Source: Desulfuromonadales bacterium
Lineage (GTDB): Bacteria > Desulfobacterota > Desulfuromonadia > Desulfuromonadales > Geopsychrobacteraceae
Direction: 5' to 3'
Length of the DNA stretch: 64,000 bases
NCBI GenBank assembly: GCA_016931615.1
Contig: JAFGEL010000072.1
Coordinates: forward strand, 1 to 64,000
Each line of letters begins with the position of its first letter. The first letter of the stretch is position 1. The notes beneath the pieces were generated by a model. That model saw nothing but the letters and a program-made list of their open reading frames with translations, was not told the origin of the DNA and did no database searches. Of the stretch, positions 1 through 64,000 are shown one piece after another. Both the position numbers and the translations under genes were made by a program.

Positions 1-20
1 TGAATATGGATTGCCATGAG

Positions 21-67
21 CCCTTTTGGCAAAGCCAAAGGACTCTGACCCCGTCCAGAGGACGGGG
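21..67. repeat. Two adjacent hairpins (TTTGGC-AAA-GCCAAA and CCCCGTCC-AGA-GGACGGGG)
   Basis: Perfect inverted repeats at 25-39 (6 bp arms) and 49-67 (8 bp arms), at the left window edge. Confidence 0.6.
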
Positions 68-434
68 GTTTCTACTTCACACTAAAAGCCTGGGACACAC
101 CTGACTACGAAGCCGACTTTCAAGCTTTAAAACGCAAAGAAAAACAAAAAAATGAAACCCTTTTCAATTTTTTATAAACACTGTTATATTATTTCAGATT
201 AGATTACTAATTTCGTTATTTATATATATTTTCAATATTTTATATTGTTTTATTAGAAAGTGTATCAGATTACCAGACACCTCTGAATATGCTTTTTATA
301 CACCCTTAACAAAAAACCGTATTGACAATTATATAACAGCGTATTACTGTTCCGCCACTGGAGAAAGCCCAATGTATTAGAAGTTGCTAAAATGAACACC
401 TGGTTTAAAATCTACCTGACAGGGTGACAATCAA

Positions 435-1193
435 ATGCCGAGCAGAGATAAAGACTCCTACAACATCAGATCGGTTGAAAATGCTCTGCTGCTGCTCGAA
501 GCCCTGGCGGAAGAAGGAAACAAATGCAGTTTAGCTCAACTCAGTCAGCGGCTGGACATGACCAAAGCCAGTCTGTTTCGCCTTATGGCAACTTTTGAGA
601 ATCACGGCTTTGTCGAACGGGGCCAGCGCTCGGGCGAATACCAACTGGGCATGGCAGCCTATGAAGTCAGCCAGAAACTGCTCTCCAAAATGACCCTGCT
701 GCGCAAAGCGAAACCGGTCATGGCCCAGCTCGTCAGACAATGTGAAGAGACCGTTTATCTGGTGGTACAGCGTGACATGGACGCTTTGTTTCTGGACATC
801 TCGGACAACGACCAGAAGGTCAAGGTCGTTCCGCTGACGAGTCAGCGTTTTCCTCTCGACAGCTGTGCCTCGGGCCGGATTTTTCTGGCCTTTGATGAAA
901 GGAATCAGGATCTGCTGGACAATCGTCCCCACCTCGCCGAGACAATTCAGGCCTGTCGTCAACAGAAATATTGCATCGACCACAACGGCGTCGGCGAAGG
1001 CAGCACCTGCATGGCCGTACCGATTTTTGAGACCGGCGAACGTTTGGTCGGTTGCCTGGCCCTGGTTGCACCGAGTTTTCGCATGAGTGAAGACCGCATT
1101 CGAAAAGAACTATTACCGGCCGTCAAAGCCGCGGGAGAGATGATTTCGGCGCGTCTGGGGTTCAACGCTTACGCGCCGAGAACCATGAGTTAG
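435..1193 (+). CDS. IclR family transcriptional regulator
   Basis: ORF 252 aa; N-terminal winged HTH (SVENALLLLEALAEEG...LSQRLDMTKASLFRLMATFENHGFVER) and IclR effector domain. Confidence 0.9.
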   Translation: MPSRDKDSYNIRSVENALLLLEALAEEGNKCSLAQLSQRLDMTKASLFRLMATFENHGFVERGQRSGEYQLGMAAYEVSQKLLSKMTLLRKAKPVMAQLVRQCEETVYLVVQRDMDALFLDISDNDQKVKVVPLTSQRFPLDSCASGRIFLAFDERNQDLLDNRPHLAETIQACRQQKYCIDHNGVGEGSTCMAVPIFETGERLVGCLALVAPSFRMSEDRIRKELLPAVKAAGEMISARLGFNAYAPRTMS

Positions 1194-1400
1194 GCCGGAA
1201 CGAGACCAGCCGGGCAACCACGGGGGGCCCTTGACCCGGCATCAGTAACCACAGAAGTTTTTTGGGATAAAAACGCAACCGCTTAAATTCTTGAAAGGAG
1301 GAAACATCAGACAGGAAACACTCAGGGCAGAAAGTCGGCCCGAAAGTTCAAACGTTTGGTTTGTGGAGGTAACAAACAATTTCTTGTGAGGAGGTTTTTA

Positions 1401-1655
1401 ATGGACAATCAAGGTCAAGCTTATTGGAAGGCAACTTTGGGACTGATCAGAAATGTTCTGATTGTCTGGTTTGTCGTGTCCTACGGTCTCGGCATCATTT
1501 TCGCCCCGGCGCTGAACAGCATCAGCCTGGGCGGCTACCCCCTGGGATTCTGGTTTGCTCAGCAGGGTTCAATGTATATTTTTGTCGCGCTGATTTTCAT
1601 CTACGCCAAGTTGATGGGAAATATCGACAAAAAATTTGACGTTCACGAAGACTAA
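1401..1655 (+). CDS. DUF4212 domain small membrane subunit of sodium/substrate symporter
   Basis: ATG at 1401 after an AGGAGG-like RBS; YWKATLGLIRN...GFWFAQQGSMYIFVALIFIYAKLM.DKKFDV pattern; directly upstream of an SSS symporter. Confidence 0.85.
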   Translation: MDNQGQAYWKATLGLIRNVLIVWFVVSYGLGIIFAPALNSISLGGYPLGFWFAQQGSMYIFVALIFIYAKLMGNIDKKFDVHED

Positions 1656-1670
1656 GGAGGAGCTACGACT

Positions 1671-3479
1671 ATGGGACTTCAAGCTATGACATACTTCGTC
1701 GTCGGTCTGACCTTTGCCATCTACATTGGCATTGCGATCTGGGCCCGCGCCGGAAGTACAAGTGAATTCTACGCTGCAGGTGGTTCGGTTCACCCGGTTC
1801 TGAACGGTATGGCAACAGGCGCTGACTGGATGTCGGCCGCTTCCTTTATCTCCATGGCCGGTCTGATCGCCAACATGGGTTACGGCGGTTGTCTGTTCCT
1901 GATGGGCTGGACGGGCGGTTACGTTCTGCTGGCCATGCTGCTGGCACCTTACCTGCGCAAGTTCGGTAAGTTCACCGTGCCGCAGTTCTTTTCTGAGCGC
2001 TATTACTCCAACGGTGCCGCTACCGTGGGCGTTATCTGCCTGCTCGCCGCGTCCCTGACCTACATCATCGGTCAGATGACCGGTGTTGGTGTTGCCTTCT
2101 CCCGCTTCCTCGGCGTGTCCAACACCACGGGTGTTATCATCGGTATGGCGATCGTTTTCATGTACGCGGTTTTCGGCGGCATGAAAGGCATCACCTACAC
2201 CCAGGTCGCCCAGTACTGTGTTCTGATTCTGGCTTACACCGTTCCGGCGATCTTCATTTCGATGCAGCTGACCGGCAACCCGCTTCCGCAGCTTGGTCTG
2301 GGCAGCGAATACCTGGACACCGGCCACTCCCTGCTCAACAAGGTTGACCAGGTGGTCACCGAGCTCGGTTTCGCCAAGTACACAACCATGACCCGCGGGA
2401 GCCAGCTCAACGTCTTTGTCTACACCTTCTCGCTGATGATCGGTACCGCCGGTCTGCCCCACGTCATCATGCGCTTCTTCACCGTTCCCAAGGTTCGCGA
2501 CGCTCGTTCCTCCGCCGGTTGGGCGCTGGTTTTCATCGCTATTCTGTACACCACGGCTCCTGCTGTTGCCGCCATGGCCCGCCTGAACCTGCACGCCACG
2601 GTTAACAAGGCGGTCACCCAGCCGCGCGAAACAGCCGACTTCTTTGCTCCGGAAAACAGCATCAAGTATGATGAGCGGCCCGCCTGGATGCAGCGTTGGG
2701 AAGTCACCGGCCTGCTGAAATTCGAAGATAAAAACGGTGACGGCCGGATCCAGTACTACAACGACAAGAACCCGCCGGCTGGTGCTGTGGCTGCGGGATG
2801 GCAAGGCAACGAGCTGAAAGTTAACAACGACATCATGGTTCTCGCTAACCCGGAAATCGCCCTGCTGCCGAACTGGGTTATCGCCCTGGTCGCCGCCGGT
2901 GGCCTGGCCGCTGCGCTCTCGACCGCTGCCGGTCTGCTGCTGGCCATTTCATCCGCAATTTCCCACGACCTGTTAAAAGGGATGTGGATGAAGGACCTGT
3001 CTGAAAGTGGCGAGCTGATGGCTGGTAAAATCGCCATGGCCTGCTCGATCCTGGTCGCCGGTTATCTCGGCCTCAACCCGCCTGACTTCGCCGCCGGTAC
3101 CGTGGCCATCGCTTTCGGTCTGGCTGCCAGCTCAATCTTCCCGGCGTTGATGATGGGTATCTTCAGCAAGACCATGAACAAGCAGGGTGCCATCGCCGGT
3201 ATGCTCTCCGGTCTCGGCATCACCATGATCTACGTGTTCGCTCACAAAGGCATCTTCTTCATCAAGGGCACCGAATTCCTCGGCGTCTTCGGTGGCAAGC
3301 CGAGCTTCTTCTTCGGTATTGAGCCGAACGCCTTCGGTGCAATCGGTGCCGTCGTCAACTTCGCCGTGGCCTTCGCCGTGAAGAACATGACTCCTCCGGT
3401 ACCGGAAGAGATCGCTGCGATGGTCGAGAACGTCCGGACTCCGCGTGGCGCTGGTGCGGTCACTGGTGGCCATCACTAA
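1671..3479 (+). CDS. Sodium:solute symporter family protein (VC_2705-like, acetate/monocarboxylate type)
   Basis: 602 aa multi-TM protein; FYAAGGSVHPVLNGMATGADWMSAASFISMAGLI and GGMKGITYTQVAQYCVL motifs of the SSS family. Confidence 0.9.
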   Translation: MGLQAMTYFVVGLTFAIYIGIAIWARAGSTSEFYAAGGSVHPVLNGMATGADWMSAASFISMAGLIANMGYGGCLFLMGWTGGYVLLAMLLAPYLRKFGKFTVPQFFSERYYSNGAATVGVICLLAASLTYIIGQMTGVGVAFSRFLGVSNTTGVIIGMAIVFMYAVFGGMKGITYTQVAQYCVLILAYTVPAIFISMQLTGNPLPQLGLGSEYLDTGHSLLNKVDQVVTELGFAKYTTMTRGSQLNVFVYTFSLMIGTAGLPHVIMRFFTVPKVRDARSSAGWALVFIAILYTTAPAVAAMARLNLHATVNKAVTQPRETADFFAPENSIKYDERPAWMQRWEVTGLLKFEDKNGDGRIQYYNDKNPPAGAVAAGWQGNELKVNNDIMVLANPEIALLPNWVIALVAAGGLAAALSTAAGLLLAISSAISHDLLKGMWMKDLSESGELMAGKIAMACSILVAGYLGLNPPDFAAGTVAIAFGLAASSIFPALMMGIFSKTMNKQGAIAGMLSGLGITMIYVFAHKGIFFIKGTEFLGVFGGKPSFFFGIEPNAFGAIGAVVNFAVAFAVKNMTPPVPEEIAAMVENVRTPRGAGAVTGGHH

Positions 3480-3520
3480 CAGTCCTTAGTTCAATGTGAT
3501 CAGTTTTGACTGATCAATTA

Positions 3521-3550
3521 CCCCGCCGGCTCGGCCGGCGGGGTTTTTTT
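3521..3550 (+). terminator. Rho-independent terminator after symporter gene
   Basis: CCCCGCCGGC-TCG-GCCGGCGGGG followed by TTTTTTT. Confidence 0.9.
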
Positions 3551-3639
3551 ATAAAAATTTACTTGCAGTGCAGTACCGGCTTGGGTAAAAAGGCAAACCT
3601 GCTGTTCAAATGATTGACCGCAACACGAAGGAGTCACCA

Positions 3640-4038
3640 ATGGCGTTTGATGTCAGTATCTTACTCACCTGGATTTTATTTCTGGCCCTGTTCCCCATGG
3701 CGTTTTTCTGGCTCAGAAGAGCCTGGCGGATCTTCATCAAAAAGAATTATTCGGAAGTTGCCACCAAGAAAGGCCTGCCTCCGGCAAATCCCAAAAAATG
3801 GGCACCGGTCGTAGGCTTACTCAATCTTATCTGCGGTGCCGTCGCAACCTGGATTATTCTCGGGATCCTGCTTTGGGGATTTGCCGGCATCAACCTATTT
3901 GGTGGCGTTCCCGACTTCAAAACCTGGAATGCCTACGGCGGGATGACCATCGTCGGCAAAATTATGGCCGACATCATCATCCGCTTTCAGGCTCATCCCA
4001 TCACTTTCGGTCGTAAGAAAAATACCGCTTCGGAATAA
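3640..4038 (+). CDS. Small conserved membrane protein, unknown function
   Basis: ATG at 3640 after AAGGAG RBS; two to three hydrophobic segments; the ORF track extends upstream to 3610. Confidence 0.7.
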   Translation: MAFDVSILLTWILFLALFPMAFFWLRRAWRIFIKKNYSEVATKKGLPPANPKKWAPVVGLLNLICGAVATWIILGILLWGFAGINLFGGVPDFKTWNAYGGMTIVGKIMADIIIRFQAHPITFGRKKNTASE

Positions 4039-4195
4039 TCCTGCGAGCCGGGGAATCCGGCCAGGCCACTTGATATCTTCCATTATCCACCATACTTGTG
4101 ATATCCTGCGCATATTGTGGATCAAGGCTTCCTAGCGGAGGCCTTTTTCGTTGAAGCTTAAGAATATCAATATCGTCATACAGGGATATATCACT

Positions 4196-6109
4196 ATGGG
4201 GCTCATCAAAACCTTACACGACACCGAACCTTTCAACCAGTTATCAGAAGAGGTTTTTGAGCAGCTGAACCAGGCCGCGGTGATCAAAAAGTTCCCACCG
4301 CAGATCCACATTTTCAATCAGCACGATGAGCCGACCGGCTATCTGTATGTCATCAAATCGGGTCTTGTCGAAATCACCGTACTGACCCCGGGCGGGGTTG
4401 AGATGATTGTCGATTACCGTAAGGCGGGTTCATTTTTTGGCGGAACCCCGGTTTTTACCGAGGGGGGGTATACGGCCGGAGCGCGTACCGCCAAGGAAAC
4501 AGAGTGCTACCTGATCCCCAAAGAGATACTGGTCAAGACGGCGGAGAACTATCCGCATATCACTGAGTTTTTCAACAAGGCCGTCTATTCGCGCATCCGC
4601 AATCTCTATTCGGGCATGGTCAGCGATCACGCCCAGAACGCCCTGACCCAGATGGAGGCGTATCCGTTTAAAAAGCGCCTCTCGGAAATCATGTCCACAC
4701 CGGTTGAAACCTGCACCCCCGATTCTCCCGTTCGGGATATTGCCCGGCGCATGACCCAGCGCGGGATCGGTGCTATGCTGGTCTGTGATCAGCACAATCA
4801 ACTGCAGGGGATCGTTACCGAGCGTGACCTGGTGACCAAGATTCTGGCCCGCGAAACTGCCGACTGCAAAACTTCCCTGGCCCGCGAGGTGATGACCCCC
4901 CACCCCTACACCATGGCTCCCGATACCTTCATGTACGAAGCCACGACCTTCATGATGGGACACAAGATCAAGCACATGCCGATTCTTGACCACGATGAGA
5001 TCGTCGGCATCGTCACCATGCAGGATCTGATGAAGTATCGCAGCCAGAAATCGATGTTGCTGGTCGGCAGTGTCAACAAGGCCCGCACGGTCGAAGACCT
5101 GATCAGTGCCAGGGCCGAGGTGGTCAAGGTCGCGCGGGCCCTGATGAGCGAGACCCGTTCACATGTCGAAACCATGGAGATTATTTCCTATATTCACCAC
5201 CGGATCATTCGACGCTGTTATGAAATCGTTTTCGATGAAATGAAGCGCCAGGGGAAAACTCCCCCCGACATCAAATTCTGTTTCATCATCATGGGCAGTG
5301 GTGGACGCAAGGAGATGTTACTCGGACCGGACCAGGACAACGGCTTCATCTACGAAAATTTTGCCGATGACAAAGTGGCCGAAGTCGATGCTTTCTTTAT
5401 ACCCTTTGCCGAAAGACTGGTCACCGCTTTGGCACGCATCGGTTATCCTCGCTGCAAAGGCAACGTCATGGTCAGCAATCCGCTGTGGCGCGGCCGCCTG
5501 GACGAGTGGAAGGCGCGCATTTCCGACTGGATCAAGGTTCCCGAACCGCAGAAAGTGCGCTATTCGTCGATATTCTTCGATTTCATGCCGATTGCCGGTG
5601 AGGCTTCGCTCTGTCAGGATCTGCGTGACATCGTTCATCTGCAGATCAAGGAGCACCCGATTTTTCTCTATCACATGATGGAGCTCGACTTTAAGCACAA
5701 GGTCCCCTTAAGCCTGATCGGGCGCTTCACCCTGAGCCGTGAAAAAGAGCACAAGGGAACTCTGTCCCTCAAGCAGGCCGGTAGTATTTTTATTGTCGAC
5801 TGTGTCAGGATGTTCCTTCTCGAGCAGCAGATCGATGCGACAACCACCACGGAACGCCTGGATCAGCTGGTGAAGCTGAGAATCTTCAACCAGGAGACGG
5901 CGGAACATATCAAGGCCGCTTTTGAAGCTTTTACCTTTTTACGTCTGCGTAACGAAATCACCTTGATTGATCAGGGGAAATTCCCATCCCACTATCTTGA
6001 TCCCTATAGTCTGAGCAAAAACGAACAGGATCTGCTGAAAGAGGCGTTCCGCGTGGCCAGCAAGCTTCAGGATTCGACGAAAAGACACTTTTCTAAACTC
6101 GTGTCATGA
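4196..6109 (+). CDS. Cyclic-nucleotide-binding / CBS-pair / DUF294 putative nucleotidyltransferase
   Basis: cNMP-like N-terminus (LYVIKSGLVEIT), two CBS repeats (IGAMLVCD...GIVTERDLVTKIL; HMPILDHDEIVGIVTMQDLM), nucleotidyltransferase motif (MGSGGRKEMLLGPDQDNGFIYE). Start set at an internal ATG. Confidence 0.88.
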   Translation: MGLIKTLHDTEPFNQLSEEVFEQLNQAAVIKKFPPQIHIFNQHDEPTGYLYVIKSGLVEITVLTPGGVEMIVDYRKAGSFFGGTPVFTEGGYTAGARTAKETECYLIPKEILVKTAENYPHITEFFNKAVYSRIRNLYSGMVSDHAQNALTQMEAYPFKKRLSEIMSTPVETCTPDSPVRDIARRMTQRGIGAMLVCDQHNQLQGIVTERDLVTKILARETADCKTSLAREVMTPHPYTMAPDTFMYEATTFMMGHKIKHMPILDHDEIVGIVTMQDLMKYRSQKSMLLVGSVNKARTVEDLISARAEVVKVARALMSETRSHVETMEIISYIHHRIIRRCYEIVFDEMKRQGKTPPDIKFCFIIMGSGGRKEMLLGPDQDNGFIYENFADDKVAEVDAFFIPFAERLVTALARIGYPRCKGNVMVSNPLWRGRLDEWKARISDWIKVPEPQKVRYSSIFFDFMPIAGEASLCQDLRDIVHLQIKEHPIFLYHMMELDFKHKVPLSLIGRFTLSREKEHKGTLSLKQAGSIFIVDCVRMFLLEQQIDATTTTERLDQLVKLRIFNQETAEHIKAAFEAFTFLRLRNEITLIDQGKFPSHYLDPYSLSKNEQDLLKEAFRVASKLQDSTKRHFSKLVS

Positions 6110-6321
6110 TGCTGCGGCGGTCAGCAGCCTGGAAAATAATAGAACGCCGAAAAAACAGAAAAGGCGATAAAGTCCCTTTAGATCGGTCTATTTACGTTCG
6201 CCCGGTTAATTATTCATTGCTAAAATCATATTCATGGATAAAATAAGGACGTATTACAACTCTGAGAATCGGGGCATTTCTTAGCCTGTCATGTACCGGT
6301 AAAAGACCAGACGGAGTTCAC

Positions 6322-6582
6322 ATGGATCGCCAACAGGAACTGCAGACCTACTGGAAGCACAATGTCAGGTATATCGCCGTTCTGTTATGTATCTGGTTTG
6401 TCGTCTCCTACCTCTGCGGCATCATTTTCGTTGATCAGCTCGACAGGTTCAAGCTGGTCGGTTTCCCCGTCGGGTTCTGGTTTGCCAACCAGGGGGCTGA
6501 AATTACTTTCTGCCTGCTGATTATCGTCTATGTTATCCTGATGAATCGACTTGATCGGAAGTTCAATGTTTTTGAGGACTGA
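6322..6582 (+). CDS. DUF4212 domain small symporter subunit (second copy)
   Basis: YWKHNVRYIAVLLCIWFVVSYLCGIIF...GFWFANQGAEITFCLLIIVYV...DRKFNVFED; paralogous to 1401-1655. Confidence 0.85.
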   Translation: MDRQQELQTYWKHNVRYIAVLLCIWFVVSYLCGIIFVDQLDRFKLVGFPVGFWFANQGAEITFCLLIIVYVILMNRLDRKFNVFED

Positions 6583-6612
6583 TCCAGACATCAGCCAGAG
6601 GGCCTTCCTGCC

Positions 6613-8442
6613 ATGAGCATTACAACCTGGACCTGGGTTCTCATCGGCATCACCTTCACCATCTACATTCTTGTCGCGATCCGCGCCAGGGCCCTGTCGA
6701 CCGGCGCGTTTTACGCGGCTGAGCGCACCATTCACCCGGTCATGAACGGCATGGCAACCGGGGCGGACTGGATGTCAGCTGCGTCATTTATTTCCATGGC
6801 GGGACTGATTTCCTTCATGGGCCGGGACGGCTCCATGTATCTGATGGGCTGGACGGGCGGTTACGTGCTGCTGGCGATGCTTCTCGCTCCTTACCTGCGG
6901 AAATACGGCAAGTTCACGGTCCCGGAATTCATCGGTGATCGTTACTACTCACAGAGTGCTCGAATCATCTCGCTCGTCTGTGCCATTTTTGTGTCCTTTA
7001 CCTACGTTGCCGGTCAGATGCGTGGGGTCGGCGTGGTTTTTTCGCGTTTTCTCAATGTTCCCATCAACACCGGCGTGGTCATCGGCATGTGCATCGTCTT
7101 CTTCTATGCCGTGCTCGGAGGAATGAAAGGCATCACCTACACTCAGGTCGCCCAGTATTGCGTGCTGATTGTGGCCTACATGATCCCGGCCATCTATATT
7201 TCGATCATGCTCACCGGCAACCCGATTCCGGCATTCGGATTCGGCAGCTCCATCAGTCCCAATGGCGCAGAGATCCTTCAGGACAGTTCAGTTCAGGGAA
7301 AATACCTGCTCGATGTGCTCAACGGCATCCATCAGGACCTGGGCTTCAGTGAATACACCTCTGGAGTGCGACCAAAAATCGATATCTTTTTCATCGTTCT
7401 TGCGCTGATGGTCGGCACCGCCGGTTTACCCCATGTCATCATCCGCTTTTTCACCGTGCCGAAAATCCGTGATGCCCGGGCTTCGGCCGGCTGGGCCCTG
7501 ATTTTTATCGTTCTGCTCTATACCGCAGCCCCGGCTGTCGCGGCCTTTGCACGCACCAATTTCATCAAGACAGTGCACAACATTCACTACAGCGACGCCC
7601 CCCAGTGGTTCAAAAACTGGGAATCGACAGGTCTTATCGCCTGGGTGGACAAGAATGATGACGGGATCATGCAATACGGCCCCGGCAAGGTCTTTGCCGG
7701 CAAACCGAAATATACCGGCACCACCGGCCACTTCGGACAGTCGATGGTTTCCAATATTATCGAATCCAGCCCCAATGAAATCTATGTTGACCAGGATATT
7801 ATGGTTCTGGCCAACCCGGAAATCGCCCGGCTTCCCAACTGGGTCGTTGCCCTGGTTGCCGCGGGGGGCCTGGCTGCAGCACTGTCGACCGCTGCCGGAC
7901 TGTTACTGGTCATCTCCTCTTCGATTTCGCACGATCTGATGAAGGGCGTGCTGATGCCGAGCATGTCGGAAAAAGGGGAACTGCTCTGGGCACGGTGTGG
8001 CGCTGCGGGTGCGGTTGTCGTGGCCGGGCTGCTGGGGATTTTCCCTCCGGGTTTTGTCGCTCAGGTCGTCGCTTTTGCTTTCGGTCTCGCTGCTGCCTCG
8101 TTCTTCCCGGCCATCATCATGGGAATTTTCAACAAAAAAACCAATGTTTACGGGGCTATGACCGGCATGATCACCGGGATCGGGTTCACAACAGCCTATA
8201 TCGTTTACTTCAAATTCATCAATCCGGGTGCAAACCGTCCGGAAAACTGGTGGCTTGGAATCTCGCCGGAAGGAATCGGCACCGTGGGCATGATTCTCAA
8301 TTTCACCATCATGTCGATCGTCTCCAAACTGACCCCGGAACCGCCCCAGGAAATCCAGCAGCTGGTGGAGCAGCTCCGCTATCCGGTAGAAAGAACCCGG
8401 GGAGAAACCGCGATTTCAACAAAAGCGCGCACGCCTTACTGA
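6613..8442 (+). CDS. Sodium:solute symporter family protein (second copy)
   Basis: 609 aa; strongly similar by eye to 1671-3479 (IHPVMNGMATGADWMSAASFISMAGLISFMG). Confidence 0.9.
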   Translation: MSITTWTWVLIGITFTIYILVAIRARALSTGAFYAAERTIHPVMNGMATGADWMSAASFISMAGLISFMGRDGSMYLMGWTGGYVLLAMLLAPYLRKYGKFTVPEFIGDRYYSQSARIISLVCAIFVSFTYVAGQMRGVGVVFSRFLNVPINTGVVIGMCIVFFYAVLGGMKGITYTQVAQYCVLIVAYMIPAIYISIMLTGNPIPAFGFGSSISPNGAEILQDSSVQGKYLLDVLNGIHQDLGFSEYTSGVRPKIDIFFIVLALMVGTAGLPHVIIRFFTVPKIRDARASAGWALIFIVLLYTAAPAVAAFARTNFIKTVHNIHYSDAPQWFKNWESTGLIAWVDKNDDGIMQYGPGKVFAGKPKYTGTTGHFGQSMVSNIIESSPNEIYVDQDIMVLANPEIARLPNWVVALVAAGGLAAALSTAAGLLLVISSSISHDLMKGVLMPSMSEKGELLWARCGAAGAVVVAGLLGIFPPGFVAQVVAFAFGLAAASFFPAIIMGIFNKKTNVYGAMTGMITGIGFTTAYIVYFKFINPGANRPENWWLGISPEGIGTVGMILNFTIMSIVSKLTPEPPQEIQQLVEQLRYPVERTRGETAISTKARTPY

Positions 8443-8462
8443 TAAATATCGGCCGTTAAGGA

Positions 8463-8499
8463 AAAAAGCCCTCGAAATCAACATTTCGAGGGCTTTTTA
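8463..8499. terminator. Bidirectional rho-independent terminator between convergent genes
   Basis: AAAAAGCCCTCGAAAT-CAAC-ATTTCGAGGGCTTTTT. Confidence 0.9.
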
Positions 8500-8519
8500 T
8501 TGGTTTATTTGAGGTGGGT

Positions 8520-9011
8520 TTACGGCTTTTGTGGGGGAACGATGACAACCGTTCGATGGGACTTGCGCAGAATCTTTTCAGCGACACTGCCCAAGAAAGC
8601 ATAATGCAGTTTTCCCTTACTGTGGCTGCCGAGCACAATCATATCGACATCAAGGCGATCGGCTACACTCAGGATCATCGGGGCTGGATCACCATGATGA
8701 ACTTCCACCAGAGGCGGATGCTTGACCTCTTCCTCAATCAACTCGGCTTCCTGGGTAATGATCTTGTGCAACTGTTCCTTGGTCTGTGCGGCAAGCTCCG
8801 CTTCATTGGTCGCATTGAGTTGCGCCAACTTGTCTGCGCCCATAGTCAGGGCCACCATATTCAGCACCGAGGGATCAACCGTCGGCATGACATGTAGAAC
8901 ATGGACCTGGGCGTGGAATTTACACGCCAGCTCCAAAGCATAGCGAATAACCCTGGCAGAATCCTGACTTAAATCTTTAGCAACAAGAATATTCTTGATC
9001 TGAAATCCCAT
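8520..9011 (-). CDS. Universal stress protein UspA family
   Basis: MGFQIKNILVAKDLSQDSARVIRYALELACKF...DMIVLGSHSKGKLHYAFLGSVAEKILRKSHRTVVIV. Confidence 0.92.
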   Translation of the reverse strand: MGFQIKNILVAKDLSQDSARVIRYALELACKFHAQVHVLHVMPTVDPSVLNMVALTMGADKLAQLNATNEAELAAQTKEQLHKIITQEAELIEEEVKHPPLVEVHHGDPAPMILSVADRLDVDMIVLGSHSKGKLHYAFLGSVAEKILRKSHRTVVIVPPQKP

Positions 9012-9102
9012 AACGGCCTCCTGTCTGGTCTGGCAATCCTGACATTGACGACATAACAAGTATAGCAGCTAAATACCGACGCACGACTTCAACATGAAAA
9101 CA

Positions 9103-11691
9103 TCAGGCCAAAGCCTGGGGAGCCGACTGCTTTTTCCGCCGCCGCGATTGCAGAAAGTAAATAAACCCGTAGAGGGCAATGGTCGGAATAAACATCAGCT
9201 CTTTCGGCGGTCGCGGCAAGGTCACCTGCAGGTTGAGGATCTCCTGATCAAAGTCAACTCCGGCTTTTTCCGCCGGGCTGGCAAAAACAACGTTGTCAAT
9301 AAAGATCCGCCCGTCCTCATCGCGGGTTTCAAAGCCGATTGCGTCCAGGCGCTCTCGCGGCGTCGCTTCAGCACCGATGTTAAACATGATGGTCTTGGTG
9401 AACTCTTTGCCTTTCAGGGTTTCACCTTTCAACTCCAGGCGCAACGGCGAACCGGGGTCCATCTGGCCGACATATTCCTCCAGCTGATTCGGCGGTTCCT
9501 CGGTCAGCGGCGGGAAGATGCGGTCCCAGACCAGACCGGGACGGAACAGCATCAGCGCCACCAGCAGTAAAGCCGCCGTCTCCCAGATGCGCGACTTGAC
9601 CAGGAAATACCCCTGAGTCCCCGCCGCAAAAGCCAGCATCGCCAGGATCGCGGCGACAATCGTCACCACCAGGTGATACCAGTGGTCGATCCCGATCATC
9701 AGCAGCTGGGTGTTGAAGATGAACATGAAGGGCAGCACCGCGGTCCGAATATCGTAGGTAAAACCCTGAATACCGGTTTTGATCGGATCCCCCCCCGAGA
9801 TCCCGGCGGCGGCAAAGGCCGCCAGCCCGACCGGGGGCGTGTCATCCGCGAGAATACCGAAATAGAAAACAAACAAGTGCACGGCGATCAGCGGCACGAT
9901 CAGGCCGTTACGCGCTCCCAGGTCGACGATAACCGGGGCCATCAGGGTCGAGACGACGATGTAGTTGGCCGTGGTCGGCAGCCCCATCCCGAGCAGCAGA
10001 CTGATGATTGCGGTAAAGAGCAGAATCAGCATCAGGTTGCCGCCGGAGATAAACTCGACGAACTCGGTCATGACCAGGCCGATTCCGGTCAGGGTCACGG
10101 TCCCGACAACGATTCCCGCCGCCGAAGTCGCAACCCCGATGCCGATCATGTTACGGGCCCCGGAGACCATCCCGTTGATCAGGTCGTTAAAGCCGGTTTT
10201 GAAAGCGAAGGCATCACCGCTGGCCTTGCGGTAGAAGCCCTTGATCGGACGCTGGGTCAGAAGAATGAAGATCATCATCACTGTGGCCCAGTAGGCGGAC
10301 AGGCCGGGCGAGAGACGCTCAACGGTCAGACACCACATCAGCACCACCACCGGCAGCAGGTAATAGAGACCCGCCTGCAGGGTCGGTCCGAGGGGCGGCA
10401 GTTCATTGATCTCCTTGCTGTCATCGAGTTCCGGGACCTTACAGGCCACCCACAGCAGCAGCAGATAGGCTGCCGCCAGCAGCACGCAGACGATATACAG
10501 GGTTGATTTGCCGGCCACACCTTTGATCCAGCCCAGACCGTAATAGGTCACCCCGCCGATGATGATCAGCGACAGGATGGTGAAAACAAAGGAGATGAGG
10601 CGCTGACTCAGGGTCTTGGTGACTTTTTTCTCCATCCCTTCGAGGCCGAGTTTGCAGGCTTCGAGATGGACGATGTAAACCAGGGCGATGTAGGAAATGA
10701 TCGCCGGCAGAAAGGCGTGTTTGATGACTTCGATATAGGAGATCCCGACATATTCCACCATCAGGAAGGCGGCAGCCCCCATGACCGGAGGCATCAGCTG
10801 ACCGTTGGTCGAACAGGCGACCTCGACGGCACCGGCTTTTTCGGCTTTGAAACCGACCCGTTTCATCAACGGGATGGTAAAGGTTCCGGTGGTCACGACG
10901 TTGGCAATTGAAGATCCGGAGACCAGGCCGGTCAAACCGGAGGAGACAACCGCCGCTTTGGCCGGTCCCCCCTTGAGATGCCCGAGTCCGGCAAAGGCGC
11001 TGCGAATGAAATAGTTGCCCGCACCGGCAGCTTCAAGCATGGCGCCGAACAGCACGAACATGAACACCATGCTGGTTGAAACCCCGAGAGCGACCCCGAA
11101 GACCCCCTCGGTTCCCAGCCAGTAGTGGGACATCCCCTTGGCCAGGCTGGCGCCCTTGTGCGAAATGACATCGGGCATGTACTGCCCGCCGAAAGTATAA
11201 AGAATAAAAATTGAGGCCACGATCATCAGCGGTGGACCCAAAGCCCGGCGGGTCGCTTCAAGCAGCAGGATCAGACCGACGACCGCAACAATCAGGTCCA
11301 ATTGGGTCGGTGCCCCGGGTCGATCGGCGAGAGCGTCGTAAAAGATATACAGATACGCGGAACAGAACGCACCGATCAGACCGATAATCCAGTCCTGAAT
11401 TGGAATATAGGAGGTCGGAGATTTTTTAAAAGTGGGGAATGCCGTGTAAGACAAAAATATCGCAAAAGCCAGGTGAATGACCCGCGCTTCGGTGTCATTA
11501 AGGACAAAGAAATTTAAAATGAACGGTAACGGCGAAGCATACCAGAGCTGGAACAGCGTCCAGATCAGTGGAACCAGAAAAAGAACCTTTTTGGGGAACG
11601 CCCCGGTCGGATTCCGCGCTCCGGACTCGGATTCGACAATATCCTCAGGACGTTGCTCGACGGTCGTCACTTTTACATTCTCATTGTCCAT
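9103..11691 (-). CDS. TRAP transporter permease, fused 4TM/12TM with DUF3394-type C-terminus
   Basis: 862 aa multi-TM; TRAP fusion motifs (GGPAKAAVVSSGLTGLVSGSSIANVVTTGTFTIPLMKRVGF; LLGMGLPTTANYIVVSTLMAPV). Confidence 0.95.
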   Translation of the reverse strand: MDNENVKVTTVEQRPEDIVESESGARNPTGAFPKKVLFLVPLIWTLFQLWYASPLPFILNFFVLNDTEARVIHLAFAIFLSYTAFPTFKKSPTSYIPIQDWIIGLIGAFCSAYLYIFYDALADRPGAPTQLDLIVAVVGLILLLEATRRALGPPLMIVASIFILYTFGGQYMPDVISHKGASLAKGMSHYWLGTEGVFGVALGVSTSMVFMFVLFGAMLEAAGAGNYFIRSAFAGLGHLKGGPAKAAVVSSGLTGLVSGSSIANVVTTGTFTIPLMKRVGFKAEKAGAVEVACSTNGQLMPPVMGAAAFLMVEYVGISYIEVIKHAFLPAIISYIALVYIVHLEACKLGLEGMEKKVTKTLSQRLISFVFTILSLIIIGGVTYYGLGWIKGVAGKSTLYIVCVLLAAAYLLLLWVACKVPELDDSKEINELPPLGPTLQAGLYYLLPVVVLMWCLTVERLSPGLSAYWATVMMIFILLTQRPIKGFYRKASGDAFAFKTGFNDLINGMVSGARNMIGIGVATSAAGIVVGTVTLTGIGLVMTEFVEFISGGNLMLILLFTAIISLLLGMGLPTTANYIVVSTLMAPVIVDLGARNGLIVPLIAVHLFVFYFGILADDTPPVGLAAFAAAGISGGDPIKTGIQGFTYDIRTAVLPFMFIFNTQLLMIGIDHWYHLVVTIVAAILAMLAFAAGTQGYFLVKSRIWETAALLLVALMLFRPGLVWDRIFPPLTEEPPNQLEEYVGQMDPGSPLRLELKGETLKGKEFTKTIMFNIGAEATPRERLDAIGFETRDEDGRIFIDNVVFASPAEKAGVDFDQEILNLQVTLPRPPKELMFIPTIALYGFIYFLQSRRRKKQSAPQALA

Positions 11692-11778
11692 AACAATCCC
11701 TCTGTGAATGAAGGCAAACTGACAGGTTGATTTCTTGAAGTGAGGACTGAGTATAACAGTAATGGCAGTCCATCATTA

Positions 11779-11814
11779 AAAAAAATGCACCGCTTGTGCG
11801 GCGGTGCATTTTTT
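11779..11814 (-). terminator. Hairpin/terminator between TAXI SBP and TRAP permease genes
   Basis: AAAAATGCACCGC-TTGTGCG-GCGGTGCATTTTT; T-tracts on both strands. Confidence 0.8.
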
Positions 11815-11830
11815 CTTTATCTCAACATTC

Positions 11831-12802
11831 TTACATCAGGCCGGCTTCTTTGTAGTACTTGATGGCGCCATCATGCAGGGGAGCCGAGAGACCGTCCTTG
11901 ATCATTTCTTCTTTTTTCAGGTTGGCGAAAGCCGGGTGAAGCTTTTTGAAATCATCAAAGTTTTCAAAAACCGCCTTGACGACATTGTAGATCACGTCTT
12001 CCGGAACTGTGGCCGAAGATACGAAGGTTGCGCCGACACCGAAGGTTTTGGTGTCTTCATCAGTTCCACGGTACATTCCACCCGGGATAGTTGCTGTCCG
12101 GTAGTAGGAATTGTCTTTGATGAGTTTATCGATTTTAGGACCGGAAACATTGACCAGAACCGAATCACAGGAGGTGGTGGCTTCTTTGATCGAACCGCTG
12201 GGATGGCCAACGACGAAAACCATGGCGTCAACTTTATTGTCGCACAGGGCTGCTGCCTGCTCGGCGGATTTCAGCTCGGAAGCCAGTTTGAAATCATCAT
12301 TGGTCCAGCCGTAGGCGTTCATGACGACTTCCATGGTGCCACGCTGTCCGGAACCCGGGTTACCGATATTGACGCGCTTGCCTTTGAGATCTTCAAAATT
12401 CTTGATTCCGGCATCTTTACGGGCAACAACTGTGAAGGGCTCGGGGTGAACGGAGAAAACCGCACGCAGGTCTTTGTTCGGGCCCTGATCGGCAAACTTG
12501 CTGGTACCATGATAGGCATGATATTGCCAGTCGGACTGGGCAACACCCATATCCAGCTCACCGGCCGCGATGGTATTAAGGTTGTAAACCGAACCGCCGG
12601 TACTTTCGACTGAGCAACGGATGCCATGCTCTTTACGGGTTTTATTAACCAGGCGGCAGATCGCCCCACCTGTCGGATAATAGACCCCGGTGACGCCGCC
12701 GGTCCCGATGGTGACAAAGCGATTTTCAGCTTCAGCCTGAGTCACCGGAACAAAACTCACAGCAACAGCAAGAGCCAACAGGTACATAAACATCTTTTTC
12801 AT
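11831..12802 (-). CDS. TAXI family TRAP transporter solute-binding protein
   Basis: Signal peptide [75 protein letters not shown]. Confidence 0.95.
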
Positions 12803-12895
12803 TCTGTACTCCTCCTCAAGAAAGAATAGTTGTTGAGCCCACAGCAATGCGGGCCGGTTTAAAGCCACGTACAGCTTAGCGTAGATTTTACATTA

Positions 12896-12912
12896 AGCAA
12901 GGAAAGTACCAA
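12896..12912 (-). promoter_or_regulatory. Candidate sigma54 (-24/-12) promoter for TAXI SBP/TRAP genes
   Basis: Minus strand TTGGTACTTTCCTTGCT, close to the TGGCAC-N5-TTGCW consensus; about 95 nt upstream of the SBP start; adjacent divergent gene is a GAFTGA-containing sigma54 activator. Confidence 0.7.
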
Positions 12913-12940
12913 GGTTTCATCGACCGGCTAACCGACTGTT

Positions 12941-13093
12941 TTTATAATACTGTTATAAAGAAAAGGCAGGAAGAGACTCCTGCTAAAGGCTATAACCAAA
13001 CAAATGAACAGCTCATTAGCCTGAGAAATTATTTAAGGATTTCAATATGTTATAGAAATATAACCGAATTTGTCAATATAACTAAAGTTATAT
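12941..13093. promoter_or_regulatory. Cluster of three AT-rich palindromes (candidate upstream activator sites)
   Basis: TTTATAA-TACTG-TTATAAA (12941-12959), GTTATA-GAAA-TATAAC (13049-13064), ATATAACT-AA-AGTTATAT (13076-13093). Confidence 0.55.
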
Positions 13094-13097
13094 GAGT

Positions 13098-14510
13098 TCA
13101 ACTACGCTCCTGCTTGATCCGCTTACTGAGGGCCGGTTGAGAAATCCCCAGCAGGCGTGCAGCAATACTTTGATTCCCCGCGGAACGCTGCAACGCTTCG
13201 TCCACCAGCAGGCGGTTGGCCTGTTGCAGGGTCGGCAGATCCTCCAGCGCCTGAAAAGGGTTATGAGTCTTGACTCCGGATTCCGCAACGATCGCTTCAC
13301 GGGGCCCGATGCGTTCGAGAAAGCTCTGCATCGACAGGGTCTTAGAACTATGCAGACTGACCGCATCATAAACCATGGCCTCCAGCTCCCGAATATTTCC
13401 GGGAAAGTGGTAGGTCGACAAGAGGACAGCGAGCTCTTTCGGTGGCGTCGGTTTCTTCTTGCCGAGCTTTGCGGCGGCCTGGTCGAGAAAATAATCGAGC
13501 AGCAAGGGCAGATCGTCCTTGCGCTCCCGCAGCGGGGGCAGATGAACATGGTGAGCAATCAGGCGATAGAACAGATCCCTTCTGAAACTGCCTTCAGCCA
13601 TCTTGGTTTCAAGATCGGCATGGGTCGCAACGACTATCCTGGCGCTCATCTGTTTCGCCTGATCACTTCCAAGAGGATAATATTCTCCATCCTGCAGAAG
13701 ACGGAGTAATTTGACCTGCGAGGCCGGGTTCAGATCGCCGATTTCATCAAGCAACAGGGTTCCATTTGCTGCTGTTTCGACCATCCCCTTGCGCACGTTC
13801 TCGGCACCGGTGAAAGCCCCGCGAACATGGCCAAAGAGCGTGTCAGAGAACATATTATCGTCCAACCCGGCAACATTCACCGTGACCAGAGGACCGCTTT
13901 TGCCGCTCAGGCGGTGAATCGCCCGGGCAATCAGCTCCTTGCCCACTCCGCTTTCCCCGGTGACCAGGATCGGTTGAGAACTGGGGGCGACCGCTTCGAG
14001 ATACTGAAAGCGCTTTCTCATGGCAGCATTATTGGTCACAATCGCCGAAAAAACTTCCGGAGAGTCGAGCTGATCCCCTAAAAAGCGCTGTTTGATCGCA
14101 CGGTTCTCCAGTTCAAGTTCACTCATGCGGATAGCCCGCCGCACCCCGTCAACCAGGCGTTCCTCATTAACGGTTTTGACAAAATAATCGAAAGCACCGA
14201 GACGCATGCAATTGACCGCTGTTTCAAGCTGGTTCATACCACTGAGGATAATGACGCGAATATGCGGATAATCCGTGACGATTTTTTCCAGCAGTTCCTC
14301 ACCCGAGATATGCGGCATGGTCAGGTCGAGCAGCACCAGACCGATATCATGCTCGGCCAAATAAGCCATCACGTTACGGCTGTCCTCGCACTGGTGCAGG
14401 TTGGTTACCCCCCCGGGGCCCTCCAGGGACATACTTAAACTGCGTAGCCAGGGGAGTTCATCATCAACCAGCAGGACACCAAAAGAGGGGAAAAGATATT
14501 TGTCCATCAA
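13098..14510 (-). CDS. Sigma54-dependent response regulator (REC-AAA+-Fis HTH)
   Basis: REC domain with LLDLTMP; GESGVGKELIARAIH Walker A; GAFTGA motif; C-terminal Fis-like HTH (NQSIAARLLGISQPALSKRIKQ). Confidence 0.95.
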   Translation of the reverse strand: MMDKYLFPSFGVLLVDDELPWLRSLSMSLEGPGGVTNLHQCEDSRNVMAYLAEHDIGLVLLDLTMPHISGEELLEKIVTDYPHIRVIILSGMNQLETAVNCMRLGAFDYFVKTVNEERLVDGVRRAIRMSELELENRAIKQRFLGDQLDSPEVFSAIVTNNAAMRKRFQYLEAVAPSSQPILVTGESGVGKELIARAIHRLSGKSGPLVTVNVAGLDDNMFSDTLFGHVRGAFTGAENVRKGMVETAANGTLLLDEIGDLNPASQVKLLRLLQDGEYYPLGSDQAKQMSARIVVATHADLETKMAEGSFRRDLFYRLIAHHVHLPPLRERKDDLPLLLDYFLDQAAAKLGKKKPTPPKELAVLLSTYHFPGNIRELEAMVYDAVSLHSSKTLSMQSFLERIGPREAIVAESGVKTHNPFQALEDLPTLQQANRLLVDEALQRSAGNQSIAARLLGISQPALSKRIKQERS

Positions 14511-16261
14511 GTCGACTCCTTGAACAACGGCAGAAACAAGCGGACCTGCATCCCTTCACCAGGCTGGGAAGAAAATTCCATCCGCCCGTGATGATCTTTG
14601 ACGATTCCATCCGAAACCGACAGGCCCAGACCGGTCCCCCCGGATTCACGCTTGGTGGTGAAGAAGGGATCAGTGATCCGTTCGAGAGTGTCTTCATCGA
14701 GCCCACGCCCTTCATCGGTGACTTCGAGAACGACCATATCTTCATTTTCCGCAACGTAGGTTTTCACCTTAATCGCCTGTTCCTTGGACTCAAGGGCCTG
14801 ACAGGCATTGAGAATAAGGTTGATCACTACCTGTTCAATCCGATGGCCGTTCCCTTTGAACCCGGGGAGCCCCTGCGCGTATTCAACACTGAAATGGTTC
14901 GTCGCCTTACGCAGCGCATTATCCACCAGGCGCAACGCTGAACGGATCACCTGGTTCAGATCAACCTTGTCATCGAGGCCGGAATCATTTCTTCTAGCGA
15001 AATCCTTGAGATCTTCGACGATACGTTTGATACGGTTGGAGCTTTCCAGCATCTCATCGAGCATTTTGGGAATCTCATCACGCATGCGCGTGTAATCAAA
15101 CCAGCCGAGTTTGAAATCCCCCTGCTGACGATAATGTTCTTCAAGAATCGGCTCGATGTGCTGATAGGCCTTGGTGAGTTGGGGCAAACTGAGCTGAATC
15201 AGACCATTGGGGTTGTTTATTTCATGCGCAACCCCAGAGACCAGGATCCCCAAAGAGGTCATCTTATCGGCGTGCAGGAGTTGCTTCTGACGCACCTGAA
15301 GTTCTTCGGCCGCACGCTTACGTTCGACAATTTCACGTTCCAGCTCTTCAGTCCGCAGGGCCACCTGCTTGCGCAGAGTCCGCGACCAGAGCACGAAAAC
15401 AATCAGCACCAACAGCAGGGGACCGAACACCAGCAGCCCGTACCGCACGATATTCGTCCAGGAAACCGGTTCCGGCTGCAGCACGCCCAGCCATTTTTCC
15501 CTGATGCGGCGGTATTCCCCCGACTTTTTCAGCAATGCCAGACCCTCGTTAAATTGGTCCAGCTGCCCCTGATTGCCTTTTTTGACCGCAAACCCGTAAT
15601 CCTGAGCGACCAGGGCTCGAGCGATCGGATGAATATTATCGAGCTTCAGTTCACTGATCAGGTACTCCCCGGGCAGCTTCGCGACCAGAGCGCAATCGTG
15701 CCGCCCCGCCGCGAGCAGGGTCAGGGCGTCAGCCAGGGTCTGCACCAGGAAGAGGTCAGCGGCGATCTCATTTTCAAGCATGAAATCATGCATGACACTC
15801 CCCTTCATGACAATCACTTCACGGCCGGTCAGATCTTTGGCCGTACGGATGGTTACGTTACCATTTCTGACCCAGATCGACTGGTGAACCTTGGCATGGG
15901 GAATGGAGAAATCAACCTCCTTCTGCCGCTCCTCAGTGTGCGCCATCCCCATCAGAACATCGACATCTCCTCGCTCCAACGCTTTGCGCATCTCCCCCCA
16001 GGAGCCGAGCTGAATATTGATTTCCATCCCCATGACTCGGGCGACGGCCTGACTGAGCTCAACGTTGTAGCCGGTCGGCAAACCATCCTTATCGAGATAT
16101 TCATAAGGGGGATAATTGTAATCTCCACCGATCCGCACCGGGAGATTGGGCGCACCACGCTCTTCCTCGGCGTATCCGGTCACACCGGAACAGAGCCAGA
16201 CCAGCAGCGTCAGACACACCAGGAAGATGAGAGGCTTCAGCCTGAAGTTAGAAACGTGCAT
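14507..16261 (-). CDS. Histidine kinase with periplasmic SBP_bac_3 sensor domain
   Basis: IGGDYNYPPYEYLDKDGLPTGYNVELSQAVARVMG (SBP_bac_3); VAHEINNPNGLIQLSLPQL H-box; GGTGLGLSVSDGIVKDH ATPase. Confidence 0.94.
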   Translation of the reverse strand: MHVSNFRLKPLIFLVCLTLLVWLCSGVTGYAEEERGAPNLPVRIGGDYNYPPYEYLDKDGLPTGYNVELSQAVARVMGMEINIQLGSWGEMRKALERGDVDVLMGMAHTEERQKEVDFSIPHAKVHQSIWVRNGNVTIRTAKDLTGREVIVMKGSVMHDFMLENEIAADLFLVQTLADALTLLAAGRHDCALVAKLPGEYLISELKLDNIHPIARALVAQDYGFAVKKGNQGQLDQFNEGLALLKKSGEYRRIREKWLGVLQPEPVSWTNIVRYGLLVFGPLLLVLIVFVLWSRTLRKQVALRTEELEREIVERKRAAEELQVRQKQLLHADKMTSLGILVSGVAHEINNPNGLIQLSLPQLTKAYQHIEPILEEHYRQQGDFKLGWFDYTRMRDEIPKMLDEMLESSNRIKRIVEDLKDFARRNDSGLDDKVDLNQVIRSALRLVDNALRKATNHFSVEYAQGLPGFKGNGHRIEQVVINLILNACQALESKEQAIKVKTYVAENEDMVVLEVTDEGRGLDEDTLERITDPFFTTKRESGGTGLGLSVSDGIVKDHHGRMEFSSQPGEGMQVRLFLPLFKEST

Positions 16262-17657
16262 GCCCCGGAGTCCGTGGAAAAGGAATCACGTCACGAATAT
16301 TTTCCATGCCGGTGAGGTACATCAACAGTCGCTCGAAACCAAGCCCGAACCCGGCGTGAGGACAGGTGCCCCAGCGCCTGATATCGAGATACCAGTCGAG
16401 ATCATCCTCTGCAATCCCCTGGTCTGCCATGCGCCGGCGTAAAATATCATAACGCTCTTCACGCTGGCTGCCGCCGATGATCTCCCCAACCCGGGGGACC
16501 AGCAGGTCCATGGCCGCAACAGTTTTGTCATCATCATTCATGCGCATGTAAAAAGCTTTGATCTGCTTCGGATAGTCGGTCACGAAAACCGGGCCGTTAA
16601 AGATCTGCTCGGTCAGGAAACGTTCATGCTCCGATTGCAGATCATGCCCCCACTCAACGGGGAACTCAAAATTCTGCCCGGACTTGCGCAACAGCTCGAT
16701 CGCCTCCGTATAACTGACGGTACGAAATTCCGCCCCGGCCAGGGCCTCCAGTTTATCAATAAGCCCTTTCTCGATGCGCTGATTGAAAAAATCGAGATCC
16801 TCCCGGCAGTTTTCCAGGGCATAAACCACCACGTAGCGCAAGAACTCCTCGCCCAGCCGGCAGTTGTCCTTCAGGTCGGCAAAGGCGATTTCCGGTTCGA
16901 TCATCCAGAATTCGGCGGCATGACGACTGGTATTGGAATTTTCCGCGCGGAACGTCGGCCCAAAGGTATAGATATCGGAAAAAGCCGTAGCAAACAGCTC
17001 ACCCTGCAGCTGGCCGCTGACCGTCAGACCGGTCCGCTGACCGAAAAAATCTTCTTTCCAGTCGATCTGGTCTGCGCTGCGTGGTGGGTTGAGCGGGTCA
17101 AGGGTCGTCACCCGGAACATTTCTCCCGCACCTTCACAGTCATTGGCCGTGATGATCGGGGTCTGCACATACATAAAACCCCGCTCTTGAAAAAATTTGT
17201 GCACGGCAAACGCCAGGGAGCTGCGCAAACGAAACACTGCGCCGAAAGTGTTTGAGCGTGGCCGCAGATGAGCAATGGAGCGCAGATATTCAAAACTGTG
17301 GCGCTTTTTCTGCAACGGATAATCCTCATCCGCCTGGCCGATGATTTCAACCTTTGATGCCTGCAGTTCCCAGTCCTGACCTGAGGCCGGGGATTCAACC
17401 ATCTGACCGACGACTGCAAGGCACGCCCCGGTGCCGACCTTGGTCACGGCAGCATAATTGTCCAGCTGCGGGTCTAGAACGACCTGCACCGAGGCAAAGC
17501 AGCTGCCATCATTCAGCGCGATGAAAGCCACCCCCTTGCCACGTCGAACCGAGCGGACCCAACCCTTGACACAGACATCTGTCACCGGCTCGCTCATAGC
17601 GAGAAGATTTTTAACGGACACCCTTGAACGCCTTTCCATAGATTTCAACCTTTCCAT
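16248..17657 (-). CDS. asnS: Asparaginyl-tRNA synthetase
   Basis: OB-fold N-terminus, HSFEYLRSIAHLRPRSNTFGAVFRLRSSLAFAVHKFFQERGFMYVQTPIITANDCEGAGEMF; C-terminal GFGLGFERLLMYLTGMENIRDVIPFPRTPGHARF. Confidence 0.95.
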   Translation of the reverse strand: MERLKSMERRSRVSVKNLLAMSEPVTDVCVKGWVRSVRRGKGVAFIALNDGSCFASVQVVLDPQLDNYAAVTKVGTGACLAVVGQMVESPASGQDWELQASKVEIIGQADEDYPLQKKRHSFEYLRSIAHLRPRSNTFGAVFRLRSSLAFAVHKFFQERGFMYVQTPIITANDCEGAGEMFRVTTLDPLNPPRSADQIDWKEDFFGQRTGLTVSGQLQGELFATAFSDIYTFGPTFRAENSNTSRHAAEFWMIEPEIAFADLKDNCRLGEEFLRYVVVYALENCREDLDFFNQRIEKGLIDKLEALAGAEFRTVSYTEAIELLRKSGQNFEFPVEWGHDLQSEHERFLTEQIFNGPVFVTDYPKQIKAFYMRMNDDDKTVAAMDLLVPRVGEIIGGSQREERYDILRRRMADQGIAEDDLDWYLDIRRWGTCPHAGFGLGFERLLMYLTGMENIRDVIPFPRTPGHARF

Positions 17658-17804
17658 AATTATATGAGCAATATCTTTCGACCCGGCCGATCATCAAAGC
17701 CAAAAAGATGGATCAGATTAAAGCACGTTCGGCATCAGGTTTTAAACAAAAAGGGCCATCCGTTTCAAGAATGGCCCACTCAAATAAATTTTTTTCAGCT
17801 GCTT

Positions 17805-18221
17805 TTATTCGATGAATCGCCCCCCGCGGGATTCCAGAAATATTCCGTAGCGCTTATCGACATCGACAATATGCTCCAGAACCCAGACGCGAAGAAACTT
17901 CAGCAACTCGCGTGCCAGATCTCCCGTTTCCTCCTGTGCGCGAGCCTTCATCGCTGCGACCTTCTCAATCAGCTCACCATGAACTTTCCTGTGCTCTTCC
18001 AGTCCGGGAAAACCGTATTCAGCCATCAACCGTTCTTCATGCTGAAAATGATCTACGGTGTAGGTTGTCAACATGTTCAGGATATCCTCAAGAACGTCCT
18101 CGCCGCGCTTGTCACGAACAGCTTCGTAAAGTCGGTTGATCTCCTCAACCAGACCACGATGTTCCTTATCCAGTGCAACGATTCCGGTTTCGTAAATGTC
18201 TTTCCATTCGATAACCGCCAT
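17805..18221 (-). CDS. Bacteriohemerythrin
   Basis: KEHRGLVEEINRL...DHFQHEERLM...EEHRKVHGELIEKV...EHIVDVDKRYG: hemerythrin ligand pattern. Confidence 0.95.
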   Translation of the reverse strand: MAVIEWKDIYETGIVALDKEHRGLVEEINRLYEAVRDKRGEDVLEDILNMLTTYTVDHFQHEERLMAEYGFPGLEEHRKVHGELIEKVAAMKARAQEETGDLARELLKFLRVWVLEHIVDVDKRYGIFLESRGGRFIE

Positions 18222-18247
18222 AGTTCACTCCCCGTTTTCGTTGACAA

Positions 18248-20959
18248 TCAAAAAATGTACTTTTCTTCTTCCTGCTCAACAGGCAGAATCACATCGAAGC
18301 GCGTTCCATGACCACGTCGGGACACGACAGTCAGGTGTCCGCTGTGGTTCTGGGTGACAATGAAATAAGCAATCGACAAGCCGAGTCCTGATCCCGAACC
18401 AACATCCTGGGTCGTATAAAACGGATCAAAAATACGCTCAGATACGTTATCATCCATACCGGGCCCATTATCTTCAAGCTGCAACCTGACGTGGTCATCC
18501 CCCTGGGGATGAATTCTGACCGTTAATTGGGGTTCTTCGGCACCTTCCCTCATGACCCGGGCGGCATTTTTCAATAAACTGAGGATCACCTGCTGAATCT
18601 GACTCGATTCACATGAAACATTTGGCGCAGGGTGAAAATCACGCACGATTTTGATGCTCTGAAAGTCGTAGTGGTGCCGCATATCATAATCGCTGCTGGC
18701 CAGGTCAAGGGTGCGGTCAAACAGTTCGACAAGGGAGCAGAGAGCATAATTCGTCGATCCGTAACGACTGAAGCTCTGCATATTGGCCACAATCTTGGCC
18801 GCCCGCTGTCCGGCATCGGCAATCGATTGGAGCATTTTCAAACAGCCCCTTAATTCAGCATAGCGATGAACGGTCTCAATTGTTGTTCCCAGTTCTGCGG
18901 CCATTTCGGCATTTTTTTTCAAATCAGGCGACAAGCGCTGATTTAAGACCTGGGCGTTCTGCAACACGGCGGCCAGGGGATTGTTGATCTCGTGCGCCAA
19001 CCCTGCAGCAAGGCTGCCGACTGAACGCATCTTTTCCGAGCGGATCATCATATCCTCCAGATGAGCCAGCTCGGAAACTTCCTCCATGTGAATAACGGCG
19101 CCTCTTTCGCTCTCCAGCTCCAGCGGGTAAATCAAAATATCGAAATAACGCTTTCCGCCCGCTTCCGTCTCGTGGAGGCTGGCAACCTTGCGCATCCGTT
19201 GCGGCCTGCGGGAGTGCAATGTCTCCTGCAACTGCGACAGGTAGGTTTCCGAGTCAAACAGGTGGCAGACCTCAGACAAAGGTCGCCCTCTGACCTGATC
19301 AACCGTCATTCGGCTTTCCTGTTGCGCTTTTTTATTCCACAGCGTGACATTCATGTTGATATCGACGCCAATCAATATGGACGGCATCGAATCAATGATA
19401 TTCTGCAGGTAGGATTTCAACTGCTGGAGAGTTTCCTGGGCGGCTTTTCTTTCAGAGATGTCTCTGATGGTTCCTTCCAGGTACTGGACCCTGCCCTGTT
19501 CGTCGCGAACCAGATAATTGTTCACCGAACACCAGAACAACTCTCCATTCCTGCGCCGCATACGCGTTTCAAAATTCAGATTTGTCCCCTGAGCATGCAA
19601 TTTTTTCAGCATCTCTTCACGCGCCCCGGGGTCATGATAAAGTTGCCCCCCCAGATCACCATAATAGGCTTTCGCCTCTTCAACCGAATCAAACCCGAGG
19701 ATCTCAACGCCAGCGGGGTTTAATTCGAGGAATTCCCCTTTGAGGGTCGAGCGGAAAATACCCTCTGTCGCATTGGTGAAAATTTCGCGGTAGCGTTTTT
19801 CCGACTCATGCAGGGCATCACTGCTCTCTTTCAGCGTCGCCAGCATATCGTTGAATATGGTTTCAATCCGATCCCATTCATCCTCACGGTCCAACCTCAT
19901 CGGGGTCAGGTAATCGCCGTGTTGAAAATCATATAACCGCCGACTGACTTTATCCATCGGCACTTGGATATGCTTACCGAAAAGAGCCCGGTGGGTGATC
20001 CAGGAAATAATGGTGAGAATTGCAAGAATCGTTAAAATAATCGCAACGGTGGTAAAAATCGTCTGCTTGATTTCTGTACGGGACTGCATCGCTTCAGCAG
20101 CGGCCTGGTGATCCAGCTCACCCATGGTCGCGAAGATATTTTCAGTCAGCTGTTTGAGGTTGAGATTCTGCTCATTCAACTGAATCATTTCCAATTGATA
20201 GAGACGGACGAGGTACTGATAGTATTCAATACGACTGATGAGATGACGCCCGAACTTGTCAAATGGCGGTTCCGAAGCCGTCAGGGTTCTGATTCGCAGT
20301 GACAGGCTTTCCAGTTTATCTTTGAGGGGAGGCGGGTCCTCGACACGAGAAGCCAGCAACGCCTTGCGATCTTCGAGGGCGTTGATTTTGGCGATTTCCA
20401 GAAAACTCTCGCGAAAACCGGACACCAGCATCATCAACTGTTCAAGATAATCAATATCACCACCGGTCAGGGCGATTTCTATGGTCCTTTCCGCCAGAAG
20501 TTCCTGAAGAACCAGAAGCAGATCGTCCAGGTCGGAATCCTGGTCCGAACGCCATTGCAGGAGGGTATTGATCCATTCACTGCGTTCGACATATCTCTTG
20601 AACTGCCCAGTCAATTCATCCAGCAGTTGGACCAGCCGAGGATCCATCAACTCCTGTTTGAGGTCACGAAAAGCTTGCTGCAGGGCAGGCCCTTCGCTAT
20701 GAAGATAGCCATCATCACCGAAAAAAGTGGTTTGAAAAACATTCAAACGGGCAAGCAACAGCCCGAAATCACGGCTGCTCTGGGAATTGTCCATAGCATG
20801 CTGCAGACGTTCTTCAACAATCCGGTCGATATCCACCCACACCTTGCCGGCACTGACGATCAGTCCGATGGCAACGACAAAAAGGACCAGAACGGTCATC
20901 AGAGATATCTGGTTCAAGCGTTTTTTAATTGACTTATTATGGCTCAGTTTATAGCTCAT
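18248..20959 (-). CDS. PAS-domain sensor histidine kinase
   Basis: Two TMs, HAMP-like region, two PAS domains, LAAGLAHEINNPLAAVLQNAQVL H-box, GSGSGLGLSIAYFIV ATPase. Confidence 0.93.
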   Translation of the reverse strand: MSYKLSHNKSIKKRLNQISLMTVLVLFVVAIGLIVSAGKVWVDIDRIVEERLQHAMDNSQSSRDFGLLLARLNVFQTTFFGDDGYLHSEGPALQQAFRDLKQELMDPRLVQLLDELTGQFKRYVERSEWINTLLQWRSDQDSDLDDLLLVLQELLAERTIEIALTGGDIDYLEQLMMLVSGFRESFLEIAKINALEDRKALLASRVEDPPPLKDKLESLSLRIRTLTASEPPFDKFGRHLISRIEYYQYLVRLYQLEMIQLNEQNLNLKQLTENIFATMGELDHQAAAEAMQSRTEIKQTIFTTVAIILTILAILTIISWITHRALFGKHIQVPMDKVSRRLYDFQHGDYLTPMRLDREDEWDRIETIFNDMLATLKESSDALHESEKRYREIFTNATEGIFRSTLKGEFLELNPAGVEILGFDSVEEAKAYYGDLGGQLYHDPGAREEMLKKLHAQGTNLNFETRMRRRNGELFWCSVNNYLVRDEQGRVQYLEGTIRDISERKAAQETLQQLKSYLQNIIDSMPSILIGVDINMNVTLWNKKAQQESRMTVDQVRGRPLSEVCHLFDSETYLSQLQETLHSRRPQRMRKVASLHETEAGGKRYFDILIYPLELESERGAVIHMEEVSELAHLEDMMIRSEKMRSVGSLAAGLAHEINNPLAAVLQNAQVLNQRLSPDLKKNAEMAAELGTTIETVHRYAELRGCLKMLQSIADAGQRAAKIVANMQSFSRYGSTNYALCSLVELFDRTLDLASSDYDMRHHYDFQSIKIVRDFHPAPNVSCESSQIQQVILSLLKNAARVMREGAEEPQLTVRIHPQGDDHVRLQLEDNGPGMDDNVSERIFDPFYTTQDVGSGSGLGLSIAYFIVTQNHSGHLTVVSRRGHGTRFDVILPVEQEEEKYIF

Positions 20960-20976
20960 CGAAGGTCAGATCATTT

Positions 20977-21996
20977 TTACAGGTGCGCGGCAGAGTGAAC
21001 CAGGGTCGCGCCACGAATAGCCATCGGGCGAGGCACTATACCCAGTTCTTTCATCACGGTCACATTGATCATGCGCCGCCCCTGATAGTTGCGTGTCATC
21101 GGTATCTGTTTTACAGGCGTACCCTGAAGGGCCTGCTTAAGCATCAGTGCCGCCTGTCTGCCCTGTTCCTGACCACTCGCCAGCACCCCGCTGAGGACGC
21201 CGTTTCTGATCACAAATTCAGTCGTTGCTGCAGTCGGCTTATTGAAAGCCCTGGCCACTGAAGAAATCGCCTGAGCATCGCTGACCAGTCTGCCTTGGCC
21301 ATCGACAATTCCCTTGAGGGTCAAAAGCAGCAGCAGATCGGCCTGGTGACGATAGGCATTGGCCATTTCGAATGCTTCAGGCAGGGTTTCAGGCTGCAGA
21401 ACAGCCAAGAGTTCGGCTGAAAGACTCGTTTTTTTCTGTTCCAGTTCTTTAACGACCAGATCTGCCAGAGGGCTTCTGTTGACCATGACAACAAAGTTGT
21501 CGGTTTTCCCGGCGAGTTGGCGGTTCAGGGCGAGAGTTTCCTCAAAATGGTAGCGCTCCAGAATCCCGGTCACATTCTCAGCCGGATAACCATACACCTC
21601 GGGATCTGCATTCACCCCGCAAAATATCACGGGAACAGGGGTTTTATTTTTCAGATAGGGGACAACGAACATGGCCTGAGCGTTGTCGTCAACACTGATC
21701 ACGCCATCGGGTTGAACAGCCAGAAAAGTCTGATAGGCTTCGGCCGCTTTCACAGAGCCGTTTTCCAGATCCACTTTGGTATTCATGTAAAAATAAGTCA
21801 GTTCGGCGGCATCACCGAGAACCTTTTCAAGTTCTTCACGAATTTCGACATCCCAGAGATAGTCCGGCTCATAGCTGAACACCACCAGAACCCTGGGTTT
21901 CTCAGCAGCTAAGGCACAGACAGACGAGACCGGCAAGAGCACTGGAATAAGAAAAATCCAGTAAAGGGACAAAGTTTTCAGCACGACATCCGACAC
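20977..21996 (-). CDS. ABC transporter substrate-binding (ABC_sub_bind family) protein
   Basis: Signal peptide; VLVVFSYEPDYLWDVEIREELEKVL...DGVISVDDNAQAMFVVPYLKNKTPVPVIFCGVNADP. Confidence 0.85.
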   Translation of the reverse strand: MSDVVLKTLSLYWIFLIPVLLPVSSVCALAAEKPRVLVVFSYEPDYLWDVEIREELEKVLGDAAELTYFYMNTKVDLENGSVKAAEAYQTFLAVQPDGVISVDDNAQAMFVVPYLKNKTPVPVIFCGVNADPEVYGYPAENVTGILERYHFEETLALNRQLAGKTDNFVVMVNRSPLADLVVKELEQKKTSLSAELLAVLQPETLPEAFEMANAYRHQADLLLLLTLKGIVDGQGRLVSDAQAISSVARAFNKPTAATTEFVIRNGVLSGVLASGQEQGRQAALMLKQALQGTPVKQIPMTRNYQGRRMINVTVMKELGIVPRPMAIRGATLVHSAAHL

Positions 21997-22067
21997 CTTA
22001 GAGGGATTAAAAAGTAACCAATAATAATTAACAGATATAAATTTAACACAGCGGGTGTCTCCCTGGC

Positions 22068-22091
22068 CATAAAAAAAGGGCCGCGGTGCGA
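22068..22091 (-). terminator. Rho-independent terminator downstream of prfC
   Basis: Minus strand AAGGGTCGCACCGCGGCCCTTTTTTT hairpin plus T-tract. Confidence 0.75.
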
Positions 22092-22127
22092 CCCTTCTTC
22101 AATTATTTCGTTTAACCCGGTAACCGG

Positions 22128-23714
22128 TTAACTGTGTTCCCGAGATTTCAGAAAGCGCACGCCTTCCCATTGTTCCATGGTATGCCCAAGGCGCCACTCA
22201 CTGGCGGCCAGATATGTCAGGTGCCCTTCGGCGTCCTTGGCCAGCTGCCCCTGATTCTTTTTTTGAAACTCCTCGAAAAGTTTGCGATCATCACACTCAA
22301 CCCAACGGGCCGTGGTGTAATCGACCCCTTCATAAACCGCGTTGACATTATATTCAGCCTTCAACCGCTCCATGGTCACATCGAACTGCAGAACTCCGAC
22401 AGCCCCGAGAATAAACTCAGCACCCGTCAGCGGCTTGAATACCTGGACGGCGCCCTCTTCGGCGAGCTGGATCAATCCCTTGTGCAACTGCTTCGACTTG
22501 AGCGGATCTTTCAGCCTGACACGACGGAAATGCTCCGGGGCAAAGTTGGGAATCCCGGTGAATTTGAGCGGTTCCTTCTCAGTAAAGGTGTCGCCGATTT
22601 TTATCGTCCCATGATTGTGCAGACCGATGATATCCCCCGGATAAGCCTCCTCAACATGGGCACGATCCTGAGCCATGAAAATGGTCGCATTGGAAAGCGC
22701 AATCTCTTTGCCAATGCGATGGTGCCTGACCTTCATCCCCCGGGTAAATTTGCCCGAACAGATGCGCAGAAAAGCGATCCGGTCACGGTGGGCAGGATCC
22801 ATGTTCGCCTGAATTTTAAACACAAACCCTGAGAACTGATCCTCTTCGGGGCTGACGATCCGCTCAACGGCCAGGCGTTCTCCCGGGGCCGGGGCCAGTT
22901 CGACGAAAGCATCCAGCATCTCCTGAACACCGAAATTATTGATCGCACTGCCGAAGAAAACCGGCGTCTGGCTGGCACACAGGTAATCATCGAGGCTGAA
23001 CGGATTGGCGGCCCCTTCGAGAAGCTCGATGTCGCTGCGCAACTCGTCGGCCTGCCTGCCCAGCAGTCGATCCAGTTCGGGATCGTTGAGATCAGCGATT
23101 TTCACCGTCTCGGTAGAGCGCACATCTTCGCCGGAACGGAACAGATTGAGTTCTTTCCGATAGAGATTATAGACCCCCTTAAAGCGCTTTCCCATCCCGA
23201 TCGGCCAGGATAAAGGCGCGCATTCGATCTGCAACTTTTCTTCAACGTCCGCCAGAATATCCAGCGGCTCCAGACCTTCACGGTCGAGCTTGTTGATAAA
23301 GGTCAGAACCGGCGTATTGCGCATCCGGCAGACTTCCATCAGCTTCTCTGTCTGCGGTTCCACCCCCTTGGCGCTGTCGATCACCATCAGGGCGCTGTCG
23401 ACGGCCGTCAGAACCCGGTAGGTATCCTCGGAGAAATCCTGGTGTCCAGGGGTATCGAGCAGGTTGACTTCATAGTTGCGGTAATCGAACTTCATAACTG
23501 AAGAAGACACGGAAATCCCCCGCTCTTTTTCGATACTCATCCAATCGCTGGTGGCATGCCGCGCGGACTTTCTGGCTTTAACCGTTCCGGCCATCTGGAT
23601 GGCACCACCGAATAACAACAGCTTTTCGGTCAGGGTCGTCTTGCCCGCGTCAGGGTGACTGATGATGCCGAAGGTTCGGCGCTTGGCAACTTCCCGTTGA
23701 ATATCCTTACTCAC
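22128..23714 (-). CDS. prfC: Peptide chain release factor 3
   Basis: [67 protein letters not shown]3 GTPase. Confidence 0.97.
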
Positions 23715-23839
23715 TTACATGTCCTTTTGATTGCGTAAAATTTTCTATAATTTCCAATTATTTCCACCAGCGACTGAAGTTTGTCAGATTCTCAACAACA
23801 ACTGGCAGCCGACCATCAGTAAAGAACATTTCGGGCCGA

Positions 23840-24730
23840 TCAATCCTTCACCCGCCAGCGTTTGTGCATCCAGAACCACTGACTGACATCCTTGCGGATT
23901 GCCGCTTCGATCTGATCCGTCAGCAGTTGGGTGTTTGCTGCGACCGCGTCATCCCCCGGGTTATCAAGCAGCAACATCGGCTCGGCCCAGACCCGATAAC
24001 GGTCATCCGGTTGACGCAGGCAGAACACCGGCACCACGGGAACCTGGTATTTCATCGCCAGACTGGTAATGGCTGTGGTTGTGTAGGCTTTGCGGCCAAA
24101 AAAATCAACGGCGACAGATCCCGGAGGAGAAATATGCTGGTCCAGAAGAATCCCGACGGCATGTTGTTGCTGCAGCGATTTAATGATCCGGCGCGCACCC
24201 TTCCGGCTTTCAAGAACCTCAACCCCGTAAGTTTTTCTGAGACGATTGAAATAACGGTCGGTCAGTGGATTTTTCAGCGGTTTGGCAACGACATCGAAAG
24301 GGATTCCCAACTCAGGAAAAAGAAATTGACCAACCTCCCAGAACCCCAGATGCCCGGTTAAAATAATGACTCCCCGGTTCAGCTTGAGAGCTTCCGGCAC
24401 AGGGCTGAGGTCGCCCAGGGAAAAGAATTTCTCAAGATCCCGGCTGCCCGGTTTGAACATGTCAAGGCGCAGCATTTCTACTCCGCTGATGCCGATATGC
24501 TCAAAATTTTTGCGCAGATTTTCTTCGATCTGCGCCGCACTCAACTCCGGCAAAGCCCTGCTCATATTGTCCTTGGCCAGACGATAACGCCCCGGCAGGA
24601 AAGCCTTGGACCAGCGCCCCAGTGTGCGGCCCAGACCGATGGCGGCACGGCGGGGCAGAGCACGAACCAGCACGGCAAGCGTCACCAGTACGACATATTC
24701 AACACGATATTTAAGAGAAATCCGGGCCAT
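23840..24730 (-). CDS. Lysophospholipid/lipid A acyltransferase family (LpxL/HtrB-like)
   Basis: GVIILTGHLGFWEVGQ...ILLDQHISPPGSVAVDFFGRKAYTTTAITSLAMKY; C-terminal WFWMHKRW. Confidence 0.9.
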   Translation of the reverse strand: MARISLKYRVEYVVLVTLAVLVRALPRRAAIGLGRTLGRWSKAFLPGRYRLAKDNMSRALPELSAAQIEENLRKNFEHIGISGVEMLRLDMFKPGSRDLEKFFSLGDLSPVPEALKLNRGVIILTGHLGFWEVGQFLFPELGIPFDVVAKPLKNPLTDRYFNRLRKTYGVEVLESRKGARRIIKSLQQQHAVGILLDQHISPPGSVAVDFFGRKAYTTTAITSLAMKYQVPVVPVFCLRQPDDRYRVWAEPMLLLDNPGDDAVAANTQLLTDQIEAAIRKDVSQWFWMHKRWRVKD

Positions 24731-24952
24731 ATCCGCCTGTTATCGGAACGAAAGCAAAAAAATCCCCTGTGCAAACCAGCCGGGCACTATAACGTAACTT
24801 TTTTACTGGAAGAAAGTACTTTTTTATCAACCAGTTAAAAAACATTACTCAAGACTAACACAATATCACCAGCTAAGTCCTTGACCGGGTCAAATGATAC
24901 TTTTATGCTGCGCTGTTGAATCTGCAGATGATAATTTTTCAAGGAGAAAACC

Positions 24953-25579
24953 ATGGCTGTTTTTGAAGTCAATCACCCCCTGGTCAGGCACAAACTCGGA
25001 CTGATGCGTCAGCACGACATCAGCACCAAAGATTTCCGCGAGCTCGCCTCCGAGGTTGCCCGGCTGCTCACCTACGAAGCGACCAAAGACCTGGAAACCG
25101 AACCGGAAACCATCACCGGCTGGAATGGTCCGGTTGAGGTTGAAAAAATCAAAGGCAAAAAAATTACCGTCGTTCCGATCCTGCGGGCCGGACTAGGCAT
25201 GATGGATGGCGTTCTTGACCTGATCCCCAGTGCGCGGGTCAGTGTCGTCGGGCTCTACCGTAACGAGGAAACCCTCGAACCGGTCACCTACTTTGAGAAG
25301 CTGACCAGCAGCATGGATGACCGTACCGCCCTGATCCTGGACCCGATGCTGGCCACCGGCGGCTCCCTGGTAGCCTGTATCGACATGCTCAAGAAAGCCG
25401 GATGCACCAGCATTCGCGGGCTGTTTCTCGTTGCCGTGCCGGAAGGGATAGAACGTGTCGAAAAAGAGCATCCCGATGTCGATATCTATGTCGCTTCCGT
25501 CGATGAGCGGCTCAATGAAAATGGGTATATCCTCCCCGGACTTGGCGATGCCGGGGATAAAATATTCGGAACCAAATAA
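24953..25579 (+). CDS. upp: Uracil phosphoribosyltransferase
   Basis: [70 protein letters not shown] motif. Confidence 0.97.
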
Positions 25580-25606
25580 TCACCCTAGCCCGGAAGGACA
25601 AGAACA

Positions 25607-26926
25607 ATGAGTCAGAGCCCTGCCCCTACCGATTACAATTTTCGTTTGAAGGACTGCCTGTTAGGTGCCCAGATGCTGTTCGTTGCATTTGGCGCCCTGG
25701 TCCTGGTCCCGTTGCTGACCGGCCTGAATGCCAATGTAGCCCTCTTTACTGCCGGTGCCGGCACCCTGGTTTTTCAGCTGATCACCCGCGGCCGCGTTCC
25801 CGTCTTCCTGGCTTCGAGCTTCGCCTTTATCGCACCCATCATCTACGGCGTTGAGAAGTGGGGGGTTTCAGGTACGATGTGCGGCCTGGTTGCAGCCGGT
25901 CTGCTCTACGCAGTTCTCAGCCTGATCGTGCGAATTTTCGGTTCTGACATCCTTCACAGAATTCTGCCGCCGATCGTCACCGGGCCGGTCATCATGGTCA
26001 TCGGCCTGGTTCTGGCCCCGGTCGCCATTCATATGGCTTCGGGCCGTACAGGAGACGGAGCCGCCTGGCTGGTGCCCCAGACGACCGCCTACATTATTGC
26101 CGGTGTGGCCCTGATCGTGACCATTATGGTGTCCCTGCTGGGCCGCGGCATGTTTAAACTGATTCCGATCCTCAGTGGTATCGCTGCAGGTTACGTGACA
26201 TCAATCATCCTCGATGTCAGCGGCTTTACCGCCTCGACCCAGGCCGCTTTTGATCCAGGCGCATTACAGAACTGGACCGGTCCGGCATTGATTTCGATGT
26301 CCAAAGTCGCCGAGTCACCCTGGTTCGCGATGCCGCAATTTACCTTTCCCACCTGGAATCTTGAAGCGATACTTTTTATTGTCCCGATTGCCATCGCCCC
26401 GGCCATTGAACATTTCGGCGATGTTCTGGCCATCGGCGGCATCACCGGCAAGGACTATGTCGAAGATCCAGGTATCAAGAACACCCTGCTGGGTGACGGC
26501 ATCGCCACCAGCCTCGCCGGTTTGCTCGGCGGACCGCCGAACACAACCTATTCGGAGGTATCCGGCGCGGTTGCCCTGACCCGCTCTTTCAACCCGGCCA
26601 TCATGACCTGGGCAGCGATCACCGCCATCCTTCTCGCCTTTATCGGCAAGTTGGGAGGTTTCCTCAACACCATCCCGGTTCCGGTCATGGGCGGAATCAT
26701 GGTGCTGCTCTTCGGGGCAATTGCCGTCATCGGCATCAACACCCTGGTCAGAGCCGGGACCGACCTGATGGAACCCCGCAATCTGGCGATTGTCGCAATT
26801 ATCCTGGTCTTTGGTATCGGTGGCATGACCTTTGATCTGGTGATCGTCAAGCTCGGCGGCATCGGTCTGGCGGGAATTATCGGGGTCGTACTCAACCTGA
26901 TTCTGCCCAACGGCACGACCAAGTAG
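25607..26926 (+). CDS. uraA: Uracil permease (uracil-xanthine permease family)
   Basis: 439 aa multi-TM; AIEHFGDVLAIGGITGKDYVEDPGIKNTLLGDGIATSLAGLLGGPPNTTYSEVSGAVALTR; adjacent to upp. Confidence 0.95.
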   Translation: MSQSPAPTDYNFRLKDCLLGAQMLFVAFGALVLVPLLTGLNANVALFTAGAGTLVFQLITRGRVPVFLASSFAFIAPIIYGVEKWGVSGTMCGLVAAGLLYAVLSLIVRIFGSDILHRILPPIVTGPVIMVIGLVLAPVAIHMASGRTGDGAAWLVPQTTAYIIAGVALIVTIMVSLLGRGMFKLIPILSGIAAGYVTSIILDVSGFTASTQAAFDPGALQNWTGPALISMSKVAESPWFAMPQFTFPTWNLEAILFIVPIAIAPAIEHFGDVLAIGGITGKDYVEDPGIKNTLLGDGIATSLAGLLGGPPNTTYSEVSGAVALTRSFNPAIMTWAAITAILLAFIGKLGGFLNTIPVPVMGGIMVLLFGAIAVIGINTLVRAGTDLMEPRNLAIVAIILVFGIGGMTFDLVIVKLGGIGLAGIIGVVLNLILPNGTTK

Positions 26927-26934
26927 TAATCTGT

Positions 26935-26959
26935 GGGGTGGGCTCCCAGCCCACCCCGA
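26935..26959 (+). terminator. GC-rich hairpin between convergent genes
   Basis: GGGGTGGGCT-CCC-AGCCCACCCC; no clear T-tract. Confidence 0.45.
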
Positions 26960-26968
26960 CTACTGCAG

Positions 26969-27421
26969 CTACAGTTTAAACCGCTCTATGCGACAATCTC
27001 CCATCAGGCAGTCTTGTAATCTCGTCGATTGCGGTTTACTCGCGAAATAGATGAGATGACTGCGACATTGACAGTCACTGGCTCCGAACCCGGGGATTGG
27101 CATGGTCGCAGTGGGTAATGCCGCCAGCAGATGGCTCCAGCGGTGTTCCTGATTCAACCCCCGGCATAACCAGACAAAACGAATTTCGGCCCGGGCTTTG
27201 AGGTAGTCAATATGCCAGTGCGGGTGCAGAGAAATGCGGCAATGATGACCCAGTCGCGCCCTCAATCCTCCCGGTCCAAAGGCGCTGCCGGAATATAAGT
27301 ACCATCCACTCCGGCAATGATGGCCTCCCAACCTTCCGATCTCGACCGTCAGACCTTTGCGCAGATAGAGCCAGAGCAGGTAGCTGCCTTTTTCTTGGGG
27401 AAAGCGGCGATCAGCCATCAT
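26969..27421 (-). CDS. DUF123 / GIY-YIG-like nuclease family protein
   Basis: GSYLLWLYLRKGLTVEIGRLGGHHCRSGWYLYSGSAFGPGGLRARLGHHCR...HWHIDYLKARAEI. Confidence 0.85.
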   Translation of the reverse strand: MMADRRFPQEKGSYLLWLYLRKGLTVEIGRLGGHHCRSGWYLYSGSAFGPGGLRARLGHHCRISLHPHWHIDYLKARAEIRFVWLCRGLNQEHRWSHLLAALPTATMPIPGFGASDCQCRSHLIYFASKPQSTRLQDCLMGDCRIERFKL

Positions 27422-28052
27422 GTCCGGTCAACTGACAAATCTGTCGGATTGTGTCCGCAGGCCGCCGATGTTGAAAAGCCTGCCAGCCACAACTTAAGGC
27501 TCCCTCTACATTTTCAGCCTTATCGTCGACGAACAGGGTATTTTCAACCTGAAGGTCAAAACGTTGCTCGACCGCTGCAAAAGACTCTTTCTCCGGTTTC
27601 ATCCAACCCAACTGGAAAGACGCCACAAGACCATGGCAAAATAAAGACAGGTTGAAGGTTTTCTGCAGATGAGCCCAATGGAGATCGCTGGTATTGGAAA
27701 ACAGGTAAACCTCGCATTCGGCCTTTAACCGGCGTGAAAAATCCAGCATCTCATCAATGGGCCTAAACAGGTCATTCCAGGCAGCTTTCAGCTCATGGAC
27801 CGGAAGCGGATTCTTAAGCTGGGAGTTCACCCGGCGAAGAAAATCCTCATTGCTCAACAAGCCATGTTCGTAAGCCGAAAGATCAACTTTTTCGGAAAAG
27901 TCCTCCTCTCCGGAAATGTTTCCACCCCGATCGTTCAGTAGCGAAAAAAACTTTTCGTAGCTGAAATCAATCAGCACTCGGCCAACATCAAAAACAACCG
28001 TCTTAACCGTTTGCACGGAAGGCTCCGCAATTATTCCCTGATCTTTCGACAT
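27411..28052 (-). CDS. HAD superfamily hydrolase
   Basis: VVFDVGRVLIDF motif 1; LFSNTSDLHW motif 2; WMKPEKESF motif 3; TLFVDDKAENVEGA motif 4. Confidence 0.9.
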   Translation of the reverse strand: MSKDQGIIAEPSVQTVKTVVFDVGRVLIDFSYEKFFSLLNDRGGNISGEEDFSEKVDLSAYEHGLLSNEDFLRRVNSQLKNPLPVHELKAAWNDLFRPIDEMLDFSRRLKAECEVYLFSNTSDLHWAHLQKTFNLSLFCHGLVASFQLGWMKPEKESFAAVEQRFDLQVENTLFVDDKAENVEGALSCGWQAFQHRRPADTIRQICQLTGHDG

Positions 28053-29374
28053 TCCAGATAAAAACGCTTCTCGTCAGCCTCCCCCATCGAAAAGGTCTTG
28101 CGCGGCAGGGCTCCGTCCAGGACAATCGTTTTGAACAGATCATGTTTTGAAATGGCCGGCAGGTAAAATCCGATGCAACCGGTCTGACTGCCGAGATCGG
28201 TTACGGCTTTTTCGCCGTGGATATAATCGATACGCGCGCTGGTATTTTTCTGCAGATAATCATCGAGAAAGGCCTGCAGAGTCGCCACGGCCAGGGTATA
28301 TTCCGGTTCTGCAACCGTACAGACCGCAAACTTTCCGCCCAGGATCATCGGAAAGGCGTGGCCATGATCAAGCTCTTTGGCGCGTTGTTCGGCTTCAGCC
28401 AGGTCGACACAGATCTCTAGAACAGCCGGGGTCTTGCGCTCAGCAAAGAAAATCTCCATCTGCTGCTTGAGATGCACGCAATTCACGTTGAACAGGACCC
28501 GATGAATGGCTTCAAACTCAAGTCCCGGGTCGTGAACGTTGACCAGTTCAACCAGGGCATAGCGGGCAGGATGATTCATGACCCTGGACGGGTCACCGGC
28601 GTCTTTTTTCAGCTGTTCCCAGATCGCCTTGGCCGTCGCAAAGGAATGATTGCCATCCCCCATGGCATACAGCATAACAGCACCATCCACCTGATATTTC
28701 TTACGGTAAGCGGCCGGCTCCGCAAGCGCCTCAAGAGCCGCAGCCACCTGCTCGATCAATTCACCTTGATCGACCCGGTAGCCTTTCAGATGGCCGCCAC
28801 TTTCCAGCAGATCGAAGTCGTAAAGCGTTTCCAGGTTGTGATTGAATAGGGGCTCAATGACGGTTTTTTGTGGGTCATCGATCAGCACCATGATGTGCGG
28901 CAGTTCAATCGGCGCGTTCTCACGCACCCTGATACGCGGCGGCAAGCGCTCGAGAATTGTCCCTTCCGTTGCCCGAATAAGGCTTTGTGCCCCCTTGTTA
29001 TAGTCGTACTGCTCCAGATCAAGAGCCAGAACCAGCCCTTTGCGTGAATCCACTTCAGAGGTTTTCCGATCGACCAGGATAAATCCGGGAGGCTGCTCCT
29101 CCAGGGTGCCATCGGCAAGATACTCTTCCATGGTTTGATTGATCTGTTCAATGCGCTGGTCGGCATCATCATCCTCAAGATAAACCTCAGGAAACACCAG
29201 CTTCAGGGTCGATGGCGAACCGGCCGTCTGATCTTCAAGACGCTGCCAATAAGAGCGGTCAGAGGTATATTGATCGCATGCGATAATCGCCCAGTGACTC
29301 ATATCGGTCCCCTGCTTCGGCAACAAAATTCGCGGAACCTGTACCCCGACTCTTTCAAAAACCATGATCGACAA
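28031..29374 (-). CDS. DUF1015 family protein
   Basis: MVFERVGVQVPRILLPK...WAIIACDQYTSDRSYW...MLYAMGDGNHSFATAKAIWEQ; start may be at the internal MVFERV. Confidence 0.85.
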   Translation of the reverse strand: MSIMVFERVGVQVPRILLPKQGTDMSHWAIIACDQYTSDRSYWQRLEDQTAGSPSTLKLVFPEVYLEDDDADQRIEQINQTMEEYLADGTLEEQPPGFILVDRKTSEVDSRKGLVLALDLEQYDYNKGAQSLIRATEGTILERLPPRIRVRENAPIELPHIMVLIDDPQKTVIEPLFNHNLETLYDFDLLESGGHLKGYRVDQGELIEQVAAALEALAEPAAYRKKYQVDGAVMLYAMGDGNHSFATAKAIWEQLKKDAGDPSRVMNHPARYALVELVNVHDPGLEFEAIHRVLFNVNCVHLKQQMEIFFAERKTPAVLEICVDLAEAEQRAKELDHGHAFPMILGGKFAVCTVAEPEYTLAVATLQAFLDDYLQKNTSARIDYIHGEKAVTDLGSQTGCIGFYLPAISKHDLFKTIVLDGALPRKTFSMGEADEKRFYLECRKIRE

Positions 29375-29569
29375 CCTTTCTTCAATAACGTTAAAGCATC
29401 CCCCACAACCAGAGCCATAAGTAGCATGTTTTGATGTCCTTGAAAACTGTCTCGCTACCGTCCTGAAGGTAAAAAAAGACTCATTTCAAACCGCTTGACT
29501 TAACCACCACCCTTGCCTATAAGCAAGGACACAATTGAATCGTTTCATCGATGCCGCAAGGCCTGAATA

Positions 29570-29760
29570 TTGATCCTGTTTCAATCTTCAGATGGGAAGA
29601 GGGGTGAAATTCCCCCACGGACCCGCCGCTGTAATCGAGTTCTTGTCGCGTGATATGCCACTGGTGACGACACTGGGAAGGCCACCCGACAATTCAACTG
29701 AACTACCTGTCACTTCAGTTGATCACTCGTCAGTCAGAAGACCTGTCATGAAACCTGTCC
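29570..29760 (+). promoter_or_regulatory. Cobalamin riboswitch
   Basis: GGGAAGAGGGGTGAAATTCCCCCACGGACCCGCCGCTGTAATCGAG...GCCACTGG...CTGGGAAGGCCACC...CAGTCAGAAGACCTGTC: conserved cobalamin aptamer segments upstream of btuB. Confidence 0.95.
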
Positions 29761-29810
29761 ATTAATCTCCCCGGGAATGGGAGCACGGAAAGAGCGCGGA
29801 CCAAAAACGG

Positions 29811-29844
29811 AAGCCCGCACCTGTTCAGGTGTCGGGCTTTTTTA
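29811..29844 (+). terminator. Terminator/expression-platform hairpin of the cobalamin riboswitch
   Basis: AGCCCGCACCTG-TT-CAGGTGTCGGGCTTTTTT immediately before the TonB receptor gene. Confidence 0.85.
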
Positions 29845-29887
29845 GTGCCTCAGCCGCTGCTTCCGGGGGAACACAGGAGGAAAAAAG

Positions 29888-31723
29888 ATGGAAAAGTTTA
29901 TCGCCCTGCTCGGCGGACTGCTGATCTGTGCATCAACAGCCCTTTCCGCAACCCCAACCCTCGATCCGATCGTGGTCACGGCGACACGAACCGCCACCCC
30001 CCTCAGTCAGATCGGCAGTTCGGTGACGGTCATCACTGCCGAAGAAATTGAAGAAAAGCAGCAACAGACAGTTGTCGATGTTTTACGCAGCGTCCCTGGC
30101 GTTACAGTCAATCAGAGTGGGCCAATCGGCGGACAAGCATCAATTTTCCTGCGCGGAACCGACAACAAACACACTTTGGTCCTCATTGACGGGATTGAAT
30201 ACAGGGACGCTTCAGCCATCGGAGGCGACATCAACCTTGCGAACTTGAGTACCAGCAACATCGAACAAATTGAGATTGTACGCGGAGCTCAAAGTGTACT
30301 TTACGGATCCGATGCAATTGCTGGCGTCATCAACATCATTACCAAAAAAGATGTTCAAGGAATGACAGGTGAAGCCTCTGCCGAAATGGGTTCTTTCAAC
30401 ACAAACCACATAAAAGCAGGCCTTGGCTACGGCAACGAGATTGTTACAAGCTCTTTCAGAGTAGCACAAACAAATAGCGACGGTTTTTCAGCAGCGAATG
30501 AGGATGATGGCAACTCTGAAAAAGACGGCTACGAAAATACCAGCTTCCTGTTTAATTTCGGTTTGAAACCTATCGACGTTTTCGAACTCAATTTTAATGT
30601 TCAAAGGATTGATGCAGAAAACGACTTTGATAATTTTTTTGCCGGAATAGCCAGCGATGCTGACAATAAAGATCAAACTTTGGACACCATCGGCCAACTA
30701 TCAGGCACACTCCACCTGCTGGACAATCTCTGGAATATGACCTTCGCTATAGCCGTCAGCGACTTGGAGCGAGACACTGCCCTCGGCACTTATCATTACG
30801 GATATGATGGAAGAATAACCAAGTCCAGCCTTCTGAACGAAATTCATGTCGGACGTGCGCACACGCTGGTTATCGGGCTGGAAACAGAAAAAGAAGAATA
30901 TGACGGCTACGCCGATTTTGAACAACCAACCCATGAAGAAGCCAGAACCGACGCATTTTTCATCCAGGACCAATTTCGGCTGAACAACTTTTCAATGAAC
31001 CTGGGGCTGCGCAGTGATGATCACGAGCAATTCGGCGAAGAGACCACCTGGCGTTTAGCTACATCCTACGCTCTCTCTTCGACAGGCACGATTTTCAAAG
31101 GTTCCGTCGGTACAGGATTTAAAGCGCCTTCACTCTACCAGCTCTACCACCCCTACTTTGGCAACACCGCTCTGGAAGCAGAAACCAGCCTGGGCTACGA
31201 CATCGGAATCGAGCAATCCTGGTTGCAGAATTCAGTCATTACCAGTCTGACCTGGTTTCACAATAGTATCAAAGACTACATTGAATTCGACGATATTGGA
31301 TACACAGGTTATTACCAGGGAGGAGACATTCAAACGCAAGGAGTAGAAGCTACTGTAAGCTACTCTCCCTGTCCCTTCTTCAGTACCCAACTAGGTTACA
31401 CCTATACCGACAGTAAAGATGAAAATGGAGAGCGCCGAGCTCGGCGGCCCCTGCACAAGGGAACTCTTGATTTAAATCTCTATCCGATTGACGGTTTACA
31501 GATCAACCTGAACACGATCTATAACAGTGAACGAGATGATAATGCTGCGAACGAAACCCTGCCATCATATACTCTGGTCAATCTGGCAACCTCATACCAA
31601 ATTAATGACAACTTGAAGATTTTCGGCCGCATTGACAATCTGTTCGACAAAGACTACGAAGAAGTTTCCGGGTACGGAACGGCGGGTTTGTCGGCGTATG
31701 CGGGTATCAAGTTGTCTTTTTAA
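29888..31723 (+). CDS. btuB: TonB-dependent vitamin B12 receptor BtuB-like
   Basis: Signal peptide, TonB box-like TLDPIVVTATRT, plug domain (VLRSVPGVTVNQSGPIGGQASIFLRGTDNKHTLVLIDG), C-terminal beta-barrel ending in F; under the cobalamin riboswitch. Confidence 0.9.
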   Translation: MEKFIALLGGLLICASTALSATPTLDPIVVTATRTATPLSQIGSSVTVITAEEIEEKQQQTVVDVLRSVPGVTVNQSGPIGGQASIFLRGTDNKHTLVLIDGIEYRDASAIGGDINLANLSTSNIEQIEIVRGAQSVLYGSDAIAGVINIITKKDVQGMTGEASAEMGSFNTNHIKAGLGYGNEIVTSSFRVAQTNSDGFSAANEDDGNSEKDGYENTSFLFNFGLKPIDVFELNFNVQRIDAENDFDNFFAGIASDADNKDQTLDTIGQLSGTLHLLDNLWNMTFAIAVSDLERDTALGTYHYGYDGRITKSSLLNEIHVGRAHTLVIGLETEKEEYDGYADFEQPTHEEARTDAFFIQDQFRLNNFSMNLGLRSDDHEQFGEETTWRLATSYALSSTGTIFKGSVGTGFKAPSLYQLYHPYFGNTALEAETSLGYDIGIEQSWLQNSVITSLTWFHNSIKDYIEFDDIGYTGYYQGGDIQTQGVEATVSYSPCPFFSTQLGYTYTDSKDENGERRARRPLHKGTLDLNLYPIDGLQINLNTIYNSERDDNAANETLPSYTLVNLATSYQINDNLKIFGRIDNLFDKDYEEVSGYGTAGLSAYAGIKLSF

Positions 31724-31783
31724 TTCTTTCAGAATTGATTTACACTGAGGGCAGATTATCTGCCCTCAATCATTTGGAATTCC

Positions 31784-32662
31784 ATGCGTAAAACAATCCT
31801 TTTCACGATCCTGATCAGCATATTTTTTGTATCCACGGCCTTCGATGAACAGTTCGAAGATGCCCTGGGTCGAAAAGTAGAATTAAATCATCCCCCCCAA
31901 CGCATTCTTTCCCTGGTTCCGGCGGTGACGGAAATCCTCTTTGCGCTGGGGCTTGAAGAGCGGATCGTCGCAGTCACGGAGTATTGCACCTACCCAGCAG
32001 CGGCGAAAGACCTCCCAACAGTTGGCGAATATGCCGACCCGGGGCTGGAAAACATCCTGCTGTTCAAACCTGACCTGGTTATTGCCTCAGCCGATATGAA
32101 CCGACCGGCGCTGGTTGAGAGGCTGGAAGCATTAAAGATCCCCGTTTATGTCGTCTACCCGCATACCGTGGACGAAACCCTGAAAACGATTGAAGGCATT
32201 GGCCAGATCACCGGAGCCGGGATCGCAGCGGAGCACATCACTGCCATGATCAGGGCGCAAATTACCGCTCTGCAGAAAAAAATTGCCGGGAAAACTCGCC
32301 CGGAAGTCCTTGAAGTGGTCATGCTCCACCCCCTGACGGTGGCCGGGCCGAAAACCTTTGTCGATGATGTCATTCGCCTGGCAGGAGGACATAATGTCGT
32401 GACAGAGGGTCCTTCACGCTATCCGACCTGGAATCCCGAAGCCCTGCTGACTGCGAACCCGGAAGCGATTATTGTTTCCTCTTATCCCGGGCAGCCCGAT
32501 CCGTGGCAGTTTTTCGCTCAATGGCCGCAACTGCGAGCGGTGAAGAACGACGAAATTATTCATATCGAGGCCGATTGGATCCACCGCCCGGGCCCACGGA
32601 TGATCCTCGGCATCAAAGCTCTGGCTCAAGCCCTGCATCCGGATATGGTCTTTGATGAATAA
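31784..32662 (+). CDS. btuF: Cobalamin ABC transporter substrate-binding protein
   Basis: PPQRILSLVPAVTEILFALGLEERIVAVTEYCTYPAAAKDLPTVGEYADPGLENILLFKPDLVIA. Confidence 0.9.
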   Translation: MRKTILFTILISIFFVSTAFDEQFEDALGRKVELNHPPQRILSLVPAVTEILFALGLEERIVAVTEYCTYPAAAKDLPTVGEYADPGLENILLFKPDLVIASADMNRPALVERLEALKIPVYVVYPHTVDETLKTIEGIGQITGAGIAAEHITAMIRAQITALQKKIAGKTRPEVLEVVMLHPLTVAGPKTFVDDVIRLAGGHNVVTEGPSRYPTWNPEALLTANPEAIIVSSYPGQPDPWQFFAQWPQLRAVKNDEIIHIEADWIHRPGPRMILGIKALAQALHPDMVFDE

Positions 32663-33659
32663 TTTTCTTCACGCCAAACGCCGCTGGTTTCAGTTGCTGA
32701 TGCTCGTTGTCTTGCCGGGTCTGGCGTTTTTTTTCTCTCTGTCTGCCGGCAGTCTCGATATCCCCCCTGAAAAACTGCTCTCTATCCTGCAACAGGGGCC
32801 CGGCGACAATATCGAACAAACCATCATCTGGCAGATTCGTCTGCCGCGCTCATTTCTGGCAGCTCTGGTCGGTTGTGCCCTGAGTTTGTCCGGGGTCACT
32901 TTTCAGGCGGTTCTGCGCAACCCGCTCGCGGATCCCTACCTGCTGGGGGTTTCAGGGGGGGCTGCTCTCGGAGCGGTTATCGCCCTGACCTGCGGTCTTC
33001 AGTCGACTCTGATGCTGCCGCTGGCAGCTTTTATCGGTGCCTTGTCGGCACTGCTGCTGGTTTACCTCGTCGCTCGAGCCCATACCTGCACCACGCACAC
33101 CCTGATTCTTTCCGGTGTCATGGTCGGCAGCCTGGCAGCCGCGCTGCTGCTTTTCCTGCTCTGGCGAGCCCCGTCTGAGGCCTCTCGTCAGGCGGTTTTC
33201 TGGCTGGCGGGCAACCTGTCACTGGCCGATCCGGGTTGGGTCAGCTGGGGCTGGTTGTGGGTTGCCGGCGGTTTTGTACTGCTCTGGATGCTGGCCCCGC
33301 ACCTGGATCTATTGACTCAGGGTGACGAAACGGCCGAAGATCTGGGACTTGATGTCGGCCGCAGCCGGTTGATCTTTTTTGCCGTCGCCGGGGCCCTGAC
33401 TTCCTGTGCGGTTGCCCTGACCGGACTGGTCGGTTTTGTCGGCCTGGTCATCCCGCATATCTGCCGGCTGATATGGGGGCCGGGACATCGTCGCCTTATC
33501 CCTCTGTCTGCCCTGTTTGGCGGCTGTTTTCTGATGCTTGCCGATGCTTTGGCCCGCAGCATTTACGCCCCCGCTGAAATCCCCGTCGGCGTCGTCACTG
33601 CCCTGCTGGGTGCCCCCTTCTTTCTCTACCTGTTAAGACGTAAAGGAGCCGGGGTTTGA
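32652..33659 (+). CDS. btuC: Cobalamin/FecCD family ABC permease
   Basis: IRLPRSFLAALVGCALSLSGVTFQAVLRNPLADPYLLGVSGGAALGAV; GLVGFVGLVIPHICRLIWGPGHRRLIPLSALFGG. Confidence 0.93.
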   Translation: MMNNFLHAKRRWFQLLMLVVLPGLAFFFSLSAGSLDIPPEKLLSILQQGPGDNIEQTIIWQIRLPRSFLAALVGCALSLSGVTFQAVLRNPLADPYLLGVSGGAALGAVIALTCGLQSTLMLPLAAFIGALSALLLVYLVARAHTCTTHTLILSGVMVGSLAAALLLFLLWRAPSEASRQAVFWLAGNLSLADPGWVSWGWLWVAGGFVLLWMLAPHLDLLTQGDETAEDLGLDVGRSRLIFFAVAGALTSCAVALTGLVGFVGLVIPHICRLIWGPGHRRLIPLSALFGGCFLMLADALARSIYAPAEIPVGVVTALLGAPFFLYLLRRKGAGV

Positions 33660-34969
33660 TTCAGGTCGACAACATCTCTTTTGCCTTTGCCGCCCAGCCG
33701 ATCTTCAAAGATCTCAGTTTCTCGGTAAGAAAAGGCGAAATTCTGTCACTTCTCGGGCCCAACGGGTGCGGCAAATCCACCCTGCTGAGGCTTCTGCGCG
33801 GTCATTTGAAAGTTCAATCGGGTTCCATTCTTTGGGATTCCGAACCGATTGAAGCCATCTCAACCAGAAAGATGGCTCTAAAAGTCGCAATGGTACCCCA
33901 ATCCGTCCATATGACCTTCCCCTATACAGTGGCCGAGGTCGTGGCTATGGGCCGCTACCCCCATCGTCGGAACATTCTCAGCTTCAGCCGCGCCTCTGAT
34001 CAAAAGGCCATTAATCATGCACTGGCTATGACTGATATTGTCGGCCTGGTCGACCGCCCGGTCACCCAACTCAGCGGCGGTGAACTGCAGCGCGTCTTTC
34101 TGGCCCGGGCCCTGGCCCAGAACGCCGAAGTTCTGTTTCTCGATGAAGCGACCAGTCATCTCGACATTGATCATCGGCTGGAATTCAGCAGGCTGCTGCT
34201 ACGGCTCAATCGTGAGCAGGGCACCACCATCGTCCAGATCAGCCATGATATTGACCTGGCTGCTGCTATTTCCCAACGAATGCTGCTATTGACGGAGCAT
34301 GGCGAAACCGCCGGGATTGGAAAACCGCATGAGGTGATAACCGAGGAAAATATCCGCCGGATATTTCATGTCGATGTCAAGATCGAAAACAATCCTTTTT
34401 CCGGAACCCCGCAAATCCACCCCCTACTCAACACTTCTGTTCACCAGTTTAGAGAGCTCAAAATCCATCTCATCTGCGGGGGAGGAAGCGGCAAAACCAT
34501 TCTGCGCAAGCTTCATCTGGCCGCCGCTGAGCTGACGGTTGGGCCCTTGAATCACGGGGACTCTGATGAATCGGTTGCCAGCGCCCTTGATATTCCCATG
34601 GCTGAGGAAAGCCCTTTCAGACCCTACTCTCGTGCGGTTCTGGACAAAACCTGGCAGATGATCGCTCACGCCGAGATTGTGATTATTGCCACGTCCTGGT
34701 GGGGAACGGGCAACCTGGATTGCCTCAAGCTGGCCCACCGGGCTCTCAAACAGGAGAAAAAAGTTTATCTGGTCAACCCCCAGAAAACCAACGATTACAC
34801 CAAAGGAGAAGCCTGGGAACAAATCTGCCGTCTGAAGAATGACGGTGCCGTGGTTGTTGAGCGGGAAGAGGCGCTGCTGGAAATGCTTAAAAAAGATCAC
34901 GCCTGCAGCGAAAAATGCGCAACAGCGTCCCGCCGATTTTTACCACATCGTGTCCTCCCAAAGGCTTAA
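33656..34969 (+). CDS. btuD: Cobalamin ABC ATP-binding protein with extra C-terminal domain
   Basis: LLGPNGCGKSTLLRLLRG Walker A; QLSGGELQRVFLARALAQNAEVLFLDEATSHLD signature/Walker B; about 180 aa C-terminal extension. Confidence 0.9.
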   Translation: MIQVDNISFAFAAQPIFKDLSFSVRKGEILSLLGPNGCGKSTLLRLLRGHLKVQSGSILWDSEPIEAISTRKMALKVAMVPQSVHMTFPYTVAEVVAMGRYPHRRNILSFSRASDQKAINHALAMTDIVGLVDRPVTQLSGGELQRVFLARALAQNAEVLFLDEATSHLDIDHRLEFSRLLLRLNREQGTTIVQISHDIDLAAAISQRMLLLTEHGETAGIGKPHEVITEENIRRIFHVDVKIENNPFSGTPQIHPLLNTSVHQFRELKIHLICGGGSGKTILRKLHLAAAELTVGPLNHGDSDESVASALDIPMAEESPFRPYSRAVLDKTWQMIAHAEIVIIATSWWGTGNLDCLKLAHRALKQEKKVYLVNPQKTNDYTKGEAWEQICRLKNDGAVVVEREEALLEMLKKDHACSEKCATASRRFLPHRVLPKA

Positions 34970-35154
34970 CGTAAACTTTTTTTAAGCTATAAAAACAGCA
35001 ACTTAGTTTTGACAGGACAGATCCGTTAGCGTATACAATAAACCTGTTTATGAATAACCATCCGACATCTGAGGGTTAGATCATTGACTGGCCGGGTGAT
35101 CCATAATCACCACATTATCAATTGGTTGAGCACTTTTAACATGAGGAGAAAAGT

Positions 35155-36174
35155 ATGAAATTGACAAAGGTTCTGGTTCTGATTTTGACTCTTTGCCTGA
35201 TGGTCGTCACCTTCGCCCATGCCGGAAAAGATCTCGACGCCGTCAAAAGTAAAGGCTTTATTCAAGCCGGGGTGAACGGTGGTGTCTTCGGTTTTGGCAT
35301 GCCTGACGAAAAAGGCGTATGGAAAGGCCTGGACGTTGATACTGCGCGTGCCGTTGCTGCCGCCATTTTCGGCGATGCCGACAAGGTAAAATTTACCCCC
35401 CTGACAGCCCAACAGCGGTTTACTGCCCTGCAATCCGGTGAGATTGACCTTCTCACCCGCAACGCAACCCGAACCCTGAGTCGTGAAACTCAACTGGGGC
35501 TGAACTTTGTTGCGGTCAATTACTACGACGGCCAGGGCTTCATGATTCCCAAAAATCTGGGCGTCAAAAGTGCCAAGGAGCTGGATGGCGCAACTGTTTG
35601 CGTTCTGCCCGGAACCACCACAGAACAAAACGCGGCCGACTTCTTCCGTAACAACAAAATGGCCTGGAAACCGGTGGTTATCGAATCAACCACCGAGCTG
35701 GCAAAAACCTTCTTCGCCGGACGCTGTGACGTGCTGACCTCGGATGCTTCTCAACTGGCCGGAACCCGGGCGATTGCCCCTAATCCCAAAGACTACATCA
35801 TTCTGCCGGAAATTATTTCCAAAGAGCCTCTGGCTCCGGCCGTTCGCCATGGTGATGATCAGTTCAGGGACATCGTTGACTTCTCCGTTCTGGCCATGAT
35901 CAATGCTGAAGAACTGGGGATTACCTCGCAGAATGTTGATGAAATGCTCAAGAGCACTGATCCCGTGGTTCAGCGCTTCCTCGGAGTATCCCCCGGTAAT
36001 GGCGCCGCTCTGGGCCTTGATGAAAAATGGGTCTATAATATCATTAAGCAAGTGGGTAATTACGGCGAAGTTTTTGAGCGTAACGTCGGCGTGAACACCA
36101 CCCTCGGCCTTGAGCGTGGCCTGAATGCCCTCTGGACCAACGGCGGCCTGATGTATTCACCGCCATTCAAGTAA
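35155..36174 (+). CDS. aapJ: General L-amino acid ABC transporter substrate-binding protein
   Basis: AGKDLDAVKSKGFIQAGVNGGVFGFGMPDEKGVWKGLDVDTARAVAAAIFGDADKVKFTPLTAQQRFTALQSGEIDLL. Confidence 0.92.
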   Translation: MKLTKVLVLILTLCLMVVTFAHAGKDLDAVKSKGFIQAGVNGGVFGFGMPDEKGVWKGLDVDTARAVAAAIFGDADKVKFTPLTAQQRFTALQSGEIDLLTRNATRTLSRETQLGLNFVAVNYYDGQGFMIPKNLGVKSAKELDGATVCVLPGTTTEQNAADFFRNNKMAWKPVVIESTTELAKTFFAGRCDVLTSDASQLAGTRAIAPNPKDYIILPEIISKEPLAPAVRHGDDQFRDIVDFSVLAMINAEELGITSQNVDEMLKSTDPVVQRFLGVSPGNGAALGLDEKWVYNIIKQVGNYGEVFERNVGVNTTLGLERGLNALWTNGGLMYSPPFK

Positions 36175-36203
36175 TTCCGTTTTTGACTTTTTTCTGCTAA
36201 AAT

Positions 36204-36244
36204 CCGCCGTCGAAGCTTTCAGCTTTCGACGGCGGTCTATTTTT
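36204..36244 (+). terminator. Hairpin between aapJ and aapQ (terminator/attenuator)
   Basis: CCGCCGTCGAA...TTCGACGGCGG followed by TCTATTTTT. Confidence 0.7.
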
Positions 36245-36272
36245 CAATTATTGGCGAGAGGGATTCTTCAAC

Positions 36273-37469
36273 TTGAAACAGAGCGATATTCCCACGGGAT
36301 CGGGGTCTTCCCCCTCGGCCGTGCCTTTCTGGCGTGATGCCGGCAAACGTGCGCTGGTCTTTCAGCTGGCCGCGCTGCTGATCGTCGCCGGAACATGCTA
36401 CTACCTGTTTTCAAATACCCAGGCGAACCTCGAACGCCAATCAATTGCGACCGGTTTCGGCTTTCTCGACAAGGAAGCTTCTTTTGAAATTGCCGAGTCG
36501 GTCATAGCTTATTCAGCTGCAGACACCTACCGGAAAGCCCTGCTCGTCGGAGCTCTGAATACCCTCAAGGTGTCATTTATCGGAATTATTCTAACCACCA
36601 TTCTCGGAACCTTTATCGGTATTGCCCGGCTGTCGAGCAACTGGCTGATTTCACGCCTTTCCGGCATGTTTATCGAGGTCATGCAGAATATTCCGGTACT
36701 GCTCCAGCTGTTCTTCTGGTATGCCATTTTTTATGAAGCCTTCCCCTCGCCACGCCAGGCTCTGAACCCGTTCAACGGAGTTTTTCTCTGCAACCGCGGA
36801 CTCATATTCGCCATTCCCGAAGCCCATGCGGCCTATCCTGCCATGGCCTGGACGTTCCTGATTATTCTGGTCATCGGCTGGTTTCTCAACCGCTGGGGTT
36901 ATCGCCGCCAGGAGTTGACCGGGCAGGCGTTCCCGGCACTGAGGATCACTGCGGCGGCAGCCATTCTTTTACCCCTGGGAGTGTGGTTTCTCTATGGCAC
37001 CCCGACCGCTATGAACGTGCCGGTCCTGAGAGGATTCAATTTTCAGGGCGGACTAACCGTCAGTCCTGAATTCAGCGCTTTGTTGCTCGGGCTGGTCCTG
37101 TATACTTCCGCATTTGTGGCCGAGATTGTTCGTGCCGGAATTCAGTCGATCAGTCGTGGGCAGATTGAAGCCGCCATGGCCATCGGTCTGCGCCCCGGTC
37201 GGGTTCTGCAGCTGGTCGTTCTGCCCCAGGCCCTGAGGGTCATCATTCCGCCGCTGACCAGCCAGATGCTGAACCTGACAAAAAACAGTACCCTGGCTAT
37301 TGCTATCGGCTATGCCGACTTTGTGGCTGTTACCAATACCACGATCAACCAGACCGGCCAGGCCATTGAAGGGGTGGCATTAATTATGATCGTCTATCTG
37401 TTCTTCAGCCTGTCGACCTCTGTTTTCATGAACTGGTACAACAAGCGCATGGCCCTGGTGGAGAGATAA
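36273..37469 (+). CDS. aapQ: Amino acid ABC transporter permease
   Basis: 398 aa (TTG start); FIEVMQNIPVLLQLFFWYAIF...EIVRAGIQSISRGQIEAAMAIGLRPGRVLQLVVLPQALRVIIPPLTSQ EAA loop. Confidence 0.92.
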   Translation: MKQSDIPTGSGSSPSAVPFWRDAGKRALVFQLAALLIVAGTCYYLFSNTQANLERQSIATGFGFLDKEASFEIAESVIAYSAADTYRKALLVGALNTLKVSFIGIILTTILGTFIGIARLSSNWLISRLSGMFIEVMQNIPVLLQLFFWYAIFYEAFPSPRQALNPFNGVFLCNRGLIFAIPEAHAAYPAMAWTFLIILVIGWFLNRWGYRRQELTGQAFPALRITAAAAILLPLGVWFLYGTPTAMNVPVLRGFNFQGGLTVSPEFSALLLGLVLYTSAFVAEIVRAGIQSISRGQIEAAMAIGLRPGRVLQLVVLPQALRVIIPPLTSQMLNLTKNSTLAIAIGYADFVAVTNTTINQTGQAIEGVALIMIVYLFFSLSTSVFMNWYNKRMALVER

Positions 37470-37470
37470 C

Positions 37471-38562
37471 ATGAATCAGCCTGCACCAGCCCGACGCGTA
37501 CAATTGAAGCCACCGGTCACCAATGTTGGGGTACTGGGTTGGTTGCGCTCCAACCTGTTCAACACCTGGTACAATTCGATCCTCACCGTTCTGGCCCTGG
37601 CACTGTTGGCCTGGCTGATTCCGCCGCTGGTTCGCTGGGCATTCATCGACAGCCTGTGGAACAGCACCTCGGAAGCCTGCCGTGACATCGACGGCGCCTG
37701 CTGGTCAGTGATTCCCAACAATATCAAGTTTATCTTTTTCGGGTTTTTTCCTCAGGGTCAGGAATGGCGCCCGGCACTGGCCATGGTGATGTTGCTGGCC
37801 CTGGTTTTTTACTCTAAAGAACGCAGCCGCTGGAAAAAATCCCTCGGCTGGGTCTGGCTGGCCAGCCTGGTCATTATGGGCATCCTGATGTATGGCGGGA
37901 TTCTGGGGATGCCGGTGGTTGAGACCTCGCAATGGAGTGGTCTCCCGCTGACCATGATGCTGTCATTCTTCGGTATGGTTGCTGCCTACCCATTGGGGGT
38001 GCTGCTGGCTCTCGGACGGCGCTCAAAAATGCCGGCCATCAAAAGCCTGTGTGTCGTCTATATCGAAATGATCCGCGGTGTTCCCCTGATCAGCCTGCTG
38101 TTCATGTCCTCAATTATGTTCCCGCTGTTTTTACCCGAGGGCGTGACCATCGACAAAGTTCTCAGGGCTCAGATTGCCATTATCCTCTTCACTGCAGCCT
38201 ACATCGCCGAGGTCGTCAGAGGCGGCTTGCAGGCCATGCCGCGGGGACAATATGAAGCCGCTGATTCCATCGGTCTGAACTATAACCAGACCATGCGCCT
38301 GATCATTCTGCCCCAGGCCCTGAAAATCGTTATTCCACCGACGGTCGGCATTCTGCTTTCGGCATTTAAAGATACTTCGCTGGTCGTGATTATTGCCCTC
38401 TACGATGTCTTGAAAACCACCAAGGTCGCCTTGTCCAACCCAAAGTGGACCGGTTACTCAACCGAGGCCTATATCTTCCTGGCGGTCCTGTATTTTATTT
38501 TCTGTTACGCCATGTCAAGCTACAGCCGCAGACTGGAAAAAGAACTGAACACCGGGCACTGA
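37471..38562 (+). CDS. aapM: Amino acid ABC transporter permease
   Basis: YIEMIRGVPLISLLFMSSIMFPLFLPEG...AEVVRGGLQAMPRGQYEAADSIGLNYNQTMRLIILPQALKIVIPP. Confidence 0.92.
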   Translation: MNQPAPARRVQLKPPVTNVGVLGWLRSNLFNTWYNSILTVLALALLAWLIPPLVRWAFIDSLWNSTSEACRDIDGACWSVIPNNIKFIFFGFFPQGQEWRPALAMVMLLALVFYSKERSRWKKSLGWVWLASLVIMGILMYGGILGMPVVETSQWSGLPLTMMLSFFGMVAAYPLGVLLALGRRSKMPAIKSLCVVYIEMIRGVPLISLLFMSSIMFPLFLPEGVTIDKVLRAQIAIILFTAAYIAEVVRGGLQAMPRGQYEAADSIGLNYNQTMRLIILPQALKIVIPPTVGILLSAFKDTSLVVIIALYDVLKTTKVALSNPKWTGYSTEAYIFLAVLYFIFCYAMSSYSRRLEKELNTGH

Positions 38563-38602
38563 TCACTCAGCCGCTCGCAACCGATAGTAAAGAGAATTGG
38601 CC

Positions 38603-39361
38603 ATGACCCAAAACGGCAGAGCAAAAAGCACCGACCCGATTATTCAGATTCGCGAAATGCACAAATGGTACGGCGATTTTCATGTCCTCAGCAATATCAA
38701 CCTGGAAGTTGAAAAAGGTGAGCGCATCGTCATCTGCGGACCTTCGGGATCAGGCAAATCAACGCTTATCCGCTGTATCAACCGCCTGGAAGAACACCAG
38801 CGCGGCCAGATCATTGTCAATGGTGTTGAGTTGACCAACGATATCAAAAACATTGAGAAGGTGCGGGCCGAAGTCGGTATGGTATTTCAACATTTCAATC
38901 TCTTCCCCCATCTGACCATCCTGGAGAATCTGACCCTGGGTCCGATATGGGTGCTCAAAACACCAAAAAAAGAGGCGGAAGCTATCGCCATGAAGTACCT
39001 GGAAAAAGTTCATATCGCTGAGCAGGCCAAAAAATACCCGGGCCAGCTCTCCGGGGGACAACAACAACGCGTCGCCATTGCCCGCAGCTTGTGCATGCAC
39101 CCCGAAGTCATGTTATTTGATGAACCGACCTCGGCTTTAGACCCGGAAATGATCAAGGAAGTCCTTGACGTTATGATTGATCTTGCCGAAGAAGGGATGA
39201 CCATGCTGGTCGTGACCCACGAAATGGGCTTTGCCGAAAAAGTCGCCGACCGCGTCATGTTTATGGACTTTGGGGAAATTGTTGAACAGAACAGCCCGGG
39301 TCAGTTCTTTGCCAACCCGCAACACGAGCGCACCAAGTTATTTTTAAGCCAGATACTCTAA
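38603..39361 (+). CDS. aapP: Amino acid ABC transporter ATP-binding protein
   Basis: [53 protein letters not shown]. Confidence 0.95.
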
Positions 39362-39604
39362 CTTTTCCTGTCTACGACATTCACGGCCTGATTAATGCGC
39401 GTAAAAAAATCTTATCGCACTCGGGTTCGCCCGATGCACAGATATGGCTGTTACCGGAGGGATGATCACTGAATTTTGATTAAGATTTTGGCACTTTGCG
39501 ACGATTGAATTATATCATCGTGACTGATCTCTTATTTTTGTGCTTCACAGATTTAAATACTTGCGTTCACATAACCAGGTTGATATTCCGCAGTGGAGCG
39601 ACTC

Positions 39605-40576
39605 ATGACGGGGAAAGAAAAAAGGCGGATCCTCATTGCCGATGAGGATATTCTGCCTCTTGCAACACTCATTGGCACCCTCAAAGACAGCTATCACATC
39701 GTTACCGCAAAAGATGCTGCCGACGTTATCAAACAAGCACAGAAATACAGCATCGACATGTTTCTTCTGGAGACACGGTTAGGAGGAACTGACGGGTTTG
39801 AGCTTTGTTCCAGACTCAAGCAGGACAACAACACGAAAGATATTCCGGTCATTTTTATCAGTGCTGACACCTCAGTCAGCTCTGAGGAAAAAGGCTTTCA
39901 TGTCGGTGCCGTAGACTACATCACCAAGCCATTCAACGCTCCAACCGTACTTGCGCGCATTAAGAACCAGCTCAGGCTCAGTGCCGCTATTCAGGAACTG
40001 AAACGCCTCAACCAACTGGCCCTGGACGCCAATCCGAACACCGGGTTGCCCGGCAATAACAGCATCCGCAAAGAACTTGAGCGGATTATCACTGAAAAAC
40101 AGTCCGATTGTGTGATTTACGCTGATCTGGATCACTTTAAAATTTATAATGACACCTACGGATTTTCCAAAGGGGACGACCTGATCATTTTCACCGCCAA
40201 TGTCATCAGGGTTGCATTCGAAGCGAACGGTTGCCCGGACGCATTTCTCGGCCATATCGGCGGCGATGATTTTGTCTTCATTATCCCCGCGGAAAAATGT
40301 TTACCTGTGGCAAACGAAATCATTCACCGCATGAACTGCGGAATTCCCGAATTTTATAGCGAAGTCGATGCACAGAGGGGCTATGTCGCCGCGTTGAATC
40401 GCGAAGGGGAAAAGAAACGCCATCCTCTGGTGAGTTTGAGTATGGGCGCGGTCGATCTTTCTCAGCGTAAAGTAACTTCAGTTTTTGAGATCATCGATAT
40501 TTGTACGGAAACTAAAAAAGCGGCTAAAAAACATCTCGGAAGCAACATTTTGCTCTGCAAGCGGTTGAAACCATAA
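39605..40576 (+). CDS. REC-GGDEF protein (diguanylate cyclase-like)
   Basis: REC domain (RILIADEDI...LLETRLGGTDGFELC...DYITKPFNAP) plus GGDEF-like domain with HIGGDDFVFII; start set at 39605. Confidence 0.9.
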   Translation: MTGKEKRRILIADEDILPLATLIGTLKDSYHIVTAKDAADVIKQAQKYSIDMFLLETRLGGTDGFELCSRLKQDNNTKDIPVIFISADTSVSSEEKGFHVGAVDYITKPFNAPTVLARIKNQLRLSAAIQELKRLNQLALDANPNTGLPGNNSIRKELERIITEKQSDCVIYADLDHFKIYNDTYGFSKGDDLIIFTANVIRVAFEANGCPDAFLGHIGGDDFVFIIPAEKCLPVANEIIHRMNCGIPEFYSEVDAQRGYVAALNREGEKKRHPLVSLSMGAVDLSQRKVTSVFEIIDICTETKKAAKKHLGSNILLCKRLKP

Positions 40577-40597
40577 GCTGCTTCTTCAGCAATTTTT

Positions 40598-41341
40598 TTA
40601 CCCCTTGAGATTTGCGGATTTTTCTCCGGCAAGCTCAGTAACAAGTCTTTCGTTGGTCCACTTCAAATGCTCATCCATCGCGTGTCTGGCACCCTCAGCA
40701 TCGCGATCCACGATAGCCTGAAAGATGGCCATGTGCTGATCATAAATAATGGCCCGATTGCTGCCATGTAGCGCCGTTTTTTCGATCGCCGGCTGAAGAA
40801 ATTCTTCAGAAAACTCAAAAATATTCGTGATCACATGGACACGCAGAAAATTCTGCGTCGCCTGGGCAACAGCGATGTGAAAAGCCCGGTCCGCTGCCCA
40901 GGAAAAATTGCAGGCCCCTGATCTGCCGCAGAAGTCATTCAGTGAATTTTGAATCGCCGTGATATCTTCGGAGCTCCTGTAGCTTGCCGCGTTATAAGCA
41001 TTGGCCTGTTCCAAATCACGGCGAATATCATAAAGTTGAATAATTTTAGTCAGATCTGTCTTGATAAGATTTCTGAGCGGGTCGAGCTGAAAGGTTGATG
41101 CGATTGACTTGACAAAATTGCCCCGGCGTTTATGCACCTCAATATAACCGAGAGTCTCCAGCCGGTTCAGCGCCTCGCGCAGGGAGGAACGCCCCACCCC
41201 AAGCAATTCAATCAGCTGTCTTTCCCCGGGAAGTTTATCTCCCGGTTTCAATTTACCCTCAACAATCAGCCTGATGATCTGCTCGCTGATTTTATCGGAA
41301 ACTTTTTCAACTTTTACTTCTTCAAAAACACTCTTCATCAA
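40598..41341 (-). CDS. FadR/GntR family transcriptional regulator
   Basis: SEQIIRLIVEGKLKPGDKLPGERQLIELLGVGRSSLREALNRLETLGYIEVHKRRGNFV; FCD-type C-terminus. Confidence 0.93.
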   Translation of the reverse strand: MMKSVFEEVKVEKVSDKISEQIIRLIVEGKLKPGDKLPGERQLIELLGVGRSSLREALNRLETLGYIEVHKRRGNFVKSIASTFQLDPLRNLIKTDLTKIIQLYDIRRDLEQANAYNAASYRSSEDITAIQNSLNDFCGRSGACNFSWAADRAFHIAVAQATQNFLRVHVITNIFEFSEEFLQPAIEKTALHGSNRAIIYDQHMAIFQAIVDRDAEGARHAMDEHLKWTNERLVTELAGEKSANLKG

Positions 41342-41706
41342 AACCTTCCGGTCTGCCCCTGCTGCGCCTGAAAAACCCCAGCATCGACGAAAGACCTGAA
41401 AAAGAGTTCCTTCAGATCACAATTAAGGATATAGCACAGTTTCGGGAGATTTTACATCCAGGAGTCCCATAGAGTGGTTCAGCTTAAATTAGCAGACGTG
41501 ATCAAGTCGAACGCCAAGCATGAAGGGGCATGTCATCAGCGACACTGGCAACCGACAGCTGCTCCCCGCGGATTTCTTTTCCTCACCACAACCAATCCGC
41601 AAACAGATCCCCGAAAGCGAAACACATTCCATTCTGAAGACGCGGCTTGAAAATCAGCGGGCCCTCTTCTTGCTATCTGGCTGTGGGGCAAAAAAACATC
41701 TGCCGC

Positions 41707-42192
41707 TCAGGCGAGACTTTCAAAACGATTACGTTCAACATTTTTACGCGCATTTTGCGGATCAAAAATCTGCCCGTTCATCGCAATCCAGACCCCTTCA
41801 GGTAAGAGCTGAACAGCGGTCAGGGCACTGGCGACATTAAAAATGGCATCGGTAAAACGAAATTTTGCCGGCTGCATAGCACCGGTTAAGACAATGGTTT
41901 TACCTGGGATAGCGGATAGAAAGCGACCCGTCCTGATCATGGTGTCAGTCCCATGAGTAATCACGATTTTATCCCGGGAACTTTCTTCGACGGTTTTTCT
42001 GATCAGGGAACGGTCGTCGTCGGTCAATTCCAGACTGTCTTTACGCAACAAAGGAATCAGCAGGTAATCGATCGTCAGGTTGGCGTCCTGAAGAACCTCG
42101 GCAATCTGAGGCTCACCGATTTCATAGCTGCTCTTGGCATCAAAATAGATTTTATCGATGGTGCCGCCGGTCGTTATGATTGCGATTTTCAC
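41707..42192 (-). CDS. Single-domain asparaginase-like protein
   Basis: IAIITTGGTIDKIYF...DKIVITHGTDTMIRTGRFL...GKTIVLTGAMQPAKFRFTDAIFNVASAL; only about 161 aa. Confidence 0.85.
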   Translation of the reverse strand: MKIAIITTGGTIDKIYFDAKSSYEIGEPQIAEVLQDANLTIDYLLIPLLRKDSLELTDDDRSLIRKTVEESSRDKIVITHGTDTMIRTGRFLSAIPGKTIVLTGAMQPAKFRFTDAIFNVASALTAVQLLPEGVWIAMNGQIFDPQNARKNVERNRFESLA

Positions 42193-42233
42193 GCGCTCGG
42201 TCTCCTGTCTCGTCAGAAGAGAAAGAATGCTGC

Positions 42234-42402
42234 CTAGGAGCCTGTCGGACTTTACGGGTCGTAGCGAGAAATCAGCTGTTCGAAGACAGATTTTTGATCG
42301 TTTGAGAGCGAATAGCCATTGCTATTTGTCGAAAAGGATCGAAAATATGGACCGATCAGATGGTTTCGTAGCAGATTCATGTAAAGTCCGACAGGCTCCT
42401 AG
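42234..42402. mobile_element. MITE-like element with perfect 21-bp terminal inverted repeats
   Basis: CTAGGAGCCTGTCGGACTTTA (42234-42254) is the exact reverse complement of TAAAGTCCGACAGGCTCCTAG (42382-42402); internal AATAGC-CATT-GCTATT hairpin; no ORF inside. Confidence 0.8.
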
Positions 42403-42493
42403 ATCAGCTTTTTTCATTCAAATGGTAATGTTCCTGCGGTCCAGATATGACAAATAGGATTTATGCTGGTGATTTTCTCCGGGTCGAACTGAC

Positions 42494-42784
42494 TCATTCA
42501 TGAGGTTTGATGACGATCACATGCCCCGAAAGCAACGCTTCTACAATTTTTTTTCTGCCGCTGGTGACCAGCCTCTGAACCGTTCCTCGGGAAATACCCA
42601 TCTGTTCACCAGCCTCAGCTTGAGTCAGGGCATCCCGATCACAGAGTGAGAGCGCTTCAAGTTCGTCGGCTTCAAGCTCAACCTGTTGCAGTTGGGAGAT
42701 GGGTGTTCCGACAGGTTTGAACATATTGTCGGTTGGGCGGCGCGTCGGGCAGCACCTTCTCGGTTTTCGCGGTCTGGGAGACAT
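42494..42784 (-). CDS. DUF134 domain HTH protein
   Basis: MSPRPRKPRRC...FKPVGTPISQLQQVELEADELEALSLCDRDALTQAEAGEQMGISRGTVQRLVTSGRKKIVEALLSG. Confidence 0.88.
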   Translation of the reverse strand: MSPRPRKPRRCCPTRRPTDNMFKPVGTPISQLQQVELEADELEALSLCDRDALTQAEAGEQMGISRGTVQRLVTSGRKKIVEALLSGHVIVIKPHE

Positions 42785-42808
42785 CGTAATCTTTCCGCCG
42801 GCTGATTT

Positions 42809-43216
42809 TTACAGCGCCGACTCGATGGCGTTCTGCAGATCGTCGCAGATGGCCGCCTGCAGTTGCGGGAATTCATCGTCATCGACCAGATCATGCAGCG
42901 TACTCCCGCTCAGGCGTAACATACGCACCTGAGTTTGACCACTCTTGCTGAATACGACGATAAACTTCGGCAACAGCACAGCGCGCTCCAGGTTCTTCTG
43001 CAATGACTCGGCTGAACGCTTGGGGGCGCAGACCTGAACCATATGCAGATCGAAATCTGCCGCCAATTCCACGCCATGGTGGCCAAAGTGATGAACCATT
43101 TCCATACGATCTTCATTATGGATAATAAATCCGTACATGGTCATGGATCGCCCCAGATCTTTGATGAAATCGGCGATACTCTTGTCCGTCTGCGCACTAT
43201 ATACATTTGATGGCAT
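42809..43216 (-). CDS. DUF302-like protein
   Basis: Start likely at MPSNVYSAQTDKSIADFIKDLGRSMTMYGFII; composition and length fit DUF302-type proteins. Confidence 0.55.
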   Translation of the reverse strand: MPSNVYSAQTDKSIADFIKDLGRSMTMYGFIIHNEDRMEMVHHFGHHGVELAADFDLHMVQVCAPKRSAESLQKNLERAVLLPKFIVVFSKSGQTQVRMLRLSGSTLHDLVDDDEFPQLQAAICDDLQNAIESAL

Positions 43217-43730
43217 AAAGATTCCACTGAGGCAATGAGGATTTTTCATTTTGTGCAAATGCACAATAATTTCAAGGGCTGGTAATGTCAAGGACCCCGC
43301 AGAGATTATAGCAAAACATAATTTTTTTAAGTATGCCAAAGCTCTTCAGCAGCGATTTTCGGCAAACTTACAAATCATTGGGAAAATATAAAACGGTCAA
43401 TGCCCAAAAATATAACGATTTTACTCATATTTTTAAAGATATTATCCTTCCCGGGATATTTCGCTTAAAATCGTCAGGTCGGAAAGAGCCATCTCAAAAG
43501 GTCGTTTTTTGCGTTTAAAGCGACAAAACAGTTGCTTTTTTTCGCGATTTGCAAAAAGATATGTACTTCTTTCATGAGAATCCGGTTGACCCGCTTGAAC
43601 GGAGGGCAAAACACAGCAGAGAAAGACATTTCACCGCCACAGTCTGGACTTATGACCGACCGGCGGTTTTTTATTTTTCATCTTGATTTCGTAAAACCCC
43701 TTTCTACCAATCAACACAAGAGGAGGAACC

Positions 43731-44894
43731 ATGAAACGTCTATTGACCGCCCTGTTTATCACTTGTCTCGCCATAATGCTGGCTGTGCCGGCGATGGCAG
43801 CAAACACGATCAAGATCGGTTTCAACATTCCACTGACCGGGGACATTCCTGAGGTTGGTGAAGGGTCCAAAAACGCCGCAGAAATGTATCTTGCCGACAT
43901 CAACGGTGCCGGCGGACTGGACGTCGGCGGCAAAAAATACATGTTAGAATTCATCTACATGGACAATGAGGCAAAAGCTGAATCTGCCGTTAACGCTGCA
44001 CTTAAATTGATTGAGCAGGAAGAAGTCGTGGCCATCATCGGTCCCAACTCTTCAAAACAGGCGGTTCCGGCGGGCGGCACATGTAATGACAACCGTGTTC
44101 CGATGATCAGCCCCTGGTCAACCAATCCGGACACAACGAAGGATCGTCCCTGGGTTTTCCGGGCCGCCTTCCTCGATCCCTTCCAGGGCCCGGTTGTAGC
44201 CGACTTTGCCGCTAAAAAGTTCGGAGCAAAAACCGCTGCCGTCCTTTTCGATATTTCCAACGATTACTCCAAAGGACTGGCAGAAATCTTCAAGTCTTCC
44301 TGGGAAGCAAAAGGTCTCGGTCCGGTTGTTGCTTTTGAATCCCACGGCACCAAAGATCAGGATTTTTCCGCTCAGCTGACCAGCATTATCGCTGCCAAGC
44401 CTGACTTCATTTTTGTCCCTGACAACTACAACCAGGTTGCCCTGATCATTCCTCAGGCGCGTGACCTCGGTTACAAAGGGCCCTTCATGGGTTCCGACTC
44501 CTGGGGAACTCCAGACCTGATCAAACTCTGTGGCGAGCAGTGTTTCGGCCAGTATTTCTCCACCCATTATGCTGCTGCTGGTGCCAAAGGCGCCACCAAG
44601 GTCTTCATCGACCGCTACATGGAAAAGTACGGTTCCGAGCCGGCTGACTACGCAGCTCTGACCTGGGATTCCATCGGTCTGCTGGTTGAAGGCATCAAAA
44701 ATGCCGGCAAGGTCGAAAGCAGCCCACGGAAAATGCGTCAAGCCATCCGTGACGGCCTGGCCGCTATCAAATCTTTTGACGGCATCACCGGTTCATCCAA
44801 GTTCGATGCTCAGGGCGACCCGATTAAGTGCGCTGTCGTCGTCAATATCTCCGACACCGGAAAGTTCGTTTTTGAACAATCCGTTTGTCCATAA
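43731..44894 (+). CDS. livJ: Branched-chain amino acid ABC transporter substrate-binding protein
   Basis: TIKIGFNIPLTGDIPEVGEGSKNAAEMYLADINGAGGLDVGGKKYMLEFIYMDNEAKAESAVNAALKLIEQEEVVAIIGPNSS. Confidence 0.92.
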   Translation: MKRLLTALFITCLAIMLAVPAMAANTIKIGFNIPLTGDIPEVGEGSKNAAEMYLADINGAGGLDVGGKKYMLEFIYMDNEAKAESAVNAALKLIEQEEVVAIIGPNSSKQAVPAGGTCNDNRVPMISPWSTNPDTTKDRPWVFRAAFLDPFQGPVVADFAAKKFGAKTAAVLFDISNDYSKGLAEIFKSSWEAKGLGPVVAFESHGTKDQDFSAQLTSIIAAKPDFIFVPDNYNQVALIIPQARDLGYKGPFMGSDSWGTPDLIKLCGEQCFGQYFSTHYAAAGAKGATKVFIDRYMEKYGSEPADYAALTWDSIGLLVEGIKNAGKVESSPRKMRQAIRDGLAAIKSFDGITGSSKFDAQGDPIKCAVVVNISDTGKFVFEQSVCP

Positions 44895-44921
44895 TACTGT
44901 TTATCGGATGAATTAAACATC

Positions 44922-44955
44922 GCAGGGCGGGGGCCTGAAGGCCCCCGCTCTGCTG
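44922..44955 (+). other. Strong intercistronic hairpin between livJ and livH
   Basis: GCAGGGCGGGGGCC-TGAA-GGCCCCCGCTCTGC; not followed by a T-tract. Confidence 0.7.
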
Positions 44956-45019
44956 CGTCTGAGCCGGACGTATTGTCATCGGCCACACGCTTCCTAAGCT
45001 TTTTCAAGGAAAAACCTCC

Positions 45020-45931
45020 GTGGATTTCATTATTCAGAACATCTTGAATGCCCTGCAGTGGGGCAGTTTTTATGCGCTCATCGCTCTCGGCTATACCTTG
45101 GTCTATGGGGTGCTTCGCCTGATCAATTTTGCCCATGGCGACATTTTCATGGTCGGTGCTTACATCTCGTTTTTCGTCGCCGGCTTTTTGCTCGGTCCGA
45201 TCGTCGGACTGTCGCCGGCAATGACCTTCGTCGTGACGGTCCCCCTGACCATGTTTCTGACGTCACTGGTGGGCGTAACCCTGGAACGTATCGCTTACCG
45301 GCCATTACGTCGTAAAGGTGCACACCGGCTCTATGTCGTCATCACGGCATTGATGTGTGGACTGATTCTGGAATACTCCAACCTGGCGGTCCTGGGTGCC
45401 AGTCGTCTGAAGTTTCCCGAGCTGATCGAAAAACAGATTTGGAATATCGGCGGCATTACACTGACAAATCTCAAAGTTCTGGTCATTGTGACTGCCATCC
45501 TGGTGTTTCTGTTTCTGCAGTGGGTGGTGATCAAAACCCGTGTGGGGATGGCCATGCGTGCAATCTCCTACGACAAGTTCGCCATTCCGCTGATGGGGAT
45601 TCCGATTGACACGATCATCGTTTTCACTTTTGTTCTTGGATCGGGCTTTGCGGGACTGGCTGGACTGCTGTTCGCCATGAGTTATCCGGTTCTGGAACCC
45701 TTTATGGGTATGCTGATCGGCTGGAAAGCTTTTATTGCCGCCGTGGTCGGCGGTATTGGTGACATCAAAGGCGCGTTCGTTGGTGGATTCCTGCTCGGAT
45801 TTATCGAGGTCGGCGTCGTGACGGTCTTCCCTTCAACCTATCGCGACCTGTTCGCCTTCACCATCCTGCTGATTATTCTGTGGATGAAACCCACCGGGCT
45901 GTTCGGCATGCCGCAGTCGACGAAGATATAG
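45020..45931 (+). CDS. livH: Branched-chain amino acid ABC permease
   Basis: GTG start; NILNALQWGSFYALIALGYTLVYGVLRLINFAHGDIFMVGAYISFF. Confidence 0.95.
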   Translation: MDFIIQNILNALQWGSFYALIALGYTLVYGVLRLINFAHGDIFMVGAYISFFVAGFLLGPIVGLSPAMTFVVTVPLTMFLTSLVGVTLERIAYRPLRRKGAHRLYVVITALMCGLILEYSNLAVLGASRLKFPELIEKQIWNIGGITLTNLKVLVIVTAILVFLFLQWVVIKTRVGMAMRAISYDKFAIPLMGIPIDTIIVFTFVLGSGFAGLAGLLFAMSYPVLEPFMGMLIGWKAFIAAVVGGIGDIKGAFVGGFLLGFIEVGVVTVFPSTYRDLFAFTILLIILWMKPTGLFGMPQSTKI

Positions 45932-45947
45932 TTGGGAGAGTGATAAT

Positions 45948-47018
45948 ATGAGACAATATTCTCTCAACATAACCATGGTGATTGCCGCAATCATGCTGCT
46001 GGTTGCAGCGCATTTCGGCTTTATCGACAATTATATCCAAATCGTCGTCATGACCATCGGCATCAACATCATGATGTCGACCAGCCTCAATCTGGTCAAT
46101 GGTAACATGGGTGAGTTCACCTGTGGCCACGCCGCCTTCATGTGCATCGGAGCCTATATTTCATCGATCCTCTCGGTTTTGTGCTTCGGTTCCAAATTCG
46201 GCGAAGCTTTACTTCCGGCATCTTCAGTCGTCATCGTTTTCCCCATCATCCTGATTATCGGGGGCTTCGTCGCTGCCCTGTCGTCGCTGTTGGTATCGAT
46301 TCCTTCGTTCAAAACCCGTGACGATTATCTGGCCATCATCTCCATTGCCGTAAACTACATGATTATCTCAGCCATCGAGAACATGGACTTTATCGGCGGA
46401 TCACGGGGATTCCAGGGGATGAAGGATACAGTCTGGGCAATGGTCGATATCTTTGACGGCCCCTGGATGCTGTTCTGGGTGGTGAATTTCACATTCTTTA
46501 CGGTCTGGATCATTCGGCGGTTTATTTCTTCGACCTACGGCAAGGGAGTCAATGCCATCTGCCAGGACGAGGTTGCCGCGGAAATCATGAGCGTCAACAC
46601 CAACAAAATCAAAATCGTCAACTTCATGCTGGCCGCGGGCCTGGCAGGTTGTGCGGGGGGCCTTTACGCCCACATTATCGGTTATGTCAACCCTCAGTCT
46701 TTCAACATTCTCAAATCGACCGAAGCCCTGGTCATGGTTTATCTCGGCGGCATGGGTTCACTCTCCGGGGCGGTCATTTCCGCCATCATCTTTACCGGGC
46801 TGCTTGAAGTGCTGCGCTCTCAAGCCCTGATCGATGGCCTGCTTTCGCCGGTCACCTTCATATTCCCCGACTGGGAACCTTCGGCAGGCGTGATCAAATG
46901 GGTGATGATTCCACTGTTACTGGTTATCGTCATGCAGTTCCGTCCCGAGGGAATCATGGGCAATCGTGAGCTTGGCGACGTTTTCCCCTGGCTCAAAAAA
47001 TTCTACAGGTTCAAATAA
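45948..47018 (+). CDS. livM: Branched-chain amino acid ABC permease
   Basis: INIMMSTSLNLVNGNMGEFTCGHAAFMCIGAYISSIL; position in liv operon. Confidence 0.94.
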   Translation: MRQYSLNITMVIAAIMLLVAAHFGFIDNYIQIVVMTIGINIMMSTSLNLVNGNMGEFTCGHAAFMCIGAYISSILSVLCFGSKFGEALLPASSVVIVFPIILIIGGFVAALSSLLVSIPSFKTRDDYLAIISIAVNYMIISAIENMDFIGGSRGFQGMKDTVWAMVDIFDGPWMLFWVVNFTFFTVWIIRRFISSTYGKGVNAICQDEVAAEIMSVNTNKIKIVNFMLAAGLAGCAGGLYAHIIGYVNPQSFNILKSTEALVMVYLGGMGSLSGAVISAIIFTGLLEVLRSQALIDGLLSPVTFIFPDWEPSAGVIKWVMIPLLLVIVMQFRPEGIMGNRELGDVFPWLKKFYRFK

Positions 47019-47815
47019 TGGCACAAACACAAGTCAACACTGAAACCTCTCCCGTTCTTGAAGTTCGCAACATGACACAGCAGTTCGGCGGACTGCGTGC
47101 CGTATCCGATTTCAACGTCAAGTTGATGCCGGGAGAACTGACCGGCCTGATCGGACCTAACGGTGCGGGGAAAACCACGGTCTTTAATCTGGTCAGCGGA
47201 TTCTACCAGCCGACCGAAGGACAGATCTTTGTCAACGGTAAACCGACCGCCGGACTCAAGCCGCATAAGGTGACGGCCCTGGGCATCGCTCGTACCTTTC
47301 AGAATATTCGTCTGTGGAACGACATGACAGTCCTCGATAACATTCGTGTCGCCCAGCACTACCGGCTCGGCTATGGTGTCCTCCACAGTGTAATCCGCAA
47401 CAAGCGCTATAAGCAGAGGGAAGCTGAGATTGCTGCGGAAGCCGAAGAATTGCTCGAGATTTTTGATCTGAAGCGGTTTGCCGATGAATTTCCTAAAAAC
47501 CTCCCTTACGGCACCCAGCGCAAGCTTGAAATCGCCCGGGCATTGTCAAGTCATCCACAGTTGCTGCTCCTCGACGAACCGGCTGCCGGACTTAACTCGG
47601 CAGATGTCAAGGACCTGATCCGCCTTGTCCGCTGGATTCATGAAACCTTCAAAGTCAGTATCTGGATGATCGAGCACCATATGGACGTCGTCATGGAGCT
47701 GTGTAATCAGATCAAGGTCATTGACTTTGGTGAAACCATTGCCGAAGGAACACCTGATGAAATCCGTAACCATCCTGCGGTCATAACCGCCTACCTTGGA
47801 GATGATAATATCTGA
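47018..47815 (+). CDS. livG: Branched-chain amino acid ABC ATP-binding protein
   Basis: VRNMTQQFGGLRAVSDFNVKLMPGELTGLIGPNGAGKTTVFNLVSG. Confidence 0.95.
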   Translation: MAQTQVNTETSPVLEVRNMTQQFGGLRAVSDFNVKLMPGELTGLIGPNGAGKTTVFNLVSGFYQPTEGQIFVNGKPTAGLKPHKVTALGIARTFQNIRLWNDMTVLDNIRVAQHYRLGYGVLHSVIRNKRYKQREAEIAAEAEELLEIFDLKRFADEFPKNLPYGTQRKLEIARALSSHPQLLLLDEPAAGLNSADVKDLIRLVRWIHETFKVSIWMIEHHMDVVMELCNQIKVIDFGETIAEGTPDEIRNHPAVITAYLGDDNI

Positions 47816-48540
47816 TGCTTCTGCAAGTCGAAAATCTCGAAGTCAAATACGGCAACATCCAGGCACTCCACGGAATCAGCTTTCATGTTAATGAAGGGGA
47901 AATCGTCACCCTGATCGGAGCGAATGGTGCCGGGAAAACCACCAGTCTCTATACCATCGCTCGCCTTCCCCCACCGGAAGCCCCCCGTGTCGTCGCCGGG
48001 GATATCAAGTTCAAGGGGGAATCGATCCTGAACACCAAACCAAGCGATGTCGTCAAAAACCTTAAACTGGCTCTGTCACCGGAAGGACGCCGTATTTTCG
48101 GCAACCTCTCGGTGCTGGAAAATTTGAAACTGGCGACCTATTCACGTGAAAAAGACGCTGATCTTGAGAAAGAATATGACTATGTCTTTAACCTCTTTCC
48201 ACGCTTGAAAGAGCGCCGCGATCAGCGTAGTGAATCCCTGAGTGGTGGTGAACAGCAGATGCTTGCGGTCGGCCGGGCGTTGATGACCGGATGTAAAATC
48301 CTGTTGCTCGATGAGCCGAGCATGGGACTGGCTCCCGTGCTGAAATACGAACTGTTCCGCAAACTGAAACAGCTCAACGAGGAAGGAATGACGATTCTGA
48401 TCGTTGAACAAAATGCCAGTTTGGCTTTGAACCTGGCCCACCGCGGTTATGTTCTCGATACAGGGAACATTGTCGCCGCCGGAACCAGTGAAGAATTGCG
48501 CAACAATCCTGACGTTAAAAAAGCCTATCTGGGCGGCTGA
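47815..48540 (+). CDS. livF: Branched-chain amino acid ABC ATP-binding protein
   Basis: VENLEVKYGNIQALHGISFHVNEGEIVTLIGANGAGKTTSLYTIARL; LSGGEQQMLAVGRALM. Confidence 0.95.
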   Translation: MLLQVENLEVKYGNIQALHGISFHVNEGEIVTLIGANGAGKTTSLYTIARLPPPEAPRVVAGDIKFKGESILNTKPSDVVKNLKLALSPEGRRIFGNLSVLENLKLATYSREKDADLEKEYDYVFNLFPRLKERRDQRSESLSGGEQQMLAVGRALMTGCKILLLDEPSMGLAPVLKYELFRKLKQLNEEGMTILIVEQNASLALNLAHRGYVLDTGNIVAAGTSEELRNNPDVKKAYLGG

Positions 48541-48566
48541 TCCGTCCGCAACAGAGCCTGTCTCTC

Positions 48567-48603
48567 AGCCACGGTTTCCGGAATGAAACCGTGGCTTTTT
48601 TAT
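48567..48603 (+). terminator. Rho-independent terminator after liv operon
   Basis: AGCCACGGTTTC-CGGAAT-GAAACCGTGGCTTTTTTAT. Confidence 0.9.
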
Positions 48604-48712
48604 TTGTTTTCACCAATATTTGTTCTTGATTTTTTTTAGCTGTTATTTATTATGTATTTTACATTAATATAAGCACACATAAAGTGTGTTGATCCACTCT
48701 GAAGGGGCATTT

Positions 48713-50650
48713 ATGCGGTCATTTTCTTTAAGAACACAATTGATTGCCGGTGGCGTCCTGATCCCAGCCGTCCTGCTGCTGATTCTTTTCATCTCATTTT
48801 ACAACCATGAAAAGACCCAGGTCCTCGACAACGTCGTTGATAAATCGCGGATCCTTGCCCAGACAGTCGAATCGACACGCATCGAAATGGAGGACAAGTG
48901 GCAAAAGGGCTTATTTAATGTCGGCATGTTAAAGCAATGGGCCGACAAAGGAGAGACCGACAAAGTTCTAGCTTCCGTCCCTGTCGTATCGGCATGGAAT
49001 TCAGCGATGCGTAAAGCTGAAGAAGGAGGCTATATTTTTAAAGTCCCTAAATTCCACCCGCGGAACCCTAAGAACACTCCGGACGAACTGGAAAGCCGGG
49101 TTCTGCAAGAGATGAAAAATAAAGGCTTGAAAGAATATTATGAAATCGACGACACAACCAATTCTGTCCATTATTTCCGGGCTGTTTATCTGACGGATTC
49201 ATGTCTCTATTGTCACGGCGATCCAAGCAACTCTGAAAAATTCTGGGGCAACAGCAACGGCCTTGATCCTACAGGCAGCCGCATGGAAGGATGGAAAGCT
49301 GGTGAAATGCATGGGGCCTTTGAAATTATTCATTCTCTAAATGAAGCCGATGCAACCCTGGCATCAACCATCAGTTGGTCGGGCGGAGTCTTTCTTATTG
49401 TTCTCATATTCATGGGTGCGCTCATTTCCCTGTTCGCCACCAAGGCGGTGGTTAATCCGGTCCGCCAGGCAATGCGCATGATAGAGGGCCTGGAGAAGGG
49501 TGAACTGGACTATCGGGTCAGCACCAAACGTACGGATGAACTGGGACGACTGAGCAAGGCCATGAACGGCTTTGCCGATAACCTGCGGGACGAAGTTCTT
49601 GAAGCCTTCAACCGTCTGGCTCAGGGCGACTTCAGCTTCCGGGCCCAAGGGTTGATTGCTGCCCCCCTGGCAAAAGCCTGTCAGGGCCTGACAAGCGCCA
49701 TGCAAACCGTCCAGGATGCCAGCGATCAGATATCGTCGGGATCCATGCAAGTCTCGGAAACCAGTTCCTCCCTTGCTAACGGTGCAACCCAGCAGGCAGC
49801 GGCTCTGGAGGAAATATCCTCCTCCATGGTTGAAATGAACGAACAGACAAGCAACAACGCTGCCAATGCTTCGGCGGCAAATAAGCTTTCGGGTGAAGCA
49901 CGGGTGGCCGCGGAAAAAGGCAACCAACAGATGCAGACCATGGTCGAGGCCATGGAAGAGATCAAAAATTCTGCTCAGGATATCAGCAAGATCATCAAGG
50001 TGATCGACGAGATTGCCTTTCAGACCAACCTTCTGGCCCTCAATGCTGCAGTCGAAGCAGCCCGGGCCGGTCAACACGGCAAAGGCTTTGCCGTTGTCGC
50101 TGAGGAGGTACGTAACCTCGCGGCCAGAAGCGCCAAGGCGGCACGTGAGACCACGGCCCTGATTCAGGGTTCGGTCGACAAAACCAACGCCGGGGCTGAG
50201 ATTGCCAACCAGACGGCAACATCACTCAGTGAAATTGTCGCCGATGTGACAAAGGTCTCTGATCTCGTCGCTGAGATTGCAGCAGCAAGTAATGAACAGT
50301 CTGAAGGGATCGCCCAGGTCAATGAAGGGTTAACCCAACTGAATGAGGTCAACCAGCGCACGACCTCGACGTCTGAAGAAAGCGCTGCCATTGCGGAGGA
50401 ACTGTCCAGCCAGACTTCGGATCTGCAGCAGATGCTGAAGCGTTTTACCCTAAGCGGCAAAACCGTCCGTTCAAACGTGCTCCAGCAGCAAGCGATGCTG
50501 CATTCAAAACCACCGGCGCAGCAATCGCCCCCACCCAGGCAGATCACGCCGGCCCGACCTGCGACAGCGCAACCATCCACGCAGGAATGGGGAGCCAGCC
50601 CGGGCAAACCGGTCATAAAACTGGATGACGACGATTTCGGCAAGTACTGA
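48713..50650 (+). CDS. Methyl-accepting chemotaxis protein with DUF3365-type c-heme sensor domain
   Basis: Periplasmic CLYCH c-heme motif in a DUF3365-like domain; [60 protein letters not shown] signalling hairpin. Confidence 0.95.
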
Positions 50651-50672
50651 GAAATCTCATCGAACCAATAAC

Positions 50673-50709
50673 AAAAAAGCTCTGTCGCCATGGTCGACGG
50701 AGCTTTTTT
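50673..50709. terminator. Terminator downstream of MCP
   Basis: AAAAAAGCTCTGTCG-CCATGGT-CGACGGAGCTTTTTT. Confidence 0.85.
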
Positions 50710-50939
50710 GTTTTAAACTCTTGTGGTCACCTACTTGATTCCAGTCATTTCATAATAGAGTTTGGGAAGGGTGACTGGCGCCTGGATGGCGGCAGCCAAG
50801 CCCCAATGATGCGTTTATGCGCCCCTGAAATGGAATGTCCGAACTCAACTGGAGCGAACTGGATAAGCAGATAAACTTTTTATTCTGATGACTGTGCATC
50901 AATCATTTGTCTTGAGTTCGGTTTAAAGGGGGTCCACTG

Positions 50940-51359
50940 GTGGAAGATCTGAGAGTCACGGAAGAAATCTCCATTCCCAAAGAGGAGTTGGAAATCAGAG
51001 CTGTACACTCTCAGGGAGCAGGTGGGCAGCATGTCAACAAAGTCGCAAGTGGAATTCACCTGCGTTTCGATATTCAACGCTCGTCCCTTCCAGAAGAGAT
51101 CAAACACCGCTTAATGCAACGCTCAGACAAAAGAATCAGCAAAGAAGGCGTCTTGATCATCAAATCGCAACAGAGTCGCAGTCAGGAGAAAAATCGCATC
51201 AATGCCTTACAGATACTGGCTATACTGATTCAAAAAGCTTCAGTGAATCAAAAACAACGAAAACAAACTCGTCCAACCAGAAGCGCTATCGAAAAGCGGA
51301 TCGACAAGAAAAAACTTCTGGGTCAAACAAAAGAATTACGAAAAAAAATCATTCATTAG
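50940..51359 (+). CDS. arfB: Alternative ribosome-rescue factor ArfB (GGQ hydrolase)
   Basis: GTG start; RAVHSQGAGGQHVNKVASGIHLRFDI GGQ motif; basic C-terminal tail (RKQTRPTRSAIEKRIDKKK...). Confidence 0.93.
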   Translation: MEDLRVTEEISIPKEELEIRAVHSQGAGGQHVNKVASGIHLRFDIQRSSLPEEIKHRLMQRSDKRISKEGVLIIKSQQSRSQEKNRINALQILAILIQKASVNQKQRKQTRPTRSAIEKRIDKKKLLGQTKELRKKIIH

Positions 51360-51394
51360 GGCAGCTCTTACAGAACCCATACGAGGCAAAAGAG

Positions 51395-52354
51395 ATGAAC
51401 GATTTAAAATCACCGCCAGGTTGCGTCCTTGGAACAATGACTTTTGGTAACCAGGTTGACAAATCTACGGCAGATCAGATGGTGGGAAAGTTTCTGGATG
51501 CCGGATTTCACCAAATTGACACAGCTTACGCCTATGGTGATGGCGCCACCGAAAATATTCTTGGTCAAATTTTAACCAAGGAACGATGGCAGCAAATATA
51601 TCTGGCGACAAAAGCCAATCCCTGGGGAGAGGCAAGCTTACGACCTGAAGATGTTCGCCGCCAACTCGAAACTTCATTGCGGCGCCTTCAAACAGATTCC
51701 GTCGATCTTTTTTATCTCCATGCTCCAGACACACAAACCCCGATTGAAATAACTTTGGAGGAATGTCATCGACTATTTGTTGAGGGAAAATTTCGAGAGT
51801 TGGGGTTAAGCAACTACCCTGCCTGGCAGGTCATTGGTATTTGGCATACTTGCAAACATCACGGCTGGATTCTTCCGACTGTTTACCAAGGGATGTATAA
51901 TGCAATTACCCGTGATGTCGAGTCTGAACTGTTCCCGTCCATACGCACTAAAGGCATAAGATTCTATTCTTATAATCCCCTGGCGGGAGGGATCTTAACA
52001 GGCAAGTATTCTGAGCCAACCCAACTTCCCACAGAAGGACGCTTTATTATCCGGAAGAATTATCAAGAACGTTACTGGAAGAAGTCATCCTTCGCTGCTG
52101 TAAACCTACTGAGAACATTGTGTGAAAAACATCAAATTTCTCTGGCGGACAGTGCTCTGCGCTGGGAATTATATCACTCGCTGCTTTCCGGGGAACAAAA
52201 CGATGCGATCATCATTGGAGCCTCAAACATTGAGCAATTGGCAAATAATCTGGACAGTATGAAGCACTCCCCCCTCCCCGAGGAAATCGTCAGAGCCTAT
52301 AATCAAGCCTGGGACATAACTGGTTCGGAGTGTCCGGCATATTTCCGCGACTGA
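51395..52354 (+). CDS. Aldo/keto reductase
   Basis: LGTMTFGNQVDKSTADQMVGKFLDAGFHQIDTAYAYGDGATENILGQIL...LYLHAPD-like (DLFYLHAPDTQTP). Confidence 0.93.
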   Translation: MNDLKSPPGCVLGTMTFGNQVDKSTADQMVGKFLDAGFHQIDTAYAYGDGATENILGQILTKERWQQIYLATKANPWGEASLRPEDVRRQLETSLRRLQTDSVDLFYLHAPDTQTPIEITLEECHRLFVEGKFRELGLSNYPAWQVIGIWHTCKHHGWILPTVYQGMYNAITRDVESELFPSIRTKGIRFYSYNPLAGGILTGKYSEPTQLPTEGRFIIRKNYQERYWKKSSFAAVNLLRTLCEKHQISLADSALRWELYHSLLSGEQNDAIIIGASNIEQLANNLDSMKHSPLPEEIVRAYNQAWDITGSECPAYFRD

Positions 52355-52474
52355 ACCACAAAAGGTGATTGTACCCGCATCGATTACAGGCGCTGACTTG
52401 GCAGAACGGTTCTATTCTGACGCCTACACTGACTTATTTAAAGCACTAACTCGAGAACACTTTTGAGAGGACAT

Positions 52475-55153
52475 ATGACCCAGATCCCCCTACACCATCT
52501 CGCTGAAGAAGAACTTCAAGACTGGCTTGACGCGCTTGACGGCTTGAGCCGGGAAAAAGGCGACGAAGGGGTTCGCGAAATTCTGCGGCAACTCCAGAGT
52601 CACGCCATGAGCAAAGGTGTCCAGCTCAACGAGGCCACCCTGAACACGCCCTACGTCAACAGCATTCACTGGACCAGACAACCGGCCTATCCTGGCGACT
52701 TGGAACTGGAAAAGAAAATCGAGAACATCATTCGCTGGAATGCCATGGCGATGGTCCTGCAGGCCAACGATGCCGGAACCGGGGTTGGCGGGCACATTGC
52801 CACCTACGCTTCAGCAGCAACCCAGATGGAAGTCGGTTTTCATCATATATTCCGAGCTCCCGGTGAAAATTACGGAGGGGATCTGCTGATCGTCCAGCCT
52901 CATGCGTCTCCCGGTGTTTACGCCCGAGCCTTTCTCGAAGGAAGCCTGTCAGAGCAGCAGCTGAAAAATTTCCGCCGCGAGCTCGAGCCCGGCGGGGGGC
53001 TCTCTTCGTATCCACACCCGCGCAATATGCCTGATTTCTGGCAGGTCCCGTGCAGTTCCATGGGACTGGGCACTCCGACTGCCATCTACCAGGCCAGGTT
53101 CATGAAATATCTCGAGAACAGGGGTTTGAAACCTGACAATGGCGGACGGGTCTGGTGCTTTGTCGGAGACGGAGAAACGGATGAACCGGAAGTCCGCGGC
53201 ACCATCAATATGGCCTCGCGGGAAAACCTCGACAATCTGGTGCTGGTCGTCAATTGCAACCTTCAGCGCCTTGATGGTCCGGTGCGCGGTAACGGCAAAA
53301 TCATTCAGGAACTTGAACGCAGTTTCCGCGGTGCCGACTGGAATGTTATCAAGGTCATCTGGGGTGAGGGCTGGGACGGCCTGCTCGACCACGATACAAC
53401 CGGGGCACTCCATCGTCGTATGGAGGAAGCCCTGGATGGCGACTACCAGATGTACTCAGTATCGAGCGGCGATACCCAGCGCGAGCTCTGGGTCGAGAAC
53501 AACCCGGTTCTGCGTGACATGATGTCGTCCCTCAGTGACGAGGAAGTCAGGGCCATCAAGCGCGGCGGGCAGGATCCGAAAAAAATCTATGCCGCTTATC
53601 ATCAGGCCTGTCAAAGCCCACAAAAACCGACTGTCATTCTGATCAAAACCGTCAAGGGAGACAGTCTCGGAGCAGCAGCACAGGGACGCAACACCAGCCA
53701 TCAGAAAAAGCAGTTTTCCCTCGAAGAACGGCTGGACTGCGCAGAACGCTGGGGAATTCCCCTGTCAAAAGAAGATATAGGGAGAGCGCAATTTTATCGA
53801 CCTGCGGAAGACAGCGCAGAGATCCGCTACCTGCGTCAGAAACGCGAGCAGCTCAACGGTTTTCTTCCCCGGCGGAACATTCGCTGCCCCGAGTTAAAAG
53901 CTCCGAAAATCAGCCTGTTCAGCGAGTTTATCCAGCCGACGGCAGAGAGGGAAGCAAGCACGACAATATCTTTTGTACGCATGCTGTCACGTCTGCTCAA
54001 AGACCAAGAGCTTGGTCGTTACATTGTCCCGATTGTTCCGGATGAGGCACGAACGTTCGGCATGGACGGACTGTTCAAGGAAGTCGGTATCTACTCCTGT
54101 GTCGGTCAACAGTACCAGCCGGTCGATGCGGGGAGCCTGCTTCCTTACCGGGAAGCTAAAGACGGGCAGATCCTTCAGGAAGGCATTTGCGAAACCGGGG
54201 CCATGGCCTCATTTCTGGCTGCGGGAACAGCCTATGCAGTCCACGGCATTCCCACAATTCCATTTTATGTATTTTATTCGATGTTTGGCTTTCAGAGAGT
54301 CGGCGATATGATCTGGGCCTGCGCCGATATGCTCTGCCGCGGCTTTCTTTTCGGCGGAACAGCCGGCCGCACAACGCTGAACGGCGAAGGCCTGCAGCAT
54401 CAGGATGGCCACAGTCATGTCCTGGCAACGACTTTTCCCAATTTGCGGAGCTACGATCCGGCCTATGCCTATGAACTAGCCGTCATTTTACGCGATGGCA
54501 TTGAGCGTATGTATCACCATCAGGAAAATGTCTTCTATTACATCACCCTGTACAATGAGAGCTACCCGCAACCGGCCATGCCCAAAGTTAAAAATCTGGA
54601 ACAACAGATCATCAAGGGAGCCTACTGCCTGAAAGAGGCCGAACCTCAAGCTGAACAAAAGCATGCCATCCATCTTCTGGCCAGCGGGGTCATGATTCAG
54701 CAAGCTCTCCGTGCTGTAGATCTGCTGGCGGGATACGGCTTGGCAGCCCATGTCTGGAGTGTAACCAGCTATTCGGAACTCTATCGCAACGCCATAGAAT
54801 GTGAGCGACACAATCGCTTGAATCCTGATCAAGAACAGCTGATCCCCTATCTGCAGGACACATTCAATCACCCGGATGATATTTTCGTTGCCGTCAGCGA
54901 CTATCTCAAAGCTCTGCCCAACAGTATTCGTGCGTGGATTCCCGGGCCCATGACGGTTTTGGGAACCGATGGTTTCGGCCTGAGTGATTCACGCGAATCG
55001 TTGCGCAGTTTCTTTGAAGTCAGTGCCGAACAGATCGCCTTTGCCGCCCTGGAACTGCGCTATCGTCAGGGTTTGCTGAGTCAGAAAGAGTTACTGTCAA
55101 TCAGGGCAAAACTGGGCATTGATCCCCACAAACAGGACGCCGCGGCTCGTTGA
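52475..55153 (+). CDS. aceE: Pyruvate dehydrogenase E1, homodimeric type
   Basis: Start at MTQIPLH; NTPYVNSIHWTRQPAYPGDLELEKKIENIIRWNAMAMVLQAND; VWCFVGDGETDEPEVRGTINMASRENLDNLVLVVNCNLQRLDGPVRGNGKIIQELE TPP motif. Confidence 0.95.
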   Translation: MTQIPLHHLAEEELQDWLDALDGLSREKGDEGVREILRQLQSHAMSKGVQLNEATLNTPYVNSIHWTRQPAYPGDLELEKKIENIIRWNAMAMVLQANDAGTGVGGHIATYASAATQMEVGFHHIFRAPGENYGGDLLIVQPHASPGVYARAFLEGSLSEQQLKNFRRELEPGGGLSSYPHPRNMPDFWQVPCSSMGLGTPTAIYQARFMKYLENRGLKPDNGGRVWCFVGDGETDEPEVRGTINMASRENLDNLVLVVNCNLQRLDGPVRGNGKIIQELERSFRGADWNVIKVIWGEGWDGLLDHDTTGALHRRMEEALDGDYQMYSVSSGDTQRELWVENNPVLRDMMSSLSDEEVRAIKRGGQDPKKIYAAYHQACQSPQKPTVILIKTVKGDSLGAAAQGRNTSHQKKQFSLEERLDCAERWGIPLSKEDIGRAQFYRPAEDSAEIRYLRQKREQLNGFLPRRNIRCPELKAPKISLFSEFIQPTAEREASTTISFVRMLSRLLKDQELGRYIVPIVPDEARTFGMDGLFKEVGIYSCVGQQYQPVDAGSLLPYREAKDGQILQEGICETGAMASFLAAGTAYAVHGIPTIPFYVFYSMFGFQRVGDMIWACADMLCRGFLFGGTAGRTTLNGEGLQHQDGHSHVLATTFPNLRSYDPAYAYELAVILRDGIERMYHHQENVFYYITLYNESYPQPAMPKVKNLEQQIIKGAYCLKEAEPQAEQKHAIHLLASGVMIQQALRAVDLLAGYGLAAHVWSVTSYSELYRNAIECERHNRLNPDQEQLIPYLQDTFNHPDDIFVAVSDYLKALPNSIRAWIPGPMTVLGTDGFGLSDSRESLRSFFEVSAEQIAFAALELRYRQGLLSQKELLSIRAKLGIDPHKQDAAAR

Positions 55154-56325
55154 AGGACCTTGCGATGAATAATACGACCATCATGCCGGACATGGGTGAA
55201 AACCTCACCAGTGGGACCATCACTCAGGTTTTTGTATCACCTGGTGACAACGTCGACATCGGAACCCCTCTGATTGAAGTTGAGGCGGATAAAACCCTTG
55301 TCGAAATTCCCTCTGACGCAACTGGAATCATTGAAGAAATCATGGTGTCCGCCGGAGATCGGATCACTGCCGGGGACCGGATTGCCGTTGTGGCAACACA
55401 GCCGAGTCCCCACCGGAACCATAATAAGCAATCTCAGCCTTCAGCAGCCCGCTTCAACGAACTTCAAAAAAGAAAGGATCAGCCCAAGAAAATCACAACA
55501 TCGGGACAATCACAAACATCAGCTGAATCTGTCCCTTCACGAGGAACCTGTTACGCCGGACCTTCCGCTCATCGTTTAGCCCGTGAGCTCGGCATCAACC
55601 TCGATAGGGTAGCGAGCTTGTCGACCGATCAGAGAATCTCCACGGCAGATATCAAAAATTACGTTCGGAAGAAGCTTTCCGAAACAGCGGGTACAGACAT
55701 CGCTCCACAACCGCTGAGGGGAGATCATCAACTGTTCAGCCATCAGCTGAAAGCCGACATAACGCGATTGGAAGCCGATCGTTCGCGGATCAATCAGCCA
55801 AGTCAACCTCACTCCATTTCACTCGAGTCTTTCCTCATTCGGGCGATAGGGCAAATCCTCAGGAAGAATCCTTTAACAGCCGCGACTGAAGAACCAGCCC
55901 GGGAGAGCCGGGCTGATCTGACCGTGGTTCTTAGAAATTCACTGGACTTTGGATATTCCGTCATAAAACAGGTTGATCAGCTGCCGCTTCATGAGCTTGA
56001 AAACCGGCTTCAGCAGGATCATGGGACAACATCTCACTGGCCCCCGCCCTCTTTGCCACACGAACCACAAGTCATCTACTCCAACTTGTCCCAAGCTGAA
56101 CGGGAACAGCTCTTCAGCGGGACTCCTCGAAAAAGTGCGATTTTCATCACTACCGACGAACCTTTCATTGAAAAAGAGGACCAGAGGGCGACTCAGAACA
56201 AAAAGACCGCACTGAACCTTACGCTGTTTTGTGATCAAACCCTCGTCAGCGGCTTCGAGGCAACTGAGTTTCTCGAAAAACTCAAAAGGCTCCTTGAGAA
56301 TCCTGTTCTGCTGGCTCTTCAATGA
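55150..56325 (+). CDS. Lipoyl-domain / PSBD / E2-like protein with degenerate acyltransferase motif
   Basis: Lipoyl domain (IEVEADKTLVEIPSDATGII), PSBD (GPSAHRLARELGINLDRV...RISTADIKNYV), E2-like C-terminus (LNLTLFCDQTLVSGFEATEFLEKLKRLLENP); overlaps aceE stop by 4 nt. Confidence 0.85.
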   Translation: MKDLAMNNTTIMPDMGENLTSGTITQVFVSPGDNVDIGTPLIEVEADKTLVEIPSDATGIIEEIMVSAGDRITAGDRIAVVATQPSPHRNHNKQSQPSAARFNELQKRKDQPKKITTSGQSQTSAESVPSRGTCYAGPSAHRLARELGINLDRVASLSTDQRISTADIKNYVRKKLSETAGTDIAPQPLRGDHQLFSHQLKADITRLEADRSRINQPSQPHSISLESFLIRAIGQILRKNPLTAATEEPARESRADLTVVLRNSLDFGYSVIKQVDQLPLHELENRLQQDHGTTSHWPPPSLPHEPQVIYSNLSQAEREQLFSGTPRKSAIFITTDEPFIEKEDQRATQNKKTALNLTLFCDQTLVSGFEATEFLEKLKRLLENPVLLALQ

Positions 56326-56425
56326 AGATAAAAATGGCAATAAAGCTATTAATTCTTTGAGCATAATCTTGGTTGTGGTAAATTAAATAAATCTATAAAT
56401 TTAATTTATCTTAACTTTACCGAGC

Positions 56426-58408
56426 ATGCATTATCTTATTGTTGAGCAGCAATCACCAGCGCCCGAAAACCTCTCGGAGCTGACCAAAGAACTGGCTCAC
56501 AAGCATCAGCTTGATCCCTACCAGTGTCGGCAACGACTTGTCGGTCAGGGTCTATCATTGCTGGCCAAGGGCCCGCGGGAAACCCTGGAAAAGATTTCCC
56601 CGCTGCTGACCTCGGCCAAGGTGATCCATTCGGTCGTCAAACCAAGCAAACCGGAGTATGCCCCGCAGAGAATTCGCAACCTGCAAATCACGCCGGAGCA
56701 GATATCTTTCGATTGCCGGGAAAAAACCGTAATATTTCCCAAGGGGGCTCACATTCTGGCTATTTTTGCCGATCTTTCCGGCACATTAGCCGACAAAAGC
56801 ATCCAGCAGCTCCTCTCCGGCAACAGCTATTTTGGACGTAACGCTACCCCCCGTATGGATCGGAACAAAGTCTCTAAAACCATCCTTCAGGGCCGGCCCG
56901 TTCTGGATCTCTACCGCTTGAGCAACCGCCTGGAGATTACTGATGCCGTGCGGATCTTTCCCGGAAAGTTTGATCCCAAAGGGCTGGGTCCCAAAGCGAC
57001 CCTCAGCAGCAAACAAAACCTGCTGCAGATTCTCAACCTGGCCGAAGAATATGCCACTCAGCTTCATCTTTTTCATGATTTCGGACTGGTCAATCTGCCC
57101 GGTTGCACGTTACACCGTGACGATCCCGACAATCCGGAAACACAACGCCATAACCTGATCAGCCTCGCCCGCTACGGCTGGCTGATGAGTGATCTACTAC
57201 AAGCACAGAAACAACAACCTGACCCGCAGGGGCAATCTCAAGCGGACCTGCCCAGCGTTGTGGCCATGGCCATGGCTGCCCAGAACCCGGGCCTGGCGGG
57301 AGAACCTGGTCAGGATCCCATCCATTCACTGGCTGAGGAGCTGATGAAAGATGTTCAGCCCGCCACAAATGAAGATAGCGCTGAAGAACGACAGAACAAT
57401 AAACCGGTGGGGCTCCCTGCCCCACCCCAGGCAAAACCCCTCCCGGCCTGGTCAAAGCCGCGTTTCTGGATCGGTACTGCAGGCTCCCTGACGATCATCG
57501 CAGGATTTATGCTTTTCAATCTGGCTGACAACCGATGGCTGAATAAAGCCGCCTACCATGCCTTTGCCTCCGGCACCATCCCCCTGATGGTTGCCGCTGC
57601 GATGTTCTGGTCTGCCTTTTACTTTTTACGTTTGAAACGTCAGATTGAAAACACGCCCACCAGTCGCATCCGCTCCGTCGCCATGGGTATGGTCGAAGTC
57701 AAAGGCCGGGCGGTACGCAAATTTGCCTTGCTTTCGCCGATGTCACACACACCCTGTGTCTTTTACCGGCTGACGAAATTCCGTCGTGAACGCAATAACC
57801 AGTGGAAAGTCTCCAGTGTCAGCAGCAGCGCCAACGTGCCGTTTGATCTTGAAGATGACACCGGTCGGATTGAGATTAACCCTTCGGGCTGCCGCGTCAG
57901 TGCCGGCACCAGACAGGAAGGAAGCTCGGGACAGGTCGGCCTGATCCATCTCAGCGACAATGTCGATGATAAATGGGTTGAAGAAATCATTGTTGACGGC
58001 ACCCTGCTCTATGTACTGGGCTTTGCAGCAGCGAAAGCCCCGTCAGGGCCTTCCCTGCAGGCCAAAAAGACCGCGGCGTTACGTGAGCTGAAACGCAATC
58101 CGCAACAGCTGAAAAAATTTGACAAAAATGGCGATGGTGTCATTGATGCCGATGAATGGGATGAAGCCAGAGCCGGGGTCGAAACCGACATCATGCGTGA
58201 GAACCTGAAAGATCGATCTGAACGGAAAAAACAGCAGGATCATATCGTCATCGGCAAAAAGAAAGGGCGGCCATTGATCATCGCTGAAACCCATTCAGAA
58301 GATCATTTGACCGCACGCTATCTTTATTACAGCATCCCCCTGTTTGGTGCTGCGGCACTGGCGACAGGCGGGGCAATCTATCTGTTGATCAACTATCTGC
58401 AAACATAG
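56426..58408 (+). CDS. Membrane protein with GIDE-type (MULAN-like) domain and embedded EF-hand
   Basis: TM pairs flanking IRSVAMGMVEVKGRAVRKF...SHTPCVFYRLTKFRRERNNQWKVSSVSSSANVPFDLEDDTGRIEINPSGCRV (GIDE-like); canonical EF-hand loop DKNGDGVIDADE; adjacent to lemA. Confidence 0.75.
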   Translation: MHYLIVEQQSPAPENLSELTKELAHKHQLDPYQCRQRLVGQGLSLLAKGPRETLEKISPLLTSAKVIHSVVKPSKPEYAPQRIRNLQITPEQISFDCREKTVIFPKGAHILAIFADLSGTLADKSIQQLLSGNSYFGRNATPRMDRNKVSKTILQGRPVLDLYRLSNRLEITDAVRIFPGKFDPKGLGPKATLSSKQNLLQILNLAEEYATQLHLFHDFGLVNLPGCTLHRDDPDNPETQRHNLISLARYGWLMSDLLQAQKQQPDPQGQSQADLPSVVAMAMAAQNPGLAGEPGQDPIHSLAEELMKDVQPATNEDSAEERQNNKPVGLPAPPQAKPLPAWSKPRFWIGTAGSLTIIAGFMLFNLADNRWLNKAAYHAFASGTIPLMVAAAMFWSAFYFLRLKRQIENTPTSRIRSVAMGMVEVKGRAVRKFALLSPMSHTPCVFYRLTKFRRERNNQWKVSSVSSSANVPFDLEDDTGRIEINPSGCRVSAGTRQEGSSGQVGLIHLSDNVDDKWVEEIIVDGTLLYVLGFAAAKAPSGPSLQAKKTAALRELKRNPQQLKKFDKNGDGVIDADEWDEARAGVETDIMRENLKDRSERKKQQDHIVIGKKKGRPLIIAETHSEDHLTARYLYYSIPLFGAAALATGGAIYLLINYLQT

Positions 58409-58433
58409 GGACCGAAAAAAGGAGATTTAAATT

Positions 58434-59003
58434 ATGGCTGGTTGGATCACTTTGGGCGTCATTCTACTCATCCTGATAGGAATCATTTTTTACATCATCA
58501 TGATCTACAATGGCTTCGTGGCACTGAAAAACAACATCAATCAGGACTGGAGCAACATCGATGTACTGCTTAAACAACGCTTTGATGAATTGCCGAAGCT
58601 GATTAAAGTCTGCGAAGGCTACATGCAGCATGAGCAGAAAACTCTGGAGGCGGTGGTCAAAGCCCGTTCAATGGTCAATTCAGCACAGGGCGAAGAGCAG
58701 AAGCTGCAGGCTCAGAATATGCTCACCGACACCCTGAAGTCTCTGTTCATGGTCGTCGAACGTTATCCCGACCTCAAAGCCGACACCGGATTCAGGCAAC
58801 TGAGCAACAGAATCAGCGAAATCGAAGATCAGATCGCCGATCGGCGCGAGCTTTACAACGCTTCGGTGACAATCTATAACACCCGGCTGGACCAGTTCCC
58901 GGACGTCGTCGTCGCGCGGACCTTCAATTTTACCGGCCGCTCGCTGTGGAAAATTGATCCCGCCCATCGGCAGGACGTGGACGTCAGCTTCAAGCACAGC
59001 TGA
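58434..59003 (+). CDS. lemA: LemA family protein
   Basis: YNGFVALKNNINQDWSNIDVLLKQRFDELPKLIKVCEGYMQHEQKTLEAVVKARS...FRQLSNRISEIEDQIADRRELYNASVTIYNTRLDQFPDVVVA. Confidence 0.95.
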   Translation: MAGWITLGVILLILIGIIFYIIMIYNGFVALKNNINQDWSNIDVLLKQRFDELPKLIKVCEGYMQHEQKTLEAVVKARSMVNSAQGEEQKLQAQNMLTDTLKSLFMVVERYPDLKADTGFRQLSNRISEIEDQIADRRELYNASVTIYNTRLDQFPDVVVARTFNFTGRSLWKIDPAHRQDVDVSFKHS

Positions 59004-59113
59004 AAAAGTTAAACTTACCCGGCGGGAAGGTCGATAAGTTATCTGCTGTTTTCGGTCAGGATGGGCCGGAGCCTGAGGTTCCATGGATGGAATCGCTGTG
59101 AGGAAAGCTGTCC

Positions 59114-59662
59114 ATGGTCAAAAACCATTACCTGCTGCTCGGCATTCCTGAAGATGCCGACCAGAAACAGATTAAAAGCGTTTACCGCGATCTGGCCAAA
59201 CGCTTTCATCCCGATCGCAACAAAGGGTCGGAAACGGCTGCGGAACTGTTCCGTCAAGTCAATCTGGCTTATCGTGTTTTATCCGATCCCCAGCGCCGTC
59301 AGCGCTATGACGCACAACTCAAACGCCATCAGGCAGAGCAGAGCAAAACCACAACCTTTACCCCAAGCGCTGAAAAAGACCCCGAAAAATTTAAAAAGTT
59401 CCTGCACTCACTGCTTGACGCAATCTTTGGACCAGCGGGTCAACCATCAAGTCGGGAAACGGGACAACCTCAGACAGCGCACCCCAGGCGGGCGCAACCT
59501 CAGCAGAGGCCCGATTTCAACTTTTACTACCACCTGGCCATGGAGAAGCAGGATGAAGACTACAGCTGTGGCAGGGATGGAGTTTATCGCAGAAAAATCA
59601 AAAGAAAACCGGCACAGACCAAAAGCCGGCGGCAACCAGCAAAGAATAAATTTTTCAGCTGA
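59114..59662 (+). CDS. J-domain (DnaJ-like) protein
   Basis: NHYLLLGIPEDADQKQIKSVYRDLAKRFHPDRNKGSETAAELFRQVNLAYRVLSDPQRRQRYDAQLKRH with HPD motif; no zinc-finger region. Confidence 0.93.
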   Translation: MVKNHYLLLGIPEDADQKQIKSVYRDLAKRFHPDRNKGSETAAELFRQVNLAYRVLSDPQRRQRYDAQLKRHQAEQSKTTTFTPSAEKDPEKFKKFLHSLLDAIFGPAGQPSSRETGQPQTAHPRRAQPQQRPDFNFYYHLAMEKQDEDYSCGRDGVYRRKIKRKPAQTKSRRQPAKNKFFS

Positions 59663-60174
59663 ATAATGCGAATTCTGTCGTGGGACCGAGAAAAAAGACC
59701 GGTTAAATTCGGCGGGTGAGTTTCTGCCTCCATTGCAACATGTGGCGTGAGCGACGGCTGAAACTGAGCGGACAGCTGGCTGTCTCTCGAGTTACAACTT
59801 TTCCAGGCAGTAACAGCTTGACCAATCGGTGGAACATGTATTTTATTCCTCGGCGTAAAAAAATTCAAAGACAGGCCGAATACTATGCCTGGTCAAATGG
59901 TCAGTCAACTTATTTATCTGCCAACCGGTGTTATATTTTTTAGACCTGTTCGGTGGTGTTGTGCTCAATGCCAAAAGTTAGTGGCACCTTCCTAAAGGTC
60001 GTGTTACTGAGCATAAAATACACTTAGGAATGACAGGCTGAGGTGTTCAGGAGTCAAAAAACAATAATATCAGGATGTTGAGGTGGGAAAATTAAACGGA
60101 TCAACGGGGCACTCGAGCAGTTCCGAAAAACTGGCACTGCCGGATCAAGACGGGATGACGACAGGCAAAGCAAC

Positions 60175-60600
60175 CTACTGGAACCAGTCAACATCATTAT
60201 CGATGCAATGTTGATACATTTCACGAGACCAGGCGCTACAGGGTTCAAAAGCATCAGGATTGATAACATCCCTGAAATAATTGCAATTTTTATGAGACCA
60301 GATCAAAACAAGATCCTGGCACATTCTCTTTCTGTGAGAGGCTGATGAAACCTCTTGCGACTCTTTAACCCACTGACCGGAAAACTGACAATTGATGCGC
60401 GTGTGCCTTTGATAAATTTCGGTATTATCCTTATCGTTCAGCTGCAGAATCCAGTTTTCCGCTGCTTTGACGCAACCTGAATCTAATGAAAAGCCTTTTT
60501 GAGCAGGGACAAAGCACAGCCACAAGATGAAAAACAAGACAACGAAAACTTGATCTAAAGATAGTTTCACGGATATTCCTGCCTTTAAGATATGAACCAA
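60175..60600 (-). CDS. Hypothetical secreted Cys-containing protein
   Basis: Hydrophobic N-terminal segment (VFVVLFFILWLCFVPAQKGFS) followed by about 100 aa with six cysteines; no family recognised. Confidence 0.5.
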   Translation of the reverse strand: MVHILKAGISVKLSLDQVFVVLFFILWLCFVPAQKGFSLDSGCVKAAENWILQLNDKDNTEIYQRHTRINCQFSGQWVKESQEVSSASHRKRMCQDLVLIWSHKNCNYFRDVINPDAFEPCSAWSREMYQHCIDNDVDWFQ

Positions 60601-60742
60601 GAGTTGAGAACCTGCATTTTGACGACAGATAAAACTGCCACCTCATAACCAGGAATCGTTCGGCAATTCACTCTGGAACGGCGGGGGGAGGGGCCAACCT
60701 CTTGGGAGTGTCCCGCCGGATAAAACTTTTAAGGGTTATCCT

Positions 60743-62146
60743 CTAAAAATAACTTGAGCCATCCCAGCAATGGGTGCAAAGCTTCTCTTTCGGCAAACCT
60801 ATCGCTTCTACCAAATCGTTAAGATCTTGATAAATCAAGGAATCAATCCCCAGATCCGCTGCAATCGTTGCAACCATTTTTTTATATTCCGGAGTGCTTG
60901 AATCGGCATATTTTTCAAGATTCTTCTCTTCACCTTCAAGCTTGATAATGGCTTTTCTTGTTGCCAGTTCCGTGGTTGATCGTGATTGTGAAAAGTTCAG
61001 GTAGTGGCATGGAAAAGTCAACGGAGGGCACGCAATTCTCATGTGGACTTCCTTTATCCCTGCTTTTCTTAAATCAGCCGTATTATCTTTTAGTTGTGTG
61101 CCACGTACGATTGAATCGTCAAGAAAAACAGCTTTACTGTCCTTGATAATTGCATTGTTGGGTATCAGTTTCTTTTTAGCCACCAACTCTCTGACATTCT
61201 GTGTTTGTGGCATAAAGCTTCGTGGCCAGGTTGGGGTGTATTTTGTATAGGCCCTTTTATAAGGCACACCCTTCTGGTTGCTGTACCCATATGCGTGTCC
61301 GACACCGGAGTCCGGAACGCCACAAACAAAATCAGCCTCAACATTGTCCTTTTTCGCAATGGCGGCTCCGCAACGATAGCGGCTCTCTTCAGTATTAATC
61401 CCTTCATAGAAGGATGTCGGATAACCATAATACACCCACAGGAATGAGCAGATCTGCATTTTCTCATTGGCAGGCTTAACGGTTTTATAGCCGTCACTGG
61501 TGATTTCCACGACCTCCCCCGGGCCGATATAGTATTCAATGTCGTAGCCGGTGTTCGGGAACGATGATGTCTCCGAAGCGACGGCAAAAGATCCATCCTT
61601 CTTGCCGATAACAATTGGCGTTCTGCCCAGCTTGTCTCTGGCCGCGATAATCTTATCGGGTGTTAAGATCAAAAGTGAGCAAGACCCTTTGATTTTGTCG
61701 TGCACATTTTTGACTCCTGCAACGAAACTATCTTTTTCACAGATAAGGTTGGCAATCAGTTCGGTGGGATTGACATTTCCATGAAAGTTCTGGGTAAAGT
61801 GCCTCTTCCTTCCCAGAAATTCTTTTTCCAGATCATCAATATTGACGATTCTACTGACCGTAACAACAGCAAACCTGCCAAGATGTGAGTTGAAAATAAT
61901 GGGCTGGGGATCGGTGTCACTAATGACGCCCATACCCAGTTTCCCCGAAAAATTTATCAGCTCTCCTTCAAACTTTGACCTGAAATATTCACTTTCAAGG
62001 CTGTGGATTGACCTTTGGAACCCATCTTCCTCGTTGCAGAAAACCAGCCCGGCTCTTTTTGTGCCCAGATGTGAATGGTAGTCCGTACCATAAAAGACTT
62101 CGTCAATGCATTCCTCTTTCGAAATAGCCCCGTAAAATCCACTCAT
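60743..62146 (-). CDS. Amidophosphoribosyltransferase-like (PurF-like) protein lacking N-terminal Cys
   Basis: PRTase motif SKAVFLDDSIVRGTQLKDN; Ntn-like N-terminus reads MSGFYGAISKEECIDEVFYGTDYHSHLGTKRAGL. Confidence 0.88.
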   Translation of the reverse strand: MSGFYGAISKEECIDEVFYGTDYHSHLGTKRAGLVFCNEEDGFQRSIHSLESEYFRSKFEGELINFSGKLGMGVISDTDPQPIIFNSHLGRFAVVTVSRIVNIDDLEKEFLGRKRHFTQNFHGNVNPTELIANLICEKDSFVAGVKNVHDKIKGSCSLLILTPDKIIAARDKLGRTPIVIGKKDGSFAVASETSSFPNTGYDIEYYIGPGEVVEITSDGYKTVKPANEKMQICSFLWVYYGYPTSFYEGINTEESRYRCGAAIAKKDNVEADFVCGVPDSGVGHAYGYSNQKGVPYKRAYTKYTPTWPRSFMPQTQNVRELVAKKKLIPNNAIIKDSKAVFLDDSIVRGTQLKDNTADLRKAGIKEVHMRIACPPLTFPCHYLNFSQSRSTTELATRKAIIKLEGEEKNLEKYADSSTPEYKKMVATIAADLGIDSLIYQDLNDLVEAIGLPKEKLCTHCWDGSSYF

Positions 62147-62389
62147 AATTATTATCTTTTCAGGTTGAGTTGATGAAGAATGACTTCTCGGTGATTGCAC
62201 CGTCAGCCGCCCAGGCCTTGCCGATTTTCATAAGAAAACCAACATATTTAAGCGACATGCCACTGTCAATCGAAAATCCCAAATATTGGTGGGCATTAAA
62301 ACGGTTTCAAAACAAAAGGAGCGAGGGTTGCATGACATGCCGGTTTCCGTAATCATCAGCAGGACAGAACCAGCTCGGCAAGCAGCTGA

Positions 62390-62725
62390 TTAATGACTGC
62401 GGATCATCGTGAGTAGCATCTTGAAACGCTCCTTCGCTTGCAGCGCGTGAGGGATATCAGCCGGCATGACCAACATCTCGCCCGATTGAACGATCTGGGT
62501 CTCTTCTCTGATGGTGATCTCGGCCGACCCATCGAGGATTTGGACAACCGCGTCGAAAGGAGCACTATGTTGTTCGCTCAGACCCTGACCGGTGTCAAAA
62601 GCAAAAAGGGTCAGGTTGCCAATCTTCTTTTTCAGCAAGGTTTTGCTGACAACACAACCGTCCGCGTAACTGACGAAGTTTGCCAAACTGAAGGCAGTAC
62701 CTTTTGGAGCAGTCGATTCATTCAT
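62390..62725 (-). CDS. Cupin domain protein
   Basis: QHSAPFDAVVQILDGSAEITIREETQIVQSGEMLVMPADIPHALQAKERFKMLLTMIRS. Confidence 0.9.
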   Translation of the reverse strand: MNESTAPKGTAFSLANFVSYADGCVVSKTLLKKKIGNLTLFAFDTGQGLSEQHSAPFDAVVQILDGSAEITIREETQIVQSGEMLVMPADIPHALQAKERFKMLLTMIRSH

Positions 62726-63173
62726 TATGTTTTTCCTTTTCTTCTGTTGATCAAAGATGATCAAATTCAGGTAAGTGGCCGCTACCTGCCTTCAAGGAGA
62801 CGGTCGCCGGTCACGTTCCGGCCGACATTGTAACGGCTTCGATATGCTTGGTTTTACCGAACCACAGATGGTCTGTTATTTGGACCTGGGAAAAGTATGA
62901 GCAGGTAATCCTGCCTGCAGGATATCCTTTCAGTTGTTCGTTGATGGCGATTGATTCGCTGAAAACGTACCGCATCCCAGTCTTCATCGTGGTGAAGCCA
63001 GCATAACCGGGACTGCCGGAAAAAAATTAACATGGATCAAAAAAGTTAATTTTCTCCCTCATGCCCTTTTTGTCTGGCATTTTAAAGGTCAAGCGCCCAT
63101 GAGCAGTTTGCCGTTTAACCTTGACTCCGGTTATCATTGATTTATGCTCAGCGTTGAATCAGGGAGGCTATCC

Positions 63174-63362
63174 ATGGAAGAGAATATGGAAGTGTTGAAA
63201 ATGTGTGAATTGAGGGCCAAGGGGCTGCTTGAAGAGATTGATCGACGCTCGACCCAACCGACCGTCGTCTGCGGAAAATGCGGGGCCAAGGCCAACGCTC
63301 CGGAGCACCTTCACAACCCGCGCCCGCTGGCAAAGAAAAAAATTGACAGTTACTGGGGATGA
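63174..63362 (+). CDS. Small conserved hypothetical protein with CxxC
   Basis: MEENMEVLKMCELRAKGLLEEIDRRSTQPTVVCGKCGAKANAPEHLHNPRPLAKKKIDSYWG; 4 bp before the next start. Confidence 0.6.
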   Translation: MEENMEVLKMCELRAKGLLEEIDRRSTQPTVVCGKCGAKANAPEHLHNPRPLAKKKIDSYWG

Positions 63363-63366
63363 AACA

Positions 63367-63771
63367 ATGAACCAACTTCTCAAGTTTTTTTCAAAGGAAG
63401 ATTATTTTGCGCGACACTGCGGAATTGAACTCCTTGACGCTGGGCCGGGGTGGGCCAAAGCGCAAATGCCGATTCAGGATTTTCACCTGAACGGTGCGAA
63501 AACCGTCCATGGTGGAGCCATCTTCAGCCTGGCGGATTTCACCTTTGCCGTCGCCGCCAACAGCAGCGGACGCCTGGCCCTGGCAATTAATGCGACAACT
63601 CAGTTCATCAGCTCTGCGCGCCAGGGGGTTCTCTACGCCACAGCCGAAGAGCTCTCCGCAAAGCGTCAGTTAGGAAACTATCAGGTTAAAATCACTGATG
63701 ATCAGCGGAACCTCATCGCCATGTTCCAGGGCACGGCCTTCCGCAAAGATGAAGTCCTGTTTGACCACTAG
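63367..63771 (+). CDS. PaaI-type hotdog thioesterase
   Basis: MNQLLKFFSKEDYFARHCGIELLDAGPGWAKAQMPIQDFHLNGAKTVHGGAIFSLADFTFAVAANSSGRLALAINATTQFI. Confidence 0.93.
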   Translation: MNQLLKFFSKEDYFARHCGIELLDAGPGWAKAQMPIQDFHLNGAKTVHGGAIFSLADFTFAVAANSSGRLALAINATTQFISSARQGVLYATAEELSAKRQLGNYQVKITDDQRNLIAMFQGTAFRKDEVLFDH

Positions 63772-63837
63772 ACGAACTTTCACATTCCAGCCATAATCCG
63801 GCTGCAATCTTAGACAAAACTATAAGGAGCCATAGTT

Positions 63838-64000
63838 ATGATCAATGCCAATGACCTGCGTCGCGGCACTATCTTCCAACAGGATAGCGCACCCTGCCTG
63901 GTCCTCGATGTCAGCTTTCAATCCCCGACAGCGCGCGGCGGCAACACCCTGGTCAAAACAAAATACCGCAATCTGATGACCGGGCAGGTTCTCAACAGCA
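63838..64000 (+). CDS. Elongation factor P-like protein (EfpL/YeiP type), truncated by window end
   Basis: My translation: MINANDLRRGTIFQQDSAPCLVLDVSFQSPTARGGNTLVKTKYRNLMTGQVLNS; SPTARG.NTL loop resembles YeiP/EfpL rather than canonical EF-P. Confidence 0.8.
   Translation, partial: MINANDLRRGTIFQQDSAPCLVLDVSFQSPTARGGNTLVKTKYRNLMTGQVLNS

Follow-up and report, generated by a model that had tools for sequence, protein, structure and literature searches.

An apparently maintained pseudo-acyltransferase of the pyruvate dehydrogenase E2 type beside a divergent aceE in a Desulfuromonadales bacterium

A pyruvate dehydrogenase E2-like protein (here called E2X), encoded directly downstream of aceE in a Desulfuromonadales bacterium, has lost its catalytic motif and looks like a maintained, folded pseudo-acyltransferase. 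Our analysis favours, with modest confidence, a catalytically dead E2 paralogue that has been retained for structural and carrier functions. This scaffold or carrier reading, raised in an initial annotation of the locus, is supported by intact E2s and Lpds elsewhere in the genome, by erosion confined to the core, and by the retention of both the reading frame and a hydrophobic core. The stretch analysed (the window) comprises 64,000 nucleotides, positions 1 to 64,000 of the forward strand of contig JAFGEL010000072.1 (assembly GCA_016931615.1).

The gene had been placed at 55150-56325 on the forward strand. That frame is open and its translation holds LNLTLFCDQTLVSGFEATEFLEKLKRLLENP, with the altered motif inside it; the start is better assigned to ATG 55165 than to TTG 55150, given the AAGGA 7 nt upstream and the alignment of relatives from the ATG, and 11 nt then separate the aceE stop from the E2X start (Table 1). 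The lipoyl and peripheral subunit-binding (PSBD) domains had both been described as intact, which holds for the lipoyl domain with its predicted lipoyl-lysine and largely for the PSBD, where both Arg positions are kept and the Gly loop before R157 (GTxxxGR) reads SLSTDQR. The upstream aceE is present as described; aligned to 1l8a, its product keeps the active-site residues (the equivalents of E. coli E1 H106, H142, Y177, H407, E571, and H640) and the GDGE TPP motif. Alignment with relatives suggests ATG 52475, rather than TTG 52463, as its start.

Table 1. Features of the aceE-E2X locus (positions in the window)
Feature	Position	Strand	Basis
aceE, homodimeric-type pyruvate dehydrogenase E1, divergent subfamily, intact	52475..55153	+	TIGR00759, 1213.6 bits (cut-off 859.9)
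Shine-Dalgarno AAGGA, 7 nt before ATG 55165	55153..55157	+	Sequence
E2X, E2-like apparent pseudo-acyltransferase, 386 aa + stop	55165..56325	+	Sequence, Pfam, alignment
Lipoyl domain, residues 1-78	55165..55398	+	PF00364, 67.5 bits
Predicted lipoyl-lysine K43 in EADKT	55291..55293	+	Alignment, sequence
PSBD, residues 126-172	55540..55680	+	PF02817, 22.4 bits (just below the cut-off of 23.7); YAGPSAxRLARELG conserved
Eroded catalytic (core) domain, residues 190-386	55732..56322	+	dN, predicted fold, Foldseek
SNLS replacing SNLG (active-site Ser segment)	56080..56091	+	Alignment, sequence
DQTLVSG (residues 357-363, counted from ATG 55165) replacing DHRxx[D/N]G	56233..56253	+	Alignment, sequence

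Alignment with 17 intact canonical E2 cores, taken from this genome and from relatives, bears out the earlier observation that the catalytic motif is destroyed: His is replaced by Gln, Arg by Thr, and the D/N of xxDG by Ser. The damage to the active site exceeds what had first been listed. The catalytic domain, already noted as short, has smaller gaps and a 14-aa in-frame deletion, which removes IPHAW along with the greater part of helix 1; the GLLVPV and PEVAILG segments are also absent, and SNL keeps its Ser but not the Gly that normally follows it. No replacement His/Asp pair was found elsewhere in the E2X core in this alignment. The Pfam 2-oxoacid_dh model (PF00198, cut-off 23) gives E2X 35.9 bits in total, mainly over the last 46 residues; a genome-wide scan gives 20.3 bits over those residues (38 with neighbouring stretches), and the five intact E2s of the genome score 208-280 bits in the same scan. 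The AceF equivalog models score E2X far below their mark (PRK11854, 116 versus 722 bits; TIGR01348, 114 versus 552 bits).

A search of the genome for a second canonical E2 and for Lpd, as had been proposed, found five intact E2 domains and two canonical Lpds above the curated cut-off; E2X as the organism's sole E2 was accordingly rejected. With three aceE genes also present, the cell should be independent of the E2X copy. As noted previously, no lpd adjoins E2X, and the two canonical lpd genes lie elsewhere. The three aceE genes are that of the window, a copy 77% identical to it (C57:33208), and a third, divided by a contig break (the end of C102 and C12), that forms part of a canonical aceE-aceF-lpd operon. 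The second of these adjoins an E2 (421 aa, motif DHRVINGAD; hereafter the C57 E2) that is the closest paralogue of E2X in the genomes searched, but has an intact catalytic core.

Divergence was compared between E2X on the one hand and the C57 sister E2 and two relatives on the other, and among these relatives. In the lipoyl domain, dN is 0.45-0.49 between E2X and the relatives and 0.42 among the relatives; the corresponding values are 0.41-0.55 and 0.50-0.57 in the PSBD, and 0.96-1.10 and 0.38-0.47 in the core. This pattern points to acceleration, or erosion, of E2X in the catalytic domain only. The dN/dS ratio of the core is uninformative because synonymous sites are saturated. Neutral decay was simulated from the C57 E2 to the observed 24-25% identity (1000 runs, indels ignored): about six stops were expected, and at most 1 run in 1000 was stop-free. 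E2X has neither stop nor frameshift across about 200 codons at 25% identity, its indels are all in frame, and its contrast between hydrophobic and polar columns (0.70 versus 0.09) was matched in none of the 1000 runs. A frame and a hydrophobic core kept beyond neutral expectation suggest that frame and fold were selected during much of the divergence, and it is this combination that gives E2X the look of a maintained, folded protein.

The same evidence makes it unlikely, though by no means absurd, that E2X is simply a redundant duplicate under relaxed core selection, with lipoyl domain and PSBD still serving E1 and the core drifting to loss without a new role. The uninterrupted frame, the hydrophobic-core pattern, and the strong conservation of the adjoining aceE (dN 0.13-0.18) all speak against such a duplicate, even if five intact E2s would make it redundant, the erosion is limited to the core, and the Gly loop of the PSBD is weakened too. 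Its distribution would also fit: when 44 family genomes were scanned with PF00198, the DQTLVSG-type broken motif turned up in one of them, as E2X itself, and no orthologue sharing it was found, so that E2X appears to be one lineage's case; this weighs against the carrier-subunit reading. Plasmid records contained distant matches only, all under 60% identity.

Structure prediction for full-length E2X was modest (pLDDT 65). The core domain, modelled from an 18-row alignment of intact E2 paralogues that biases the result towards their fold, was predicted to have the E2 fold (pLDDT 83.4, pTM 0.83), and Foldseek placed the predicted core at a TM of about 0.7 to E2 cores. The absence of most of helix 1 may block the normal trimer.

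On the 3' side of E2X lie genes for a GIDE-like membrane protein, LemA, and a DnaJ-domain protein, a block that is conserved in G009, the genome of a family relative. The membrane protein (56426-58408 in the window) is 660 aa long, and its GIDE-like and EF-hand matches are weak. Neither an lpd nor a CoA-linked gene is adjacent to E2X, an arrangement that, together with an intact E1 and lipoyl arm and a lost transferase, would suit a separate E1-lipoyl carrier module delivering acyl groups or electrons to a non-E2 acceptor, with no transfer to CoA. We regard this as improbable, since no acceptor gene is found nearby and the downstream block also occurs in the relative, whose E2 core is intact.

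In the E. coli E2p structure, the corresponding residues His603, Asp607, and Ser551 lie around the sulfur that reacts, and the His is held by Asp602 and Arg604 (PMC8421416). In E. coli E2o, changing His375 to Ala, Cys, or Asn leaves 0.5-2% activity without harm to assembly, and Asp379Ala leaves 9.5% with assembly likewise unaffected (PMC5986005). Several such losses occurring jointly make useful transferase activity of E2X unlikely. E2o keeps 59% activity when the His is replaced by Trp and 13% with Gly, and E2X retains the Ser of SNL; even so, a weak or altered acyltransferase in which Gln and Ser stand in for His and Asp seems highly improbable, given that His375Asn, the tested variant nearest to Gln, has 0.5% activity remaining (PMC5986005) and that E2X has lost the D/N, the Arg, and the GLLVPV segment along with helix 1. 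The broken motif and the scaffold or carrier role survive from the original interpretation; nothing observed speaks for the different mechanism of acyl transfer that it also suggested. Compensating assembly errors or frameshifts scrambling an intact E2, for which the draft state of the genome (2.94 Mb, 118 contigs, 89% complete) might be invoked, were rejected as barely credible, because a tblastn search with intact E2s finds a single continuous frame at the locus, with no good match in the others, and the motif changed through in-frame substitutions.

As a structural and carrier subunit, E2X would use its PSBD to hold the dimeric E1 encoded beside it, perhaps with Lpd as well, and its lipoyl arm would take the acetyl group from AceE. 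An intact E2 would then receive the acetyl group in trans at its active site and complete the transfer to CoA. For this, the E2X core might assemble together with E2 trimers, or the group might be exchanged from lipoyl to lipoyl. The likeliest partner would be the C57 E2, whose gene accompanies the sister aceE. There is a precedent in E. coli E2o, where a free lipoyl domain functions with a separate catalytic domain (PMC5986005). Like protein X (E3BP), E2X would add arms and binding sites and no transferase sites. An E3-binding protein, as first suggested, is one option only; the PSBD seems to keep its generic bacterial form, with no preference for E3 over E1 apparent.

E3BP (protein X, PDHX) of animals and fungi is, like E2X, an E2 paralogue with lipoyl domain, PSBD, and core that accompanies an intact E2; it is recognised by an E2-like topology combined with the lack of the catalytic His in its core (PMC10156792). 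E2X has both features, its PSBD scoring slightly under the Pfam cut-off, and it combines PF00198 homology with the absence of the DHRxx[D/N]G motif and of a curated AceF score. In contrast to E3BP, it is bacterial, is encoded beside a homodimeric-type E1, and appears to come from a different E2 duplication. Sequence comparison does not indicate common descent with the eukaryotic protein: among the genomes searched, the C57 E2 comes closest to E2X, and solved eukaryotic protein X chains match E2X in the N-terminal lipoyl/linker region only. The design of E2X parallels that of E3BP, but E3-specific binding and incorporation into an E2 core would be putative, and we do not file it in that family. 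Canonical bacterial AceF (aceE-aceF-lpd) shares the lipoyl-PSBD-core order, the position after aceE, and the predicted core fold, whereas E2X has lost the His, the Asp/Asn, the Arg, and most of helix 1, and has no adjacent lpd. Corynebacterium has a bacterial hybrid complex with shared subunits (PMC7568260, PMC10415282); its OdhA/AceF system is a bacterial precedent for a 2-oxoacid dehydrogenase subunit that lacks a domain and uses that of a partner, although in OdhA it is the lipoyl domain that is missing and the transferase that is retained, the reverse of E2X.

More tentatively, E2X may represent protein X in a bacterial form: an E2 paralogue, now inactivated, would assemble together with an intact E2 and add lipoyl arms and E1 (or E3) sites, and it would have arisen independently of mitochondrial E3BP within a complex with a homodimeric-type E1. 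No report of a bacterial inactive E2 was found in the open-access literature searched, which does not prove absence. If the proposal is true, cores that mix active and inactive E2s occur outside mitochondria as well. The reason why E3BP lost catalytic activity is stated to be unanswered for mammals (PMC10156792); an independent bacterial case with an active sister in one genome would let the loss be studied in a simple system.

The aceE genes of the window, of contig C57, and of two family relatives (G102 and G009) group in one clade (support 100/100) that is clearly separate from the aceE usually found in the order. Searches for aceE in 136, 277, and 396 genomes yielded only three further E1s of this subfamily beyond that of the window; among 277 genomes of the class it is present in 3, as four copies, two of them in this genome. 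The E2 partners of the other E1s are intact (DHRVING in C57 and G009; up to the contig end in G102), which likewise counts against the carrier-subunit reading. The window and G009 have the GIDE-like/LemA/DnaJ block in common, so the two loci are probably positional orthologues. The G009 partner E2 (L081:10347-11288, G009:C2) has 313 aa, with a PSBD and an intact core and without a lipoyl domain, a mirror image of E2X. In both C57 and G009, the subfamily aceE lies beside genes for a CaiB-family CoA-transferase and an HMG-CoA-lyase-like protein. The C57 aceE-E2 operon (L041:1195-12838, G000:C57) is located among LeuC/LeuD-like, TRAP transporter, CaiB-type CoA-transferase, and HMG-CoA-lyase-like genes; this cluster possibly serves degradation of a C5-branched dicarboxylate to acetyl-CoA and pyruvate, and a route with these end products would explain the presence of a dedicated pyruvate dehydrogenase.
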